Source: Mycoplana rhizolycopersici
GTDB taxonomy: Bacteria > Pseudomonadota > Alphaproteobacteria > Rhizobiales > Rhizobiaceae
Direction: 5' to 3'
NCBI RefSeq assembly: GCF_013378445.1
Contig: NZ_JABXYK010000004.1
Coordinates: 186,001 to 250,000 of the forward strand
DNA: 64,000 nt
Shown: piece after piece, positions 1 to 64,000 of the stretch
Numbering within the stretch: the first letter of the stretch is position 1
Layout: each line of letters opens with the position of its first letter
Translations under genes and position numbers: made by a program
The notes under the pieces: model-generated
What the model saw: only the letters and a program-made list of their open reading frames with translations
Told to the model about the DNA's origin: nothing
The model's database searches: none

Positions 1-756
1 GAACTGCGCTATGGCGAAGAGTGTCGGGAACGCCGTTGCGATGAACGGCCCGAGGAAGGGGATATAGTTGAGCGCAAAGGCGATCGCGCCCCAGGCGGCG
101 GCCAGTTCCAGCCCCACGAAAAGCGCAAAGATCCAGACCACAAGCCCGGTCAGCAAGCTTGCAAACGTCCGCACGGCCATGAACCGCCGGAGCTTCGCGG
201 CGATCGTCAGGTTAGCGTCGAGTATCAGCGCGCCCTGCGGCTGAACGCTTGGCAGCATCAGCCGCCGCTTGAAATCTTCGACCTCCAGAAGGCCGAGCAG
301 GACGGAGATGAAGACGACGAGCGTGAGCCCGGCAAAGCTGTTCATGCGGCCGGCGACGCTTTGCAGCATGCTCACCAGCCATCCGACGTTGAACTGCTCT
401 GCGAGCGGGCCGGCGATCGCAATCCCATGGTCTTCCAGCCAATTCGTCCAGTCCAGATAGATGGTCTGGAAGCGGCTGGCGTTGAGAAACAGCCAGTGCC
501 CGAGAACGCTCATGCCCCAGGCAATGGAAGACGCAACGGCAACGACGACGAGAATGGTGACGATGAGGGTGACCAGCAGGGCGAGCATGCGCGGCATGAG
601 CCGCTGCAGCATCGCCTGCAGCGGCCATACCAGTGCAATCACCAGGATTGAAAATGTCAGCGGTACGAAGACCGCATGTGCGACGTACAGAAGTGCCAGC
701 ACGAGCACGCCGGCGACCACCAGCATTGCCATGCGCCCGTCTTCGATTTTCATCAT
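1..756 (-). CDS. AI-2E family transporter (PerM-like), C-terminus off the left edge
   Basis: Inner-membrane permease of the AI-2E/PerM family; substrates vary and cannot be read from sequence. The frame opens at a double ATG (756 or 753) and stays open to base 1, so about 252 residues are visible and the C-terminal third is missing. Near the N-terminus are two closely spaced hydrophobic segments (residues about 9-45), followed by an amphipathic segment with Trp-rich spacing (TNWLEDHG). Further membrane segments include the family-typical ALNYIPFLGPFIA stretch near the edge, which is the main reason for the family call. A 48-base gap separates it from the DUF1269 gene upstream on the same strand. 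Confidence 0.8.
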   Translation of the reverse strand, partial: MMKIEDGRMAMLVVAGVLVLALLYVAHAVFVPLTFSILVIALVWPLQAMLQRLMPRMLALLVTLIVTILVVVAVASSIAWGMSVLGHWLFLNASRFQTIYLDWTNWLEDHGIAIAGPLAEQFNVGWLVSMLQSVAGRMNSFAGLTLVVFISVLLGLLEVEDFKRRLMLPSVQPQGALILDANLTIAAKLRRFMAVRTFASLLTGLVVWIFALFVGLELAAAWGAIAFALNYIPFLGPFIATAFPTLFAIAQF

Positions 757-804
757 GCGCGATCCCCGTCGAACGCGGCCGTTACCGCTGCGGCCAAGGC
801 AAGC

Positions 805-1302
805 TTACGCGGGGTTGGACGCAGACTGCAATGCGTCGCGCAGGACCTTTTCCTTCGTTTCGTCCAGCGAGCTCCGCAGGACTTCGCCGCCAAAACCGGA
901 AATTTCCTTGAGGACCTTGTCGGCCGTCATTTCGCGGACCAGCACGAAAAGCGCCGCACTTCCGGGCTTAAGCTTCGTCGCCAGTTGCTTCATGAAGTCG
1001 TCGTTGATCCCGACATCGGTCAGCGCGCCGCCGACTGCACCCGATGCGGCACCGACGGCGACGCCGAGCAAGGGATTGAGGAAGATGACGCCCACGAGCA
1101 GACCCCAGAAGCTGCCGGACAGCGCACCTGCGGCCGTCGTATGCAGCATCTGGTTCAGCCGGACCTTGCCGCTGTCGTCGCGCGTGGCGATCACCGCGTC
1201 GGCCAGCGTGATCAGGTATTCCTTCTGTAGGTCGATCAGGCGCTGGCGAACTTCCTCCGCCTTGGCTTCGGTCGGATAGACGATGGCGATCAGGTCGGAC
1301 AT
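805..1302 (-). CDS. DUF1269 domain membrane protein
   Basis: 165-residue protein of unknown function. The N-terminus (MSDLIAIVYPTEAKAEEV) and the central glycine-zipper hairpin (residues about 57-95, two short hydrophobic segments rich in G and A) are typical of DUF1269 proteins, which are thought to associate with the inner membrane. I chose the ATG at 1302 because AGGAG lies just upstream; the frame extends further upstream but without family-like sequence. The C-terminal part (residues 100-165) is charged and probably cytoplasmic. It lies between the AI-2E permease and exoP on the same strand and has no evident link to polysaccharide synthesis. Confidence 0.8.
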   Translation of the reverse strand: MSDLIAIVYPTEAKAEEVRQRLIDLQKEYLITLADAVIATRDDSGKVRLNQMLHTTAAGALSGSFWGLLVGVIFLNPLLGVAVGAASGAVGGALTDVGINDDFMKQLATKLKPGSAALFVLVREMTADKVLKEISGFGGEVLRSSLDETKEKVLRDALQSASNPA

Positions 1303-1444
1303 GACAACTCCTGGCAATGGGTTCCGCATTGATTCGCGCGGACGATAGCCTGCCCCTTTCGGGTTTGAACTAGCATCCAGTCCCGAAGTTAGGCATCCAG
1401 TCTCTTTCTGCCAGCGCGTCGTCCAGACTGTGCCGGCCGCGACG

Positions 1445-3772
1445 CTACTCCACGTAGTAGCGCGTGTAGTTCTTGCGGAATTTCTCCGAGCCACCGCTGT
1501 CGCCATAGGCCGGCAACTGCTCCATGTCGGTCTTGTTCAGAACCACGCCCAGAACCTTTGAATTGATATCGATCTCGGCCTCCAGGATGTCGCGTACCAG
1601 TCGTGACGGCGTCTTGCCCCATTCGAGAACGAGGATGAAACCGTCGGCATGCTGGGCAAAGGCCTTGGCATCGACGACCGGGCCGAACGGCGCCAGATCG
1701 ACGACGGTGTAATCAAACGTCTTTCGCGCATTTTCCATCAACGTGCCCATGCCGGGAGAGGCGAAGATTTCGTTGGTATAGTGGAATTGTTCGGTTGCCC
1801 CGTCCGGTACGTTCGGCAGGATCGCAAGCCGGGTCTGCTGGTCGATTTTGATCGCGGATGCCCAGGGCACGTCGCCCAGCACCGCTTCCACCAGCCCCGC
1901 CTTGGGCGCGGGTTTCAGCATGCGGCTGAGGCTTGGATTGCGCAGATCGGCATCCACCAGCAGGGTGCGCTTGCCCGCCGAGGCGAGCAGCAGCGCGAAG
2001 TTTGCCGCAAACGTCGTGTTACCCTCGCCGGGGGCGGCCGAGATGATCCCGATGACCTTGTTTGGCCGCTTCTGCAACAGCATCTCGCAGGCCAGTTTGG
2101 CGTTTCGAAGCGTTTCGGCGAAAGTCGATTGCGGGGCATCGCGCACGATGCGGGTCATCTGTTCGAGCGGCATCGGCTCATCTGCTTCTCCGTCCTCATG
2201 CCGCTTTCGCCCGAAGAGCCTGCCGAAAGGCGAACGCTGACTTGCGGTATTGCGGCCGATGAGCGGCAGATAGCCGAGCGAGCGATGTCTGAGCTGGGAG
2301 CGGACATCGCTTTCAAGCCGCAGGCCGCGCTCTCCCATCTCCTGCAGGAAGGCGAAGGCGCCGCCCGCCATCAGGCCGAGTACGGCGGAAAGCGCCATAA
2401 TCATCGTCTTCTTCGGGCTGGAAGGCGAGACCGGGACGCCGGCTTCCGAGATCACGCGCGCCTTGGCGATCGGGAAGGAGCGCTGCTGGCTCGCCTGCTC
2501 ATAGCGGTTCAGGTAGGATTCGTAGACCGCCTTCAGCGTCGTTGCCTTCTGCTCCAGTTCGCGCAGCTTTACCTGCGCTTCGTTGGCGTCGGAGTTGCGG
2601 CCGGCCACGCGGTCGATGCTGTCGCGCAACGACTGCTCGCGTGAGCGCGCGACCTCGTATTCGTTGCGGTAGGTCGCCGTCATCTGCTGCAGCTCGCGGA
2701 AGATCTGGCGGGAGAGATCGACTTTTTCCGCGCGCAGGGCGACGGCCTGCGGATGGTCGGCGCCGAAGTTCTGCGTCACGTCCTGCTCGCGCTTGTTGAC
2801 GCTGCCATAGCGGTTTCTCAGGTCCTGGATGGCGGAGTTGTCGATTTCCTTGGCGGTCAAGACGGAATTTTCGACGGCCTTCTCCGGGCCGGTCTGGATG
2901 ATCGAATTCAGCTGGTCGTAGCGCGCGGACGCGCTCGCTGCGTCCGCCTGGGCGATGATGAGCTGGCTGTTGAGGTCGGCAAGCTGCTGCTCCGACATCA
3001 GCGCGCCGCGGGTGGAGGTGAGATTGTTGTCGCGCTTGTAGGTCTCGACTTCCATGGCGGCGGTCTGGGCGCGCTTGCCGAGGTCGTCGATGCGCTCCTG
3101 CAGCCATTCGGAGGCCCGTTCCGAGGCCTCGAAGTTTGCGCTCAACTGGTCGGAGAGATAGGCGTCGGCATAGGTGCGGGCGACGAGGGCCGACAGCCGC
3201 GGATCGGGTGAGGTAAAGGCGATCGAGACGACCGAGGAGCGCGAGACGCGCTCGACCCTGAGCGACTGCTGCAGCATGGCGGCAGCCTTCTGGCGCCGGG
3301 CGTTGGCCAAGTCGTCTTCGGATACACGCGACCCCTTGGCGAAGACGCCGCTGACCGCAGCAACCCATCCCTTGACGGTTGCCATGAGGGAGCGTGGCGG
3401 GTTGGTCAGCAGCTGATTGTCGGAGAGATCGGCCTGATCCACGACACGCAGCGCGAGCTTTCCGGATTTGAGGATCTCGACGGTGCTGGCGATGCGGGTA
3501 TCGAGCTGCTGGCTGTTCTGGGTCGAACTGTCCTGCTCCTCGGCATAGCGCGACAGGCTGTCGTCGATCAGGACCTGGGTCATCGAGGTATAGAGCGGCG
3601 TAGCGGATGCCAGATAGGCCGCCCCGCAGAGAATTGCCGCAATCGTGAAGAACGCCAGCGTCTTATACCGCCGCTGGACCGCCGAGAGGAGGCGGTCGAG
3701 GTCGATGAAGGCATCGGAGCTGTCGATCGTGTGCGGCAGCGATCTGCTCAGCGGTAAACTTCTCTGGTTCAT
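1445..3772 (-). CDS. exoP: ExoP-like succinoglycan chain-length/export protein (Wzz + BY-kinase-like domain)
   Basis: 775-residue inner-membrane polysaccharide co-polymerase. It has an N-terminal Wzz domain, a membrane helix at about 38-58, a long periplasmic coiled coil (about 180-430), a second membrane helix at about 456-476, then a cytoplasmic BY-kinase-like ATPase domain. The Walker A' motif LLVDADLR is intact (604-611) and the C-terminus carries a short tyrosine cluster (Tyr769, 772, 773). The Walker A motif reads APGEGNTT: Asn585 replaces the usual lysine. Walker B (about 688-694) is VVDLAP rather than the common D-x-P-P. In S. meliloti ExoP controls succinoglycan length and polymerisation. 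The ATG at 3772 follows GCGAGG; a longer frame upstream is not family-like. It is the last gene of the exoH-to-exoP run. Confidence 0.9.
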   Translation of the reverse strand: MNQRSLPLSRSLPHTIDSSDAFIDLDRLLSAVQRRYKTLAFFTIAAILCGAAYLASATPLYTSMTQVLIDDSLSRYAEEQDSSTQNSQQLDTRIASTVEILKSGKLALRVVDQADLSDNQLLTNPPRSLMATVKGWVAAVSGVFAKGSRVSEDDLANARRQKAAAMLQQSLRVERVSRSSVVSIAFTSPDPRLSALVARTYADAYLSDQLSANFEASERASEWLQERIDDLGKRAQTAAMEVETYKRDNNLTSTRGALMSEQQLADLNSQLIIAQADAASASARYDQLNSIIQTGPEKAVENSVLTAKEIDNSAIQDLRNRYGSVNKREQDVTQNFGADHPQAVALRAEKVDLSRQIFRELQQMTATYRNEYEVARSREQSLRDSIDRVAGRNSDANEAQVKLRELEQKATTLKAVYESYLNRYEQASQQRSFPIAKARVISEAGVPVSPSSPKKTMIMALSAVLGLMAGGAFAFLQEMGERGLRLESDVRSQLRHRSLGYLPLIGRNTASQRSPFGRLFGRKRHEDGEADEPMPLEQMTRIVRDAPQSTFAETLRNAKLACEMLLQKRPNKVIGIISAAPGEGNTTFAANFALLLASAGKRTLLVDADLRNPSLSRMLKPAPKAGLVEAVLGDVPWASAIKIDQQTRLAILPNVPDGATEQFHYTNEIFASPGMGTLMENARKTFDYTVVDLAPFGPVVDAKAFAQHADGFILVLEWGKTPSRLVRDILEAEIDINSKVLGVVLNKTDMEQLPAYGDSGGSEKFRKNYTRYYVE

Positions 3773-3800
3773 GAAAACCTCGCTGTTCCCGGATAGGGAA

Positions 3801-3829
3801 ACCTGTCCTGGCTTCAGGCCGGGACAGGT
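3801..3829 (-). promoter_or_regulatory. Intercistronic hairpin between exoN and exoP
   Basis: Perfect 8-base inverted repeat ACCTGTCC/GGACAGGT, extended inside by GGC/GCC around a TTCAG loop. No T-run follows on the minus strand, so it looks more like an mRNA stability or attenuation element than a terminator. It lies in the 94-base gap between exoN and exoP, the widest gap among exoA-M-O-N-P. Confidence 0.5.
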
Positions 3830-3866
3830 CGTTGGCGGGACATGCCCGGGACGGGCGGGGCCCATC

Positions 3867-4772
3867 TTATGCGGCCTGAATGCGGCTCTCGTGGGTCAGG
3901 ACCATGTGCCTGACCGATTCGAACACCAACCCGCCGATGTCGGGACGCGAAAGGGCGAGGGCGACATTCGCCTCGATGAAGCCCTGTTTCGAACCGCAAT
4001 CGAAGGTCTGCCCTTCATAGGGATGGGCGTGGAAGCGCTGGTCTTTCGACAGATGCAGCATGCTGTCGGTCAGCTGGATCTCGTTGCCGGCGCCGCGCTC
4101 CTGGCGGGCGAGCAGGGCGAAGATCTCTGGCTGCAGGATGTAGCGCCCGTTCAGGAAATAGTTGGAGGGCGCCTCGCCGGTACGCGGCTTTTCCACCATC
4201 GCCGTCACCTCGAATCCATGCGGAACCGCATCGCCCTTGCCGACGATCCCATATTTGTAGGCCTCCTCGGGCGGGCACTGCTCGACGCCCACCACGTTGC
4301 CGCCGGCGAAATTGTAGAGATCCATCAGGCCGGCCATGCAGCCGCGGGGGCCATGGCAGATCATGTCCGGCAGAAGCAGGGCGAACGGCTCGTCGCCGAT
4401 CAGGTCGCGCGCGCACCACACCGCATGGCCGAGGCCGAGCGGGGCCTGCTGGCGGGTGAAGCTGACGGTGCCGGCTGGCGGCAGCATCGCCTCGAGTTCT
4501 GAAACCTGCGCCGTCTTGCCGGAGCGCGACAGCGAGGAGATCAGTTCCGGCGCATCGTCGAAGTGATCCTGGATCGCCTGCTTGTTGCGGCCGGTCACGA
4601 ACACGATGTGCTCGATGCCTGCCTCGCGCGCTTCGTCCAGCGCGTACTGAACGACGGGTCGGTCGACCACCGTCAGCATCTCTTTCGGCATGGCCTTGGT
4701 TGCTGGAAGGAAGCGGGTGCCGTTTCCTGCGACAGGAATGACGGCTTTGCGCACGCGTCTGATTGAGTCCAT
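3867..4772 (-). CDS. exoN: UTP--glucose-1-phosphate uridylyltransferase (GalU/ExoN)
   Basis: 301-residue cytoplasmic nucleotidyltransferase that makes UDP-glucose from UTP and glucose-1-phosphate, the glucosyl donor for succinoglycan. The N-terminal pyrophosphorylase signature [20 protein letters not shown] (about 10-29) with PKEML is clear, as is the [15 protein letters not shown] segment and the conserved IVGKGD region. Length fits the GalU family. AAGGA lies about seven bases before the ATG, inside the tail of the preceding exoO-like gene, four bases away. The position between exoO and exoP matches exoN of S. meliloti. A second housekeeping galU may exist elsewhere. Confidence 0.93.
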
Positions 4773-4776
4773 GGCG

Positions 4777-5772
4777 CTATCCTTTGCTGGTATGGGGGCG
4801 TTTGCCCGGGGATCTGCTTGATTGCTTGATGGCGCGCGTCGGGCGTCCGATGAGCCGGCGCAGGCGTGCTTCGATCGGCATGCGCAGATGCCGCACGGCT
4901 GCCGGATCGCTGATCGCCGTTCGCAAGGCTCGCAGCAGAGAGCCGCGTTTCAGATGTTCGACGAGATCGAGGAAGGAGCGGGCTTCCCTGAGGCTGCGCG
5001 TGCGCACCCGTTGGGCGGCTTGGGCGGCCGAATTCAGCCGGTTGTCCATGAGGAAGCGCTGGTCGGAGACCAGCATTGCCTCGACATGGTCCTTTCTCAG
5101 GACGCGCGATATCGAGCCGTCGCGTACATTATATATATAGCCTGCGGTCGGTTCGACCACGCACCGGCCGCCGCGGGCGAGCGCGGACGCCAGCAGGATA
5201 TAGTCCTCGCCGATCCGCAGCGTTTCGTCGAAACGAAGCGCATGTTCCTGCAGGAAGCCGCGCAGGAACACCGGCTTCATGTAGCCGTAGTTGTGTTCCG
5301 ACCGGAAGAGCGCGTTGGAGGCGATGAAGGCCGGCAGCGTCAGCTGGCTCTGCCGCGCGAGGTCGGATTCCGAAAACATGCGCTGGCGCGATCCGTCCCT
5401 GGAAACCACGTCGAGATTGTCGACCACGATCTGGGCATCGGCCTTTTCTGCCCGTGCGATCATGCGGGCGAGCCGGTCGGGATCGACGGTGTCGTCGGAA
5501 TCCAGAATCGCGATCCATCGCCCACGGGCAGCTTCAAGGCCCGCATTGCGCGCGCCGCCGGGCCCCCTGTTCCGCTCCAGCGCGATCAGCTTCAGCCGCG
5601 GATCGGCAAACTGCCCCACGACCTCCCGCGTATCGTCCGAAGAGGCATCGTCGACGACGACGATTTCGATCGAGACGTGGCGCTGTGCAAGCGCGCTTTC
5701 GATCGCATGTCTAATCGTCCCGGCCGAGTTGTAGGCGGCGATGACGAAGGTGACGTCGGGCGGTTCGATCAT
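4777..5772 (-). CDS. exoO: ExoO-like family 2 glycosyltransferase
   Basis: 331-residue GT-A fold glycosyltransferase. It starts with [19 protein letters not shown] (about 8-26), then the [11 protein letters not shown] nucleotide-binding segment and the metal-binding AILDSDD motif near residue 95. In S. meliloti ExoO adds a beta-1,6 glucose to the lipid-linked tetrasaccharide. The ATG at 5772 overlaps the stop of the exoM-like gene in an ATGA (translational coupling); the open frame upstream is only shadow sequence of exoM. The C-terminus is basic. The specific linkage is inferred from gene order between exoM and exoN, not from residues. Confidence 0.85.
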
Positions 5773-6716
5773 CGGCTGTGCACCTCGGTCATTCCGTATT
5801 GTTCGATCTCGCGCACGCCGGCGAGGCCGCTGATCACGCCCGCATGCAGAACGGCGCGGAGCCGAAAACTGTTGCTGCGCGGAGGCGAGAATGCCGTGAT
5901 CGCACTTGCGGCCGCGCAGACGACGAACTTGGCGCCGGCAAGGCCGACCTGAGCGATCCGCCTTGCGCCTTGTGTGCGCCCGGCGATCAGTCGGCCATGG
6001 GTCTGCCCCATACGGTAGCGGCGTTTTGCGAGCCAGCCGAACGTGGCGCGGCCTGCCGTCACGGGTTCGAATACCCATGCCTCTGCCGCGAAATCGATAC
6101 GGGCGCCGGCCTGCGTTGCGAGCGTGAAGTATTCCGTGTCCTCGCCGCCGGTCTTTCCGAGAGAAAGGCTGAAGCGTCGTCCCGCAAGCGCGGGAGAGGT
6201 GAGCCGCATTAGGACGTTGCAGGTATAGCCCGTTCGGATTTCGCCGCCGACCCACACGGGGCGCGTCGAGTGAATGTCGGCATGCTGCATCCATTGCGGT
6301 GCAGGCGTTGCGTAGGTTGCCTTGACCGGGCCGAGAACGACATCTGCGCCGGTTTCGTTCATGCGTTCCGTCAGGTGCACAAGCCATCCGGGCGAAGCGA
6401 TCTCATCGTCGTCGATGAATGCCAAAAGCTCGCCGCGGCTGTGGTCCAGGCAGGCGTTGCGGGCGATCGAAATGTTTGCCGCGGGGCAATGCACGTAGTC
6501 GATGGCGAAGGGAAGCTCCGAACGGAGCGCGTCGACCAGGTCCGCAGCGCTCGACACGCCGTCGTTGTCGGCGACGATGATGCGGACGGAGCAGTTCTCC
6601 GGCACCTCGATTGCGGCAAGCGAACGCAACGTCTGCTCCAGCGCCGGGCGGCGGAAGGTGCAGACCGCGATGTCGATCAGGGTGAAGGGCAGCGTTTCCA
6701 CGCGAGTGGCCGTCAT
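5769..6716 (-). CDS. exoM: ExoM-like family 2 glycosyltransferase
   Basis: 315-residue glycosyltransferase with the GT2 start LIDIAVCTFRRPALEQTLRS, the VADNDG segment and the metal-binding AFIDDDE motif near residue 100, followed by the ExoM-type GGEDTEYF segment. In S. meliloti ExoM adds the third glucose (beta-1,4). The ATG at 6716 overlaps the exoA stop by four bases, and its own stop overlaps the exoO start, so translation of A, M and O is probably coupled. Hydrophobic C-terminal segments (about 265-300) suggest membrane association. Linkage is inferred from position. Confidence 0.87.
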   Translation of the reverse strand: MTATRVETLPFTLIDIAVCTFRRPALEQTLRSLAAIEVPENCSVRIIVADNDGVSSAADLVDALRSELPFAIDYVHCPAANISIARNACLDHSRGELLAFIDDDEIASPGWLVHLTERMNETGADVVLGPVKATYATPAPQWMQHADIHSTRPVWVGGEIRTGYTCNVLMRLTSPALAGRRFSLSLGKTGGEDTEYFTLATQAGARIDFAAEAWVFEPVTAGRATFGWLAKRRYRMGQTHGRLIAGRTQGARRIAQVGLAGAKFVVCAAASAITAFSPPRSNSFRLRAVLHAGVISGLAGVREIEQYGMTEVHSR

Positions 6717-7735
6717 GGCGTCACCCGTGCCTGGCCGAAGGTCGCGGCCGACCGCCGGCGCGGGGAGAGCAATTCGCGCCAGAAGCCGGCAGACCATGCA
6801 AAATGCATGATCATCGCGGAGACCGCCGCGAGCGGGCCGTAGGGATTGCGCTGTCCGACGGCCATCCACACGCCATAGCCCAGGCAGGCCGCAGCCCAGA
6901 AGACGAAGGGGATTGCGGCCGCCCAGTTGATCACGGCGAGAAGCGCCCCGGCTGCGACCGGTGCAACGCTCAGCGGGATCATCTGGCGCAGGCTCGGCCA
7001 GGATCGATGCTTGAGCAGGTTTCGAGCCCGCCCACGGCCATAGGCGAAATATTGACGGAACAGGGGACCCGCGCTGGAACGCGGGTAATAGACCATGTTG
7101 GTCCTGTCCGTCATCCAGATGCGATAGCCGGCGGCATTGAGCCGGAAGTCGAGTTCGGCATCCTCGTTGTGGCTGAAGTCCTCGTCGTAGCCGCCGACCG
7201 CGCGGAAGGCTGCGATACGCATCAGCGCATGGTGGCCATGGTCCGCCCAGTGGCTCTTGGAGCCGACGCGGTGGCGAGCGCCGCCATTGCCGAGCTTGGA
7301 ATTCTGCGCGTAGGCCGTCGCCTTCTGGAACGCGCCGGTACCGACGGTCTCCATCGCGACGACCACGGAGTCCGCACCGGTCGCCGTCGCCTCGGCCACG
7401 AGCGTCTCGCAATAGTCTTCCGGATAGTCGCCATGGGCGTCGATCCGGATGAGGTAGTCGTACTGGTCGCCGAAGGCGGCGACCGCAAGGTTGATCCCGG
7501 CGCTCTGGATCCGCTTCGGATTGTCCAGCAACGCGATGTCGTCGCGCAACGCCGCGATGTTGTGGACGATCTCGCGGGTGCCGTCCGTGCTGCCGCCGTC
7601 AACGACAACGAGGACTGCATTCAACGTTTCGATGGCGCGGTCGAGCCGGCTGATCAAAGGGCCGATGTGGCGGACTTCGTTCAGGCAGGGGATGACGATC
7701 AGGCAGCGTACGGACGTCAGCGTTTCACCTGTCAT
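6713..7735 (-). CDS. exoA: ExoA-like succinoglycan glucosyltransferase
   Basis: 340-residue GT2 protein with the start VRCLIVIPCLNEVRHIGPL, VVVDGGSTDGT, and IRIDAHGDYP in place of a DxD; the DAHGDYP variant is typical of ExoA-type enzymes. The C-terminal hundred residues hold three or four membrane helices (about 240-315). ExoA adds the first glucose (beta-1,3) to the galactosyl-lipid primer at the cytoplasmic membrane. Its start lies 11 bases inside the end of exoL and its stop overlaps exoM. The call fits both sequence and neighbours. Confidence 0.9.
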   Translation of the reverse strand: MTGETLTSVRCLIVIPCLNEVRHIGPLISRLDRAIETLNAVLVVVDGGSTDGTREIVHNIAALRDDIALLDNPKRIQSAGINLAVAAFGDQYDYLIRIDAHGDYPEDYCETLVAEATATGADSVVVAMETVGTGAFQKATAYAQNSKLGNGGARHRVGSKSHWADHGHHALMRIAAFRAVGGYDEDFSHNEDAELDFRLNAAGYRIWMTDRTNMVYYPRSSAGPLFRQYFAYGRGRARNLLKHRSWPSLRQMIPLSVAPVAAGALLAVINWAAAIPFVFWAAACLGYGVWMAVGQRNPYGPLAAVSAMIMHFAWSAGFWRELLSPRRRSAATFGQARVTP

Positions 7736-8936
7736 TCAGTTCCATCTCCATGGTTGCGGCCGCCACCTGCGCGGTATTGCGGGAGGCTGGTTCAGGGGCG
7801 TTGGCTATCGCCGAAAGGTGGTTGACGAGCTCGAGGCAATCATTGCGCCGGAAGGTCCATTGCTTCGCGCCCTGGTCGGCGATGCGGGTCGCCGCGTCGA
7901 CATAGCTTTTGTGGTCGATGCCGGAGAACAGCTCGACAAGCGCGTCGACGGAGGCCTGCTGCAGCACGAAACCGATGTCCCTGCCGCCGATGAAGCGGGC
8001 GGTTTCGGTCCCGGCGATCGCGATCGGGACGGCGCCGTAGCGGCAGCCTTCGTACATCCGGTTCGGCAGGAGCCAGGCGGAGTTCTGCCCTTCCTCGAAA
8101 AAGTCGATTGCCCAGCAAAACTGGACCTCGCCGTAGATTTCCGAAAGGTCCTCCGGATTGCGGTAGGCACCGCGAAAGCTCATGAACGGTTCGCCCCGCA
8201 TGAAGCTGTCGAAATCCTTTAGTTCCGTATAGGCCGGGCGGCCGCGGACGACGATCTCCACCTTGCCTTCCATCGCCCGCGAGAACCGGGACAGAAGATC
8301 AAGCGACTTGCGGCACCGTAGCGCGCCGAACCAGCCGATCTTCCACGGTTCGCTTTCCGTCGGCGGGCGAGGCGCGGGAACGACAGGATTTTCGTCTTCC
8401 AGTTCGAGAACCTTGTTTTCCAGAAGCATTACGGGTGCCTGCAGACCGGAGAGCGGCTGGAAGTAGTTTTCGACATAGGCCGGAGAGCTCGTGATCAGCA
8501 GGCTCACTTCGCTTCCCAGGCGGCGCTCGGCCGCGCGCAGCGCCCGGCCGCCGAAATCGTTTCGAAGAAGCAGGCGGTGGATGTCGAGGCATTCATAGAC
8601 GATCGGGATATCGTCGCCGAAGAGAGCCACCGCGCGCCGGGCGACCGCGAGCATTTCAAGGTTGCGGGCGATGATGAGGTCGGGCCGCACGACGCCGTGC
8701 AATGTCGTGCCGAGGTTCATGCAGGCGCGTGCAACGGCGCCGGCGCGCTGCAGGAAGCGTGCATCTTCCGTCGTTCCCAGTTCTATCGCCGTGACCCCGT
8801 TAATGGCCGCGGCCGTCTGTTCGCCACGACGGAAACCAGCCAGCGTCACCGCTGCATTGCCGGTCTGCAACGCCAGGACCCGGCGTCGAATGGCCGGGTC
8901 CGAGAGGTCGTGGGCGAGATAGAGAATACGCAGCAT
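7725..8936 (-). CDS. exoL: ExoL-like succinoglycan glycosyltransferase
   Basis: 403-residue protein with the beginning MLRILYLAHDLSDPAIRRRV, a GT-B-like arrangement and a second domain starting at about WKIGWFGALRCRKSLDLL. ExoL adds the second glucose (beta-1,4) in succinoglycan synthesis. There are no membrane helices, so it probably works at the cytoplasmic face of the membrane. The stop overlaps exoA by 11 bases, and the start is 89 bases downstream of exoK. The length and N-terminal sequence match what I remember of ExoL, and the neighbours support it. Confidence 0.88.
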   Translation of the reverse strand: MLRILYLAHDLSDPAIRRRVLALQTGNAAVTLAGFRRGEQTAAAINGVTAIELGTTEDARFLQRAGAVARACMNLGTTLHGVVRPDLIIARNLEMLAVARRAVALFGDDIPIVYECLDIHRLLLRNDFGGRALRAAERRLGSEVSLLITSSPAYVENYFQPLSGLQAPVMLLENKVLELEDENPVVPAPRPPTESEPWKIGWFGALRCRKSLDLLSRFSRAMEGKVEIVVRGRPAYTELKDFDSFMRGEPFMSFRGAYRNPEDLSEIYGEVQFCWAIDFFEEGQNSAWLLPNRMYEGCRYGAVPIAIAGTETARFIGGRDIGFVLQQASVDALVELFSGIDHKSYVDAATRIADQGAKQWTFRRNDCLELVNHLSAIANAPEPASRNTAQVAAATMEMELNDR

Positions 8937-9025
8937 TCAGATTTCCCGTTCTCCTGCCCGGATTCGCGGGCGCTTTTCGATAGGCGGAAGTTCATATGCA
9001 GGTCGGGCCGCTTGCCCGGCCATCT

Positions 9026-9805
9026 TCAGTTCAGAAGGCAGACCACGGAATCGGCGAACTGGCAGGCGTCGCCCTCGGCGGTGAATGCAATGCGGTCGAT
9101 CTGCATTGAGGTCGGGGCCTTGTAGGCAAAGGTGCCCATCCAGTCGCTTAGCGTGTCGGTCCCCCAGAGGCTTGCGAAGATCTTCTGGGCGTTGCTCGGC
9201 AGCTTTGCGGTGTCCGTGACCTCGTGGACAAGCTTGCCGTTGACGTAGTAGCGAAGCCGGTCCTTCTCCCAGATGAAGGCGTAGTCGTTGAAGCCCTTGT
9301 TGGCGCCGCCGGGGACGTCCCCCAGCTTCTCGTTGCCCCCCTTGGCCGCCACATACTGGTTCAACTGCACCTTCGCGGGGTTCTTCCCGAGGACTTCGAA
9401 GTCGATCTCGTCATGCGGCTTCTTGTCGGTCGGGCCGATGAAAGTGAAAAACGCGGAGTTCAGGCCGGTCCCGTCAGCGGTCTTCATTCGGACCTCGTAG
9501 GCGCCGTATCCGAAACGCTTGCGGGTCTGCACCTCGCCGCAGGCATACTCACGTTCGCCGAGCGCCTTCTTCTCGAAAGTAAGGTTCAGGATGCCTTCCG
9601 AAACGCTGACCTGGTCTTTCGACCATGTGCAGTTCTGGTGCCCGCCATTGTTCCAGCCGTCGGAGACGTACCAGAAGCTGGTGTCGAGCTTGTCGAAGTT
9701 GTCGACGAAGGAGGTGCCCGTGGCACCTTCCTGGGCAAGGGCCTGGACGGAGAGCGCGGTCGCGAAAGCGGCGGCGAACGCTGCAACAAGGGGTCGTTTG
9801 GTCAT
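9026..9805 (-). CDS. exoK: ExoK-like endo-1,3-1,4-beta-glycanase (GH16)
   Basis: 259-residue secreted glycoside hydrolase of family 16. A signal peptide covers about residues 1-25 (basic start, alanine-rich core, cleavage near ALAQE). The GH16 catalytic signature HDEIDFEVLG is present, with the nucleophile and acid glutamates at about 133 and 138. ExoK trims nascent succinoglycan and sets polymer length outside the cell. Two ATGs compete: 9805, with AGGA 11 bases upstream, and 9817, which adds four residues; I chose 9805. It follows the exoH-like gene by 4-16 bases and precedes exoL. Confidence 0.92.
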   Translation of the reverse strand: MTKRPLVAAFAAAFATALSVQALAQEGATGTSFVDNFDKLDTSFWYVSDGWNNGGHQNCTWSKDQVSVSEGILNLTFEKKALGEREYACGEVQTRKRFGYGAYEVRMKTADGTGLNSAFFTFIGPTDKKPHDEIDFEVLGKNPAKVQLNQYVAAKGGNEKLGDVPGGANKGFNDYAFIWEKDRLRYYVNGKLVHEVTDTAKLPSNAQKIFASLWGTDTLSDWMGTFAYKAPTSMQIDRIAFTAEGDACQFADSVVCLLN

Positions 9806-9821
9806 GGTCGGTCGCATCCTT

Positions 9822-10949
9822 TCACCGTTTAATGGTCGAGTAGCGGACGTCATGCTGGGGACTGGCGCCCGTGGCGGAAGTCGTGCGCGGAAGGCCTTTG
9901 CGGCCTGCGCGACTGCCGGTCAGGAGCGCGTGAAGGGTTGGAAACGAGCGCTGGGCGATGGCGTGGGAGATGACCAGGATCGCGATCGTCAGCAGGGGCG
10001 CCGTGAAATAGAACACGGCGAAATGATCGATGCCGGCCCGGTTCCACACAATCCAGAACCCCACCAGAAGCGGATAGTGGGCGCAGAAGATCCAGAAGCT
10101 CAGGCCGCCGCCCTTTGACAGCCCCGCCCCCAGCCGTGTGCGCAGCAGAAGCTCGGAAAGCGCCCATGCGCCGACAATGCCCGAGAGTGCCGTGAGGGCG
10201 CGCAGCATGTCCAGCCAGACCGGGAATTCCGGGCCGATCGCGTAGAGCGCGATCGAGAGCAAAAGGGCGGCTGCCAACACCGCTGCGACGATCCGGCCAG
10301 CATTGCGATCGATCGCGCTTGCGTCGACGCGGTGCAGTGCGACGGCGATACCCGTGCTGAAACCGAAAAGGATTGATTTCTTCAAGAAGATCCCGTTCGG
10401 AACCGGCAGAACGGCATAGGCGAGAAAGGCGAGCAGCGTTACACGCGGATAGCGCATCACCAGCACCGCAAGCACTGGCGAAAGGATCAGGCACAGCAGC
10501 AGGTCGCGCAGGAAATAGAGCGGCAGGTTGATCGGCCAGCCTTCCAGCGCAAAGGCAAGCGTGACGGCTTCGCGCGGCGTCGCATTCACGACGTCGGGCA
10601 GATAGCCGAAGCCGATTTTGTTCTGCTGCGCCAGGAAGACGAAGGCGAGGAACGAGAGGTTCCACAGCAGGAAGGGCACGAGAACGGTCGCCGCCTTCGT
10701 GCGCAGCGTTTTCCCGTAGCTGAAACCGTCGAGGCCGCGGCGAAACAGCAGATAGCCCGAAATGGCGCTGAGACATGGCACGCCGACCCGGAAGAGGCTG
10801 TCGCCGAGAAACACCCGCAGCCAGTCGATCAGGCCATTTTCACCCAGGAACGGGCTGTTGGCCGGATCGTAGGGCACATGTACGAACACGATCCCCGAAA
10901 TGAGGACGATACGCATCAGATTGATCCGCGAAGAAACGCCCGCGTTCAT
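9822..10949 (-). CDS. exoH: ExoH-like succinyltransferase (acyltransferase 3 family membrane protein)
   Basis: 375-residue multi-spanning acyltransferase with about ten hydrophobic segments. ExoH adds succinyl groups to succinoglycan. The N-terminus NAGVSSRINLMRIVLISGI with HVP following is the recognisable family start. Acyltransferase-3 enzymes use a conserved histidine near the first helix, and a histidine is present in FVHVPYD. I placed the start at the ATG at 10949 by family alignment; an ATG at 10976 would add nine residues and cannot be excluded, as neither has a strong Shine-Dalgarno. It is first in the exoH-K-L-A-M-O-N-P run. Confidence 0.87.
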   Translation of the reverse strand: MNAGVSSRINLMRIVLISGIVFVHVPYDPANSPFLGENGLIDWLRVFLGDSLFRVGVPCLSAISGYLLFRRGLDGFSYGKTLRTKAATVLVPFLLWNLSFLAFVFLAQQNKIGFGYLPDVVNATPREAVTLAFALEGWPINLPLYFLRDLLLCLILSPVLAVLVMRYPRVTLLAFLAYAVLPVPNGIFLKKSILFGFSTGIAVALHRVDASAIDRNAGRIVAAVLAAALLLSIALYAIGPEFPVWLDMLRALTALSGIVGAWALSELLLRTRLGAGLSKGGGLSFWIFCAHYPLLVGFWIVWNRAGIDHFAVFYFTAPLLTIAILVISHAIAQRSFPTLHALLTGSRAGRKGLPRTTSATGASPQHDVRYSTIKR

Positions 10950-11344
10950 TTCCACGATGTCAGCTACCCCTTGCATTGGTGCCGTTTCCGGCAGCCGTTT
11001 GGACAGAGCAGACTTGAGCCCGCATCGAAAATGGTAGGGCGGTTCGGGCTGAAAAATATGGCAGTGCAGCAAAAATCTGCGCGGCGGCAGGTTGCACTGC
11101 ACAATGGCGGGTGCGGGTGTGCGGGCCGTCCGGTTGCGATCACAAGGCTGTGAACGGGAAAAAGCGTCGCCGGTCTCGTAAATTGCAGAAACTGCTCATA
11201 AACTCAGATACATACACGCTTCAAGTGTATCGCGAGGCGAGAATTTCTCTGAATTTCTGTTTCGAAACGCCGCATCCAAGCACAATTATGGGCTCAAGGT
11301 TGCTCAATTGAGGCGAAAATGAGGCGCCACTCCACTCCGCCGAC
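10950..11344. promoter_or_regulatory. 395-base gap between exoT and exoH; likely exoH promoter
   Basis: No convincing gene. The stretch is more AT-rich than its flanks and holds a dyad ATACAC/GTGTAT at 11212-11230. In S. meliloti exoI lies between exoH and exoT; no remnant of it is visible. It probably carries the promoter for the exoH-to-exoP operon and the end of the exoT transcript. Confidence 0.5.
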
Positions 11345-12826
11345 TTATTCGGCGGGGCTGGCTTCCGGTGCAGTGGACCGCCTCATGGCAAGGTCCTTGA
11401 GCTTGCGCAGGAGAGGGCGCTCCGTCGCCAGCATAAGCGCTCCGTAGATCAATCCGCCGATTGCCGTGCCGATCACGACCTGCAGGGCGGCGTGGGGCAC
11501 GAGATCGCCGTAGCGTTCCAGCAGGAGGCGGACCGCGCCGGCCATGATGGCGGCGGTGAACATCGGGCGGCAGCAGACGAGGAAGCCGCGGACGAACGGC
11601 GTCCCGTCCGCCCGGAACACGACCAGCGAATAGCCGACAAGCACGACGACGTTGACCGCGCAAAGCCAGATCATCGCTTCCACCAGCGAGCCGTTGTAGG
11701 CGCCGAAGGCGACGGCGGCTGTCGTGATGACCGCACGCAGGATCGCCCACCAGAACAGCGTGCCGCCGTGGCCCACGCCCTTCAGGTAGGGGATGAAGGT
11801 GCTGCAGGGTGTGAGGACGCCCTTCGACAGGGCGAGAAGGCCCAGCACCGGCCAGGCATAGGCCCATTGCTGGCCGAACAGCATCAGCATGGCCGGTTCG
11901 GCAAGCGCCCACAGGCCGAACATCATCGGTGCCAGGAGGACGGTGGTGACCTGTGTGCTGAGCATCAGCGCATTGGAGCGTCGGGCGCTGTCCTGCATCA
12001 TGCTGCTGAAGGCGGGAAAGAGCACGCCCATCACGGCGGAAAGGACCACCTGGTTCGGAATGCTGGAAAAGCGGTTGGCCGCGGAGTAGGCGCCGGCATC
12101 GGCCAGGCCGAGGAAGCGCGAGATGATCACCATCGGCGACTGGAAGCTGACGAAGTTGGCGATCTCGGAGCCCATCATGCTGAGGCTGAACCGCGTCAGC
12201 CCGAGGACGCGGCCGACAGACATCTGCAGCCGCGGCACATAGCGCGACACCGCAAAGAGACCGACAAGGCGGATGATCGCTGACAGGAACAGCTGTGCGA
12301 TCAGGGACCAGATCCCGAATCCGGCCAACGCCAGGACAACGGCGGCCAGCGCGCCGGCCGATTCGGAAACCATGTTCCAGAACGCATCCTTGCCGAACTG
12401 CATGCGCCGTGCGAGCAAGGCATAGGCGACGTCGCCGCCGAGCTGCAATGGAATGAGCAGGCTCATCAATTGCACGAGGTAGGCTGCCTCCGAGGCGCCG
12501 AGCAGGGTCGCGATTGGTTCCGCCCAGACGAAGATGCCGACGGCCATGAGGCAGGAAATGGCGAGATTCGCCCAGAAAACGGAGTGGATCGTGCGCAGGT
12601 CCTCGTCGCGCTGGATGATCAGCGCGGATGCCAGACCGGCGCCGCCGATCATGGCCAGGAACTGCACGACGGTCAGCGCGACCGCTACCGCACCGAATTC
12701 TTCAGGGGTAAGGATTCTTGCCAGAATCGGAACCGTGACAAATTTCAGCCCGAATGTGCTTGTCTTGGATAGGACGCTCCAACCGACGTTTCGCGTGACA
12801 GATTTCGCGTTGATGACTGTGGGCAT
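11345..12826 (-). CDS. exoT: ExoT-like polysaccharide flippase (MOP/MATE superfamily)
   Basis: 493-residue integral membrane protein with about 12-14 hydrophobic segments and the oligosaccharide flippase N-terminus VGWSVLSKTSTFGLKFVTVP, followed by ARILTPEEFGAVAVA. It should move the lipid-linked succinoglycan octasaccharide across the inner membrane for polymerisation by ExoQ/ExoP. Length is normal. It is divergent from exoW with a 118-base shared promoter region, and separated from exoH by 395 bases. Confidence 0.9.
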   Translation of the reverse strand: MPTVINAKSVTRNVGWSVLSKTSTFGLKFVTVPILARILTPEEFGAVAVALTVVQFLAMIGGAGLASALIIQRDEDLRTIHSVFWANLAISCLMAVGIFVWAEPIATLLGASEAAYLVQLMSLLIPLQLGGDVAYALLARRMQFGKDAFWNMVSESAGALAAVVLALAGFGIWSLIAQLFLSAIIRLVGLFAVSRYVPRLQMSVGRVLGLTRFSLSMMGSEIANFVSFQSPMVIISRFLGLADAGAYSAANRFSSIPNQVVLSAVMGVLFPAFSSMMQDSARRSNALMLSTQVTTVLLAPMMFGLWALAEPAMLMLFGQQWAYAWPVLGLLALSKGVLTPCSTFIPYLKGVGHGGTLFWWAILRAVITTAAVAFGAYNGSLVEAMIWLCAVNVVVLVGYSLVVFRADGTPFVRGFLVCCRPMFTAAIMAGAVRLLLERYGDLVPHAALQVVIGTAIGGLIYGALMLATERPLLRKLKDLAMRRSTAPEASPAE

Positions 12827-12944
12827 GGCAGCGTCCCGAGGATTGGAGGAGAGGGAAGTCGCTTATTTTTCAAGTCTTTATTGAATGAATCGGCCTTTGG
12901 GAGGAAGCCGGCACACCTCTTTCTAGAGAAACCGAAAGGGCGAA

Positions 12945-13907
12945 ATGATGGCGAAACTGACGGTCGCAATCCCTTACTACCAGAAGGCAGCAGGCATCTT
13001 GAGGCGCGCGCTCGCCTCCGTTTTCGAGCAGAGTTTCACGGATTTCGATATCATTGTTGTGGATGACCAGTCACCTTTTTCCATCGACGAGGAACTGGCG
13101 CCGCTGCCCGCAGAGCAGCGCACCCGCATCACGGTGATCCGGCAGAAGAATGCCGGACCGGGCGGGGCCCGCAATACCGCGCTGGACAACGTGCCGGCGG
13201 AAACCGAATTCGTCGCCTTCCTCGATTCCGACGATGTGTGGACCCCGGACCACCTCAAGAACGCCTATGAAGGCATGACGGGATTCGGGGCCGACTGCTA
13301 CTGGGCCTCGATCACCGGCGGCGACGCGTTCTACTACCATTTCGGCGTCTCCGATCTCGAAAAGACCGAGCGCGTCGAGCGGCTGCGGGAAACACCGCTT
13401 ACCGTGGAACTGCCGGAACTCTCCAGTGTGATGTTGAAGAACTGGAGCTTTCTGCACCTGTCCTGCATGGTCATCGGCCGCAAGCTTTTCGAGACGGTTC
13501 GCTTCGACGCGCGGTTGCGGTTGGCGGCCGAAGACGTGCTGTTCTTCTGCGATTGCGTCAAGGCGGCCGATCGCGTGATCCTGTGCGATGCGCCCGGTGC
13601 GGTGCGCGGCGAGGGGATCAACATCTTCCACGGCATCGACAACGATTCTCCGCAGTTCCTCAAGCAGCAGTTCAACACATGGATCGCTCTGGACATGCTC
13701 GAGGGGCGCTTCGCGCGCCGGTCGAGCGAGGCTGCGTCCATCCGCTCCTACAAGAGCACGGCGCGGCGGCAGGCCTTGTGGGGCCAGGCGAAACGGGTGC
13801 GCAGCCGCAAGCTGCCGCAACTCGACCTCCTCGCAAAATGGGTCTGGCGCGATCCGGTGCTGCTGCGCAGCGTATTCGAGCTTGCCGCCGGCAAGATCGC
13901 CCGCTGA
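12945..13907 (+). CDS. exoW: ExoW-like family 2 glycosyltransferase
   Basis: 320-residue GT2 enzyme starting KLTVAIPYYQKAAGILRRAL, with VVDDQSPFS and the metal-binding AFLDSDDVW motif near residue 94. In S. meliloti ExoW adds the terminal beta-1,3 glucose of the octasaccharide, the residue that ExoV then pyruvylates, consistent with exoV following 49 bases downstream. The start is a double ATG (12945 or 12948) after AAAGGG. It is divergent from exoT. Confidence 0.88.
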   Translation: MMAKLTVAIPYYQKAAGILRRALASVFEQSFTDFDIIVVDDQSPFSIDEELAPLPAEQRTRITVIRQKNAGPGGARNTALDNVPAETEFVAFLDSDDVWTPDHLKNAYEGMTGFGADCYWASITGGDAFYYHFGVSDLEKTERVERLRETPLTVELPELSSVMLKNWSFLHLSCMVIGRKLFETVRFDARLRLAAEDVLFFCDCVKAADRVILCDAPGAVRGEGINIFHGIDNDSPQFLKQQFNTWIALDMLEGRFARRSSEAASIRSYKSTARRQALWGQAKRVRSRKLPQLDLLAKWVWRDPVLLRSVFELAAGKIAR

Positions 13908-13956
13908 GACTCCCGCATCCGTTCCGCTTTGGAAACAAACTTCTCAGGAGATCTGA

Positions 13957-14910
13957 ATGAAGCCCTATTACTGGGAATCGCATCACGGCAACTTTGGTGA
14001 CGACCTCAATCTCTGGCTTTGGGATTTCCTGCTGCCTGGCTTTCGCGACGTCCATCCTGACGTTCTGCTTGTCGGCGTAGGCACCGTCCTGAACAAGGCT
14101 CTGCTGCCGGACGAGGGGCGCAAGCTCGTGATCGGCAGCGGTTTCGGCTATGGCAGCCTGCCGGACATGAGCGACACCAGCCTTTGGGACATCCGCGCCG
14201 TGCGCGGGCCGCTGACGGCGAAGAAGGTCGGGGTGGACGAGGCGCTCGGCATCGTGGACCCGGCGGTGATGGTGGCGGAGATGCCGGAATTCCGCCACCT
14301 GCCCAAGGCCCACAAGAAGAGCTTCGTTCCCCACTGGGAATCGGCCATTGCCGGCCTCTGGCCGGAGGTCTGCGCGACGGTCGGGATCAACTACATCGAT
14401 CCGCGCGGCGATGCGAAGGAGGTGATCGCCGAGATCGCACGCTCCGAAATGATCGTCGCGGAATCCATGCATGGCGCGATCCTGGCCGATGCGTTTCGGG
14501 TGCCGTGGGTGGCGGTCTCCACCTCGCGCAACATCAACAGCTTCAAGTGGAACGACTGGGCCAATACGCTTGGCGTCTCCTATCGACCGCGACATGTCCC
14601 GGTGTCGAGCCGGGCCGAGGCTATCCTGAAGGGTACGCGTTTCTGGGGTGTGGAGTTCGAAAACCCGCAAGCTGTCGCAGCCCAGCCAGACACCTCGCCC
14701 GCGCCGGACGGCGAGGTGATGGTGCGCGAGCGCGAGCCGCGCAAGGCGGGACTGCGTGGAGCCGCAAAGCAGATGCTGGCCGTCCCATCCGCGCTGGCGC
14801 TCTGGCAGGCCGGTCGCGCCGAGCCGCAACTAAGCGCTGACGCCGCTCTTGCCTCCCGCAAGACCCGGTTCCGCGAGGCCCTGGACGGCGTTCACCGGGA
14901 CTATTTCTAA
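13957..14910 (+). CDS. exoV: ExoV-like polysaccharide pyruvyl transferase
   Basis: 317-residue ketal-pyruvate transferase of the polysaccharide pyruvyl transferase family. It starts MKPYYWESHHGNFGDDLN, with the family N-terminal GNFGDDLN motif, and carries the conserved SMHG histidine segment (AESMHGAILADA, near residue 172). It puts a 4,6-pyruvate ketal on the terminal glucose using phosphoenolpyruvate. CAGGAG lies before the ATG. It ends convergently with exoU, with a strong hairpin between them. The C-terminal 60 residues are less conserved in character and rich in Arg and Ala. Confidence 0.92.
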   Translation: MKPYYWESHHGNFGDDLNLWLWDFLLPGFRDVHPDVLLVGVGTVLNKALLPDEGRKLVIGSGFGYGSLPDMSDTSLWDIRAVRGPLTAKKVGVDEALGIVDPAVMVAEMPEFRHLPKAHKKSFVPHWESAIAGLWPEVCATVGINYIDPRGDAKEVIAEIARSEMIVAESMHGAILADAFRVPWVAVSTSRNINSFKWNDWANTLGVSYRPRHVPVSSRAEAILKGTRFWGVEFENPQAVAAQPDTSPAPDGEVMVREREPRKAGLRGAAKQMLAVPSALALWQAGRAEPQLSADAALASRKTRFREALDGVHRDYF

Positions 14911-14974
14911 AGCTGTCGCGCAAAAGTGCGCAGCGGTCTTCGACAACGACATGCGCAAAAAACAAAGACCTGAA

Positions 14975-15008
14975 GGGCGTCGCGTGGATACTATTTCATG
15001 CGACGCCC
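14975..15008. terminator. Hairpin between convergent exoV and exoU
   Basis: Inverted repeat GGGCGTCGCGTG/CATGCGACGCCC (12 pairs with one G-U) around a 10-base AT-rich loop. On the minus strand a T-rich run follows after about 12 bases. Its position between two convergent genes suggests a bidirectional terminator, although no T-run directly abuts the stem. Confidence 0.55.
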
Positions 15009-15119
15009 GTAAGGCGGCTTGCTGATGCCGACGGGATTGTTACGGACGCCGGATGCTTCCGGCAGTCCGTCAGTTCGAGTGCATGGCCTCCTACGGCTGC
15101 CCGCCGCGCAGCTATCTTC

Positions 15120-16124
15120 TCATGCAGAGGCGTTCGGTGACGACAGCAGGTAACGGATCGTGCCGGTGCCCCCGAGTGCCGCCGGCTCCTCCGCCTGCCG
15201 ACGGAAGCGCGCGGTCTTGTCGAAGAATATGCCGCCCGCGATCGCGGGCACGGCGGCTGGATGGGTTGCGGCATAGAAGAACGCGTGGCCGATGCCTTGT
15301 TCCCTCTTCAGGTCGAGGAAATGGCGCAATTCGTAGCGTGCGCGGATGTGGCGTTCGTGCCGACCTATCAACGCCCGCTGGGTCGGCGACAGGCCCGGTT
15401 GGGCCAGGATCGCGCGATCGGCCTCATAGAGGCGCTTGAGATCCTCCGTGCGGTGGCTGCCGCTCAGCGAATTGCCGCGCACCACGGCCCCGTAGCCGCA
15501 GCTGTGGATGATCTTGTAGCGCGCGCCGCATGCAAGCGCGCGCGCATAGAGGTCATAGTCCTCGCCGAGGCGCAGTCCCTCCTTGTAGCGCAGCGCAAAC
15601 CGGTCCAGGAATTCCCGGCGGATCAAAGGCTTGAGGAAGCCGATCTCGCCGCGCCGGACGCCGCGACGTGAGATATTGCCTTCCACGAAACCCTCCAGGT
15701 CAAGCAGCCGCGGCTGCGGCGCGATCTCGCTGATTTCCATGTGAGCACGTGCCGCGCGTGCCTCGTCGACGAAGGCGATGTTGTCGGCGATGAAATCCCA
15801 GTCGCGCTCCGCAAGCAGCCGCTCAAAGCGGCTGGGAAGCAGGAAGTCGTCGGCGTCCAGCACGCCGAGCAGCGGTGAGCGGGAGACGCCTATGGCATGG
15901 TTTCGCGCAGCAGCCGGCCCCCGGTTCATGTCGAAGCGGTGCACGCTCAGGCGGGCGCTTCCGTCATCGGCGGCCCTGGCAGCTTCGCCGGTGGCGTCTG
16001 AGGAGCCGTCATCGACCACCACCACCTCGTTGGTCTCTGGCTGCTCCAGCGCCGAGGCGACGGCGCGCCCGATGGTCTGGGCGGCATTCTTCGCAGCGAT
16101 GATGACGCACACTTCCCTGTTCAT
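15120..16124 (-). CDS. exoU: ExoU-like family 2 glycosyltransferase
   Basis: 334-residue GT2 enzyme with the start VCVIIAAKNAAQTIGRAVAS, VVVDDGSSDAT and the LGVLDADDF metal-binding motif near residue 90, followed by GLRLGEDYDLYARAL. In S. meliloti ExoU adds the sixth glucose (beta-1,6). I chose the ATG at 16124, with GGAGG 11 bases upstream; an ATG at 16142 would add six residues. The catalytic region resembles the exoO-like protein (both have an [17 protein letters not shown] segment), so the two probably arose by duplication. Linkage is inferred from gene order. Confidence 0.87.
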   Translation of the reverse strand: MNREVCVIIAAKNAAQTIGRAVASALEQPETNEVVVVDDGSSDATGEAARAADDGSARLSVHRFDMNRGPAAARNHAIGVSRSPLLGVLDADDFLLPSRFERLLAERDWDFIADNIAFVDEARAARAHMEISEIAPQPRLLDLEGFVEGNISRRGVRRGEIGFLKPLIRREFLDRFALRYKEGLRLGEDYDLYARALACGARYKIIHSCGYGAVVRGNSLSGSHRTEDLKRLYEADRAILAQPGLSPTQRALIGRHERHIRARYELRHFLDLKREQGIGHAFFYAATHPAAVPAIAGGIFFDKTARFRRQAEEPAALGGTGTIRYLLSSPNASA

Positions 16125-16260
16125 CGTCCAGTCGGCCTCCATTGCAGATCAAGCGCAGGGCGCTCGCTTCTATGGTGCAACGCAACATGGCGAGAAGATG
16201 AAGGCGAGGCGATTTGGGTGTGTTGGCAACAGCGCTGGCCGGTGCGGCCAGGGGAGGCGT

Positions 16261-16551
16261 TCAGAAGTTGGGATGTCCGGGCTTGTTCAGCGAGGACACG
16301 GAAAGACCGGCACCGCTGCTGGGCTCTGCTGTTGCGCTGGCGCGGATGGCTTCATCCGTCTTTCGGCGCCGTTCGCGAGCTTCCTTCCACACCAGAAAGA
16401 GCACTCCGGCAAAGTAGCCCACTTGCAAAAGAACGGCGCAGATCAGCGTCTGGACCAGGGTCGCGGACAGCGAGCCGCTCAGCGCATAAGTCGCAATGGC
16501 GAAGACCAGCAGAGCGCCGATCATGCTGAAGAAGACGCGCGGACCATACAT
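16261..16551 (-). CDS. exoX: ExoX-like exopolysaccharide production repressor
   Basis: 96-residue membrane protein with two hydrophobic helices (about 6-25 and 32-55) and a basic then Ser/Ala-rich tail. The start MYGPRVFFSMIGALLVFAIA is typical of the ExoX family, small proteins that lower succinoglycan output when in excess relative to ExoY and are thought to act after translation. The location beside exoY supports the call. The Shine-Dalgarno is weak, which may keep its level low. Confidence 0.82.
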   Translation of the reverse strand: MYGPRVFFSMIGALLVFAIATYALSGSLSATLVQTLICAVLLQVGYFAGVLFLVWKEARERRRKTDEAIRASATAEPSSGAGLSVSSLNKPGHPNF

Positions 16552-17293
16552 CGGCGCTAACTCGCAGTCCTGAAAGGGGATGAAAACGACATCGGTATGC
16601 GCACTCCTCCCGGCATCCGGCTCCTTGCCGTGACGAGAGTATATTCGTCGGATGCCGTCGGTTCAATTGTCAGCCTTGCGGCAGATACAGCCCGCGGCAA
16701 ATTGCTGCAATTCAAGAGGTTGTGAGCGGCACAGGTGCAGCGTGCCGCGCGAAGTCTCGAATCGTGATCCGCCACGTTTTTGCCCCAATTCGGCCGCGTT
16801 ACAGCGAATGCGGGAACAGCAATTTGACCTGCGCAGCTATTGGTAAGCACGACTGACCTATTCCGATCAACTTTTGTTACAGGGATTTCCCGCCGAGAGA
16901 TGTCGATTGTGTGCAATGCAAAATAATGTTGCGACGCAGAATGTCATATTGAGACAAATCATTTTCGTCGCGTTCTCCGGTCATAAACGTCATTCTGATC
17001 GAGATCTGAATATATCTCATTTATTTCCGGGGCCGTCGCGGCTTAATAAAACGTAAATAGCCGTATTTTCCGAGAAAGAACGGCAGAAACTGGCCTGTGT
17101 ATATTTAGAATTACACTGTATCGCTCAAAGGGATTGTCAAATTTATATATTATAAGGTCCTTAAGTAGCGTCGATCTGTGCCGCGATAAAAATATTTCTC
17201 TTCCAAGACCAAAATCTGACCATACCATTCGCTTTGGATGTCACTCGTCCAAGCAGACGAGACCTATCGCCAAAACGGAACGGAGCCCACTCT
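16552..17293. promoter_or_regulatory. 742-base AT-rich regulatory region between exoX and exoY
   Basis: No credible gene; open frames here are short and not protein-like. The stretch turns clearly AT-rich, most strongly at 16900-17200, unlike the flanking genes. It holds a TAAGG-T-CCTTA palindrome (17153-17163) next to a TATA-rich tract, and several A/T runs that would suit MucR-like or nucleoid proteins. exoY is the committed first step and known to be strongly regulated in rhizobia, so multiple promoters and regulator sites are expected. Individual sites cannot be assigned by eye. Confidence 0.6.
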
Positions 17294-17971
17294 ATGAAGT
17301 CCGCGACACGATCGGCCAGTTCGACGTTCATCAGCGTAGCCAAGACGGGCGCGCCCCCACTCGGAGGAACCTCCAAACGCGGTTTCGATGTTGCCACGGC
17401 GTTCGTGGCCCTGTTGTTCCTGAGCCCCATTTTCCTGCTGATCGCCGCGCTGGTGAAGCTGTCCGACGGCGGCAGCGTTTTTTACGGCCATCGCCGGGTC
17501 GGCCACAACGGCCGCGCTTTCCATTGCCTGAAATTCCGTACCATGCGCCCCGATGGCGACCGTGTTCTCCAGGCCTACCTGCAATCCAATCCCGAGGCCT
17601 ATGAGGAATGGCGGGCGACCCGCAAGCTCAAGTTCGATCCGCGCGTGACCACGGTCGGTGCCGTGTTGCGCAAGCTCAGCCTCGATGAGCTGCCTCAACT
17701 GGTGAATATCCTGCGCGGCGAGATGAGCATTGTCGGCCCGCGGCCGGTGGTGGAAGACGAACTCGAGCTCTACGAGGCAGCGGCCGGCTACTATCTCCAG
17801 ACCCGCCCCGGGCTGACCGGCCTCTGGCAGGTCAGCGGTCGCAACGACGTCTCCTATTCCACCCGTATCGCCTTCGATACCGAATATGTCCGGACCTGGT
17901 CTCTTGCCAATGACGTGATCATCGTCGCGCGGACGATCCCGGCGGTCTGCCTGTCGCGGGGCAGCTACTGA
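17294..17971 (+). CDS. exoY: ExoY-like undecaprenyl-phosphate galactosephosphotransferase
   Basis: 225-residue priming transferase that starts succinoglycan synthesis by moving galactose-1-phosphate from UDP-galactose to the lipid carrier. It has one N-terminal membrane segment (about 33-56, VATAFVALLFLSPIFLLIAA) and the bacterial sugar transferase core: KFRTM, the L-R-K-x-S-L-D-E-L-P-Q-L-x-N block, and GPRP. The start is the ATG at 17294 after ACGGAGC; the frame continues upstream without similarity. It heads the exoY-F-Q-Z operon behind a long AT-rich leader. Confidence 0.95.
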   Translation: MKSATRSASSTFISVAKTGAPPLGGTSKRGFDVATAFVALLFLSPIFLLIAALVKLSDGGSVFYGHRRVGHNGRAFHCLKFRTMRPDGDRVLQAYLQSNPEAYEEWRATRKLKFDPRVTTVGAVLRKLSLDELPQLVNILRGEMSIVGPRPVVEDELELYEAAAGYYLQTRPGLTGLWQVSGRNDVSYSTRIAFDTEYVRTWSLANDVIIVARTIPAVCLSRGSY

Positions 17972-18046
17972 TCGCGTCCAGCCATCACCCGGTCCAGGAT
18001 TTTGCGCTTCGTCTTCGGCCGTAGCGCAGCCATTCAGAAGAAACGG

Positions 18047-19327
18047 ATGCTCAGCATGAGATCTGCAACGACGGCCGACCGGCCGAATCGTATTCGCGAC
18101 GCTGCAAGGCGTCTCGCCATCGCCAGCCTGCCGGTAGCCCTGCTTTTGCAGGCTGCGCCGGCATTGGCGGACGAATACCGCCTCGACGTTCTCGACAAGC
18201 TGCGGGTTCGCGTGGTCGAGTGGCAGACGGCGGAAGGTGCGGTGCGCGACTGGTCCGCGGTCAGCGGCGACTACGCCGTCGGCGCGTCGGGCACCATCTC
18301 CCTGCCGCTGGTCGGTGAACTGCCGGTTTCGGGAAAGACCACCGAGGAGGTGGCGGCCGAGATCGGCGAGCGCATGCAGAAGCTGTTCGCCCTGCGCGAT
18401 CTGCCTTCCGCATCCGTGGAGCTTGCACAGTATCGTCCCATCTACGTTGCGGGCGAAGTGCAGACGCCGGGCGAGTATCCCTTCGCCCCCAATATGACGG
18501 TGCTCAAGGCCATCAGCCTGGGCGGCGGCCTGCGCCGCGGCGACGCTGGCCAGCGTTTCGCCCGCGACTTCATCCGTGCCGACGGCGACACGGCCGTCCT
18601 CGTTGCCGAGCGCAACCGGCTGCTGACGCGTCGTGCCAGGCTTCAGGCGGAGATCGCCGAAAGCGACAGCATCAAGGTGCCCGAGGAATTGAAGGACGTG
18701 CCGGAAACGGCAAGCCTGATCGAGAGCGAGACGGCCCTGATGCAATCGCGCGACCGGCGGCAGAAGGTGCAACTGACGGCGCTGGCAGATCTGAAGACGC
18801 TGTTACAAAACGAGATCGGCGCCCTGGAGCAGAAATCGCAGACGCAGAACCGCCAGCTCGACCTCGTCGAGCAGGACCTGAAGAAGGTCGACAGCCTTGC
18901 CGAGAAGGGGCTGACGATCAGTTCGCGCAAGCTGGCTCTGGAGCAGCGCGTTGCGGATCTGCAGGCCGCGCTCCTCGATATCGATACCGCTTCCCTCAAG
19001 GCGAAGCAGGATGCCACGAAGGCAAGCCAGGACGAGACGAACCTCGTCAATGACTGGGACGCATCGCTGGCGCAGGAACTGCAGAACACCGAGAGCGAAC
19101 TTGAAGCCGTCACGCTCAAGCTCGCTACCAGCCGCAAGCTGATGTCGGAGGCTTTGCTGCAGTCGGCCGACGCCGCGGTCACCAAGCAGAACCCGTCCGA
19201 TGCGGATATCTCCTTCGTCATCGTCCGGCAGAAGGACGGCAAGGCCGCTGAGATTGCTGCGACGGAAACGACGCAGGTTCTTCCCGGCGACGTGATCAAG
19301 GTGCGCTACAACGTGGCGATGCGATGA
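18047..19327 (+). CDS. exoF: ExoF-like polysaccharide export protein (OPX family)
   Basis: 426-residue secreted protein. A signal peptide spans about residues 1-43 (hydrophobic LAIASLPVALLLQAAPALA). Next come the polysaccharide export domain (YRLDVLDKLRVRVVEW, about 45-130), an SLBB-like segment (RPIYVAGEVQTPGEYPFA), and a long coiled coil (about 195-380) that is unusual for Wza but typical of ExoF. No lipobox cysteine is visible. ExoF is needed with ExoY for the first galactosyl step and export. The start could be 18047 or 18056; the upstream TTG at 18002 has no support. The stop is 7 bases before exoQ. Confidence 0.9.
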   Translation: MLSMRSATTADRPNRIRDAARRLAIASLPVALLLQAAPALADEYRLDVLDKLRVRVVEWQTAEGAVRDWSAVSGDYAVGASGTISLPLVGELPVSGKTTEEVAAEIGERMQKLFALRDLPSASVELAQYRPIYVAGEVQTPGEYPFAPNMTVLKAISLGGGLRRGDAGQRFARDFIRADGDTAVLVAERNRLLTRRARLQAEIAESDSIKVPEELKDVPETASLIESETALMQSRDRRQKVQLTALADLKTLLQNEIGALEQKSQTQNRQLDLVEQDLKKVDSLAEKGLTISSRKLALEQRVADLQAALLDIDTASLKAKQDATKASQDETNLVNDWDASLAQELQNTESELEAVTLKLATSRKLMSEALLQSADAAVTKQNPSDADISFVIVRQKDGKAAEIAATETTQVLPGDVIKVRYNVAMR

Positions 19328-19334
19328 GTGGCCG

Positions 19335-20624
19335 ATGCGGATCGCCAAGGCAAACCTCGTAACGCCGGGCGAAAACCAGCTCTTCGGCATCGGCGCCGTG
19401 GCGCTGTCGCTGCTCGTCTTCGCCTATTCCGCGCGGTTCGGGCAGGTCTCGATCCTCGCCTATTATGGGCTCTGGCTGCCTCTGGTTCTGGTCGATTATC
19501 GCAGGGTTCTGGGCAACTACACCCGCTATCTCTGGATATTCGGCTTCACCATCTTTGCCTGCCTGTCGATGTTCTGGTCGGCGGCGCCTAGCCAGACCGC
19601 GCGCACGGGCATCCAGTATTTCACGCATGTGGTCTGTGCCCTGATCGCAATGCGGGTGCTGGATATCCGCACGCTTGCGCGCGGCGCTACAGCCGGTGTT
19701 GCCCTCGTGCTCGCCTATTCCTTTGCCTTCGGGGTCTATCACGCCGATCCACTTGACGGCACCGTCAGCTTCGTCGGCGCCTTCGCTTCGAAGAACCAAC
19801 TGGGCTTCTACGCCTCGCTCGGGGTCTACTTCGCCGTCGCGACGATCCTGATCCTGCGGGAGAAGGGCTTCTGGCGTCTTTGCGCGGCTGGCGTATTCCT
19901 GCTGTCGGCCTATGCGCTCGCGGCCTCGCAATCGGCGACTTCGGTCCTGACGACCGGAGCCGCGGTCGCCTGCCTTCTCAGTCTGCGCGTGCTCCTCTGG
20001 CTTTCTCCGGACAACCGCAGATCGCTGTTCATCGCCGCCGTGATTTTCCTCGTCATCGGTGGCGCTGCCTTCGTGTCGGCAGGAGGCTACGAGATGGTGC
20101 TGGCTGCATTCGGCAAGGACGCAACGCTGACCGGGCGCACCTATCTCTGGCAACAGGGCATGGCGGCTGCCGCAGACAATCCCTGGCTCGGCGTCGGCTA
20201 TCAGGCCTATTGGGTGCAGGGATTCTCCGAGGCGGAACGGCTTTGGGAAGAGTTCTACATCGGCAGCCGCGCCGGCTTTCATTTCCACAACACGCCGATC
20301 GAGGCGATGGTGGAAACGGGCGGCATCGGGTTTGCGCTGCTTTTCATGGTGCTGATCGTCACGGTCGCCGGCCATCTCCGCCGGTTTCTGGCCGGAAACG
20401 GTAGTGCCGATGCCGCGCTGCTGCTCGGGATCGGCATCCTGCTTGCCATGCGGTCCTTCTTCGAGATCGATATCATGAACCCCTATCACATCGGCTCGTT
20501 CCTGCTTTATTTCGCAGCCGGCAGGCTGACCGTACGCACACAAGAGAAGCGGCCCGTCCTTGCATCCATGCCGGTCGTGCGTCGGTTGCCGGTGACATCG
20601 CTGGCGAAGGTGGGGTGGCGATGA
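19335..20624 (+). CDS. exoQ: ExoQ-like succinoglycan polymerase (O-antigen ligase/polymerase family)
   Basis: 429-residue integral membrane protein with about ten hydrophobic segments and the Wzy_C/O-antigen ligase signature: a large periplasmic loop with SATSVLTTGAAVA and, later, LTGRTYLWQQGMAAAADNPWLG, typical of these polymerases. ExoQ builds high-molecular-weight succinoglycan from octasaccharide units with ExoP and ExoT. Its stop overlaps the exoZ start in an ATGA, indicating coupling. Confidence 0.92.
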   Translation: MRIAKANLVTPGENQLFGIGAVALSLLVFAYSARFGQVSILAYYGLWLPLVLVDYRRVLGNYTRYLWIFGFTIFACLSMFWSAAPSQTARTGIQYFTHVVCALIAMRVLDIRTLARGATAGVALVLAYSFAFGVYHADPLDGTVSFVGAFASKNQLGFYASLGVYFAVATILILREKGFWRLCAAGVFLLSAYALAASQSATSVLTTGAAVACLLSLRVLLWLSPDNRRSLFIAAVIFLVIGGAAFVSAGGYEMVLAAFGKDATLTGRTYLWQQGMAAAADNPWLGVGYQAYWVQGFSEAERLWEEFYIGSRAGFHFHNTPIEAMVETGGIGFALLFMVLIVTVAGHLRRFLAGNGSADAALLLGIGILLAMRSFFEIDIMNPYHIGSFLLYFAAGRLTVRTQEKRPVLASMPVVRRLPVTSLAKVGWR

Positions 20625-21652
20625 AGACGCTCTACGGCATTCAGTATCTGCGGGCGTTGGCGGCCATCGCCGTGGTCGTCTTCCATGCCGCCGAGAAGAC
20701 CGGCGGCAGCTTCGCGATCGGTGCGGCCGGCGTCGACGTCTTCTTCGTCATCAGCGGCTTTATCATGTGGGTGATCACGGCGCGGCGGCCGGTGACGCCG
20801 GCGCGTTTTCTGGCTGACCGGGCCGTGCGGATCGTGCCGATCTACTGGCTGGCGACGTTGGTGATGGTCGCCGGCGGCCTCGTCGGGCTGTTTCCGAACC
20901 TGAAGCTGACGATCGCCCACGTGATGGCGTCGCTGTTCTTCATTCCGATGCGCTCGCCAAGTTCGGGCGAAATCTGGCCGGTCCTCGTGCAGGGATGGAC
21001 GCTGAACTACGAGATGTTCTTCTACGCGGTCTTCGCACTCGCGCTACTTCTGCCGCGGCGGCGCCAGCTGCCGGCGGTGGCGATCACGATGGGGGGGCTG
21101 ACGCTGGCGGGCGCCTTGATACCCGCAGACAACGCGTTGGCTGCGACTTATATGCGGCCGATCATCCTTGAATTCGTGGCCGGCATGATGCTGGGCCAGC
21201 TCTGGCTGTCGGGGCGTGTTCCGGGAGCTGTGGTCGGCGGCGGGCTTCTGGCGGTCTCGCTCTCGGGCTTTGCGGCGATCGCGATCTTCAGGCTACCCTT
21301 CGACGAATGGACCTGCGGCCCGCTGGCGGCCATGCTCGTGCTCGGCACCGTCAGCCTGGAGAAGGGGGGACTGGTGCGCCAGATGGCCGTGCCCAGGCTT
21401 TTGGGCGATGCCTCCTATTCCATCTATCTCTGGCATACCTTTGCAATCTCGGTCGTGGCCAAGCTCGGCGAGCGGCTAGGGGTCTCACCGCTCACGACCT
21501 TGCTCATCGCCTCCATCGTTGGAGTTTCCGGCGGCATCGCGGCCTATCGACTGCTGGAGCAGCCTTTGCTGAACCTGCGCCGCCGGCCCTCTATCCCGTC
21601 CGCGACCCCGGCCGGCCCGGAGGCCCTGACGGGAGCGGGGCGCAGCATCTAG
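20621..21652 (+). CDS. exoZ: ExoZ-like acetyltransferase (acyltransferase 3 family)
   Basis: 343-residue membrane acyltransferase that adds O-acetyl to succinoglycan. The acyltransferase-3 start YGIQYLRALAAIAVVVFHA contains the expected R and catalytic-type H in the first helix, and GVDVFFVISGF follows at about residue 40. About ten membrane segments. The ATG at 20621 overlaps the exoQ stop; a GTG six bases upstream is less likely. The last gene of the exo cluster; exoB, which follows in S. meliloti, is absent. Confidence 0.9.
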   Translation: MKTLYGIQYLRALAAIAVVVFHAAEKTGGSFAIGAAGVDVFFVISGFIMWVITARRPVTPARFLADRAVRIVPIYWLATLVMVAGGLVGLFPNLKLTIAHVMASLFFIPMRSPSSGEIWPVLVQGWTLNYEMFFYAVFALALLLPRRRQLPAVAITMGGLTLAGALIPADNALAATYMRPIILEFVAGMMLGQLWLSGRVPGAVVGGGLLAVSLSGFAAIAIFRLPFDEWTCGPLAAMLVLGTVSLEKGGLVRQMAVPRLLGDASYSIYLWHTFAISVVAKLGERLGVSPLTTLLIASIVGVSGGIAAYRLLEQPLLNLRRRPSIPSATPAGPEALTGAGRSI

Positions 21653-21741
21653 CCACACGTGGTCTCGAGGCGCCAGGTTTCTGATGCGGCCCTTACGCGG
21701 CCAGAGCGTTCGGTCTTTTGCTCCATCCGCCTCGCCCAACA

Positions 21742-21755
21742 CATCATACAAGTTT
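21742..21755 (+). promoter_or_regulatory. Candidate GntR operator, copy 1
   Basis: The 14-base word CATCATACAAGTTT occurs here upstream of the GntR/FadR gene and again, inverted and identical, at 22572-22585. A degenerate inverted half (CTTGTGGTAT) follows at about 21770. Position in front of the regulator suggests autoregulation. Confidence 0.55.
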
Positions 21756-21846
21756 GTGGAATCCTCCGCTTGTGGTATATGCCGGTGCAAGCAAGTTCGT
21801 TGGCTTGCGGATGACGTCTGACAACAATCGCAGGCAGGGGGTGCCA

Positions 21847-22571
21847 ATGACCATTCAGGCCAAGTCGGGCATGGGGAGTGCTGCAGGCACTTTGACGACG
21901 CGGCTTGCGGACGAGTTGCGCAGGGCGATTGCCGGAGGTCAGTTCCCGCCGGGCAGCAGGCTGCCGAGCGAGGCGCAACTGACGGAAGCGCACGGGGTAA
22001 GCCGTACCGTCGTCCGCGAGGCCATCGCAGCGCTGCGCGCCGATCGTCTCGTGGAGGCTCGCCAGGGCGCCGGCGTGTTCGTGCTCGATGTCGCTTCGCC
22101 CGGGCTGCTCCTCAAAAATGTGGACCATGATCGCGTATCGTCCATGATCGAGCTTCTGGAGTTGCGCACGGCGGTGGAGGTCGAAGCGGCGGGACTTGCG
22201 GCGCTCCGGCGCTCTCCTGCCCAGGAGGAGGTCATCATCGAGCGGCATTTTGCCGTGCGCGCCTGCCTTGAAGCCTCGCTGCCGACGAGCGAGGCGGATT
22301 TCGCCCTGCACATCGCCATTGCCGAGGCGACCAACAACCCGCGCTTTCGCGAATTTCTCGCCATGGTCGGCAAGAATGTCATTCCGCGCGCAGCACTTCG
22401 AAACGACGAGCCGGGTGCCGATCATGCCGCCTACATCAACCTGCTTCTGCGGGAACATCAGGAGATCGTCTCGGCCATCTCCAATGGGGACGAGGAGGGC
22501 GCGCGCGCAGCGATGCGCCGGCATTTGCGCGGCAGCCAGGCGCGCTATCGAAAACTTCTGCATGAGCAGCG

Positions 22572-22590
<19 letters not shown>
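21847..22590 (+). CDS. GntR/FadR-subfamily transcriptional regulator of uronate catabolism
   Basis: 247-residue DNA-binding repressor-type protein. The N-terminal winged helix (about 18-85) has TTRLADELRRAIAGGQFPPG, SRLPSEAQL and the recognition helix VSRTVVREAIAALRADRLVE. The C-terminal FCD ligand domain (about 105-240) has DFALHIAIAEATNNPRF with acid/His metal-site residues, and a further His near REHQEI. AGGGGG lies seven bases before the ATG at 21847; an ATG at 21811 is possible. Immediately upstream of kdgD and flanked by repeated operator-like words, it most likely controls the operon, with a uronate or aldarate intermediate as inducer (inference). Confidence 0.85.
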
Positions 22591-23559
<969 letters not shown>

Positions 23560-23560
23560 G

Positions 23561-24697
23561 ATGAAGATCGCCGCCGTCCGGACCCATCTTCTGGAGCACC
23601 GGTTGGCGGTGCCATTCGAAAGCGCTTCCATGCGCTTCGACCGTCGCTCCCACGTTCTCGTCGAGATCGAATGTGACGACGGGACCGTTGGCTGGGGCGA
23701 GTGCCTCGGTCCCGCGCGGGCCAATGCAGCCGTGGTCGCGACCTATGCACAATGGCTCGTCGGTGCGGATCCGCGGGAGACGGAAAAGCTTTGGGCGGTG
23801 CTCTACAACGCCCTGCGCGACCAGGGTCAGCGCGGCCTGACGATCACCGCCCTTTCGGGTATCGACATCGCGCTGTGGGACATCAAGGGAAAGCGCTTCG
23901 GGGTCCCGGTTTCCACCCTGCTCGGTGGACGGTTTCGCAATGAAGTGCGCGCCTATGCGACGGGCAGCTTCAAGCGCGAAGGCGTCGATCGCGTGGAGGA
24001 CAATGCGGCGGATGCGGCGCGCTATTGGGCGGAAGGATTCCACGCGACCAAGATCAAGATCGGGTTCGGCGTGGAGCAGGACCTGGCGGTCATTCGCGCC
24101 GTGCGCGAGGCGATCGGTTCCGAGATGCGGCTGATGATCGACGCCAATCACGGCTACGACGTTCTTGAGGCGGTCGACCTCGGCCGCCGCGCAGCCCAAT
24201 ACGATATCGACTGGTTCGAGGAGCCGGTCGTACCCGAACAGCTCGACGCCTATCGCGCGGTGCGCGCGCGGCAGCCGATACCGGTGGCAGGCGGCGAAAC
24301 GTGGCACACCCGCTGGGGCATGCGCGAGCCGGTGGAAACCCGTGCCGTCGATATTCTGCAGCCTGACCTTTGCGGGGTCGGTGGCTTCAGCGAGGCCCGC
24401 CGTGTCGCCGACATGGCAGCGCTGCACGGCGTCCGGATTGTGCCGCACGTATGGGGAACCGCGGTCCAGATCGCGGCGGCATTGCAATTCATGGCGGCCA
24501 TGGTGCCGAACCCGGTGCGCGTCAATCCGATCGAGCCGATCCTGGAGTTCGACCGCACGGAAAACCCGTTCCGTCAGGCTATCGTCACCAAGCCGATCGA
24601 GCATGTCCGCGGGGTGGTCAAAATCCCGGATGGTCCGGGCCTCGGCATCGACATCGATCGTGATGCGCTTGCCGAGTTCCGCATGGGGGATGCTTGA
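23561..24697 (+). CDS. gci: D-galactarolactone cycloisomerase (enolase superfamily)
   Basis: 378-residue enzyme converting D-galactaro-1,4-lactone to 3-deoxy-2-keto-L-threo-hexarate. It starts KIAAVRTHLLEHRL and has the mandelate racemase subgroup architecture: capping domain (1-130), then a barrel with the KIKIGFG lysine motif, metal ligands in MIDANHGYD, WFEEPV and AGGETW, and HVWGT as the His base. Length and sequence closely match what I remember of the Agrobacterium fabrum enzyme. Joined to kdgD by one base and to the lactonase/isomerase gene with no gap. Confidence 0.9.
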   Translation: MKIAAVRTHLLEHRLAVPFESASMRFDRRSHVLVEIECDDGTVGWGECLGPARANAAVVATYAQWLVGADPRETEKLWAVLYNALRDQGQRGLTITALSGIDIALWDIKGKRFGVPVSTLLGGRFRNEVRAYATGSFKREGVDRVEDNAADAARYWAEGFHATKIKIGFGVEQDLAVIRAVREAIGSEMRLMIDANHGYDVLEAVDLGRRAAQYDIDWFEEPVVPEQLDAYRAVRARQPIPVAGGETWHTRWGMREPVETRAVDILQPDLCGVGGFSEARRVADMAALHGVRIVPHVWGTAVQIAAALQFMAAMVPNPVRVNPIEPILEFDRTENPFRQAIVTKPIEHVRGVVKIPDGPGLGIDIDRDALAEFRMGDA

Positions 24698-25567
24698 ATG
24701 ATCGTCAGATCGCTTTCCGGAAAGTCGCCTCGGATCAGGCTCCCACGGGGAGCGGTCGACAGTCAGATGCACATGTATATGCCGGGATACCCGGCGCGGG
24801 ATGGCGGGCCGCCGCTGCCGGGCGGTGCCCTGCCGGACGCCGGTCAGTATCGCAGCCTCATGACCTGGCTGGGCATTGATCGGGTGATCATAACCCAGGG
24901 CAACGCCCACCAGCGCGACAACGCCAACCTGATTGCCTGCCTGCGCGAGATGGGCAGCATTGCTCGCGGCATCGCCGTCATCGATGGTGAGACGCCGGAG
25001 AAGGAACTGGATGCGCTGGCGGAGGGGGGCGTCGTCGGTGCCCGGATCATGGATCTTCCCGGCGGAGCGGTCGGGCTCGACCATCTGGAAGCGGTCGACG
25101 CGCGTGCCGCCGCCCGCGGCTGGATGGTCGCCGTGCAGATCGACGGCAGCAACATCGAAGCGCACCAGGACCGGCTCAGGAAACTGAAATCCCGCTGGGT
25201 CTTCGATCATCACGGAAAGTTCTTCAGCGGCGTCTCGCCGCAAAGCCCCCAAGTCGATGCGTTGCGCAGGTTGATTGATGCGGGCAATTGCTGGTTCAAG
25301 TTCGCGGGCGTCTATGAATCGTCCAAAAGCGGGCCGCCCGACTATGAGGATGTCGCCGCTGTTGCCCGCGATATCGCCGCCCATGCGCCCGAGCGCATCG
25401 TCTGGGGGACGAACTGGCCGCATAATCTGGCGCGTACCACGCAGGATTATCCGAACGACGCGGACCTGACCGACACGGTGCTCGGCTGGCTGTCGGACGA
25501 AGATGCGCGCCGGCTGGCGCTCGTCGACAATCCGGAACGACTGTTCGGATTGCCGGTCTATTCATGA
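24698..25567 (+). CDS. gli: D-galactarolactone isomerase (amidohydrolase family)
   Basis: 289-residue amidohydrolase-2 type protein. The N-terminal VDSQMHMYMPGYP replaces the usual HxH with QMHMY, as in the Agrobacterium isomerase, which interconverts the 1,5- and 1,4-galactarolactones rather than hydrolysing them. FDHHGKFF and WGTNWPHN are the other conserved active-site segments. The ATG directly follows the gci stop. The neighbours (gci, kdgD, udh) strongly support this role over a generic hydrolase. Confidence 0.85.
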   Translation: MIVRSLSGKSPRIRLPRGAVDSQMHMYMPGYPARDGGPPLPGGALPDAGQYRSLMTWLGIDRVIITQGNAHQRDNANLIACLREMGSIARGIAVIDGETPEKELDALAEGGVVGARIMDLPGGAVGLDHLEAVDARAAARGWMVAVQIDGSNIEAHQDRLRKLKSRWVFDHHGKFFSGVSPQSPQVDALRRLIDAGNCWFKFAGVYESSKSGPPDYEDVAAVARDIAAHAPERIVWGTNWPHNLARTTQDYPNDADLTDTVLGWLSDEDARRLALVDNPERLFGLPVYS

Positions 25568-25634
25568 GCGGTAACTGACATCTGCCGTGGGAGCGAGGAG
25601 GCTCTGAACGGCAATCTTGGAGGAGGAAGAAAGC

Positions 25635-26609
25635 ATGAATATCGCAAGATCGCTTTGTGCTGCACTGGGGTTCGCCCTGGCAGCGGGTACAGGACAGGCG
25701 CAGGAAATCACGCTGCGCTCGGCCGACATTCATCCGGATGGTTATCCGACGGTGGAGGCGGTGAAGTACATGGGGCAGTTGGTGTCGGAGCGCACCAATG
25801 GCCGTATCAAGATCGACGTCACCAACAACGCCGCACTCGGCAGCGAAAAGGACACGATCGAACAGACGCGCTTCGGCGTCATCGACATGAACCGCGTCAA
25901 CGCGGCCCCGTTCAACAATCTGGTGCCGCAGACGGTCGTCCTCGGCCTGCCCTTTCTGTTCCGCTCGACCGAGCACATGCACAAGACGGTCGACGGGCCG
26001 ATCGGCGAGGAAGTGCTCGCCGCGTTCGAGCCGCATGGGCTTATCGGCCTGGCGTTCTACGATTCCGGTGCACGCTCGTTCTATACCACCAGCAAGCCGA
26101 TCGAGAAGCTTGCTGACCTGAAGGGCATGAAGATCCGCGTGCAGCAGTCTGACCTTTGGATCGCGATGATGGAGGCCTTCGGTGCAAACGCCACGCCGAT
26201 GCCTTTCGGTGAGGTCTATTCCTCGCTCGAGACCGGCGTCGTCGACGGGGCGGAGAACAACTGGCCGTCCTACGAATCGTCGCGCCACTTCGAGGTCGCG
26301 AAGAACTACACGTTGACGGATCATTCGCTGAATCCGGAAATCCTGGTCATCTCAAAGATCACCTGGGACAAGCTTTCACCGGATGACCAGAAGGTGATCA
26401 AGCAGTCGGCAAAGGACTCGGTCGTCAAGATGCGCGAACTCTGGCAGGCGCGTGAGAAGGCCTCAGAAGAAAAGGTCCGCGCTGCCGGCGTCAACGTGAT
26501 CACGGTCGACAAGGCGGAATTCGCCGAGGCCATGACGCCGGTCTACGAGAAGTTCGTCACCGATCCGCAGATGAAGGACCTGCTGGCGCGCATTCGCGCG
26601 ACCGACTGA
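25635..26609 (+). CDS. dctP: TRAP transporter solute-binding protein (DctP family), likely for uronates
   Basis: 324-residue periplasmic protein with a signal peptide (about 1-22, cleavage after GQAQ). The DctP fold is recognisable from [20 protein letters not shown] and the conserved MKIRVQQS segment, whose arginine binds the ligand carboxylate, then [10 protein letters not shown]. Start at 25635 after GGAGGAAGAAAG; the frame extends six codons upstream without meaning. The gene cluster indicates D-galacturonate/D-glucuronate as ligand (inference). Followed by dctQ and dctM. Confidence 0.88.
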
Positions 26610-26697
26610 CATGGTCGGCCGGATCGGCATCCGGTCCGGCCCTCGCCGTTTCCGATCGCGTCGGGGAGCGCGATCGATGCCCTTGGAGGAAAAGGCA

Positions 26698-27219
26698 ATG
26701 TCGACTTACTTGCATGCGGGGCGGCCGGTGCTTGCTTGGCTCAGCCGGGTGTCGCTCTATATCTCGGGCGTAGGGCTGGTGGCGATGACGGCGGCCGTCG
26801 GCTGGCAGGTGTTCGCCCGCTACGTTCTGAATGACACGCCGAGCTGGTCGGAGCCGTTGTCGCTGCACCTGATGTCCTGGTTCATCATGCTCGGGGCTGC
26901 CGTGGGCGTGCGCGAAAGCGTGCATCTCGGCCTCGACTTCGTTCGACATGGCGCGTCTGTCGCCGTGCGCCGCGCCATGGATCTGATCAGCCTTGGTCTG
27001 ATCGTGCTTTTTGGCTTGGCCATGGCCTGGTACTCGGCAGTCCTTGCGGCCGGGACCTGGGCCGCAACGATTCCCGTGCTCGGCTGGCCGGGCGGGGTGG
27101 ATTTCTTTCCGATGATCGCGGGCGGGCTTTTGATTTCGCTCTTTGCGGCCGAGCGTTTTGCCGATGTGGTGGCCGGTGAGCAGACGGCGGCCGAAATCAC
27201 CGCGCAGGAGCTGGCGTAA
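26698..27219 (+). CDS. dctQ: TRAP transporter small permease (DctQ)
   Basis: 173-residue protein with four hydrophobic helices (about 13-35, 50-72, 90-110, 130-150) and the DctQ-type segments AVGWQVFARYVLNDTPSWSE and HLGLDF. It is the small membrane subunit joining the binding protein and DctM. The ATG at 26698 follows TTGGAGGAAAAG; the upstream frame is leader sequence. The stop codon overlaps the dctM start (TAATG). Confidence 0.88.
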   Translation: MSTYLHAGRPVLAWLSRVSLYISGVGLVAMTAAVGWQVFARYVLNDTPSWSEPLSLHLMSWFIMLGAAVGVRESVHLGLDFVRHGASVAVRRAMDLISLGLIVLFGLAMAWYSAVLAAGTWAATIPVLGWPGGVDFFPMIAGGLLISLFAAERFADVVAGEQTAAEITAQELA

Positions 27220-28499
27220 TGGCTTATACGGTTCTCTTCGGCGTTTTCACCGTACTGATGTTCATCGGCATGCCGATCGCCTTCTGCCTCGGCATCGCAG
27301 CATTGGCGACGGTGCTCTTCATGGGACTGCCGCCGATCGTTGTCTTCCAGCAGATGAATTCAGGGATGAGCGTCTTTGCCATGATGGCGATCCCCTTCTT
27401 CATCTTCGCCGGTGATCTCATGGTTCGCGGCGGCATCGCCGACCGGCTCATCCGTTTCGCGGCGAGCATCGTCGGGCATCTGCGCGGCGGCCTGGGACAG
27501 GTCAACATTGTCGCCTCGACCTTGTTCGGAGGCATTTCCGGCTCCGCGGTCGCCGACGCATCCGCTGTCGGCGGCCTGATGATCCCGCAGATGGCCGCAC
27601 GCGGGTACGACCGGAGCTATGCTGTCTCCGTGACGGTCAATGCCGCGATTATCGCGCTGATGGTCCCGCCGTCGCACAACATGATCCTTTATTCGATCGC
27701 AGCCGGTGGAAACGTGTCGGTGGCCGACCTCTTCACGGCGGGGATCCTGCCCGGCTTGCTGCTGGCGGCGGCACTGATGGTGACGGCTTACTTCGTCGCC
27801 CGCCGCCGCGGCTACCCGTCCGAGCCCTTTCCCGGGTTTCGCCGGCTGGGCTACTACATGCTGGCATCGGCCCCGGGGCTCCTGCTCATCGGCATCATCT
27901 TCGGCGGCGTGCGCTCCGGTGTGTTCACGGCGACGGAAAGCTCGTGCATCGCCGTGTTCTACGCGCTTGTGGTCGCGCTGCTCGTCTATCGCGAGCTTGA
28001 TTGGAGCGGCTTCGTCGAGGCCGTATTGCAGGCGGTCCGCACGACTGCGATGGTGCTGCTGGTGATCGGGACGGCCGCCGCCTTCGGCTGGCTGATGGCG
28101 TTTCTGCAGGTGCAACAGCAGATGATTGCCGTCATCGGCTCCATCTCCGAGAACCCGATCGTCGTGCTACTGCTCATCAACCTGGCACTGCTTGTGCTTG
28201 GGACCTTCATGGACATGGCTCCGCTCGTGATCATCACGACGCCTGTACTCCTTCCCGTTGCGAAGGCGTTCGGCATCGATCCGGTCCATTTCGGCGTCAT
28301 CATGATCCTGAATGCCGGCATCGGCCTCAATACGCCGCCGGTCGGAACCGTGCTGTTCGTCGGTTGCGCGGTGGGCGGCATTTCGATCCGCGAAGCGATG
28401 CGGACCATCTGGCCGTTCTTCGGGGCGAGCATTGCCGTGCTGATGCTGGTGACTTACATCCCCGGCCTGTCGCTCTGGCTCCCGAGCCTGTTCAAATAG
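27219..28499 (+). CDS. dctM: TRAP transporter large permease (DctM)
   Basis: 426-residue membrane protein with about 11-12 helices, the sodium-coupled transport subunit of a TRAP system. Family-typical segments include FGGISGSAVADASAVG, NAAIIALMVPPSHN and LNAGIGLNTPPVGTVLF. The start overlaps the dctQ stop by one base. It completes dctPQM inside the uronate operon. Confidence 0.93.
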   Translation: MAYTVLFGVFTVLMFIGMPIAFCLGIAALATVLFMGLPPIVVFQQMNSGMSVFAMMAIPFFIFAGDLMVRGGIADRLIRFAASIVGHLRGGLGQVNIVASTLFGGISGSAVADASAVGGLMIPQMAARGYDRSYAVSVTVNAAIIALMVPPSHNMILYSIAAGGNVSVADLFTAGILPGLLLAAALMVTAYFVARRRGYPSEPFPGFRRLGYYMLASAPGLLLIGIIFGGVRSGVFTATESSCIAVFYALVVALLVYRELDWSGFVEAVLQAVRTTAMVLLVIGTAAAFGWLMAFLQVQQQMIAVIGSISENPIVVLLLINLALLVLGTFMDMAPLVIITTPVLLPVAKAFGIDPVHFGVIMILNAGIGLNTPPVGTVLFVGCAVGGISIREAMRTIWPFFGASIAVLMLVTYIPGLSLWLPSLFK

Positions 28500-28544
28500 G
28501 CCGACGGCATCGCCGTAACCTATTGGTTCGGCATCGATATTCGT

Positions 28545-28564
28545 TGACGCGTCTCTGACGCGTC
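28545..28564. repeat. Tandem TGACGCGTC repeats upstream of udh
   Basis: Two copies of TGACGCGTC separated by TC, each holding the perfect 8-base palindrome GACGCGTC. They lie in the 136-base gap before udh, the largest gap in the operon. They could be an operator or an mRNA processing hairpin; nothing else marks them. Confidence 0.4.
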
Positions 28565-28635
28565 ATACTATGATTGGCAAAATGAAGGACAAGTCTGCGG
28601 TCTGGCTGCAGGTTTGGAAGTGTTTGGGAGTATCC

Positions 28636-29436
28636 ATGCTCAAGACGTTGTTGATGACGGGCGCCGCTGGAGGCGTCGGAACCGCATTGCGCCCCTTGCT
28701 GCGCGACCTGGCCGAGACGGTGGTGCTGTCGGATACGGCGGACATATCTGATGTTCAGCCGCACGAGCGGTTCAAGCGCTGCGATCTCTCCGATGCGAGA
28801 GGCGTCGACGATCTGCTGGAAGGCGTCAACGGCGTGATCCATCTCGGCGGGATCTCGGTCGAGCGGCCCTTCGACCTGATCGTGCAGGGCAATATCGTCG
28901 GCATGTACAATCTCTATGAGGCTGCGCGGCGCCATAACCGGCCGCGCATCATCTTCGCCAGTTCGAACCACGTGGTAGGCTATTACCGGCGCGACGAGCG
29001 GCTCGACAACCAAGTGGTGCCGCGACCGGATTCGCTCTACGGCGTTTCAAAGGTGTTCGGCGAGGCGATCGCCAGTCTCTATTTCGACAAGTTCGGGATC
29101 GAGACCCTGTCGGTCAGGATCGGATCCTGCTTTGCCAAGCCCGCCAATCCGCGAATGCTGGCGACGTGGCTCAGCTATGGCGACATGCTTTCGCTGTGCG
29201 GGCGAGCATTCGCCGCGCCGCGCATCGGTCACACGGTCGTCTACGGGGCATCGGACAACGAGGAACAGTGGTGGGACAACGCTAACGCGGCTTTCCTCGG
29301 CTGGAGGCCGAAGGACAGCTCCGAGCAATGGCGCGCCGAAATCCTGGCATCTGTCGGCCCGGAGGATCCCGCCAATCCCGCAACCCATTATCAAGGCGGC
29401 GCCTTTGTTTGCGGCGAGCATCCTGCCAACCTCTAG
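28636..29436 (+). CDS. udh: Uronate dehydrogenase
   Basis: 266-residue short-chain dehydrogenase that oxidises D-galacturonate or D-glucuronate to the aldarolactone with NAD+. The Rossmann motif TGAAGGVGTALR lies at about 8-19, HLGGISVERPF follows, and the catalytic YGVSK tetrad (Tyr about 135) and ASSN serine are present. Length matches the Agrobacterium enzyme. The ATG at 28636 is the family start; a longer frame from 28570 is not supported. It supplies the substrate for gli and gci, and so completes the pathway with the TRAP importer upstream. Confidence 0.9.
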   Translation: MLKTLLMTGAAGGVGTALRPLLRDLAETVVLSDTADISDVQPHERFKRCDLSDARGVDDLLEGVNGVIHLGGISVERPFDLIVQGNIVGMYNLYEAARRHNRPRIIFASSNHVVGYYRRDERLDNQVVPRPDSLYGVSKVFGEAIASLYFDKFGIETLSVRIGSCFAKPANPRMLATWLSYGDMLSLCGRAFAAPRIGHTVVYGASDNEEQWWDNANAAFLGWRPKDSSEQWRAEILASVGPEDPANPATHYQGGAFVCGEHPANL

Positions 29437-29490
29437 GTTGGGGGCGTCGTCAGCAGCTTTCTTTCGGGAGTTGTGCGGATTTTGATGGTG

Positions 29491-29557
29491 CCGGGCCTTG
29501 CTGCCCGGGAAGCCATGACGGCGGCACGAAAGGGAACTTTTGGTTCCAAGCCGCCGT
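29491..29557. other. Two consecutive hairpins downstream of udh
   Basis: The first is CCGGGC/GCCCGG (29491-29508). The second is ACGGCGGC/GCCGCCGT (29518-29557) with an inner GGAAC/GTTCC stem. Neither has a T-run, but the pair may end or protect the operon transcript. No gene is visible in 29437-29643. Confidence 0.45.
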
Positions 29558-29643
29558 TGCGAGGCTCTGTCGACCGCGCCAGAAATTCGCCGGGCGCGAT
29601 CGGCTGACCGGATGCTCCGGTCGCCGATAGTTCGGTCGTTCTG

Positions 29644-29781
29644 TTAACGGCCGTGAACGGCAGAGCGGATCTGCGAACGCGACAGACCGATGTCGGCCAG
29701 CGTGTGGTCGTCGAGCATGCTCAGTTCACGAATGGCCTTGCGGCGTTCTGCGAAGTCCTTGATCTTCTGACGGATGTTCAT
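29644..29781 (-). CDS. DUF1127 small protein
   Basis: 45-residue basic protein, below the length cut-off of many gene finders. It reads MNIRQKIKDFAERRKAIREL, then a DUF1127-type tail with LDDHTLADIGLSRSQIR. In alphaproteobacteria DUF1127 peptides are common, often RNA-binding and induced in stress or nutrient limitation. GGAGAAAAG stands just before the ATG and the stop is TAA. It is monocistronic, opposite in strand to udh, and upstream of it is a 240-base gap with the receptor terminator. Confidence 0.88.
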   Translation of the reverse strand: MNIRQKIKDFAERRKAIRELSMLDDHTLADIGLSRSQIRSAVHGR

Positions 29782-29973
29782 CTCTTTTCTCCATATCTTT
29801 GAATGCGCCTGATATGGTGCAAATCGTGCCTATTATGAAGGCATAAGCACGCAGGAGAGGCATGCGAAAATGCAGATGCTTGCTTATTGGCTTAGCAGCC
29901 GGTAGCCTATGGCGATTTTTTCGGCATTTTTCCTGCCGGCAGAAGTCCTTGCCGGATCGGCGAAACAAAATGA

Positions 29974-29999
29974 GAGGGAGAAGCTTTCGCTCCTCCCTC
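29974..29999 (-). terminator. Terminator of the TonB receptor gene
   Basis: Inverted repeat with stem GAGGGAGGAGC/GCTTCTCCCTC (one G-U) and a GAAA tetraloop in the minus-strand RNA, followed by a T-containing tail. It lies 25 bases after the receptor stop codon. Confidence 0.7.
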
Positions 30000-30023
30000 C
30001 CGCATTCAAATACCCCTGGCTCG

Positions 30024-32243
30024 TTACCACTTCTTGCTGAGCTTGAACGTGATCGTCCGGGCATCGCCATAGCCGCAAACCAGAAGGCCGCCGCAGCCGC
30101 TGACATATTCCTTGTCGAACAGGTTGGCCACGTTGAGGGCGGCACCCCAGTCGTTCTTCTCGTAGCGGATACCGGCATCGAATACGGTGGCCGAGGGGAC
30201 TTTCGCCGTGTTCTCGTTGTCGGCCCAGCTTTCGCCCTGATAGCGCACGCCCGCACCGAAGCTCATGCCTTCCAGCGCGCCGTCCTGGACAGTGTAATCC
30301 AGCCACAGGGAGGCCTGCGTGTCGGGAATGAGGTAGGGTGTGTTGCCGATCAGGGCGGAATTGGCGTCCTTGGTGATCTCGAGGTCGATGAACTCCAGGC
30401 CGGCAATCAGTTTCCAGCTTTCGTTGATGTTGACCTTGCCTTCCAGCTCGATGCCGCGCGAGCGCACCTCTCCCATCTGGCTGGAGAGCATGGTCAGCGG
30501 GTCGGTGACGACGACATTCTGCTTGGTAAGCTGGTAGACCGCAGCCGTGAACACGCCGTCGAGGAAGGCGGGCTCGTACTTGACGCCGGCCTCGAACTGG
30601 TCGCCCTCTTCCGGCTTGGTGTTGCCGGTCAGGGTCACCGCGACGATCGGGTTGAAGAAGGTCGAGGCGCTGATGTAGGGCGTCACGCCGTTGGCGAACT
30701 CGTAGGCCAGTCCGGCCCTGCCGCTGAGCGCGCTTTCATTATAATCGAATGTCGAGTTCTGGGCCGGATCCCAATAGGTCGGGCCGTTCTCCGTCTCGGT
30801 GTCGACATAGTCGTAGCGGCCGTTCAGCGTCACGATCCAGCCGTCGCCGAAGCGGATCTGGTCCTGGGCATAGACGCCGAGCTGCTGCTGGGTGATCTCC
30901 TGGTTGATGTAGATCCTGTTGGGCGGCTGCAGCGCGCCGTAGATCGGGTCGGTGGCACTAATCGGCGTGGCGGCGGAGGATGCCTGTTCCTGATCGAGCC
31001 TGTAGAACTTGTAGTCGAGGCCCACGAGGACCGTGTGATTGAGTGCGCCCGTGTCGAATTCGCCTTCGAGGCGATTGTCGACCGCGAAGGTGTCAACCTT
31101 CGAAGTGTGCTCGAAGCCGAGGCGATAGAGCAGGTTGTCGGGCGTGACCGGCGCGTTCACGTAGGATGGCGCGGGGAACACGGCGTCAGGATCGTAGTAG
31201 CCATAGGTATAAGGCGCGTTCTCGTGCTTGTAGAGATGGCCGTAGCGCAGGTTCTGGGTGAAGCGCCAGCCATTGTCGAACTCGTGCTTGAACTCGTAGC
31301 CCAGCATCTGCTGGACGTAGGTGCCGGTGTCGATGTCCGGTTCGCCGAAAAATGCCCTCCGGTCGATCTTGCCGAACGAGGCTGCTTCCACGGTGCCGAT
31401 ATAGGGTAGGAAGCTGCCGCCGCTGTGCCTCTGGTCGAGGCCTTGCAGAACGCCGTAAACGGTCAGGCTCGTCGCGTCGTCCTTTTCGAACGTCACCTGC
31501 GGCATGATGAACCCGCGCAGGTCGTTCGAATAGTCGGTGTAGTTCTCTCCGCCGGCCACTTTGCCGGTAACGCGATAGTTGACGCCCTCGTTGAGGATGC
31601 CGTTTACATCGAAGCCGGCGAATGCGTTGGCATTGCTGTTGATGCCGGTCTCGACATAGGCGGAAGTTTCACCCGTGGGCCGCTTGCTGACCATATTGAT
31701 GATGCCGCCGGGATTGGCGCCCCCATAGAGCACCGAGGCCGGCCCCTTGAGCACTTCCACCCGTTCCAGCATGAACGGGTCGACCTGGAAGCCGCCGAAG
31801 CCATAGCTGAAGAGGTTCAGCCCGTCGAGGAAGACGCCCGTCTGGGTCGCGTCGAAGCCGCGAATGTAGAACCAGTCGGTGTCGGGATCGACGCCGAAAG
31901 GTTCGGCCGTCACGCCGGGCGTGTAGCGCAGGATCTCGTCGACCTTGTTGACGATGCCGCGATCCTCGATCTCCTGTCGGCCGATGACCGACACGGACTG
32001 CGGGATTTCCGAAAGCGGCGTATCCGTCTTGGAGCCTGTGGTGGTGTCCTTTGCGACATAGCCTTCCACCGGACCGGTACCGCTGCCTTCGCCAGTACCC
32101 TCGACGACGACTGTCGCAAGCGGCGTTGCCTGCTGTTCCTGTGCTGCAGCCGTCATGGCCGCCAGGATTGCCGCTCCCGCGACACCGCCCCGGAGTGCAG
32201 CCCTGATGCTTGTACCTGCCGTGCCCTTAACCTTGCTGATCAT
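30024..32243 (-). CDS. TonB-dependent siderophore receptor
   Basis: 739-residue outer-membrane receptor. Signal peptide about 1-34 (ending near AAAQEQQ). TonB-box-like TPLATVVVEG follows, then the plug domain (about 70-190) with SEIPQSVSVIGRQEIEDRG, FYIRGFDATQTGVFLDGL and ERVEVLKGPASVLYGGANPGG, then a 22-strand barrel ending in KLSKKW with the usual C-terminal aromatic residue. The plug resembles receptors of the hydroxamate/catecholate siderophore type; the ligand is not decidable. A TGA-N9-TCA iron box lies upstream, and an AraC gene follows on the same strand further upstream. Confidence 0.92.
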   Translation of the reverse strand: MISKVKGTAGTSIRAALRGGVAGAAILAAMTAAAQEQQATPLATVVVEGTGEGSGTGPVEGYVAKDTTTGSKTDTPLSEIPQSVSVIGRQEIEDRGIVNKVDEILRYTPGVTAEPFGVDPDTDWFYIRGFDATQTGVFLDGLNLFSYGFGGFQVDPFMLERVEVLKGPASVLYGGANPGGIINMVSKRPTGETSAYVETGINSNANAFAGFDVNGILNEGVNYRVTGKVAGGENYTDYSNDLRGFIMPQVTFEKDDATSLTVYGVLQGLDQRHSGGSFLPYIGTVEAASFGKIDRRAFFGEPDIDTGTYVQQMLGYEFKHEFDNGWRFTQNLRYGHLYKHENAPYTYGYYDPDAVFPAPSYVNAPVTPDNLLYRLGFEHTSKVDTFAVDNRLEGEFDTGALNHTVLVGLDYKFYRLDQEQASSAATPISATDPIYGALQPPNRIYINQEITQQQLGVYAQDQIRFGDGWIVTLNGRYDYVDTETENGPTYWDPAQNSTFDYNESALSGRAGLAYEFANGVTPYISASTFFNPIVAVTLTGNTKPEEGDQFEAGVKYEPAFLDGVFTAAVYQLTKQNVVVTDPLTMLSSQMGEVRSRGIELEGKVNINESWKLIAGLEFIDLEITKDANSALIGNTPYLIPDTQASLWLDYTVQDGALEGMSFGAGVRYQGESWADNENTAKVPSATVFDAGIRYEKNDWGAALNVANLFDKEYVSGCGGLLVCGYGDARTITFKLSKKW

Positions 32244-32299
32244 TGCCCCCGCATTCCCCGCTTTACGTGATCAGGTGCCGAAGTGGGCACCAAGTAACA

Positions 32300-32314
32300 T
32301 GAGCAATTATATCA
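32300..32314 (-). promoter_or_regulatory. Candidate RirA iron-responsive operator
   Basis: TGA-N9-TCA palindrome (TGAGCAATTATATCA) 57 bases before the receptor start, in an AT-rich patch. This is the published rhizobial RirA box pattern, which represses iron uptake genes in iron-replete cells. Confidence 0.55.
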
Positions 32315-32400
32315 ACTTAAATAGATGCGCTTGACCGCTTCGGGGAAAATTGAACGTTCTTGGCACTTTCGTGCGCCGCACACAGATTTCGGCCGCGGGT

Positions 32401-33297
32401 TCAGTCACGCGTCATCTTGCGCCACCGGGCGGGCGTCGTGCCGACGTTCTTGCGAAAGACACGGGTGAAGTGAGCCTGGTCGGCAAAGCCGGTTTCCGCG
32501 GCGATGGCGGTCAGCGGCATGTCATGCTTGAGCAGGATGTTTTTCGCCCGGTCAAGGCGGGCGTTCATCTGCCACTGATGGGGCGCAAGGCCGGTGGTGG
32601 CCTTGAAGGCGTGGCTGAAGTGCGACTGGGAAAGGCCGGTCAGGGCCGCCAGTTCCTCCAGGCGGATGCTGCGCAGGCAATTCTCGTCGATGTAGTCGGT
32701 CGCCCGCCGCAGCTGCCAGGCGGCGAGCTGGCTGCGCTTGCGTGGCTGCGAGCGGTTGACCTTGAACAGGTCGATGATAAGGGCCAGCGATAGCCCGTCG
32801 CCATAGAGATCGTGCAGGGGCCGGGGATTGGCGCATTCCGCAGCGATCAGTTCGGCAAGGGACATGATGCGCGGATCGTCGAACATCAGCCGCGGGGTTT
32901 CGACCGGTTGGCTGTCGAATTCGTCGGCCAGACGCTGCCGCAGAATATCGATGTCGAAATGCAGGTCGAGATGCCGGACAAAGCTGAGATCGACCACTTC
33001 GGCCCACAGTTCCATCCCGGCCGGGATATAGGAGATTGCCTGGCGATGATAATTCTGCACTGTGCCCCGGGCGGAAGGCGCGACTTTGAGGTTGCAGATT
33101 CCACCGCCCTCGGCTTCGAGGACAATGAAGATGCGTGGATCCTGCCCGACATAGAAGCCGCCGGCGTTGGGTGCGCATTCCACGTCCCACAGGTCGGCGA
33201 CAATGCCGTTCCAATGACGACGGCGCAGCCCGCCGACCACATGGAATCCGCTGATCTTGTTGCTCATGCGCGGCTGAAAATTCATCGCCCAGTCCAT
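32401..33297 (-). CDS. AraC-family transcriptional regulator
   Basis: 298-residue activator. The N-terminal part (about 20-180) is a cupin-like sensing domain without clear metal residues. The C-terminal part (about 195-295) holds two helix-turn-helix motifs: LEELAALTGLSQSHFSHAFK and LTAIAAETGFADQAHFTRVF, then VGTTPARWR. Located upstream of the siderophore receptor on the same strand, it may activate it in response to the siderophore, as with PchR/FhpR-type regulators (inference). The start may be 33297, 33285 or 33267; no strong Shine-Dalgarno decides. Confidence 0.85.
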   Translation of the reverse strand: MDWAMNFQPRMSNKISGFHVVGGLRRRHWNGIVADLWDVECAPNAGGFYVGQDPRIFIVLEAEGGGICNLKVAPSARGTVQNYHRQAISYIPAGMELWAEVVDLSFVRHLDLHFDIDILRQRLADEFDSQPVETPRLMFDDPRIMSLAELIAAECANPRPLHDLYGDGLSLALIIDLFKVNRSQPRKRSQLAAWQLRRATDYIDENCLRSIRLEELAALTGLSQSHFSHAFKATTGLAPHQWQMNARLDRAKNILLKHDMPLTAIAAETGFADQAHFTRVFRKNVGTTPARWRKMTRD

Positions 33298-33398
33298 CGA
33301 TGCGGGGACGTCTTCCCGGCACCCAGCGTTTAAACCTTCACTTTATAGTCATATTTTATTGCAATGCGTTCGGCATTGCAATCCACCCATGGCGGAGA

Positions 33399-35129
33399 TC
33401 AGAACTGTGCCCGAAGCAGGCGGGAATAGATGCCGCCGCGCTGCTGGAGCTCGTCCGGATCGCCCTGCTCGACGATCCCGCCCTCGTCGATGACGACGAT
33501 GCGGTCTGCATTGCGGATAGTCGCCAGGCGATGGGCGATGATCAGCGTCGTGCGACCTTTCGACAGTTCCGCGAGCGCCTGCTGGATGGCCTGCTCGGTG
33601 ACGGTGTCCAGCGCCGAGGTTGCCTCGTCCAGGATGAGGATCGGCGGGTTCTTCAGGAAGATCCGGGCGATGGCAAGGCGCTGTTTCTGACCGCCGGAGA
33701 GCTTGACGCCGCGTTCGCCGACGATCGTGTCGAGGCCGGCCGGCAGCATGGCGATCAGGTCGTCCAGCTTGGCGCGTCGCACCGCCTCCATGATCTCCTC
33801 TTCCGTGGCGCCCAGCTTGCCGTAGGCGATGTTCTCACGGATCGAGCCGCCGAAGAGGAAGACATCCTGCTGGACGATGCCGATCTGCGCCCGAAGCGAT
33901 GCCTGCGTGATGTCCCGGATATCGACGCCGCCGATCGAGATGGCGCCGGAACCGACTTCGTAGAAGCGGGGCAGGAGCGAACAGATCGTCGTCTTGCCGG
34001 CGCCGGAAGCGCCGACGAAGGCTATGGATTCCCCGTGCCGTATCGTCAGGTTGAGATCGTCAAGCACGCGGCGACCGTCGCGGTAGGCGAAGCTGACGTT
34101 CCGGTAGACGATGTCGCCTTCGATATGCGCCATGGCGACCGCGTTCGGCCGGTCGGCTATGTCAGGTTCGGTATCGATCAGGTTCGTGAAGCGGCGGAAG
34201 CCGGCAATGCCTTTCGGATAGCTTTCCAGCACGGAGGTGATCTTGTCGATCGGGCGGAAGAAGACGTCGATCAGCAGGATGAAGCTGACGAGGCCGCCAT
34301 AGCTGAGGCTGTCCTGCATGACGAACCATGTGCCGGTGACCATGACGATCAGCTGCACGAGCCGGGTGCTCAGGTAACTGAGCGCAATGCTGGCCGTCAT
34401 GTAGGCGTAGGCGTTCAGCTTGGTCTTGCGGTAGTTCTCGTTGTTGACGGAGAAGAGCGCGCGCTCGTGATCCTCGTTGGCAAAAGCCTTGACGACACGG
34501 ATGCCGCCGACACTTTCGGCGACCCGGTTGTTGAAGTCGCCGACCTGGCCGAACAGCCTCTCCCAATTCTGCGTCATGCGCGCGCCGTAGCGGCTGACCA
34601 GCCAGGCCATGAAGGGCACGATGATCAGCGTGATCAGCGCCAGTTGCGGATGCACCACGAACATCAGGGCGAACGCACCGATGAACGTCATGATGGCGAT
34701 GAAGACGTCTTCGGGGCCATGATGGGCGACCTCGCCGACCTCCTCCAGATCCTTCGTGACGTGGGTGATCAGGCGGCCGGTCTGGTTCTCGTCGAAGTAG
34801 GAGAAGGAGAGCTTCTGGAGGTGATCGAAGGCGCTGCGGCGCATGTCCGTCTCGATGCCGACGCCGAGCGCATGACCCCAGTAGTTCACGATCGCCATCA
34901 GGATCGTGTTTGTGACGTAAATGCCGAGCAGGACCGCTGCGGCGCCGAGGATCATCCCCCAGTTCCTGCCGGGGAGCAGGTCGTCGATGAAATACTTGAT
35001 GGCAAGCGGAAACCCGAGTTCGAGCAGGCCGGCCAGCACCGCGCAGCCGAAATCGAGCGCGAAGAGCTTCTTGTAGGGAGCGTAGTAGGAAAAGAAACGG
35101 GCGAGCATCGAACCGGAACTCTGCTGCAT
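33399..35129 (-). CDS. ABC exporter, fused permease and ATPase
   Basis: 576-residue half-exporter of the MsbA/lipid-exporter type. It has six membrane helices in the first 310 residues, then an ATPase domain with Walker A GASGAGKTT, Q-loop IVQQDVFLF, signature LSGGQKQR, Walker B ILILDEATSALD and the H-loop IIAHR. It should work as a homodimer. Substrate unknown; neighbours give no hint. The ATG at 35129 is taken; a TTG at 35153 or an internal ATG at 35108 are alternatives, as no clear ribosome site is present. Confidence 0.9.
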   Translation of the reverse strand: MQQSSGSMLARFFSYYAPYKKLFALDFGCAVLAGLLELGFPLAIKYFIDDLLPGRNWGMILGAAAVLLGIYVTNTILMAIVNYWGHALGVGIETDMRRSAFDHLQKLSFSYFDENQTGRLITHVTKDLEEVGEVAHHGPEDVFIAIMTFIGAFALMFVVHPQLALITLIIVPFMAWLVSRYGARMTQNWERLFGQVGDFNNRVAESVGGIRVVKAFANEDHERALFSVNNENYRKTKLNAYAYMTASIALSYLSTRLVQLIVMVTGTWFVMQDSLSYGGLVSFILLIDVFFRPIDKITSVLESYPKGIAGFRRFTNLIDTEPDIADRPNAVAMAHIEGDIVYRNVSFAYRDGRRVLDDLNLTIRHGESIAFVGASGAGKTTICSLLPRFYEVGSGAISIGGVDIRDITQASLRAQIGIVQQDVFLFGGSIRENIAYGKLGATEEEIMEAVRRAKLDDLIAMLPAGLDTIVGERGVKLSGGQKQRLAIARIFLKNPPILILDEATSALDTVTEQAIQQALAELSKGRTTLIIAHRLATIRNADRIVVIDEGGIVEQGDPDELQQRGGIYSRLLRAQF

Positions 35130-35211
35130 GCGAAAATGGAGAAACGCCGTCAACTATAACGTGGCGCACGTTTTGGGAAGCCTGTGATGTCACTTTGCCC
35201 GTAATGGACGA

Positions 35212-35508
35212 TCACGTTTCGGCTTGGGTGCAGGTTGCGTCGCTCGTTGACCCGGCCACATAGCCGCGGCGCTTCTTGCGCTTCGCCTGCCGGTGCAGGA
35301 CATCGACAGCTTTTTCGATCGACCCCAGGAAGCACGACTTGCTGCGGCCGCGCGTGCCGATGCGCCCCCAATGGCGCATGACGGCAACCTCTCCGAACAG
35401 CGTCGGCTCGAGCGTCAGGGCGTAGAAGCGGGCCATGTTGCAGGCCGGATCGACCCGGCGAAGGAAAACGGGTTCATCGTTCTGGGGGAGGGGCGACGTC
35501 TGGCTCAT
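35212..35508 (-). CDS. WGR domain protein
   Basis: 98-residue protein consisting almost entirely of one WGR domain. The defining HWGRIGTRGRSK motif lies at about 46-57, preceded by FYALTLEPTLFGEVAVMR. WGR domains occur in PARPs, MolR-type regulators and DNA-ligase-linked proteins and may bind nucleic acid. The tail is basic (KRKKRRGY). Stand-alone copies are common in rhizobia, with no known function. Confidence 0.85.
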   Translation of the reverse strand: MSQTSPLPQNDEPVFLRRVDPACNMARFYALTLEPTLFGEVAVMRHWGRIGTRGRSKSCFLGSIEKAVDVLHRQAKRKKRRGYVAGSTSDATCTQAET

Positions 35509-35655
35509 GGCGTGCAGTGTCGGGGAGGCGGATTCCGACGTCCAATGAAAGGTTTGAATCGGTCGCGCCTAACCGATTCATGGCGATGATGGGTGACGTT
35601 CCCTGAATGTCGTGACGTGCCTTTGGGCGGGCGGCGATGTCATCCGGTGCCCCGC

Positions 35656-35690
35656 TTGATAGTTACAAAATTGATAGTTACGAATGTAAC
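35656..35690 (+). promoter_or_regulatory. Repeated element upstream of hmgA
   Basis: TTGATAGTTAC occurs twice (35656-35666 and 35671-35681), and the second copy overlaps an inverted repeat GTTAC-GAAT-GTAAC (35677-35690). It lies 30 bases before the hmgA start and probably carries the binding site of a MarR-type repressor. Confidence 0.55.
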
Positions 35691-35719
35691 CAATTTGGAT
35701 CTGGCGGAGGAGGCCGGTC

Positions 35720-37081
35720 ATGCTGGACAAATCGGAGGCAGGTGCCCGCGAGGGCGCGGCGATCAGCAACAGCGTCGGCTACATGCCCGGCTTCGGCAAC
35801 GACTTCGAGACCGAATCCCTGTCAGGCGCGCTGCCGCAGGGGCAGAACAGTCCGCAAAAATGCAATTACGGTCTCTATGCGGAGCAGCTCTCGGGATCGC
35901 CCTTCACCGCGCCGCGCGGCACCAACGAGCGTTCATGGCTCTATCGCATTCGCCCGAGCGTGCGCCACACCGGCCGGTTCTCGAATGCGAGCTATCCGTA
36001 CTGGAAGTCCGCCCCCTGCCTGGACGATCACTCCCTTCCGCTGGGACAGCTGCGCTGGAGTCCTCTGCCGGCGCCCGCCGAGCAGCTGAACTTCCTCGAA
36101 GGCATCCGCACCATGACGGCGGCGGGAGATGTCATGACGCAGGTCGGCATGGCGGCGCATGCCTATGTCTTCAATGCCGACATGACGGACGACTATTTCT
36201 TCAACGCCGATGGCGAGCTGCTGGTGGTGCCGCAGACCGGCGCGATCCGCGTCTTCACAGAAATGGGCATCATGGATGTCGAGCCGCTGGAGATCTGCCT
36301 CGTTCCGCGCGGCATGCTGTTCAAGGTCTCGCGGCTGGGGGAAGGCGATGTCTGGCGCGGCTATATCTGCGAGAACTACGGGGCCAAGTTCACGCTGCCC
36401 GATCGCGGACCCATCGGCGCCAACTGCCTGGCCAACCCGCGCGATTTTAAGACGCCGGTCGCCGCCTTCGAGGACAAGGAGACGGCCTGCCGCCTGCACG
36501 TCAAATGGTGCGGAAAGTTCTACGTGACCGAGATCGGCCATTCCCCGCTCGATGTCGTCGCCTGGCACGGCAACTACGCCCCGTTCAAGTATGACCTGCG
36601 CACGTTCTCGCCGGTCGGCGCGATCCTGTTCGACCATCCGGATCCGTCCATCTTCACCGTCCTGACGGCTCCGTCGGGCGAGGAGGGAACGGCCAATGTC
36701 GATTTCGTCATCTTTCCGCCACGCTGGCTCGTGGCCGAGCACACCTTCCGCCCGCCCTGGTATCACCGCAACATCATGAGCGAGTTCATGGGCCTGATCC
36801 ATGGCCAGTACGACGCAAAGGAAGAGGGTTTCGTGCCGGGCGGGATGAGCCTGCACAACATGATGCTGCCGCATGGCCCGGACGCTACCGGCTTTGGGAA
36901 GGCTTCGAACGGCGAACTGAAGCCGGTGAAGCTCGACAACACCATGGCGTTCATGTTCGAGACCCGCATTCCCCAGCAGTTGACGCGGTTTGCCGCCGAG
37001 CTCGAGACGCTGCAGGACGATTACATCGAATGCTGGGGTGGGCTGGAACGCAAGTTCGACGGGACGTCGGGCATCAAATGA
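35720..37081 (+). CDS. hmgA: Homogentisate 1,2-dioxygenase
   Basis: 453-residue iron dioxygenase that opens homogentisate to maleylacetoacetate in tyrosine and phenylalanine breakdown. It starts [20 protein letters not shown], the family hallmark, and later shows [19 protein letters not shown] with iron-ligand His/Glu (EFMGLIHG) and the MLPHGPD segment. GGAGGAGG lies before the ATG. Followed by the antisense UPF0314 gene and then fahA-maiA-marR. Confidence 0.95.
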
Positions 37082-37113
37082 CGGGGAAAAGCAGCATGCC
37101 GGCGGCGGCTCGG

Positions 37114-37677
37114 TCAGCCGCCGCCCTGCCAGGCCTTAACCGCCTCCAGCGGCCAGACCAGCATCAGGATGTTCAGCGCCAGGCCGTCACGGATGAGGTA
37201 GGTCGTCACCGCCTCGAAGAGGATGATGATTGCAATGCTGGCCCAGACGGGAAGTCGGGCGGCAAGGACAAAGCCGATCACCATCGCGGCGATGTCTGCC
37301 GCCGAGTTGATGATGCTGTCGCCGTAGTAGTCCAGCGAGATGGTCGCCTCGCGATATCGATTGATGATGAGGTCCGTGTTCTCGAAGATTTCCCACGCAC
37401 ATTCGACGACGAGTGCCAGGGCGAGGCGGGTCACGATGCTGGCGCGTGGAAGCAGCCAGGTGAACAGCGCGTAGAACAGGATGCCGTGAATGATGTGGCT
37501 CGGCGTATACCAGTCGGTCAGGTGCTGCGAGTTTTCCGAGGACACGACCACGCCATGCCAGAGCTTCACATAACCGCATTTGCAGATCCAGATTCGCCCC
37601 ATCAGGTGCAGGATTACAGCTGTAACGGCGATGGCGGCGGCGGCGACGCCAAGGGACTTCACAAACGTGCGGTTCAA
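37114..37677 (-). CDS. UPF0314/DUF2585 membrane protein
   Basis: 187-residue protein with four or five hydrophobic helices and the family features WICKCGYVKLWHGVV, DWYTPSHIIHGILFY, ECAWEIFENTDLIINRYR and YYGDSIINS. Widespread in Rhizobiales, with no known function. It lies in antisense between hmgA and fahA, 32 bases after hmgA, so it may be an insertion into the tyrosine operon or be served by its own promoter. Confidence 0.88.
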   Translation of the reverse strand: MNRTFVKSLGVAAAAIAVTAVILHLMGRIWICKCGYVKLWHGVVVSSENSQHLTDWYTPSHIIHGILFYALFTWLLPRASIVTRLALALVVECAWEIFENTDLIINRYREATISLDYYGDSIINSAADIAAMVIGFVLAARLPVWASIAIIILFEAVTTYLIRDGLALNILMLVWPLEAVKAWQGGG

Positions 37678-37771
37678 GCGGGAGATTCCTTAGGCGGGCT
37701 GACGTGACAGGCGACGCGTCGAGGTGAAGATGCCATAGTGGCGTGGGAGAATACAAGACCAGGGAGAGAGC

Positions 37772-38788
37772 ATGAAACTTGCCACACTCAAGGATAGCAC
37801 CCGCGACGGCAGGCTGGTGGTCGTGTCGAGGGATCTGACCCGCTGTTCGGAAGTCGGGCACATCGCCCGCACATTGCAGGCGGCGCTAGACGACTGGGCG
37901 CATGCCGGTCCGCGTCTGGCTCGCGTTGCGGAAGGCATCGAAACCGGCTCGCAGCCCACCATCCGCTTTCATGAACACGAAGCGGCCTCGCCTTTGCCGC
38001 GTGCCTATCAATGGGCTGACGGTTCGGCCTATGTGAACCATGTGGAACTGGTGCGCAAAGCCCGCAACGCCGAAATGCCGACGAGTTTCTGGACCGATCC
38101 GCTGATCTATCAGGGTGGCTCGGACAGCTTTCTCGGCCCGCGCGATCCGATCGTGATGGCGGATGCAGCCTACGGCATCGACATGGAGGGGGAGATTGCG
38201 GTTGTCGTCGACGACGTGCCGATGGGCGCAAGCGTCGAAGAAGCCCGCGCTTCCATCCGGCTTGTGATGCTGGTCAATGACGTGTCGCTGCGCGGCCTAA
38301 TCCCGGGAGAACTTGCGAAGGGTTTCGGTTTCTTCCAGTCCAAGCCGTCTTCTGCGTTCTCGCCGGTTGCCGTCACGCCGGACGAACTGGGAGAGGCCTG
38401 GGATGGCGGCAGGCTGCACCTTCCGCTGCTCGTCTCGCTGAACGGCAAACCGTTCGGGCGCGCCAATGCCGGCATCGACATGACCTTCGATTTCGGCCAG
38501 CTCATCGCGCATGCGGCATGGACCCGGCCGCTGGTGGCGGGCTCCGTGATCGGCTCGGGCACGGTTTCCAACAAGCTCGATGGCGGACCGGGCAAGCCCG
38601 TATCGGAAGGGGGTGCCGGCTATTCCTGCATCGCCGAGATCCGCACCATCGAGACGATCGAGTCCGGTGCGCCCAAAACCCCGTTCATGACCTTCGGCGA
38701 CACGGTGCGCATCGAGATGAAGGACGGCGCGGGCCATTCGATCTTCGGTGCGATCGAGCAGACGGTGAAGCAATACCAACGCGACTGA
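37772..38788 (+). CDS. fahA: Fumarylacetoacetate hydrolase
   Basis: 338-residue FAH-family enzyme that splits fumarylacetoacetate into fumarate and acetoacetate, the last step of tyrosine catabolism. Acidic metal ligands appear in YGIDMEGEIAVVVDDVP, the core NDVSLRGL and FQSKPSSAFSPVA segments are present, and GSGTVSN marks the C-terminal part. GGGAGAGAG precedes the ATG. Bacterial members include other acylpyruvases, but the hmgA/maiA context favours fumarylacetoacetate. Confidence 0.9.
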   Translation: MKLATLKDSTRDGRLVVVSRDLTRCSEVGHIARTLQAALDDWAHAGPRLARVAEGIETGSQPTIRFHEHEAASPLPRAYQWADGSAYVNHVELVRKARNAEMPTSFWTDPLIYQGGSDSFLGPRDPIVMADAAYGIDMEGEIAVVVDDVPMGASVEEARASIRLVMLVNDVSLRGLIPGELAKGFGFFQSKPSSAFSPVAVTPDELGEAWDGGRLHLPLLVSLNGKPFGRANAGIDMTFDFGQLIAHAAWTRPLVAGSVIGSGTVSNKLDGGPGKPVSEGGAGYSCIAEIRTIETIESGAPKTPFMTFGDTVRIEMKDGAGHSIFGAIEQTVKQYQRD

Positions 38789-38851
38789 CGAGAGGGGCGC
38801 GTTCGACCAGTCGACGGGAGGACCCGCCCGCGTCGCGACACGGGAGACATC

Positions 38852-39526
38852 ATGTCGAACGAAACCGTTCTCTATGACTATTGGCGCTCATCGGCGAGCT
38901 ATCGGGTCCGTATCGCTCTCAACAGCCTCGGGATCGCCTATCGAACGGTACCGGTGGACCTGCTGGATGGCGAGCACAAGGCGGCTACGCATCTTCGCCG
39001 CAATCCACAAGGTCTGGTGCCCGCGCTTGAAATCGACGGTCTGATGATGACGCAATCGCTTGCGATCATAGAATACCTTGCCGAAACCCGCGGCGGATCG
39101 GGATTGCTGCCCGAAGATGCTCCCGGTCGCCAGCGGGTTCGGGCGCTCGCCTATGCGATTGCCATGGACATTCACCCGATCTGCAATCTGGGTGTGGTCG
39201 GCCACGTGATGGAATTGACGGCGGGCGACGACGTGGCGAGAAGGGCGTGGATGAGGAAGTTCATCGGCGAGGGTCTCCTGGCCGTCGACCGGATGCTGGA
39301 CGATCCGCGAACCGGGGTCTTCTGCCATGGCGATAGTCCGACGATGGCCGACATGTGCCTCGTGCCGCAGGTCTATAATGCGGAGCGATGGGGTGTCGAT
39401 CTTTCGGCGCTGGGTCGTGTACGACGCGTCGTTGACCTCTGCAACGAACGGACGGCCTTTCGTGACGGCCATCCCGACCGGGTGAAATTGCAATCCGCAA
39501 GAGATGTGCCATTTTGCGGCGAATAG
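38852..39526 (+). CDS. maiA: Maleylacetoacetate isomerase
   Basis: 224-residue glutathione-dependent isomerase of the zeta GST class. The active-site motif RSSASYRVRIAL (about 12-23) is exact, NPQGLVPALEIDG follows, TQSLAIIEYL binds glutathione, and the C-terminal helical domain includes SPTMADMCLVPQVYNAERW. It converts maleylacetoacetate to fumarylacetoacetate between HmgA and FahA. 63 bases after fahA, same strand. Confidence 0.93.
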   Translation: MSNETVLYDYWRSSASYRVRIALNSLGIAYRTVPVDLLDGEHKAATHLRRNPQGLVPALEIDGLMMTQSLAIIEYLAETRGGSGLLPEDAPGRQRVRALAYAIAMDIHPICNLGVVGHVMELTAGDDVARRAWMRKFIGEGLLAVDRMLDDPRTGVFCHGDSPTMADMCLVPQVYNAERWGVDLSALGRVRRVVDLCNERTAFRDGHPDRVKLQSARDVPFCGE

Positions 39527-39730
39527 AAGCAACGGCAGGCCCGTCATCAATGCGATGGGGCAGTGCGTCGAATCCTTGCAGCTACGGCGTTCATTTCGTC
39601 GATGGCAGGGTGCGGCGCCGTCGTTTTCCCCACGCATATGGCATTCCATTGAGAAGCATCGTGGCGCCGGTACCGCGGCGATCCAAAGCCCGCAATTGGC
39701 CGCCAGCGCGTAATCTCGGATAGACGATCC

Positions 39731-40231
39731 ATGAGCGAACCAACCCAAGCCTTTGTCCCGCGTTTTGCCGACGACCGCCTGCTGCCGCGCAACACGCTCC
39801 GTTCCCTGCCGATCGCGTTGTTGCGGGCGCGCGAGGCTGTGATGAGCCATTTTCGTCCGATGCTTGCGGCATACGATGTGACGGAGCAGCAGTGGCGGGT
39901 CATCCGCGTGCTGGCGGAGGCGGGGACGCTGGACGCTTCGGAGGTCGCCGAGAAGGCTTTCATTCTGGCGCCGAGCCTGACCCGAATGATCAAGTCGCTC
40001 GAGGAACGCGGTTACATCACCCGCAGCAAGGACAAGGAAGACGGGCGACGGATTCTGCTGGAAGTCGCTCCCGCCGGCATAGCGCTTATCAACGCGGTTA
40101 CGCCGAGCACGCATGCAATCTACACCGAAATAGAGCAGCGGTACGGAAAGGAGCGGGTGGAGCACCTGATCGACCTGCTGGAGGAGATGGCGATGCTAAA
40201 GGAGACATCGCCAGCCGGTCGCGAGCATTGA
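39731..40231 (+). CDS. hpaR: MarR-family regulator (HpaR/HmgR type)
   Basis: 166-residue winged-helix repressor. It has the HpaR-type N-terminus with RNTLRSLPIALLRAREAVM, the DNA-binding region TEQQWRVIRVLAEAGTLDAS, FILAPSLTRMIKSLEERGYI, and the wing with DKEDGRR. HpaR proteins control homoprotocatechuate or homogentisate genes. As the last gene of the tyrosine cluster it is the likely reader of the repeat upstream of hmgA (inference). It ends in a strong terminator. Confidence 0.85.
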   Translation: MSEPTQAFVPRFADDRLLPRNTLRSLPIALLRAREAVMSHFRPMLAAYDVTEQQWRVIRVLAEAGTLDASEVAEKAFILAPSLTRMIKSLEERGYITRSKDKEDGRRILLEVAPAGIALINAVTPSTHAIYTEIEQRYGKERVEHLIDLLEEMAMLKETSPAGREH

Positions 40232-40254
40232 AATGCCCTCCGAGCACCAAACGT

Positions 40255-40292
40255 AAAGCGCCTCCGCCATGACGACATGGCGGAGGCGCTTT
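40255..40292. terminator. Bidirectional rho-independent terminator
   Basis: Perfect 17-base-pair stem AAAGCGCCTCCGCCATG/CATGGCGGAGGCGCTTT with an ACGA loop, T-run on the plus side and A-run on the other. It serves the convergent regulator gene (+) and gabD (-). Confidence 0.92.
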
Positions 40293-40339
40293 TGATCTGA
40301 GCTGCTGGCGAATGGCCAAGGCACATCCGCGTGCCGGTT

Positions 40340-41821
40340 TTAGGCGACGTTCCCCATGCAGAGATATTTCATCTCCAGATAGTCGTCGGCGCCGTGCGTG
40401 GAGCCTTCGCGCCCCATGCCGGACTGCTTGATGCCGCCAAAGGGTGCCGCTTCCGAAGAGATCAGGCCCGTGTTGATGCCGACCATCCCGTATTCCAGCG
40501 CCTCGGCAACCTTCCAGACCTTCTTCAGGTCTGCGGCATAGAAATAGGCCGCAAGGCCGAATTCCGTGTCGTTTGCCTGGGCAATGACGTCCTCGACCGT
40601 CTCGAAACGGAAGAGCGGTGCCACCGGACCGAAGGTTTCCTCGCGCGCGACCTTCATCGTCCTGTCCACGCCCGTCAGGATCGTGGGGCTGAAGAAGGTG
40701 CCCTTGCCGTCGACGCGCTTGCCGCCGGCAACGACCTTTGCGCCCTTGGACACCGCATCGGCGATGTGCGCCTCGACCTTGTCGATGGCCGCCTCCTCGA
40801 TCAGCGGGCCGATCGCGACGCCAGCTTCGAAGCCGTTGCCGACAGAAAGCTGGCTCACCTTCGCGGCGAGTTTCTCGGCAAAGGTGTCGTAGATCTTCGA
40901 CTGGACGTAGATGCGGTTCGCGCAGACGCAGGTCTGGCCTGCGTTGCGGTACTTCGAAACGAGCGCTCCCTCGATGGCGGCATCGACATCGGCGTCGTCG
41001 AAGACGATGAAGGGCGCGTTGCCGCCGAGTTCGAGGCTCACCTTCTTGATCTGGTCGGAGCACTGGCGCATCAGGATGCGGCCGACTTCGGTGGAGCCGG
41101 TAAACGAGATCTTGCGGACCTTTGGGTTGAAGCAGAGCTCTTTGCCGATCGCCGGGCCGTCGGTGCCGATGACGACGTTGAATACGCCGGCGGGAACGCC
41201 CGCCTTCTCCGCAAGTACTGCGAGGGCAAGCGCCGATAGCGGCGTCTGCTCCGCCGGCTTGGAAACCACCGTGCAGCCGACCGCGAGCGCCGGCGCCACC
41301 TTGCGAGCGATCATCGCGGAGGGGAAGTTCCACGGGGTGATCGTTCCGACGACCCCGACGGGCTGCTTGATCACCAGCATGCGCTTGTCGGCGGACGGGG
41401 CGGGTATGGTTTCGCCGTTGATGCGCTTGGCTTCTTCCGCATACCACTCGACGTAGGACGCGGCGTAGAGGATTTCGCCTCTCGCGTCCGCGAGCGGCTT
41501 GCCCATCTCTGCAGTCAGGATCGCTGCGAGTTCGTCGGCATTGGCGATCATGAGGTCGTGCAGCTTGCGCAGGATGGCGCTGCGCTCCTTGGCAGGCCGT
41601 GCGGCCCAGGGACCTTGTGCCTTGTATGCGGCGTCGATGGCAGCAGCGGTCTCCTCCGCCCCCATCTCCGGCAGTGTGGCCAGCTTTTCGCCGGTCGCTG
41701 GATTGAGAACATCGAAGGTCGAACTGCCGTTGCCGCCGACCCAGCTGCCGTTGACATAGCCGGAATCGCGCAGGAAATCCGTGGATTTCAGGTGCCTGGT
41801 AAGGGCGTCGTAGAAGGCCAT
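40340..41821 (-). CDS. gabD: Succinate-semialdehyde dehydrogenase
   Basis: 493-residue aldehyde dehydrogenase that oxidises succinate semialdehyde to succinate, usually with NADP+. The family start with GYVNGSWVGG, the catalytic segment SLELGGNAPFIVFDDAD (Glu about 260) and AGQTCVCANRIYVQ (nucleophile Cys about 295) are present, and EYGMVGINTG lies near the end. The second Cys two residues after the nucleophile is as in GabD. Downstream of gabT on the same strand, it completes GABA breakdown. 2-oxoglutarate semialdehyde from the uronate pathway is a possible additional substrate (inference). Confidence 0.92.
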   Translation of the reverse strand: MAFYDALTRHLKSTDFLRDSGYVNGSWVGGNGSSTFDVLNPATGEKLATLPEMGAEETAAAIDAAYKAQGPWAARPAKERSAILRKLHDLMIANADELAAILTAEMGKPLADARGEILYAASYVEWYAEEAKRINGETIPAPSADKRMLVIKQPVGVVGTITPWNFPSAMIARKVAPALAVGCTVVSKPAEQTPLSALALAVLAEKAGVPAGVFNVVIGTDGPAIGKELCFNPKVRKISFTGSTEVGRILMRQCSDQIKKVSLELGGNAPFIVFDDADVDAAIEGALVSKYRNAGQTCVCANRIYVQSKIYDTFAEKLAAKVSQLSVGNGFEAGVAIGPLIEEAAIDKVEAHIADAVSKGAKVVAGGKRVDGKGTFFSPTILTGVDRTMKVAREETFGPVAPLFRFETVEDVIAQANDTEFGLAAYFYAADLKKVWKVAEALEYGMVGINTGLISSEAAPFGGIKQSGMGREGSTHGADDYLEMKYLCMGNVA

Positions 41822-41912
41822 TTCGTCATTCCTTCAGGTATCACGCAGGGTGCGCCCGGACGGTCTTGTCCAGGCGTGGTTGCTGTGGGCAGGTTGCAGG
41901 TTCGGCCTTGCG

Positions 41913-43190
41913 TCAGCCGCGGGCTTCGATGATCGCGGCTTCGAGGATATCGAGAGCTTCGGCGAAGACCTCGTCCTGAACCGTGAGTGGCGCAAGGAAG
42001 CGGATGACGTTGCCGTGGACGCCGCAGGTGAGCAGGATCAGGCCCTTCTCAAGAGCCTTGAGCCGCACCTTGTTGGCAAAGTCCGCACTCGGCAGCTTGG
42101 TCGTCATGTCGTTGAACTCGACCGCGTTCATGAATCCGGGCCCGCGCACGTCGACGATTTCCGGAACCTTGTCCCGCAGCGATTCAAGACGCTGCTTGAG
42201 GCGGTTGCCCAGGTTGGTGGCGCGGTTGCAGAGATCCTCGTCCTTGATCACGTCGATTACGGCGTGCGCCGCGGCCACGCCCAGCGGGTTGCCGGCATAG
42301 GTGCCGCCGAGGCCGCCCGGGCCTGGCGCGTCCATGATCTCCGCACGGCCGGTCACAGCCGCAATCGGGAAGCCGCCGCCGAGGCCCTTGGCCATCGTCG
42401 TCAGATCCGCCACGACGCCGTGATGCTCCATGGCGAAGAGCTTGCCGGTGCGGGCGAAGCCGGTCTGCACTTCGTCGGCAATCAACAGGATGCCGTGCTG
42501 GTCGCAGATTTCGCGGATCTGCTTCAGGAATGCCGTGGTTGCCGGGTAAAATCCGCCTTCGCCCTGCACAGGCTCGATGATGATCGCGGCGACGCGGTTC
42601 GGGTCCACATCGGCGGCAAACAGCTTCTTCAGCGAAGCGAGCGACTGTTCCGCCGTCTGGCCATGCAGCTCGACGGGGAAGGGGATGTGGAAGACGTCGC
42701 CCGGCATCGCGCCGAAGCCGACCTTGTAGGGAACGACCTTGCCCGTCAGCGCCATGCCCATGAAGGTGCGGCCGTGGAAGCCGCCGCCGAAAGCAACGAC
42801 CGCCTGGCGGGCGGTCGCGGCGCGGGCGATCTTTACGGCATTTTCGACGGCTTCTGCGCCAGTCGTCACGAAGATTGTCTTCTTGGCGAAGTTACCGGGG
42901 ACGAGCTGGTTCAGACGCTCGGCAAGCTCAACGTAGTTCTCGTAAGGAACGACCTGGTGGCAGGTGTGGGTGAAGCGGTCCAGCTGCTTCTTGACCGCTT
43001 CGATGACGCGCGGATGCCGGTGGCCGGTGTTGACCACCGCGATGCCCGCGGCGAAGTCGATGTAGCGGTTGCCTTCCTTGTCCCAGATCTCCGAATTCTC
43101 GGCGCGGTCGGCATAAATCTGCGTGGTCATGCCAACCCCACGGGAGATGGCAGCGTTCTTGCGGTCTGTAAGGGAGGAGGTCGCGGTCAT
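41913..43190 (-). CDS. gabT: 4-aminobutyrate aminotransferase
   Basis: 425-residue class III PLP aminotransferase that moves the amino group of GABA to 2-oxoglutarate, yielding succinate semialdehyde and glutamate. Family features: N-terminal NAAISRGVGMTTQIYADRAE, AAGIAVVNTGHRHP, FHGRTFMGMALTGK, DEVQTGFARTG and the PLP lysine in TMAKGLGGG. AGGA lies eight bases before the ATG. It precedes gabD by 91 bases and is divergent from the triple-domain regulator, with tandem dyads between. Confidence 0.94.
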   Translation of the reverse strand: MTATSSLTDRKNAAISRGVGMTTQIYADRAENSEIWDKEGNRYIDFAAGIAVVNTGHRHPRVIEAVKKQLDRFTHTCHQVVPYENYVELAERLNQLVPGNFAKKTIFVTTGAEAVENAVKIARAATARQAVVAFGGGFHGRTFMGMALTGKVVPYKVGFGAMPGDVFHIPFPVELHGQTAEQSLASLKKLFAADVDPNRVAAIIIEPVQGEGGFYPATTAFLKQIREICDQHGILLIADEVQTGFARTGKLFAMEHHGVVADLTTMAKGLGGGFPIAAVTGRAEIMDAPGPGGLGGTYAGNPLGVAAAHAVIDVIKDEDLCNRATNLGNRLKQRLESLRDKVPEIVDVRGPGFMNAVEFNDMTTKLPSADFANKVRLKALEKGLILLTCGVHGNVIRFLAPLTVQDEVFAEALDILEAAIIEARG

Positions 43191-43224
43191 GATGCAGATC
43201 CTGGCGCTAGAGAAAGGCTATATC

Positions 43225-43275
43225 TTGCATTTTTTCTGCAAGACTTTGTGGAATAGCTACATTTTTTCTGTAAGA
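43225..43275. promoter_or_regulatory. Tandem operator-like dyads between gabT and its regulator
   Basis: Two near-identical 19-base units, TTGCATTTTTTCTGCAAGA (43225-43243) and CTACATTTTTTCTGTAAGA (43257-43275). Each is an inverted repeat (TTGCA/TGCAA and TACA/TGTA) around TTTTTTC. Changes between copies are paired, so symmetry is kept. They are 32 bases apart, about three helical turns. Confidence 0.75.
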
Positions 43276-43394
43276 TTGCAACGGGTATTTTGTTACTGAA
43301 CGGCCCTTTCGACAACGGCGGGAAACGTCGTGCCACGCACCGCTTCGCAAGCTGTTATAACGCGGCAATTATACAGGAATCAGGATTGATTGGC

Positions 43395-44222
43395 ATGAGC
43401 GAGCGGGACAACGTTCACTACAAAGTAGCGGAGGCGGCCCGCATGGCCGGCGTCTCCGCGTCCACGCTCCGCCTTTGGGAAAGTCAGGGGCTGGTCGTGC
43501 CCGGACGTTCGGACACCGGCCACCGGCAATATAGTGCCGATGATGTGGCGCGACTGAAGAAAATCGCCTGGTACCGCACCGAGCGGGGCCTGAATCCGGC
43601 GGCGATACGGCAGGCGCTGGACAGCGAGGGCGCCGGCTTGGAGGCGGGCGCCGCCATGACGGTTGTCGATGGTGATGCATCGCTTGGTGTGGGCCGCAAG
43701 TTCCGGGCCTTGCGTCATGCGGCAGGCAGGACGCTCGACCAGGTCGCAGGCGACATCGGCATTGCGACCTCCGTGCTTTCGACGTTCGAGCGCACGTCTC
43801 AGGGGGTGACGTTCCGGGTGATGCACGACCTTGCAGAATACTATGGCACCACGGTCTCGAAGCTGTCGGGCGAGGACGAGGCCGAGCTGCGCAGCCTCGT
43901 GCGCGCCGGCGAGTGGAAGTTCTGGCCGGAGACGTCACCGGGCGTGACCGTGCAGGTGTTGGCGGACGGGCGCAACATGATGGATTGCCATCGCTTCGTG
44001 CTGTCCCCCGGCGCCTCGAGCGACGGGGCCTACCGGCACGAGGGCGAGGAATTTATCCATGTGCTTTCCGGTCGTTTCGAGATGGTGCTGGACGGGGACG
44101 AGTTCCACGACCTTGGACCGGGGGACTCGCTCTATTTCGACAGCCGCCGCCATCATTCCTGGCGCAATCGCCACGACGGCGAGACGGTGCTCATCTGGAT
44201 CAATACCCCGCCGACGTTCTGA
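43395..44222 (+). CDS. Three-domain regulator: MerR-type HTH, XRE-type HTH and cupin
   Basis: 275-residue protein with an unusual order of domains. Residues 8-75 form a MerR-type DNA-binding domain (HYKVAEAARMAGVSASTLRL then SDTGHRQYSADDV). Residues 98-156 form an XRE-like HTH (RKFRALRHAAGRTLDQVAGD, SVLSTFERTSQG). Residues 198-272 form a cupin (HEGEEFIHVLSGRFEMVLDG, GPGDSLYFDSRRHHSW), with His215, Glu218/219 and His254 but no HxH. XRE-cupin proteins such as PuuR control polyamine/GABA genes; the extra MerR domain is the odd part. It is divergent from gabT, so GABA or a related metabolite is the likely signal (inference). The start at 43395 is chosen by domain fit. Confidence 0.85.
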   Translation: MSERDNVHYKVAEAARMAGVSASTLRLWESQGLVVPGRSDTGHRQYSADDVARLKKIAWYRTERGLNPAAIRQALDSEGAGLEAGAAMTVVDGDASLGVGRKFRALRHAAGRTLDQVAGDIGIATSVLSTFERTSQGVTFRVMHDLAEYYGTTVSKLSGEDEAELRSLVRAGEWKFWPETSPGVTVQVLADGRNMMDCHRFVLSPGASSDGAYRHEGEEFIHVLSGRFEMVLDGDEFHDLGPGDSLYFDSRRHHSWRNRHDGETVLIWINTPPTF

Positions 44223-44272
44223 GACCTGTACGGTTTCGCGCGATTGCAGACGGGTCGTTTCTTACCAATGCG

Positions 44273-45502
44273 CTATTGAACTGTCGGCGACGGCCGGGCG
44301 CATTGTTGGAAGGCGACAGTCGGCTGCGCGGGCGCACGCTGCCGAGAGATCGGGCCGGGATCCGGCTCCCGGGGCGGCTGGCACTCGATTGTTATCCCCA
44401 CGATGCCGTCCCAACCCTTCAGGATGATGTCCCGTGCCCGCTGCTGTTCCTCGATGGTCGGGAAAACGGGTTCGGCGCGACCGCTTTTTCCGTCGCTCTC
44501 GGGGCTCGGCAGGTCCTGCAGGAGGTTCACCGGAACCTTGCGTTCCCGCAGCAGCGCTCCAAGCCGGATCGGGTGGCAGCGGCCGGCAAGCATGATCAGT
44601 TGCACCTCGTCTGAATAAAGATGTTCCATCCAGAGCCGTGCAGCATTCGGACGCCGCGCATATGCGCTGATGGCCTGCGCATAAACGCCGGCCACGATGC
44701 CTGTTCGCGGACGGACGACGGTGATGCGCGTCTTGCCCGCAAGTGCATCGCGATCGCCGAGTGCCAGATGATCCCAGCGGATCAGAACTGGTGTGCGGCC
44801 GTCAGCAAGGGTTTCGGCGTTGCCGATCATGGGTGCGAGATTGCCGCGCCGGTTCAGTTCGGCAAAAAACTCCAGTCCGCGCTGAGCAGCCTCCTCGATC
44901 CGCCCATTCGTTGCCGAGAGGCCCGCGGCCAGCACCGTCTGGATCGTCTGGTTCGAGCCTGGCGCGCCGGCGATCCCGATCGCATTCCTGAACTCCGGCG
45001 ATGCGAGGTCCGGCCAATCAACGGGAAGGCGGGCGACACGGTCGGCATTCACTTCAAAGACGAGGAGCCCATAGTAATCGCCGTACCAATAGCCGTTAGG
45101 ATCCTTTGCCGCCTCGGGAATGGAATCCCATTTCGATACCTTATACGGTTGCAGCAACCCCTCGCTTCTTGCGGCTTCCGCGAAGGACAGACCCACGTCG
45201 ATGACGTCCGGCACCATCGGATCGTCATTGCCACGACTTGCTCGAACAATATCGAGTTCCGTCTCTGAAGACGCTTCCGGTTGCAATTCGTCCACCGCCA
45301 GGCCGTACCGCGCCTTGAAGCCGTCGATGATGCGACCGTAATTGCACCAGTCTCGCGGCAGGGCGATCACCGCAAGACGCCCCTCCTTTTGGGCCGCCGC
45401 CACGAGTTCGTCCGGCGGAGCGGCCGCCGCAATGATGGTGGTTGCAAAAAGCACAAATGCCGATGTTGCAAGAAAGCCCGTCGCTGCCGGCAATCGTCTC
45501 AT
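44273..45502 (-). CDS. Orphan periplasmic ABC-type solute-binding protein
   Basis: 409-residue secreted protein. Signal peptide about 1-28 (RRLP start, hydrophobic ATSAFVLFATTIIAAAA). The mature part resembles iron/polyamine/spermidine-type binding proteins (extracellular solute-binding family 1): PPDELVAAAQKEGRLAVIAL, FKARYGLAVDELQPEASS, and a hinge with NADRVARLPVDWPDL. GGAGGGG precedes the ATG at 45502. There is no permease or ATPase beside it, so it may feed a transporter elsewhere. The last 30 residues are proline- and arginine-rich and look like an extension. Confidence 0.75.
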   Translation of the reverse strand: MRRLPAATGFLATSAFVLFATTIIAAAAPPDELVAAAQKEGRLAVIALPRDWCNYGRIIDGFKARYGLAVDELQPEASSETELDIVRASRGNDDPMVPDVIDVGLSFAEAARSEGLLQPYKVSKWDSIPEAAKDPNGYWYGDYYGLLVFEVNADRVARLPVDWPDLASPEFRNAIGIAGAPGSNQTIQTVLAAGLSATNGRIEEAAQRGLEFFAELNRRGNLAPMIGNAETLADGRTPVLIRWDHLALGDRDALAGKTRITVVRPRTGIVAGVYAQAISAYARRPNAARLWMEHLYSDEVQLIMLAGRCHPIRLGALLRERKVPVNLLQDLPSPESDGKSGRAEPVFPTIEEQQRARDIILKGWDGIVGITIECQPPREPDPGPISRQRAPAQPTVAFQQCARPSPTVQ

Positions 45503-45588
45503 CGTCGCCCCTCCATCCCACCGTGGACAACGCGGCAGAATTCTACCACTTCGGCGGAGTGCAGGCCATGCTGGCGATGCGTGGCGAC

Positions 45589-47955
45589 CTAGGCAGTGGG
45601 CGATTTTGCGCCGATCGCGCCTGCACGCGGTAGCAGCAGCCGCATCGCGTTCAGCGTTACCAGCACCGTCGCACCGGTGTCGGCGAAGACGGCGATCCAC
45701 AGGCCGGTGATGCCGAAGACCGTGGTGATGAGGAACACCGCCTTCAGGCCGAGGGCGATGGCGACGTTCTGGCGGATGTTCGCCATGGTCGCCCGGCCGA
45801 GCGCGATTGCGCGCGCGACATCCACGACGCGGTTACCCATCAGTGCCACGCCTGCGGTCTCGCGCGCCAGGCCGGTGCCGGAGCCCATCGCCATGCCGAC
45901 GCTGGCTGCGGCCAGCGCCGCCGCATCGTTGATGCCGTCACCGACCATCACCACGCCGCGCTTCTGCGACATCGCCTTCAAAGCCTCGACCTTGTCTGCC
46001 GGCAACAATCCGCCGCGCGCGTCGTCGATGGAAAGGGCACGGCCGATGGCGGCCGCCGTCGCCGGATTGTCGCCGGAAAGCATGACAGTCTCGACGCCAA
46101 GAGCCCTGAGCGCCTCTATGCCCTGGCGGGCGTCGTCGCGCGGCTCGTCGCGTAGCGCGATGGCCCCTATGCCGACGCCATCGGCGATGATCACGGCGAT
46201 GGTATTGCCGGCCTGCTGCATCGTCTTGATTCTGTCTGCAAGCGCAGGCCCGATCTTGCCCTCCTCGGCTGCGAAACGTGGCGCGCCGATGAAGATCGCG
46301 CGACCGTCCACCAAGCCGGAAACACCGCGGCCCGCCAGCGCCTTGACGCTCGACGCGATCACCGACGCCAGGCCCTTTGCCTTCGCCTCTGCAACGATCG
46401 CTTCTGCCAGCGGATGGTTCGATCCCGCCTCGATGGCCGATGCGAGCGCCAGCAGTTCGGCCGCGCCGCCTTCGACGGCATGAACCTCGGTCACTGCCGG
46501 CTTGCCCTTCGTCAGCGTGCCCGTCTTGTCGAAGGCCACGACGTCAGCCTTGGCGATCGTTTCCAGAATGACGCCGCCCTTGACGAGAATGCCAGCACGC
46601 GCGGAGGAAGACAGCGCCGAGGCCACCGCCGCGGGAACGGAAATGACCAGCGCACACGGGCAGCCGATCAGGAGAAGGGCGAGGCCGCGATAGATCCAGG
46701 TGTCCCAGTCGCCGTCGATGACCAGCGGCGGAATGACGGCGACAAGCAACCCGAGGGCTGCAACCAGCGGCGTGTAGATCCGCGAGAACGCGTCGATGAA
46801 ACGTTCGGCCGGCGCCTTGGCGTCCTGCGCCTCCTCGACGAGCTGGACGATGCGGGCGATCGTGTTGTCTGAGGCCGTCTTTTCTGCGCGGATCCTCAGC
46901 GCCGCATCGACGACGATGGAGCCTGCGAAAACCTTCTCTTTCGGACCGCGCGAAACCGGAACGCTTTCCCCGGTAATGGCCGCTTCGTCCAGATGCGCGC
47001 GCCCCTCGACGACGGTGCCGTCGGCAGCGACGTGGTCGCCGGGGCGGGCAAGCACGATCTGGCCGGGACGTATCTCGGAGGCGGGAATTTCGCGGACGAG
47101 CCCGTTCTCCTCGATGAAGGCCCGATCGGGAACGAGGGAGGCGAGCGCCTGGATACCAGCACGGGCGCGCCCGGCGGCATAGGCTTCCAGAACTTCTCCG
47201 CTTGCGAAGAGGAAGACGACGACAGTCGCCTCGGCCGGCTCGCCGATCAGGACGGCGCCGAATACGGCGATCGTCATCAGCATTTCAATCGTGAACGGCG
47301 CGCCCGCGCGTGCTGCTGCGAACGCGCGGCGCGCGAACGGCAGCGCCAGCAGGATCGCTGCCGCGACGAACATCCAGTGCCCCACCTGCGGGGAGAAATG
47401 GCTTACGGCGAAGGAGAGCGCCGTGGCAGCGCCGCCGACGATGGCATGCAGTCCCTTGAAGGTTCTCCACCACGCGATAGGCACTGGTCGCCGCGCGGGC
47501 TCGTCTTCGGTGAGCAGCTCGGCGCCGTAGCCGAGGCTTTCCACGCGATCGCGCACGGCTGCAAGCGGCGTCTTTGTCTCGTCGAGCGAGACCGACATCA
47601 TCTCCCGGGTGACCGAGACGCGGACGTCCGATACGCCCTCCATGCCGCCCACGGCCGTGCGGATCGTATTTGCGCAGCTGGCGCAATCCATCCCCGACAC
47701 ACGCAGGCGCCGGTAACCGTCGCCTGCCTCCGGGAGCGCGGTGTCGGCAACGGCGCGACCGTCGGATGCGCAGCTTGCACCGTGCGCGTGTCCCGCGTGC
47801 TCGTCGTTGTGGCCTTGGTCGCAGGTCTCTGCCGCCTCCGCATGGGCATGCCCACCGCAGCAGGCGTGGTCATGGCCCGCATTCGCGTCTTGGTCGCGCT
47901 TGTGCTCTTCCGCGGGGGAGGGCGTGGCGGAGGCTTGGGGACGGTGATCGTGCAT
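45589..47955 (-). CDS. Heavy-metal P-type ATPase (ZntA/CadA-like)
   Basis: 788-residue P1B efflux pump. The N-terminus (1-65) is rich in His and Cys. One HMA domain follows, with the metal site GMDCASC (Cys91, Cys94). The membrane CPC motif is at 432-434, the phosphorylated Asp476 in DKTGTLTKG, and GDGINDAAAL closes the catalytic domain. CPC with a MerR regulator and a His-rich leader points to Zn2+, Cd2+ or Pb2+ export. ATCAAGGAG lies before the ATG. It is divergent from the merR-type gene and shares its promoter. Confidence 0.93.
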   Translation of the reverse strand: MHDHRPQASATPSPAEEHKRDQDANAGHDHACCGGHAHAEAAETCDQGHNDEHAGHAHGASCASDGRAVADTALPEAGDGYRRLRVSGMDCASCANTIRTAVGGMEGVSDVRVSVTREMMSVSLDETKTPLAAVRDRVESLGYGAELLTEDEPARRPVPIAWWRTFKGLHAIVGGAATALSFAVSHFSPQVGHWMFVAAAILLALPFARRAFAAARAGAPFTIEMLMTIAVFGAVLIGEPAEATVVVFLFASGEVLEAYAAGRARAGIQALASLVPDRAFIEENGLVREIPASEIRPGQIVLARPGDHVAADGTVVEGRAHLDEAAITGESVPVSRGPKEKVFAGSIVVDAALRIRAEKTASDNTIARIVQLVEEAQDAKAPAERFIDAFSRIYTPLVAALGLLVAVIPPLVIDGDWDTWIYRGLALLLIGCPCALVISVPAAVASALSSSARAGILVKGGVILETIAKADVVAFDKTGTLTKGKPAVTEVHAVEGGAAELLALASAIEAGSNHPLAEAIVAEAKAKGLASVIASSVKALAGRGVSGLVDGRAIFIGAPRFAAEEGKIGPALADRIKTMQQAGNTIAVIIADGVGIGAIALRDEPRDDARQGIEALRALGVETVMLSGDNPATAAAIGRALSIDDARGGLLPADKVEALKAMSQKRGVVMVGDGINDAAALAAASVGMAMGSGTGLARETAGVALMGNRVVDVARAIALGRATMANIRQNVAIALGLKAVFLITTVFGITGLWIAVFADTGATVLVTLNAMRLLLPRAGAIGAKSPTA

Positions 47956-47979
47956 TGCAAATCTCCTTGATTTGCACCA

Positions 47980-48010
47980 CCTATAATTCCTGTAGTCACT
48001 AGAGCTTCAA
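47980..48010 (-). promoter_or_regulatory. MerR-type promoter/operator of the metal ATPase
   Basis: Minus-strand -35 TTGAAG (48005-48010) and -10 TATAGG (47980-47985) with a 19-base spacer, the over-long spacing typical of MerR-activated promoters. The spacer holds the dyad CTCTAGT-G-ACTACAG (one mismatch), centred between the elements. Confidence 0.8.
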
Positions 48011-48022
48011 GCGGAAAAATTC

Positions 48023-48457
48023 ATGGAACACGTCTTTTCTATCGGCAAGCTCGCCGCAGCCAGCGGGTCGAAGGTCGAGACGATCCGCTACTACGAGGCG
48101 ATCGGCCTTCTGCCGGAGCCGGAACGCAATGCCGGCAACCAGCGCCGCTACTCCGCGCGCCACTATGACAGGCTCGTGTTTATTCTGCACGCGCGCGACC
48201 TTGGGCTTTCGATCGATGCCATACGGCAGCTGATCGATCTCTCCTCGCATCCCGACATGCCTTGCCACGATGCTGACGAAATCGCACGACGCCAGCTGGA
48301 GGACGTCCGCCAACGCATCGCCCGGCTGAAGCTGCTGGAGGCGGAACTCGAGCGGACGCTTTCGGATTGCAGTCACGGCACGATCGCCGAATGCAAGGTA
48401 ATCGAGACACTGGCCCAGTGCGGTGCCTGCGAACGTCACCAACGTCCGCCGCGTTGA
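48023..48457 (+). CDS. MerR-family heavy-metal regulator (ZntR/CadR-like)
   Basis: 144-residue activator. The N-terminal MerR HTH (about 4-70) starts FSIGKLAAASGSKVETIRYY, followed by a dimer helix (85-112) and a Cys-rich metal loop: Cys81, Cys116, Cys124, Cys133 and Cys136. Cys81 corresponds to the cysteine that marks divalent-metal sensors, while the C-x7-C of 116/124 has the spacing of CueR, so the metal is not settled. It twists the 19-base-spacer promoter to turn on the adjacent pump (family knowledge). Confidence 0.9.
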   Translation: MEHVFSIGKLAAASGSKVETIRYYEAIGLLPEPERNAGNQRRYSARHYDRLVFILHARDLGLSIDAIRQLIDLSSHPDMPCHDADEIARRQLEDVRQRIARLKLLEAELERTLSDCSHGTIAECKVIETLAQCGACERHQRPPR

Positions 48458-48518
48458 CGCTGGCGCCAGTCCGTTCCAGGCCTTGGTAATGCCGCGGTAT
48501 GCGTGTAGGCATAGGCGG

Positions 48519-48800
48519 ATGAACGAGAAAAAGCGACCGATGCGGATGGGCAAGATGGCCGTGGGCGCAGCCGTGGCTGCCGGCCTTCACGTCGCACCCC
48601 TTGCCTCGGAGGCGGCCGGTGCGGCCTCCGCGCCCGCCATGGCGCCGGCGCGCGACCCGAACATCGCCGTCCAGGAGGAATTCGATCTGGCACGCCAGAG
48701 TGGTACGGCAGAGGCCTTTGATCTTTTCATCCGGCGCCATCCGAAACATCCGCTGGCGGCGGTGGCACGCGAGGAGCTTCGCAAGCTCGGCGGAAAATAG
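48519..48800 (+). CDS. Small hypothetical protein, probably exported
   Basis: 93-residue protein. An alanine-rich hydrophobic segment after basic residues (about 1-38, with MAVGAAVAAGLHVAPLASEA) looks like a signal peptide. The remainder has a short helical repeat-like part, FDLARQSGTAEAFDLFIRRH, that resembles a single TPR-like or caspase-associated helix pair. Start uncertain: 48519, 48540 or 48546. I do not recognise a family. It lies 46 bases ahead of the DUF1810 gene. Confidence 0.6.
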   Translation: MNEKKRPMRMGKMAVGAAVAAGLHVAPLASEAAGAASAPAMAPARDPNIAVQEEFDLARQSGTAEAFDLFIRRHPKHPLAAVAREELRKLGGK

Positions 48801-48846
48801 GAAGGATCCCGGCTGCTGCGCTTGCAGCCCTTCGAAGAGTAGAGCG

Positions 48847-49284
48847 ATGGCCGATCATTCCACCTACGAACTTGCTCGATTTCATGAGGCGCAAGCGGGG
48901 ACCTATTCCCGTGCGCTGGGCGAACTGAAGCGCGGGCGGAAGGAAACCCACTGGATGTGGTTCATCTTTCCGCAGTTCGAAGGACTAGGCCTGTCGGCGA
49001 TGTCGCAACGCTATGCGATCCGATCCCGAGGCGAGGCGCGGGCCTATCTCGCCGACCCTATCCTCGGCGGCAGGCTCCGGGAATGCGTCGCCGCGCTTCT
49101 TGCCGTCCCCGACAAATCGGCGCATGCGATCATGGGTTCTCCCGATGACAGGAAGCTGCAATCCTGTCTGACCTTGTTTGCAGCGATCGGCGATGATCCA
49201 GCGCTTTTCGAACAGGCATTGTCGCACTTCTATGATGGAGTGACGGACCAGGAGACGCTGAAATTGCTGTCAAGGCATCCCTAG
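48847..49284 (+). CDS. DUF1810 protein
   Basis: 145-residue cytoplasmic protein of a common small family with unknown function. Family features: YELARFHEAQAGTYSRAL, the W-rich THWMWFIFPQFEGLG, and HAIMGSPDDRKLQSCLTLF. It may share a transcript with the small gene upstream; a 327-base gap follows. Confidence 0.88.
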   Translation: MADHSTYELARFHEAQAGTYSRALGELKRGRKETHWMWFIFPQFEGLGLSAMSQRYAIRSRGEARAYLADPILGGRLRECVAALLAVPDKSAHAIMGSPDDRKLQSCLTLFAAIGDDPALFEQALSHFYDGVTDQETLKLLSRHP

Positions 49285-49611
49285 GCAAGCGCTCTGTGCC
49301 GCCACACAAGGCGCGCGAAAGACACTTCGCCCGCCCGACTGGACCGTGGCGGCCTGAGATGCGGGGCTGTGACTTTGCGGACGCAGCCTCCTCCAAGGCC
49401 CGTTCAGGCCCCTACTTCCCGACATTGTCCGCTAGATATCATCGGCGTCTCGCGTCTCTCGTCCCACGGAGCGGCAGATGTGCGCATAAATTGACCGAAA
49501 GGGAAAAATTTTTTGCATCTGTCGGTTTTGCGCGCAGTTTTCTGCGCTCCGCGCAACCGAAATATCTGCGATCTAATGATCACCAGCCAATGACCAGATA
49601 CGGAGATCGAC
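49285..49611. promoter_or_regulatory. 327-base gap with likely promoter of the amino acid transporter
   Basis: No gene is visible. It contains a short perfect hairpin GCGCAG-TTTT-CTGCGC (49532-49547) within a larger GGTT/GCGCG fold, and an A/T tract (about 49500-49515) that would suit a promoter. GGAG precedes the downstream gene. Confidence 0.4.
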
Positions 49612-50385
49612 ATGTCCTGGTTCAAGACCCTTGCCGCTGCCTCGCTCCTGCAGGCGGCTTTCCTGCTTCCGGCACATGCCGGCGAGAACCTTGCCGCGAT
49701 CCAGTCCGCCGGCGTCCTCAAGATCGGCACCGAAGGGACCTACGCTCCCTTCACCTATCACGACAAGTCGGGCAAGCTCGTCGGATTCGACGTCGAGATC
49801 GGCGAGGCGGTCGCCAACCGCCTGGGCGTCAAGGCGGAATTCCTGGAGGGTAAATGGGACGGATTGATCGCCGGTCTCGACGCCAACCGCTACGATGCGG
49901 TGATCAACCAGGTCGGCATTACCGATGCGCGCAAGCAGAAGTACGACTTCTCCGATCCTTACATCGCTTCGAAGGCTGTGCTCATCGTGCGCGGGGACGA
50001 CGACAGCATCAAGGGCTTCGCCGATCTGAAGGGCAAGACTTCCGCCCAGTCGCTGACCTCCAATTTCGGCAAGCTTGCGCAGGAAAGCGGTGCCGAGCTC
50101 GTCGGCACAGACGGATTCGACCAGTCGATCCAGCTGGTGCTGACCGGCCGCGCCGACGCGACGATCAACGACAGCCTCTCCTTCCTCGATTTCAAGAAGC
50201 AGAAGCCGGATGCGAACGTCAAGATCGTGGCCGAACAGCCGGGCGCCGATTACTCCGGCATCATCGTGCGCAAGGGCGAGCCGGAACTGGTCGAGGCGTT
50301 GAACAAGGCGTTGGGCGAGATCAAGGCCGACGGCACCTATCAGAAGATTTCTGACAAGTATTTCGGCCAGGACGTTTCCAAGTAA
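49612..50385 (+). CDS. Amino acid ABC transporter substrate-binding protein (cystine/polar type)
   Basis: 257-residue periplasmic protein with a signal peptide (about 1-23, cleaved near AHA). The SBP-3 fold is plain: VLKIGTEGTYAPFTYHDKSG, KLVGFDVEIGEAVANRLG, the DGLIAGLDANRYDAVINQVG segment and ATINDSLSFLDF. The sequence is close to FliY/TcyJ-type cystine binders, with the N-Q-V-G ligand loop. It is first in an SBP-permease-ATPase operon. Confidence 0.87.
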   Translation: MSWFKTLAAASLLQAAFLLPAHAGENLAAIQSAGVLKIGTEGTYAPFTYHDKSGKLVGFDVEIGEAVANRLGVKAEFLEGKWDGLIAGLDANRYDAVINQVGITDARKQKYDFSDPYIASKAVLIVRGDDDSIKGFADLKGKTSAQSLTSNFGKLAQESGAELVGTDGFDQSIQLVLTGRADATINDSLSFLDFKKQKPDANVKIVAEQPGADYSGIIVRKGEPELVEALNKALGEIKADGTYQKISDKYFGQDVSK

Positions 50386-50402
50386 GCCTCCCAGATCTCG
50401 AT

Positions 50403-50438
50403 GGGCCCCCGGAGCACGGATCGTGTTTCCGGGGCCCC
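50403..50438 (+). promoter_or_regulatory. Intercistronic hairpin between binding protein and permease
   Basis: Long stem GGGCCCCCGGA/TTCCGGGGCCC (one bulge) with inner CACG/CGTG. No T-run. Such elements commonly stabilise the mRNA for the abundant binding protein and reduce read-through to the membrane subunits. Confidence 0.6.
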
Positions 50439-50564
50439 TGCTTGTCGCCGAACCGCTTCCTCTCGAAAACGAGGTGACGCGGCCGCCGCTCCTCCTGTAG
50501 ATTGCCCGCATTTCGCAGCTTTCGCGTCGGTTCGCATGTCCGTCGCCTGTTTCCGGAGTCCGCC

Positions 50565-51245
50565 TTGCCGCACTGGCTTCAACTGATGCTCGAATCGCTC
50601 GGCCCGCTTTTGTGGGCCGGTCTCATCTTCACGATCCCGCTGACGCTTCTGTCGTTCGCCTTCGGTCTGACACTCGGACTGCTCGTTGCGATCGTTCGCC
50701 TGTTCGCTCCCGCACCGTTCGTGGCGATCGCCCGCTTCTATGTGTGGATCTTTCGAGGGACGCCGCTGCTGGTGCAGTTGTTCGTGATCTTCTACGGGCT
50801 TCCGAGCGTCGGCATCCTGCTCGATGCGTTTCCGGCTGCCCTGATCGGCTTTACGCTCAACGTCGGCGCCTACACGTCCGAAATCATTCGCGCGGTCATC
50901 GCCTCGGTGCCGCGCGGCCAGTGGGAGGCGTCCTACTCGATCGGCATGACCTGGGGGCAGGCGATGCGCCGCACAATCCTGCCGCAGGCTGGCCGCACTG
51001 CTGTGCCGCCGCTTTCCAACACCTTCATATCGCTGGTCAAGGACACGTCGCTTGCCGCAGCGATCACCGTTCCGGAGCTTTTCCAGACGGCGCAGCGCAT
51101 CGTCGCTACCACCTACGAACCGCTGATCCTCTACATCCTCGCAGCGCTGGTCTACCTCGCCATGAGTTCCGTGCTCTCCGCGTTGCAGGTGCGGCTGGAG
51201 AAACGCTTTGCCCGCTACGGCGGGTTCCTGGAGGCACGCGCATGA
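50565..51245 (+). CDS. Amino acid ABC transporter permease
   Basis: 226-residue inner-membrane permease with five helices, of the His/Glu/Gln/Arg/opine family. It contains YVWIFRGTPLLVQLFVIFYG and the EAA loop (GMTWGQAMRRTILPQAGRTA). I chose the TTG at 50565: GGAG lies six bases upstream, and the resulting MPHWLQL start matches relatives; ATG at 50586 is the alternative. Its stop overlaps the ATPase ATG (ATGA). Confidence 0.9.
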   Translation: MPHWLQLMLESLGPLLWAGLIFTIPLTLLSFAFGLTLGLLVAIVRLFAPAPFVAIARFYVWIFRGTPLLVQLFVIFYGLPSVGILLDAFPAALIGFTLNVGAYTSEIIRAVIASVPRGQWEASYSIGMTWGQAMRRTILPQAGRTAVPPLSNTFISLVKDTSLAAAITVPELFQTAQRIVATTYEPLILYILAALVYLAMSSVLSALQVRLEKRFARYGGFLEARA

Positions 51246-52003
51246 TCGAGCTGACGAACATCGAGAAGCGCTTCGGCGACAATGTCGTGCTGAAGGATGT
51301 CAGCGTCGACATGCCCGAAGGCACGGTGACGGCGCTGGTCGGGCCATCCGGCGGGGGAAAGAGCACCCTGCTTCGATGCGTCAACCTGCTCGAGATACCG
51401 ACCAGCGGCTCCGTGCATATCGGCGACGAGGTGCTGACCTTTTCACCGGGTGTGAGGGTCCGCTGGGTCGACATCCAGCGCCTGCGCCGGCAGACGGGCA
51501 TGGTGTTCCAGAATTTCCAGCTTTTCCCCCACCGTACCGCAGTGGAGAATGTGATGGAGGGGCTGGTGACCGTGCTGCGGTGGCCAGCGGAACGCGCGCG
51601 GGCGCGGGCGATGGAGCTGCTGGAAAAAGTCGGGATGGTGCACAAGGCCGATGCCTGGCCGGCGACGCTCTCCGGCGGGCAGCAGCAGCGCGTGGCGATC
51701 GCTCGTGCGCTTGCGCCATCGCCGCGTGTGCTGCTGTGCGACGAACCGACCTCGGCGCTCGACCCGGAGCTGGCGGAAGAGGTTGTGGATGTGCTGGGTC
51801 GGCTCGCCCGCGAAGGCACGACGATGATGATGGCCACGCACGACCTTCGCCTTGCTTCGCGCGTCGCCGACAAGGTCGTCTTCCTCGACGGCGGTTCCAT
51901 CGTGGAAAGCGGCCCGCCGGGCAAGATTTTCTCGCAGCCGGAGCGCGAGCGCACCAAACGCTTCATCGCCTCGCTGAATGTCACGGCCGATTATGTGATC
52001 TGA
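51242..52003 (+). CDS. Amino acid ABC transporter ATP-binding protein
   Basis: 253-residue ATPase with Walker A GPSGGGKSTL, Q-loop MVFQNFQLFPHRT, signature LSGGQQQR, Walker B VLLCDEPTSALDP and H-loop MATHD. It energises the permease upstream, with which it overlaps by four bases. An insertion-like stretch SPGVRVRWVDIQRLRRQ precedes the Q-loop, as in some cystine-type ATPases. Confidence 0.93.
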   Translation: MIELTNIEKRFGDNVVLKDVSVDMPEGTVTALVGPSGGGKSTLLRCVNLLEIPTSGSVHIGDEVLTFSPGVRVRWVDIQRLRRQTGMVFQNFQLFPHRTAVENVMEGLVTVLRWPAERARARAMELLEKVGMVHKADAWPATLSGGQQQRVAIARALAPSPRVLLCDEPTSALDPELAEEVVDVLGRLAREGTTMMMATHDLRLASRVADKVVFLDGGSIVESGPPGKIFSQPERERTKRFIASLNVTADYVI

Positions 52004-52083
52004 GCTGGCTCGACGTTTGCCGCCGATCGGTGAAAGAAAACGCATCGTTTGCTTTCGTTGAGCGAGTCGGACATCGTGCCGCC

Positions 52084-53202
52084 ATGCATTACGATACGCG
52101 CAATCTCGATCTCGCGACGCTCTTTCTGCCCTGCTGCAGGGCGGTGGAGGCGCTGGCGCGGATGGACGAGCGCGTTTTGCGCTCCACGATCCGCGAGGGG
52201 TTTCTGCAGCGCCAAGACTTTCAGGACGCCGCCGCCTCGCTTTGGGTCGATGGCGAACTGGTACATGTGGAGGATCTCGTCCTGCACGATGCGCGCATGG
52301 ATGTGCGCACGCCCACGCACGAGCTGACGATCGCCCATTCCGTACTTCGCGCGCGGCGCCAGATCTTCGATCAGCCGCCGCCCTGGGCATTGACAGCTGC
52401 GGGGCTGGCACGCCTGCGCGGACGCGCGGAGGAAGGGCGTAGCGACCAGATGGCGGTATCGGCTTCGCCGACGTTGGATGGCGCTGCGGCCGGCGATGGC
52501 GACCGCGACGACGCAGCGGACGATGAGGTGGGCGCCGAGTTTGCGGAAATCGATGCGCTGCTGGCGCGCAGCAGCGCCGTGCTCGACGACGTGATCGCGC
52601 CTTCGGTGCGCACCAGCCGCTCCCAGCGCGATCCACTGGTGTACGATGCCGATTGGGACGAGGAGGAACGCCTGGCGGAATGGCGTGCGGTGTTTGCGCA
52701 GACGGCCGGTCTGCCTGCCGTCCTGCGTGCGGCGCTCCTGCTCGATGCCTGGAACAGGCTGCAGGTTCTTCAACATATCCCCTGGCTCGGCCGCCAGCTC
52801 GTCGCGTCGTTCCTCAGAAGAGAGGCGAGTACTGGAGCCCATCTCACCGCCGTGAATGCCGGCCTGCGCGCCGTCGCGCGCGAGCGCCGTCACGCCCCGG
52901 ATCGCCAGACGCGATTGCTGGCGATCCTCGAAGGTTTCGAACTGGCGTCCGAACTGGGTCTGAAGACGCACGACCGGCTGGTTCTGGCGAAGCTGCAGCT
53001 GGAGCGGCGGCTGGTCGGAAAACGCGCCAATTCGAAGCTACCCAAGCTGGTTGATCTCGTCATCGCGCGTCCGGTGGTGTCTGCCGGCATCATCGCCAAG
53101 GAACTCGGCGTCACCCCGCAGGGCGCACTCGGGCTTGCCGCCGAGCTGCAGCTTCGCGAGATCACCGGGCGCGAACGTTTCCGCGCCTGGAGCATCCTCT
53201 GA
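52084..53202 (+). CDS. RHE_PE00001-family protein (DUF1612 and HTH)
   Basis: 372-residue protein found mainly in rhizobia and often on plasmids. The N-terminal part (1-130) has NLDLATLFLPCCRAVEALAR and LVLHDARMDVRTPTHELTIA. The centre (about 150-180) is acidic and low-complexity. The C-terminus (about 285-372) ends in a helix-turn-helix-like KLVDLVIARPVVSAGIIAKE. Function unknown; relatives near plasmid or mobile regions have been suggested to bind DNA. It converges with the giant gene pair, 18 bases apart. Confidence 0.8.
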   Translation: MHYDTRNLDLATLFLPCCRAVEALARMDERVLRSTIREGFLQRQDFQDAAASLWVDGELVHVEDLVLHDARMDVRTPTHELTIAHSVLRARRQIFDQPPPWALTAAGLARLRGRAEEGRSDQMAVSASPTLDGAAAGDGDRDDAADDEVGAEFAEIDALLARSSAVLDDVIAPSVRTSRSQRDPLVYDADWDEEERLAEWRAVFAQTAGLPAVLRAALLLDAWNRLQVLQHIPWLGRQLVASFLRREASTGAHLTAVNAGLRAVARERRHAPDRQTRLLAILEGFELASELGLKTHDRLVLAKLQLERRLVGKRANSKLPKLVDLVIARPVVSAGIIAKELGVTPQGALGLAAELQLREITGRERFRAWSIL

Positions 53203-53220
53203 CCGGTGAAGAAGTTCCCG

Positions 53221-56200
53221 TCACCTGTCCCGGAAGGGGATCGGTGCATACATCTCGATGATCTGCAGGAGGGCGTCTCCAGGCGGTTGTTCGGCGAACA
53301 CCCGGTGCGGGTCGATTGTGTCCTCGACCTCCGGAGGGAAGAATGCGCGCCAGGCATCGCTACGCCATGTGGCGATATCGCTGTCCGCCACCGTTGGCTT
53401 TCCGGTGCGCACGGTCAGGATGCGGCCGTAGAGCGGACCTTTTTCCGGCGGCACCGGCGGATTTCCCGTTTCGAAGGGTTCGAGCGTGATGTTGCCGCTG
53501 CCGTCCGCTTGGCCGTCCGGGGAATGATAGAGGCCAACGTAGGCTTCGTCGGTTCCGCCCGCGCCGTTGGCGATCCCTGCAGTCACCAGAAGCAGGCTGA
53601 ACAGCCCCTGGTCTTTCCGGCCCGCCGCCCGCTCCTTCGCAAGTCCGTTCGTTGCAGGCCAGCCACCTGCCGCAGCGAGCAGCAGCTTTGCTCTGTCTTG
53701 CGGATGGAGCTGCAGCGGAAGGCTGTCCACGGGCACCTTGCCGAGCCGGCCAAGCACCTCCATGTTGGGCAGGAATTGCGTCCAGCGCCCTTCGGTCGGC
53801 TCCGACAGCTGGAGTGCGCTGCTGACCCGGATGTCGCCTACGCTCGCGCAGGTCTTTTCAACCTTCATGTCGAGCGTCAACGGCTCGCCCGACGTATCCT
53901 CGGTGCCGCCGGGAGGCGGAGCGTTGAACCAACGGTCCTGCCATGCGAGGAACCAGTGCCCACCGGTTTCTCGCAGCAGCAGCACGATGTCGAACCACGC
54001 ATAGCGCGGTCCGCCAGCATTTTCGGGGTCGATCAGGGACGACCGGCGAACCGCTATGACACGTGCGTCGAAGCCGGACGCTTTCATGTCGAGCGTTCCT
54101 TCCCCGAAATCGAGCGCCCACTTCCCGCCGGCGCGAACGCCCTTGACCGTAAGCTCCCGGTTTCCGGCGCCGAGCCGGGCTTGCAGCACGAGCTGGATCG
54201 TTGCCTTTTCGCCGCTCGCGGCGATGTCGTGCTGGGTCAGCGAAATCTGCGCTGATGTCGAGTGGATCGGCGAAGCCTGCACGTCGTCCCAGTAGCTTTC
54301 GGTGGCTTCGGCGAGGGCGAGGCGGCGGAAGGCGATCTTGCCCATCCACCAGGCGGCGGGATCGGTATCGGCAAAGCCGGGCGCCCGGACGGCGAAGGAA
54401 CTGTTTAGGAAGAGGCCGGTTGCGGTACCGGTGTCGAAGCCATGTCCGAGCGGACCTGCAACCGCGAGCGGCGCCACGCTCGTGAGTTCTTCAATCTTCG
54501 GGGAGACGGAAGCCTGCGTTTGGCGCCCCAGTCCGTGGGTTCGCACCAGCGGGTCGGGACCGAATTCGGCCGCACGCGCGGGGGTCTCCTTGCCGGTTTC
54601 GGGATCGACCAGTTTCCTGCGATAGGCGATCTCTGTGCCGGCGAGCAGCCAATCGGCAAGGCCGGCCTGTTCGTACCAGGCGCCGTCAACGATCACCAGC
54701 ACGCCGGATACCGGCGAAAGCTCGCCGCCATCCTGCACAGCCCTCGTCAATGGAAGGACCGCCTTGATGCCCGGTTTCGGCGGAGGTTTCGTTGCCGTGG
54801 CAGGCCGCAGCATCCGGTACCAGCCGGTGGTCCAGCTGGCGCCGGCATTTGCCCAAAGGGCGCGCGGGCGTTCGAGCGCAATCCCGGCCCTCTCGTAGGC
54901 CGCCGTGTAGCGCGATACGGCGCGTGCCCTGAAGCGGAGATAGCGGGCCGGCTCCAGGCGCTGCGGCGCGTTGAGTGCGATGCGTATGGGGAGAGGCTGC
55001 GGTGGGTCGCCCGCGGTGACGGTCTCGGAAATCGGGACCGTTACCGTGAGATCGCCGAGCGTCTCGTCCAGCCGCTCGGCAAAGCCGAAGACGTCCCAGA
55101 GCAGGGGATAGCTTGACGGCGAGGGCGGTTCGCGCCGGTTCGCCGGATTGCTGTCGTTTGGATCTGCAGGGTCCCCGGCGGGAAAATCGTTGAAGCCGGC
55201 TGCCGGCTTGAACGGGAAGGCCGGCAGCGGCCGTCCCGTCCATCGCCAGGCCTGCGTGCCAACGGTGATCGATCCAACGGCGTCCATCGCAACGCTCGGC
55301 GTACGAGTGAACTCCAGACGGATATCTCCACCGCGTTCGTCTGCAGCCGCGGAGCCGCCTACGACACGGCCAGCTATGGCGGCGGCAAGTTCGGTCCGGG
55401 AGGGCATTTCCTGGGACGCGCCCTCGACGGCGAAGGCATGCAGGCTGAACAGGCGATAGGCATGGCCGTCCTTGTCCACCGGCAGTGCGCGGTCGGGCAG
55501 AGGCTTGTCGGGCAGGCTGCCGACGCAACTGTTACGCACGACCCGATCGAAGCGGCGCTGGCCGTCGGGCAAGACCGGATCGCTGAAGCGTTCCCTGCGC
55601 ACGGCTGCGAATATCTGCACGATCACCACGTCACCGGCAGCCAGCGTGACCGTCAGGCTGTCCTGGTCGAACAGGTCGTCATCCTGGCCTCCAAGCCTGC
55701 AATTCAGCATGAACGGCGACCTTGTGGCGAACGGTGCATCGACCGTCGTGCCCGGTTGCCATTGCCATGCCCATGGCAGTATCAGCGGAGCAAAGGCGCC
55801 GTCCGCAGCAACATTTGCGCCATCGCGCCGCACGCGCACGACGCGGATGGCAAGCCCGTCCACCGCCGGATCCTGCAGGACGAGGTCCTCGCGGATTTTT
55901 GCAATCCTCCTTTGCAGTTCTTCGGCGTCTTTCCCCCGTGCCGTCGCAAGCTGCCTTTCGCATTCATCGAGCTCCTGCGTCAGTGCTTGCTGCCGGTCCC
56001 GCAAGCCTTTTCGAAAGGTGCGAAATTCGTCGCGGTTCGGGTCGTCGCCTGCCAGTAGAGCCTCGTCCAAGGCGATCCATCTGTCGAAATCCTCAAGCGG
56101 CGTGACCGGCGGATCGATACGCAGTTGCAGCTTGCCGCACCTGCCATCGACCTTGCCGCGGCTGCCGTCGGCAAGAAGAACCGCCGTCTTCATTTTCAGT

Positions 56201-58989
56201 GGCCGGTTGGCCGAAGAGGACGGGGTTGGAAACCACGGCTCGACCACTTGCGATGGCAAGAGTATTTCCTCCGCCAGCGGACGCGTTTCCTTGCCGGGAA
56301 CGAGCGGATGGTAGCTTTGCCCATCCGGCATGGGATTGGCTGCCACACGCAACGCGCCAATGCCGGTGCGGCGCAGATAGGTGAAGCGGCGGACGATGTC
56401 GCTGTCGGCTTCAAAGAGGTCATCTGTCAGCTTCTCCGTCGCAAGCAGGGCCGGATGCTCCGTCTTTCTGATCATTTCCGGCAGCGCTCCCTGATTGGAG
56501 ATACCGAATGGAGCGATCTCGTAGGTCGCGCCATAGGTGAGGAACGGAATGAGCGTTGCCCTTGGTGCGCCGTCCTGCTTCGCCGGTTGAACGAGCCGTA
56601 CGATCCGGGGATCGGGGTCATTGTCCGGTTGGCGTTCGATCGCTGTGCTGTCCTGCATGTCGCCGATGATCGGATGATTGTCATAGACGACCGTTGCCTG
56701 CGGCGCGGGGCCGATGTAGCCGACCGGCAGTGCACCGAGTACGGTCCTGTCCGCCATCTTGAACTCGACCGGACAGGGGCCGCTGCCAAGCTTCTGGTCC
56801 GGATCGATTTCCGCATAGGATGCCGTCAGGCAGCACCAATCGCCCGGCGGTTGCGACCGGCGCATGAGAATGCCGTAGCCGGCGAGGTCGTCGTTGAAAT
56901 CCGCCTCGGAGGACCGGCTGACGACGAAACGGTCGATCTGCAGGGCCAGCGGATGGGCGTCGGGTGCCAGAGGGCCGCTCAGCAATGTTTCGCCGCCATC
57001 GTCCATGTCGGGCTCGGCGAACCACGATCGGACACGCCCGGCAACGGCAGCGTCGAGCGCGTCCGCGAATGCATCGCGAACGCCGGCCGGTAGCGCTGCG
57101 ACCCGTCCATGAAGGCTTTCGTAGGCGGCTTCCAGCCCCGCCGCTGACCCTGTCGTCTCACAGAGTGTGCCGAGAGCATAGGCTCCGATCGCCTCGCGGA
57201 TGCTGCCTTTCTCCGTCTCGCTTCCGCGCAGGAGATCGATATCGCGCGCGGTGCCTGGCGCAGACTTGCGCCAGATGCCGGCATCACAGATCCAGGGCAA
57301 GTCTATGTTGGCGCGCCGCAGAACGGAGACCATGTCGAACTGCTGCTGCAGCAGGCGCGCGAAGGCTTCGGCCGCATCGACCAGCCAACGCTGGAAGGTA
57401 GTGTCGGCTTCGGCCGCCTTGCGCCAGATGGCGAGCTGGATGGCGGCCGCATTGGCGGGGTCTACCGCGGCATCCACGATCTTGCGCAAGGGTGCCGCCT
57501 CATAGGGGCCATCGAGGTCCGGCGCACCGGCGGTCTGCTCGGTGATCGCCACTACGAAGGCCTCGCCGTCCGTAGGCAGATCCAGTGCCGGCGCGATGAC
57601 GCCGGCGAGCAGCGCGACCCATGCGGACAGCGCCGCGCCGGCACCTGTTCCGCCCATGCGAACCGCGTCGCGAAACGCCTTGTCGTCCTGTTCCAGCAGC
57701 GTGGCAAACCGCGCGGCACCTTCTGCATCAAGTTTCGCTTCGCGGACCAGCAGATTGACCTGCGCTATGATCGTCCGGTGAGCCGGCGAGCCATTCGGTC
57801 CTTCGAGCACCGAGCCGTCCGGCCTCGTGACGAGGCCAGGCCCGACGATGTCGCGCAGGGCGGCAAGCGTGGCAAGCGTCAGGCGGCGGGCACCTTCGCG
57901 TCTGTCGCCCGCAGCGATAGAGGCGTTCAGCGGTGATCCGGGTGCTGCGGCATCGCCCTCGAGAGCAAGCAGGAGGAGGCGCGGCAGGTCGAAGCCCTCG
58001 CTCGCACGCGCCGGAAGCTGCGCGAGCCAGTCCTCGAACCCGATGCCGGCGCGCGGGTTGTCGGATGCCGCGTCGCTATGCCTGCGTCGCACCCATAGGG
58101 TTTCGAGGTCGATGAAGCTCGCCGCACTTGCCGGAACCGAGACAGGATCGATCGCCCGGCAGATCGCTTCGACGGCATAGATGGTGAAGGGGGCCTTGTA
58201 CGGGATGGTCGCGATTGCGGATGTGCCGCTGCCCGACCATACGACCTGTGAGAAATCGGGTTCCAGAACCGTTCCGGAAATCAGCTTGAGCCGGGGTGCT
58301 GCCACCATCAGGCATTTTTCGCCAGCGTTCGGTTTCCTGATTGCTGTCAGTCTGGCGAACCGGACAAGGTTGAGGACGCCGTGCGGTATCGGCGCTGGCA
58401 GGCAAGCGAGGGCGGCCATAAGCGCTTCGTAGCGGTAATCACGCTTGTCCTCGTAGGTCTCGTCGATGCGCTGCCTGGAGTTGTCGTCCCCGAGCCCGGC
58501 CAGCACGAACGGGCAAAGCTGGGTGAAGTTTGCCGTATGTTCGGCTGATGCCAGCTCGGCAAGTGCGGCGTGACGAAGCGCGGCAATAGCCGCGTCCGTC
58601 AACTGGTAGTCCGGTGTGCCAGCACCGCCGCCGGCGGGAAGGGGGATGTCCTGAAGGGTGAAGCCGCTGGGGTCGGTAACCGGCGGTGCCGTTGGATTTC
58701 CGGCGGGAAAGGACGCCCAGAGCGCTTCGAATTCGACATCGCCGCCGATCCAGGGAAACAGCGGACCGGCCCCCTTCTCCAGCCGGTCGAGATAGCCGGA
58801 AAAGTCCGCGCCTCCGGCCTCCGGCAGGGGCAGCTCGCGGACGTCGGAGAACAGGGGTTCGGCGGCCTTGGCGACATCCTCGTCCAGATCGGTGGCGCGA
58901 AGTGCAGCGCCTGTCAGGCGCATGCCGACCACGGGCGCGTCCTTTGCGCCGGGGGCGCGCACGAGATCACAAAGAAGCACGAATTTCAT
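53221..58989 (-). CDS. Giant protein of unknown function (1922 residues)
   Basis: Second gene of the giant pair. No signal peptide; it begins MKFVLLCDLVRAPGAKDAPV, after GAGGG, ten bases after the partner stop. About 1-350 is mixed alpha/beta with an early FSGYLDRLEKGAGPLFPWIG. About 350-800 is helical and Ala/Asp-rich. A charged coiled coil follows at about 966-1036 (RQQALTQELDECERQLATAR). After 1040 it is rich in beta-like segments, Trp and Pro (RFRARAVSRYTAAYERAGIA), ending in the short motif ALLQIIEMYAPIPFRDR. I recognise no enzyme domain, repeat or membrane helix. Base and codon use look like the neighbours. Structural or scaffold role is a guess. Confidence 0.85.
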   Translation of the reverse strand: MKFVLLCDLVRAPGAKDAPVVGMRLTGAALRATDLDEDVAKAAEPLFSDVRELPLPEAGGADFSGYLDRLEKGAGPLFPWIGGDVEFEALWASFPAGNPTAPPVTDPSGFTLQDIPLPAGGGAGTPDYQLTDAAIAALRHAALAELASAEHTANFTQLCPFVLAGLGDDNSRQRIDETYEDKRDYRYEALMAALACLPAPIPHGVLNLVRFARLTAIRKPNAGEKCLMVAAPRLKLISGTVLEPDFSQVVWSGSGTSAIATIPYKAPFTIYAVEAICRAIDPVSVPASAASFIDLETLWVRRRHSDAASDNPRAGIGFEDWLAQLPARASEGFDLPRLLLLALEGDAAAPGSPLNASIAAGDRREGARRLTLATLAALRDIVGPGLVTRPDGSVLEGPNGSPAHRTIIAQVNLLVREAKLDAEGAARFATLLEQDDKAFRDAVRMGGTGAGAALSAWVALLAGVIAPALDLPTDGEAFVVAITEQTAGAPDLDGPYEAAPLRKIVDAAVDPANAAAIQLAIWRKAAEADTTFQRWLVDAAEAFARLLQQQFDMVSVLRRANIDLPWICDAGIWRKSAPGTARDIDLLRGSETEKGSIREAIGAYALGTLCETTGSAAGLEAAYESLHGRVAALPAGVRDAFADALDAAVAGRVRSWFAEPDMDDGGETLLSGPLAPDAHPLALQIDRFVVSRSSEADFNDDLAGYGILMRRSQPPGDWCCLTASYAEIDPDQKLGSGPCPVEFKMADRTVLGALPVGYIGPAPQATVVYDNHPIIGDMQDSTAIERQPDNDPDPRIVRLVQPAKQDGAPRATLIPFLTYGATYEIAPFGISNQGALPEMIRKTEHPALLATEKLTDDLFEADSDIVRRFTYLRRTGIGALRVAANPMPDGQSYHPLVPGKETRPLAEEILLPSQVVEPWFPTPSSSANRPLKMKTAVLLADGSRGKVDGRCGKLQLRIDPPVTPLEDFDRWIALDEALLAGDDPNRDEFRTFRKGLRDRQQALTQELDECERQLATARGKDAEELQRRIAKIREDLVLQDPAVDGLAIRVVRVRRDGANVAADGAFAPLILPWAWQWQPGTTVDAPFATRSPFMLNCRLGGQDDDLFDQDSLTVTLAAGDVVIVQIFAAVRRERFSDPVLPDGQRRFDRVVRNSCVGSLPDKPLPDRALPVDKDGHAYRLFSLHAFAVEGASQEMPSRTELAAAIAGRVVGGSAAADERGGDIRLEFTRTPSVAMDAVGSITVGTQAWRWTGRPLPAFPFKPAAGFNDFPAGDPADPNDSNPANRREPPSPSSYPLLWDVFGFAERLDETLGDLTVTVPISETVTAGDPPQPLPIRIALNAPQRLEPARYLRFRARAVSRYTAAYERAGIALERPRALWANAGASWTTGWYRMLRPATATKPPPKPGIKAVLPLTRAVQDGGELSPVSGVLVIVDGAWYEQAGLADWLLAGTEIAYRRKLVDPETGKETPARAAEFGPDPLVRTHGLGRQTQASVSPKIEELTSVAPLAVAGPLGHGFDTGTATGLFLNSSFAVRAPGFADTDPAAWWMGKIAFRRLALAEATESYWDDVQASPIHSTSAQISLTQHDIAASGEKATIQLVLQARLGAGNRELTVKGVRAGGKWALDFGEGTLDMKASGFDARVIAVRRSSLIDPENAGGPRYAWFDIVLLLRETGGHWFLAWQDRWFNAPPPGGTEDTSGEPLTLDMKVEKTCASVGDIRVSSALQLSEPTEGRWTQFLPNMEVLGRLGKVPVDSLPLQLHPQDRAKLLLAAAGGWPATNGLAKERAAGRKDQGLFSLLLVTAGIANGAGGTDEAYVGLYHSPDGQADGSGNITLEPFETGNPPVPPEKGPLYGRILTVRTGKPTVADSDIATWRSDAWRAFFPPEVEDTIDPHRVFAEQPPGDALLQIIEMYAPIPFRDR

Positions 58990-58999
58990 CGCGTGGCCC

Positions 59000-61900
59000 T
59001 CATGCAAAGCTGTCGAGATAGTGTGGTCGAGAAGAGGCTGCCGCGGCCTTGCCGGATGATGACGATTTCACCAGGTGATAGGTCACCGACTGGCGCACCT
59101 TGATTTCGCAACACCAGCAGATCCGGAAGCTGACCTCGATCGTCCCGCGTCCGACCATCGAGCCGTCGTCGCGATAGACGAGTTCCAGCAGCAGCGACAG
59201 GCCGATGTTGAAGCGTCCCAGGATGACGATACCGCCGCGCAGGAGGAAGATCACGGCAATGGAGAAGCTGGTTCCGCCACCTCCGTCACTCTCGAATTCG
59301 GCGTAGACGCCAAACATCGCGTAGACAAAACCGCGGCATGGCCCGAATGCGAAGTCGAGCCCGAGGCCGGCCGTGAGGCCGATCGAGACCGCGCTCGAGA
59401 GGCGGCCGGAGGCCGGAAAATAGGTCGCGCGCGTCTCGAGCCAACCGCCGCCGACCATGAGCCAGACACGCAGCGCGAACGGCTCGGCCTTGCGTCCCAT
59501 CGCCAGCGTCGTTGAAAGGGCGAAATCGCCGCGCTTTCCGCCGGATCTCGCCTTGATAAGGGCGAAGGAGCTCGAAAAGCGCAGGCCCGTTGCCGAGAAG
59601 GCGCCGAAGGAGAGCGGCGGCATCGGCAGTTCGAGCCGTGCGGCAAGGCCAGCCGGGAAGCCCTCTTCTTCCAGCATTTCGAGGAAGAAACCCGCGCCCG
59701 GTTCGCTGAAGGACTTGACCAGGTCCGACAGAAACCGGATCGAGCGATCCAGTCGAATGCGGCTCGGATCGATGTCGACATCCAGCCCCTTGCCGTCCTC
59801 GAACGTGACGCGCGTACGCTCCAGCGTCACCAACGGCCGGCCGCTGAAGGCGAGCTGCCAGTCGCCCACGATTTCTCCTCGCGTCGTGCGGCGCGTGATG
59901 CCGTCCAAACCTGCTGCGAAATCCGCAAGTGCCTCGAAGCGGCCACCGGCCATGGACAGTTCCAGTGGCCCCGCCTCGAAGATTTCGCAGCGATCCGGAA
60001 AGGGCGCTGCCGCTTCTGCCTTGGCCCACGCCGTCAGCGTCGCCTTGTCGAAACCGTGCGTCAGCTTGACCTTCTCGTTCAGGGATGCCGGCATTTTCAG
60101 GTTCCTGAAAAGGCCGTCCAGCTTCAGGCCGCCAAGGTCGGGGAAGAGCTTGCCGAAATCGAACTGGTCCATGCCCTTGGGAACCAGGCGATCGAGGATC
60201 TCGTCGGTGGGAACGCGGATGCCGAGCGCCTTGAGATCGTCATCGAGGCGGTTCATCAGCGCGACGACCGGCGAAGTCCGGATGGCATCGCGCGCATCGT
60301 CGAAGAAATAGGCGATGCGCTCGCGGTTGAATTTCAGGTTCGGCAGGATGGGCGACGTACCCGCTGCACGCACCAGCGCCAGCGTGTCGCCGGGGTTCTG
60401 GAACGTCGGCGCCTGCGACAGCCGCTCATAGCCCGCTTCGAGAATACGGATCTGGTCGCTGATCGATGCCGGCACCTGCTGGCGCAGGCCTGCTGCGACC
60501 GCATCGGCGGCGTCGCCGAGTTTGCCTGCCGCGTCTGCGATGATGGCGGTGAGATCGCCGGTTCCGGCCTTCAGCGCTGCGATGCACTCGTCCACCGATC
60601 GGATCAGGCGATCTTCCAGCGAAGAGATCGCGTCCTGTGCGGTTTGCACCATAGCTATGGAATCGGCAATTTCCTGTTCCACGACGTCGACGGTGGCGCC
60701 GAACTCGTCCAGCAGATTGCCTGACGCTCTTTTGATGGCATCCTTTGTCGCTGCTGCCTTGCCCGCCAGATCAACGGCGAAGGAACGAAGCGCGCCAAGC
60801 GCAGTCCGCAACGCCGCCAGTTTTTCTTCGATGGACGAACCCACCACAGCGCAGACGGCATGAAACTTGTCGATCTCGTCGGTGAGGTGCTGGTCGAGAT
60901 CGCGACCGAAGGCGGCGACCGCGTCGTCGCTGTCGGCAGCCATTTGGCGCCCCTGGGCGACGAGGCCCGTGAGATCGAGACATGCGCCATCCAGCGATGC
61001 GATCGCCTTGTCGATCGCCGCCCCTACCGCCGTCTGAATTGCCGCGAGGTCGAATGCGGCGTTCTGCGCCGTCTTGAGCGCTTGTCGGTGGAGCGAGACG
61101 AGCGTGTCCCGCACGTCGTTCAGGAATTCGTCGAGCGTCTTCTTTCCGCCAGCGAACAGCTGCAGGGTCTTGATCGAGCGCGGCAACTGCCTGCGCGCCG
61201 TCACCGCGATCGTTTCCAGTTTGGCGAGCAGCGAGCGGTGGAGCGCGTCATACGAGGCGACAAGCGTCCTCGCCTCGTCCGGCTCCGCGGCCTCCAGTTC
61301 ATCGCGAAGCTTTGCAGCCGCCGTCTTGAGCGTATTCCGCGCGGCGTTCATTTCACCCGCAAAGCCGTCGATCGCCCGGTCTAGCCGGGATAGCGCCTCG
61401 CCGACCTTGCCGGGGCTACGTGCGATGGCGGTTCTAACGGGCGTCAACGCCTCCTCGATGCGTCGTGCCAGGACTTCCGCCGTCGATGGGGTGACGCCCT
61501 CCGCCAGCTTGTCGAATCCGTCGATCAGCGCTTCGCTCGCCTTCAGCAATTGGTCGGCGCGCGCAACAAGGGCTGCTTCCACGCCGGACCAAAGCCGCGC
61601 TTCGGCCGTATCAACCTTATCGGTCCAATGTGATTTCGCATCCGCAAAGGCATCTTTTGCCCGCCGGGCAGCGGCTCCGATCGCCTGGCGTGCATTCGCG
61701 GCTTCCTTCCGGATGACGCTCTTGATGGTTCCAAGACGGTCGATCTCGGCATCCAGCGCCCGCCTGATTGCCGCCTCGTCGGGGCGGTGAAGGCTGAGCC
61801 GGCCGAGACTGGCGAGTGCCGCCTGCGCTTGCGCGAGGCCGTCATCGAGCACGCGTTCGAGCCGGCGCGCATCGGTAAGGACGCGATCGAGCTCCTGCCG

Positions 61901-63985
61901 GACCGCCAGCGCCTTGCCCGGCCCGCCGCCGTCCTGCCCGCTCGAGGACGAGCGCATCATCGTAACGTTTTCGAGGACCGCGCCGACCGGGTCGGCTGCG
62001 CTGCGTCCGTCCATCAGATTGGCGGCCGTGCCGGAGGTATCGAGATCGAAGGTGCAGGCATCGAAAAGGGGATCGCGCATCATTTCGTCGGGTGCCGGCG
62101 CATCCGGATCGGCGGCGTCGATAACAGGCTTGCCGACGGGCAAAGGTGGCGGCGCGTTGACGAAATCGATGCCCGCGCATGATGCCCAGAGATTGGGATC
62201 GTCGCCTTCCTTGCGCGTTGTGGTGAAAAAGACGAGCTGGCTCGGATCGCTCAGCCGGGCTTGTGTGGAGGCTGCGGTGTCCATGTGCGCTGCGGCGATC
62301 TGCAGCCGGATATCGGGTTTGGGATAGACCTCCGGATCGGCGTCGGGCTGCCAGAGGGGGACGATCCAGCCGCCGTTGACGTCGCGGCCCCACCGGCCGT
62401 CGACGGGGATGCGGCGGGAGCGGAACAGGCAGGCCTCGACGAAGCCGCGTGAACGCGGGGCGGCGCCGCTTTCCGGATAGGTGCGATCGGACTGGATGAT
62501 ATCGATGTATTCGGCCGCCTTGCGGACGATCGGTCGGCCGAAATGCTGTCCGGCCTGCTGATCGGCGAACTGGTCATGCGGCAGCACCGTTCGCTCATAG
62601 ACGATGACGTGTTTGGCGATGTTCCAGAAGACGCCGATGCGGCCGATCCGCTCGACGCTGTAGGTCTCGGTCCGGCCGAAATTCGTGTCGGAAACGATGC
62701 GTGTCTTGTCGTCTGCGAAGAAGGCCCGGACGAAGCCTGATCCGCCGAGGGCGGAGAATCCGGGCTGAACGATCTGGCCACGCGTGCTGCGCGGTTCCTT
62801 CATGACCTCTTCGAAGATGTTGCTCGATTCGAAGCCGCGCGTTGCGCCGCCCCTCAAGCCGGCAGAAGCGCTTTCGGGGTTCCAGGGCTCCCGGTCCAGG
62901 TCTGCATCGTCGCGAAGCTCAAAAGCGACCTTCTCCTCGACCGACAGCGGCCCATAGCTACCCTCCCGATAGGCCTCGAACGCGGCAAGTCGCGTGCCGT
63001 AGAGCTTGGCGAAAGAGGCGCAGAGGTCCCGGAAACGATCATAGAGTTCCGCCTCGACGAGCGGTTGCGCGGAGGTGGGTGCGCTGCTGCTCGCCGCAGC
63101 CAGCCTCCGCCGGATGCCGGCCGGGCGGGCGGGCAGCGGATCCCGGATGGCCCCGATGCGGGCGCCGTGCTCGGTGAGCCGCAATCCCGGGGTCGTCATC
63201 CGGCCCGCGAGCCCGTAGAGAAACTCCATCCGCGCCGTGCGCAGTCCGGCGCCGGGCGCACGCTCGCCGGCAAAGCCGAGCACGCGGCGAACGTTCCACG
63301 GCGCTTCCGAGTATCGCTGGCGATAGTAGGACGACAACAGCGCCAGCCGCGAAACGGTGCCGAGCCGGTAGTCGAGTGCCACTTCCGATCCCGCTGCAGA
63401 GATGGAGGGCCAGGGTTCACCCTTTTCGAAGGCTTCGCCTGTCGCCTGCGGTGGAAAATATAGGTCGAAGCCTTCGGTGACGCCGGCGACTTCCCATTTG
63501 GCCCCGCCGTTCTCGGACAGTTCCCAATTGGCGATCTCGCCGTCATTCTCCTGGGCATCGCTTGCCGACGGGACGAACGTCGGCACGTCCACCATCGCTA
63601 TGGCGAAGGGTTCGGGATCGACGACGATCGTCCGCTTTTTCTGCTGGGCCGGGGATGTGCCCGAAGCAAGCGGTTCCCGGTGCAGCGTCAGGGCGAGGTG
63701 GCGATTGCGATTCGTGGCGGTTGTCTCATCCCCGCGCAGAAAGAACGGCGTCTCCCCGTAGCTGCCGTTCACCGCAGCATCGACGATGACGACCGGCGTC
63801 TCGCGCGACAGATTGCGGGCTATCCGCCGCTCCCGTTTCGCCTGTGTGCTATCGCCGGCCTCGGGCCTCGTGAGGTCCTGGAGCACTGCGTCGAAGGCGC
63901 GCGCAGCATCGGGAACGGGATCTTGCGCGCCTGGCCTTGCGTCCCGCAGTTCAAACTTTTCGATGCGCAGCCGAAGGCGGGGCAC
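59000..63985 (-). CDS. Giant protein with helical rod and beta-rich C-terminus (at least 1661 residues)
   Basis: First gene of the giant pair; start taken as GTG at 63985 (GGGGAAGCG ahead), but the frame is open to the window edge, so the true start may lie outside. No signal peptide is visible. Residues 1-690: soluble, mixed, with VVIVDAAVNGSYGETPFFLR and QPGFSALGGSGFVRAFFADD. Residues about 690-1195: alanine-rich, nearly gap-free helices suggesting a long rod or tape-measure-like region. Residues about 1300-1661: glycine and hydrophobic alternation (e.g. SIGLTAGLGLDFAFGP) with a Phe/Leu-rich stretch near 1580-1610 that could enter a membrane, then CWCCE. Not recognised. Confidence 0.85.
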   Translation of the reverse strand: MPRLRLRIEKFELRDARPGAQDPVPDAARAFDAVLQDLTRPEAGDSTQAKRERRIARNLSRETPVVIVDAAVNGSYGETPFFLRGDETTATNRNRHLALTLHREPLASGTSPAQQKKRTIVVDPEPFAIAMVDVPTFVPSASDAQENDGEIANWELSENGGAKWEVAGVTEGFDLYFPPQATGEAFEKGEPWPSISAAGSEVALDYRLGTVSRLALLSSYYRQRYSEAPWNVRRVLGFAGERAPGAGLRTARMEFLYGLAGRMTTPGLRLTEHGARIGAIRDPLPARPAGIRRRLAAASSSAPTSAQPLVEAELYDRFRDLCASFAKLYGTRLAAFEAYREGSYGPLSVEEKVAFELRDDADLDREPWNPESASAGLRGGATRGFESSNIFEEVMKEPRSTRGQIVQPGFSALGGSGFVRAFFADDKTRIVSDTNFGRTETYSVERIGRIGVFWNIAKHVIVYERTVLPHDQFADQQAGQHFGRPIVRKAAEYIDIIQSDRTYPESGAAPRSRGFVEACLFRSRRIPVDGRWGRDVNGGWIVPLWQPDADPEVYPKPDIRLQIAAAHMDTAASTQARLSDPSQLVFFTTTRKEGDDPNLWASCAGIDFVNAPPPLPVGKPVIDAADPDAPAPDEMMRDPLFDACTFDLDTSGTAANLMDGRSAADPVGAVLENVTMMRSSSSGQDGGGPGKALAVRQELDRVLTDARRLERVLDDGLAQAQAALASLGRLSLHRPDEAAIRRALDAEIDRLGTIKSVIRKEAANARQAIGAAARRAKDAFADAKSHWTDKVDTAEARLWSGVEAALVARADQLLKASEALIDGFDKLAEGVTPSTAEVLARRIEEALTPVRTAIARSPGKVGEALSRLDRAIDGFAGEMNAARNTLKTAAAKLRDELEAAEPDEARTLVASYDALHRSLLAKLETIAVTARRQLPRSIKTLQLFAGGKKTLDEFLNDVRDTLVSLHRQALKTAQNAAFDLAAIQTAVGAAIDKAIASLDGACLDLTGLVAQGRQMAADSDDAVAAFGRDLDQHLTDEIDKFHAVCAVVGSSIEEKLAALRTALGALRSFAVDLAGKAAATKDAIKRASGNLLDEFGATVDVVEQEIADSIAMVQTAQDAISSLEDRLIRSVDECIAALKAGTGDLTAIIADAAGKLGDAADAVAAGLRQQVPASISDQIRILEAGYERLSQAPTFQNPGDTLALVRAAGTSPILPNLKFNRERIAYFFDDARDAIRTSPVVALMNRLDDDLKALGIRVPTDEILDRLVPKGMDQFDFGKLFPDLGGLKLDGLFRNLKMPASLNEKVKLTHGFDKATLTAWAKAEAAAPFPDRCEIFEAGPLELSMAGGRFEALADFAAGLDGITRRTTRGEIVGDWQLAFSGRPLVTLERTRVTFEDGKGLDVDIDPSRIRLDRSIRFLSDLVKSFSEPGAGFFLEMLEEEGFPAGLAARLELPMPPLSFGAFSATGLRFSSSFALIKARSGGKRGDFALSTTLAMGRKAEPFALRVWLMVGGGWLETRATYFPASGRLSSAVSIGLTAGLGLDFAFGPCRGFVYAMFGVYAEFESDGGGGTSFSIAVIFLLRGGIVILGRFNIGLSLLLELVYRDDGSMVGRGTIEVSFRICWCCEIKVRQSVTYHLVKSSSSGKAAAASSRPHYLDSFA

Positions 63986-64000
63986 CGCTTCCCCGGCACG

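Follow-up and report, generated by a model that had tools for sequence, protein, structure and literature searches.

A linked pair of giant bacterial genes, gained or lost as one block, with a possible role at the cell envelope

Tc (ABC) toxin complexes are giant, multi-gene systems in which a shell holds cargo, and their marker domains in Pfam are of the TcA, SpvB or Rhs type. Apolipoprotein B combines amphipathic helices and amphipathic beta-strands in one chain, and wall hydrolases are typical of tails. Here we describe a two-gene unit that recalls each of these in part, located at the right end of the window (the whole 64,000-nucleotide stretch of DNA that was analysed), and we refer to its upstream gene as A and to its downstream gene as B.

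Both genes lie on the minus strand and are read in the order A, then B (Table 1). The first-pass annotation had reported two giant open reading frames ten bases apart that run off the right window edge, and the positions confirm this, as the A stop codon occupies 59002-59000 and the B ATG stands at 58989, leaving 10 bases between them and an AGGG stretch before the ATG. Counted instead from a TTG at 59007, B would comprise 1928 aa (53221..59007) and overlap A by 8 bases. The full-length A gene has 2167 codons from a GTG start (C4:245000-251503; window-equivalent end 65503). Because conservation extends along both reading frames, with identities of 21-88% in the 37 other rows of the A alignment and 16-86% in the 36 other rows of the B alignment, neither is a chance ORF. 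Further ORFs on the same strand upstream of A (501, 263, 243 and 686 aa) appear, from their translations inspected by eye, to be shadow ORFs of genes on the plus strand, FtsK among them, and we therefore count the operon as two genes. An AT-rich stretch on the A strand, ~113-140 bases upstream of the A GTG, carries a 10-of-12 sigma-70-like match, which is a consensus match only. The pair is flanked on the left by plus-strand ABC transporter genes and a DUF1612/HTH_13 gene convergent with B, and on the right by the start of a plus-strand SDR-like gene and FtsK (by eye), followed by a minus-strand GlcNAc 2-epimerase gene. Some 8 kb from A, beyond the right edge of the window, a 268-aa protein with a penicillin-binding transpeptidase domain is encoded (L003:9903-10709).

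Table 1. Features of the A-B pair in the window and wall-related genes beside related pairs
Feature	Coordinates	Strand	Basis or remark
Gene A (upstream giant), 3' 1666 codons	59000..64000	-	ORF open at window edge
A conserved core, residues about 560-1195 (block ...AKHVIVYERT...)	61919..63826	-	conservation; modelled together with residues 290-559
A Ala-rich amphipathic helical stretch, residues about 1200-1685	60449..61906	-	composition and periodicity
A conserved C-terminal domain, residues 1675-2150	59054..60481	-	22 predicted strands of at least 3 residues, porin-like meander
Gene B (downstream giant)	53221..58989	-	from ATG at 58989
Better conserved part of B, residues about 680-1560	54328..56970	-	conservation; includes block 1330-1560
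A-B block absent from three same-genus genomes, left part	53200..64000	.	right boundary outside window, equivalent about 65680-65780
L028 Nitrosospira: Tae4, then DUF2272			Tae4 directly behind second giant
L056 Sphingopyxis: Tae4			151 bases before A
L025 Bradyrhizobium: Tae4			2.3 kb behind B; from genome search, separately called ORF there without match
L022: Tlde1-domain gene			16 bases before A
L021: M23 gene			106 bases before A
L036 and L059 (Chryseobacterium): PG_binding_1 genes			behind B, with sub-threshold CHAP matches
L060: Rv2525c glycoside-hydrolase-like gene			45 bases before A
L055: polysaccharide deacetylase			113 bases behind B
L009: PG_binding_1			neighbour
L029 and L039: DUF3238			neighbours

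Among seven genomes of the genus, two have a match to B (the window's genome, G000, and G004) and five do not. We compared the site in three of the five pair-less genomes (G002, G005 and G006), whose left flanks end within two bases of one place and whose right flank resumes after 1.09 kb, 125 bp and 116 bp, respectively, as against 12.5-12.6 kb in G000. In G002 the intervening 1.09 kb is different DNA, in which a 305-aa ORF lies. Besides A and B, the G000 block holds about 280 bases of upstream DNA and no further gene, and no direct or inverted repeats of at least 11 bases were found at its ends. Comparison of these sites shows the predicted pair to have been gained or lost as one block.

A profile of five A rows, scanned against GTDB contigs, returned 47 loci, spread over Rhizobiales, Novosphingobium, Sphingopyxis, Pararoseomonas, Pseudomonas, Burkholderiales, Nitrosospira, Lysobacterales and Chryseobacterium and, in metagenome bins, over Acidobacteriota, Gemmatimonadota, Planctomycetota and Hydrogenedentota. 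By tblastn, A is present in six PLSDB plasmid records, all from Rhizobium or Sinorhizobium, and B in three of those six. The adjacency of the two genes across genomes, which the first-pass annotation had singled out as worth asking about, is consistent: wherever more than 2 kb of sequence remains after A (49 loci), a giant ORF comes next on the A strand, in 49 of 49 cases and across several phyla (queries were taken from other loci only, near-copies are included, and six further loci end within about 0.5 kb), and it matches B of other lineages in 47 of them. The second giants of a Burkholderiales bin (L026, 14475-19748) and of Nitrosospira (L028, 14694-19694) match only each other and may be either a far-diverged B or a replacement; a 29-row B profile, which finds six of eight held-out divergent rows, misses these two, and they entered the B alignment by position. 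The identity matrices of A and B over 34 shared rows correlate closely (Pearson 0.97, Spearman 0.87), none of 2000 Mantel permutations being as high. We conclude from these comparisons that A and B are shown to be a tightly linked, co-evolving two-gene unit. We rejected an origin of the two as ancient duplicates, since they are not detectably related by hhalign (probability 0.04%).

The A tree is at odds with taxonomy, in that Pseudomonas fluorescens joins a Paucimonas bin (100/100), Novosphingobium joins Pararoseomonas (99/97) and Rhizobium sits on distant branches; its deep forks are unsure because several end branches are long. The pair is also rare. B occurs in 3 of 101 relatives and A in 2 of 121 genomes of the order (the window's own genome included in both counts), and among 200 genomes drawn from the phylum the A core was found in the window's own genome only. 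Each of 40 carrier records holds one A, in one record in two pieces; these records represent 39 distinct genomes, since G004 and G180 are one genome with the same coordinates. Two Rhizobium loci carry interrupted copies, with A and B in several pieces in Rhizobium sp. RCAM05350 E2-1 (L051) and A split in two in R. leguminosarum RCAM1365 (L008), reflecting decay or sequencing errors.

The pair had initially been called an unrecognised operon, a description that holds in that no family used here explains it and its two genes co-occur. Pfam returned nothing for B and, for the whole of A, only sub-threshold matches within the helices, with no NTPase or nuclease domain in either protein; NCBIfam gave no match for the pair, and a direct search of PDB sequences gave none for A or B. 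A 38-row A profile searched against the PDB retrieved generic helical proteins over residues about 1180-1700 (among the best 60 of 1351 rows), and we rejected apolipoprotein, SMC, myosin and ZorA as the identity of A, these being generic helical matches confined to the helical part. The LINE-1 ORF2 and reverse transcriptase matches of a 37-row B profile (E 1.2-2.3) were set aside as chance. A literature search by words yielded nothing on the pair; an unnamed family offers few good words for such a search, and a description under another name is possible. As judged from the profile libraries and PDB sequences used, neither A nor B is explained beyond the helices of A.

Conservation in A is concentrated on either side of the helical stretch, at residues about 560-1195 before it and 1681-2150 after it. 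An AlphaFold2 model of residues 290-1195, built from 44 rows with the R. subbaraonis copy (L013, 88% identical to window A) as the reference row, is mostly beta with a pLDDT of 82 and a pTM of 0.78. Foldseek placed no match to this model above probability 0.08 among the 50 matches listed from the PDB, nor above 0.07 among the 50 listed from the viral folds of BFVD. The modelled A core thus matches no solved fold in the PDB or viral fold searches used, and the Pfam searches and the structural comparison of this core, checks of the kind that the first-pass annotation had named, produced no clear family match. The long alanine-rich helical region predicted from the window is present in A (486 residues, 21% Ala), varies from 397 to 759 residues across 38 rows and has its periodicity peak at 3.6-3.65 rather than 3.5.

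The glycine- and hydrophobic-rich beta end expected from the first reading likewise proved to be at the C-terminus of A. A model of residues 1675-2150 (39 rows) reached a mean pLDDT of 66.6 and a pTM of 0.46, with better-determined long antiparallel strands over model residues 321-470 (pLDDT 79-89 in blocks of ten). The last seven strands of the domain are 14-20 residues each and strongly amphipathic. Its strands have a mean length of 12.6 and a hydrophobic face with a mean KD of 2.13 and 8% polar or charged residues, compared with a mean length of 9.0, a KD of 1.05 and 20% polar or charged residues for strands of the core. The best Foldseek matches of the domain in the PDB were porins (2fgq, E 1.1e-4, probability 1.00), with a TM-score of 0.22 and an rmsd of 17, and because of these last two values we read the match as a likeness in strand pattern with no demonstrated barrel. 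According to the model, the C-terminus of A is an extended series of amphipathic beta-strands of the membrane or lipid-contact type, which lends support to the earlier guess of a membrane- or lipid-contact protein. In B, the single coiled coil noted previously is visible in the translation by eye, directly before residue 1046. Neither window protein has a signal peptide, as had been claimed, or an N-terminal transmembrane helix by hydropathy, and N-terminal hydropathy across 38 A and 37 B rows gave no convincing signal peptide; a hydrophobic N-terminus occurs in one row only (the A of L024, whose start is uncertain), and isolated hydrophobic windows occur deeper in the sequence in some rows.

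When the ORFs surrounding 54 loci were clustered, no family apart from A and B recurred at more than five of them, so that a conserved third gene was discarded. We then considered the domains of individual neighbours at 43 loci, which remain from 62 after removal of 19 own-genome, duplicate or truncated ones, and some of which are alike (for example L037, L051 and L058) or have one flank only. A neighbour domain of a wall-acting or related kind over the Pfam cut-off lies within 2.4 kb at 12 of 43 loci. The number becomes 8 of 43 under a strict count of wall-acting or wall-binding domains (M23, Tlde1, Tae4, DUF2272 and PG_binding_1), which drops DUF3238 (function unknown), the polysaccharide deacetylase and the Rv2525c hydrolase-like gene. 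At the other 31 loci there was no match over the cut-off among the scanned neighbours, only some of which were scanned singly. Below the cut-off we noted C92/NlpC (L030), YkuD (L035), DUF3238 (L047 and L048) and CHAP (L028, L036 and L059). The ORF caller was greedy and chose some wrong frames. The window's own pair has no adjoining wall hydrolase, its 12.6-kb block being A and B only, and the neighbours at L014-L016 are housekeeping genes by eye.

PG_binding_1 occurs in 5 of 126 near neighbours (out of 233, some singly scanned ones being left out, including two with wall-related matches over the cut-off) and is missing from the 25 families shown for a control set of 122 far neighbours, each list giving the best 25 of about 100 families and the far list including every family with at least two members. 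A whole-genome test of proximity rests on Tae4 and DUF3238 only. The 40 carrier records contain eight Tae4 genes in seven genomes, and three of the eight adjoin the pair, compared with a chance expectation of about 0.03 (about 20 kb of 5-6 Mb). Four of the seven genomes have no match to the sheath gene VipB, and in three of these the Tae4 gene is beside the pair and in the fourth (G186) elsewhere; in the three with VipB, Tae4 is not beside the pair. Both DUF3238 matches over the cut-off in the carrier records adjoin the pair. Small membrane proteins showed no enrichment beside the pair, with transmembrane segments in 16 of 124 near versus 16 of 117 far ORFs of 100-350 aa, and on this ground we rejected holin-like small membrane proteins beside the pair.

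Other neighbours recur at a few loci. An upstream trio is shared before A in Bradyrhizobium (L019:4787-9775) and Hoeflea (L043:1557-6638), whose A proteins are distant; in Hoeflea it comprises a TPR protein, a PAP2-type protein and an S8-like peptidase, and an annotated S8 peptidase also adjoins A in L008. Conjugative plasmids of the R. leguminosarum group have SIR2 and DUF6119 near the pair (L009), and the L008 plasmid has methyltransferase, endonuclease and AAA genes there, each arrangement resembling a defence or accessory island. Proteins of Bradyrhizobium (L025:22590-24311) and Metarhizobium album (L055:5595-6503) share a stretch without a Pfam match and could represent a further partner family.

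We tentatively propose that A and B make up, as its two subunits, a single horizontally mobile machine with bacterial envelopes as its site of action, a reading that is possible rather than probable. With optional hydrolase partners it is the best explanation because the giants are linked, co-evolving and block-wise mobile, lack export signals and include a membrane-type beta tail, and because wall-acting genes accompany a minority of loci. Under this proposal assembly of A and B would take place in the cytoplasm, a scaffold or shell would be formed by B together with the beta-rich A core, and the amphipathic helices and C-terminal strands of A would bind or pierce a membrane. The wall hydrolases that adjoin the pair in some genomes may be cargo, or helpers that open the wall; from this neighbourhood we infer a cargo role. 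The wall opened would most likely be that of a competing cell and, less likely, that of the producer itself, for release. Several observations count against such an envelope machine, namely that the window's own block has no hydrolase and most loci have no match over the cut-off, that L028, one of the three loci with Tae4, has a second giant not recognisably B, that G186, a Tae4 carrier without VipB, has its Tae4 elsewhere, and that the model of the A C-terminal domain is middling (pLDDT 66.6; TM about 0.2 to porins). A bolder version, which we regard as improbable, is a new antibacterial delivery device, built from two soluble giants and lacking a sheath, a tube and an ATPase, whose beta tail would open the target membrane and which would carry exchangeable peptidoglycan hydrolases, Tae4-type enzymes among them working without a type VI system.

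Lipid handling and phage defence are serious rivals to the envelope machine. A might hold lipid with B as its partner in an intracellular lipid-carrying or membrane- or granule-coating complex from which nothing is exported, a reading that we consider rather unlikely, placing it behind the envelope machine. The helix periodicity, the amphipathic C-terminal strands and the lack of a signal peptide would all suit it, as would matches to the Apolipoprotein family of Pfam (PF01442) in two of four A rows (best 4.1e-8) and the appearance of P47-type folds, which we take to be lipid-binding, low in the fold list of the A C-terminal domain (probability 0.09-0.13). The Apolipoprotein matches, however, cover the helical part only and stand alongside SMC, myosin and ZorA, window A has none at E 1, and a lipid carrier leaves the wall-acting genes beside the pair unexplained. 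Alternatively, the pair could sense phage and damage the membrane of its own cell as an anti-phage or abortive-infection system. The rare, patchy distribution (the own genome only of 200 in the phylum, and two of 121 in the order with the own included), the conflict of the A tree with taxonomy and two plasmid loci near restriction, methyltransferase, AAA or SIR2 genes all speak for defence. PADLOC, however, run on four proteins, gave only weak matches in the helical part of A and none to the two B proteins, Pfam contains no NTPase or nuclease domain for either protein, and the window's pair lies among ordinary genes, and we judge a defence role to be more doubtful than either the lipid carrier or the delivery device.

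The first-pass annotation had also suggested a tape-measure-and-shell pair, as structural proteins of a phage tail, an extracellular contractile particle or a tail-like machine. The long helical stretch of A and the wall hydrolases beside some pairs would fit, and IMG/VR contributes three relatives, one of which repeats the sequence of a Novosphingobium contig. (L060 and L061 are IMG/VR contigs that are labelled viral.) A tblastn search of phage records with A nevertheless gave no match, PHROGs gave only E 0.18-0.29 (for B and the window part of A), the A core has no viral fold match in BFVD, and no third gene family exceeds 5 of 54 loci. The look to the right of the window for sheath, baseplate or AAA+ genes that had been advised turned up none among the scanned neighbours in the window's genome, where tube matches are also lacking, and the tape-measure guess thus finds no backing; we hold a tail-like particle to be very unlikely. 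The idea of a giant type VI effector, or of a carrier, dependent on the type VI apparatus is hardly any better placed, and indeed slightly less credible: Tae4 and Tlde1-domain neighbours would agree with it, but VipB is found in only 11 of 40 carrier records, with 0 matches in the window's genome (G000), and the three adjacent Tae4 genes all belong to genomes in which VipB has no match.

With about 4,100 codons in two genes, relatives in several phyla and no explanation from the profile libraries, the PDB sequences or, for the A core, the PDB and viral fold searches used, the unit represents a sizeable blank in bacterial biology. Since wall-acting genes, including Tae4 in genomes where no type VI sheath gene was detected, associate with the pair, the question of how such enzymes are delivered becomes testable; were the delivery-device reading true, Tae4-type enzymes would work in bacteria without a type VI system.

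Set beside the described systems, the pair resembles Tc complexes in being giant and multi-gene and in the loose idea of a shell with cargo, but TcB-type chains appear in the fold list of the A core only at probability 0.04-0.05, and neither A nor B has a TcA, SpvB or Rhs-type Pfam domain. Like apolipoproteins A/E and B, A has amphipathic helices followed by amphipathic strands, with profile matches to the helical part and no match found outside it. The C-terminal domain of A shares with outer-membrane porins such as Omp32 (PDB 2fgq) a meander of long antiparallel amphipathic strands, whereas it is the tail of a 2167-aa protein that lacks a signal peptide, and its middling model does not demonstrate a closed barrel. 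As for type VI secretion, the VipB sheath gene is unmatched in 29 of 40 carrier records (28 of 39 distinct genomes), yet enzymes of the kind that serve it as amidase effectors, Tae4 and Tlde1, are encoded in the neighbourhood of the pair in L022, L025, L028 and L056.
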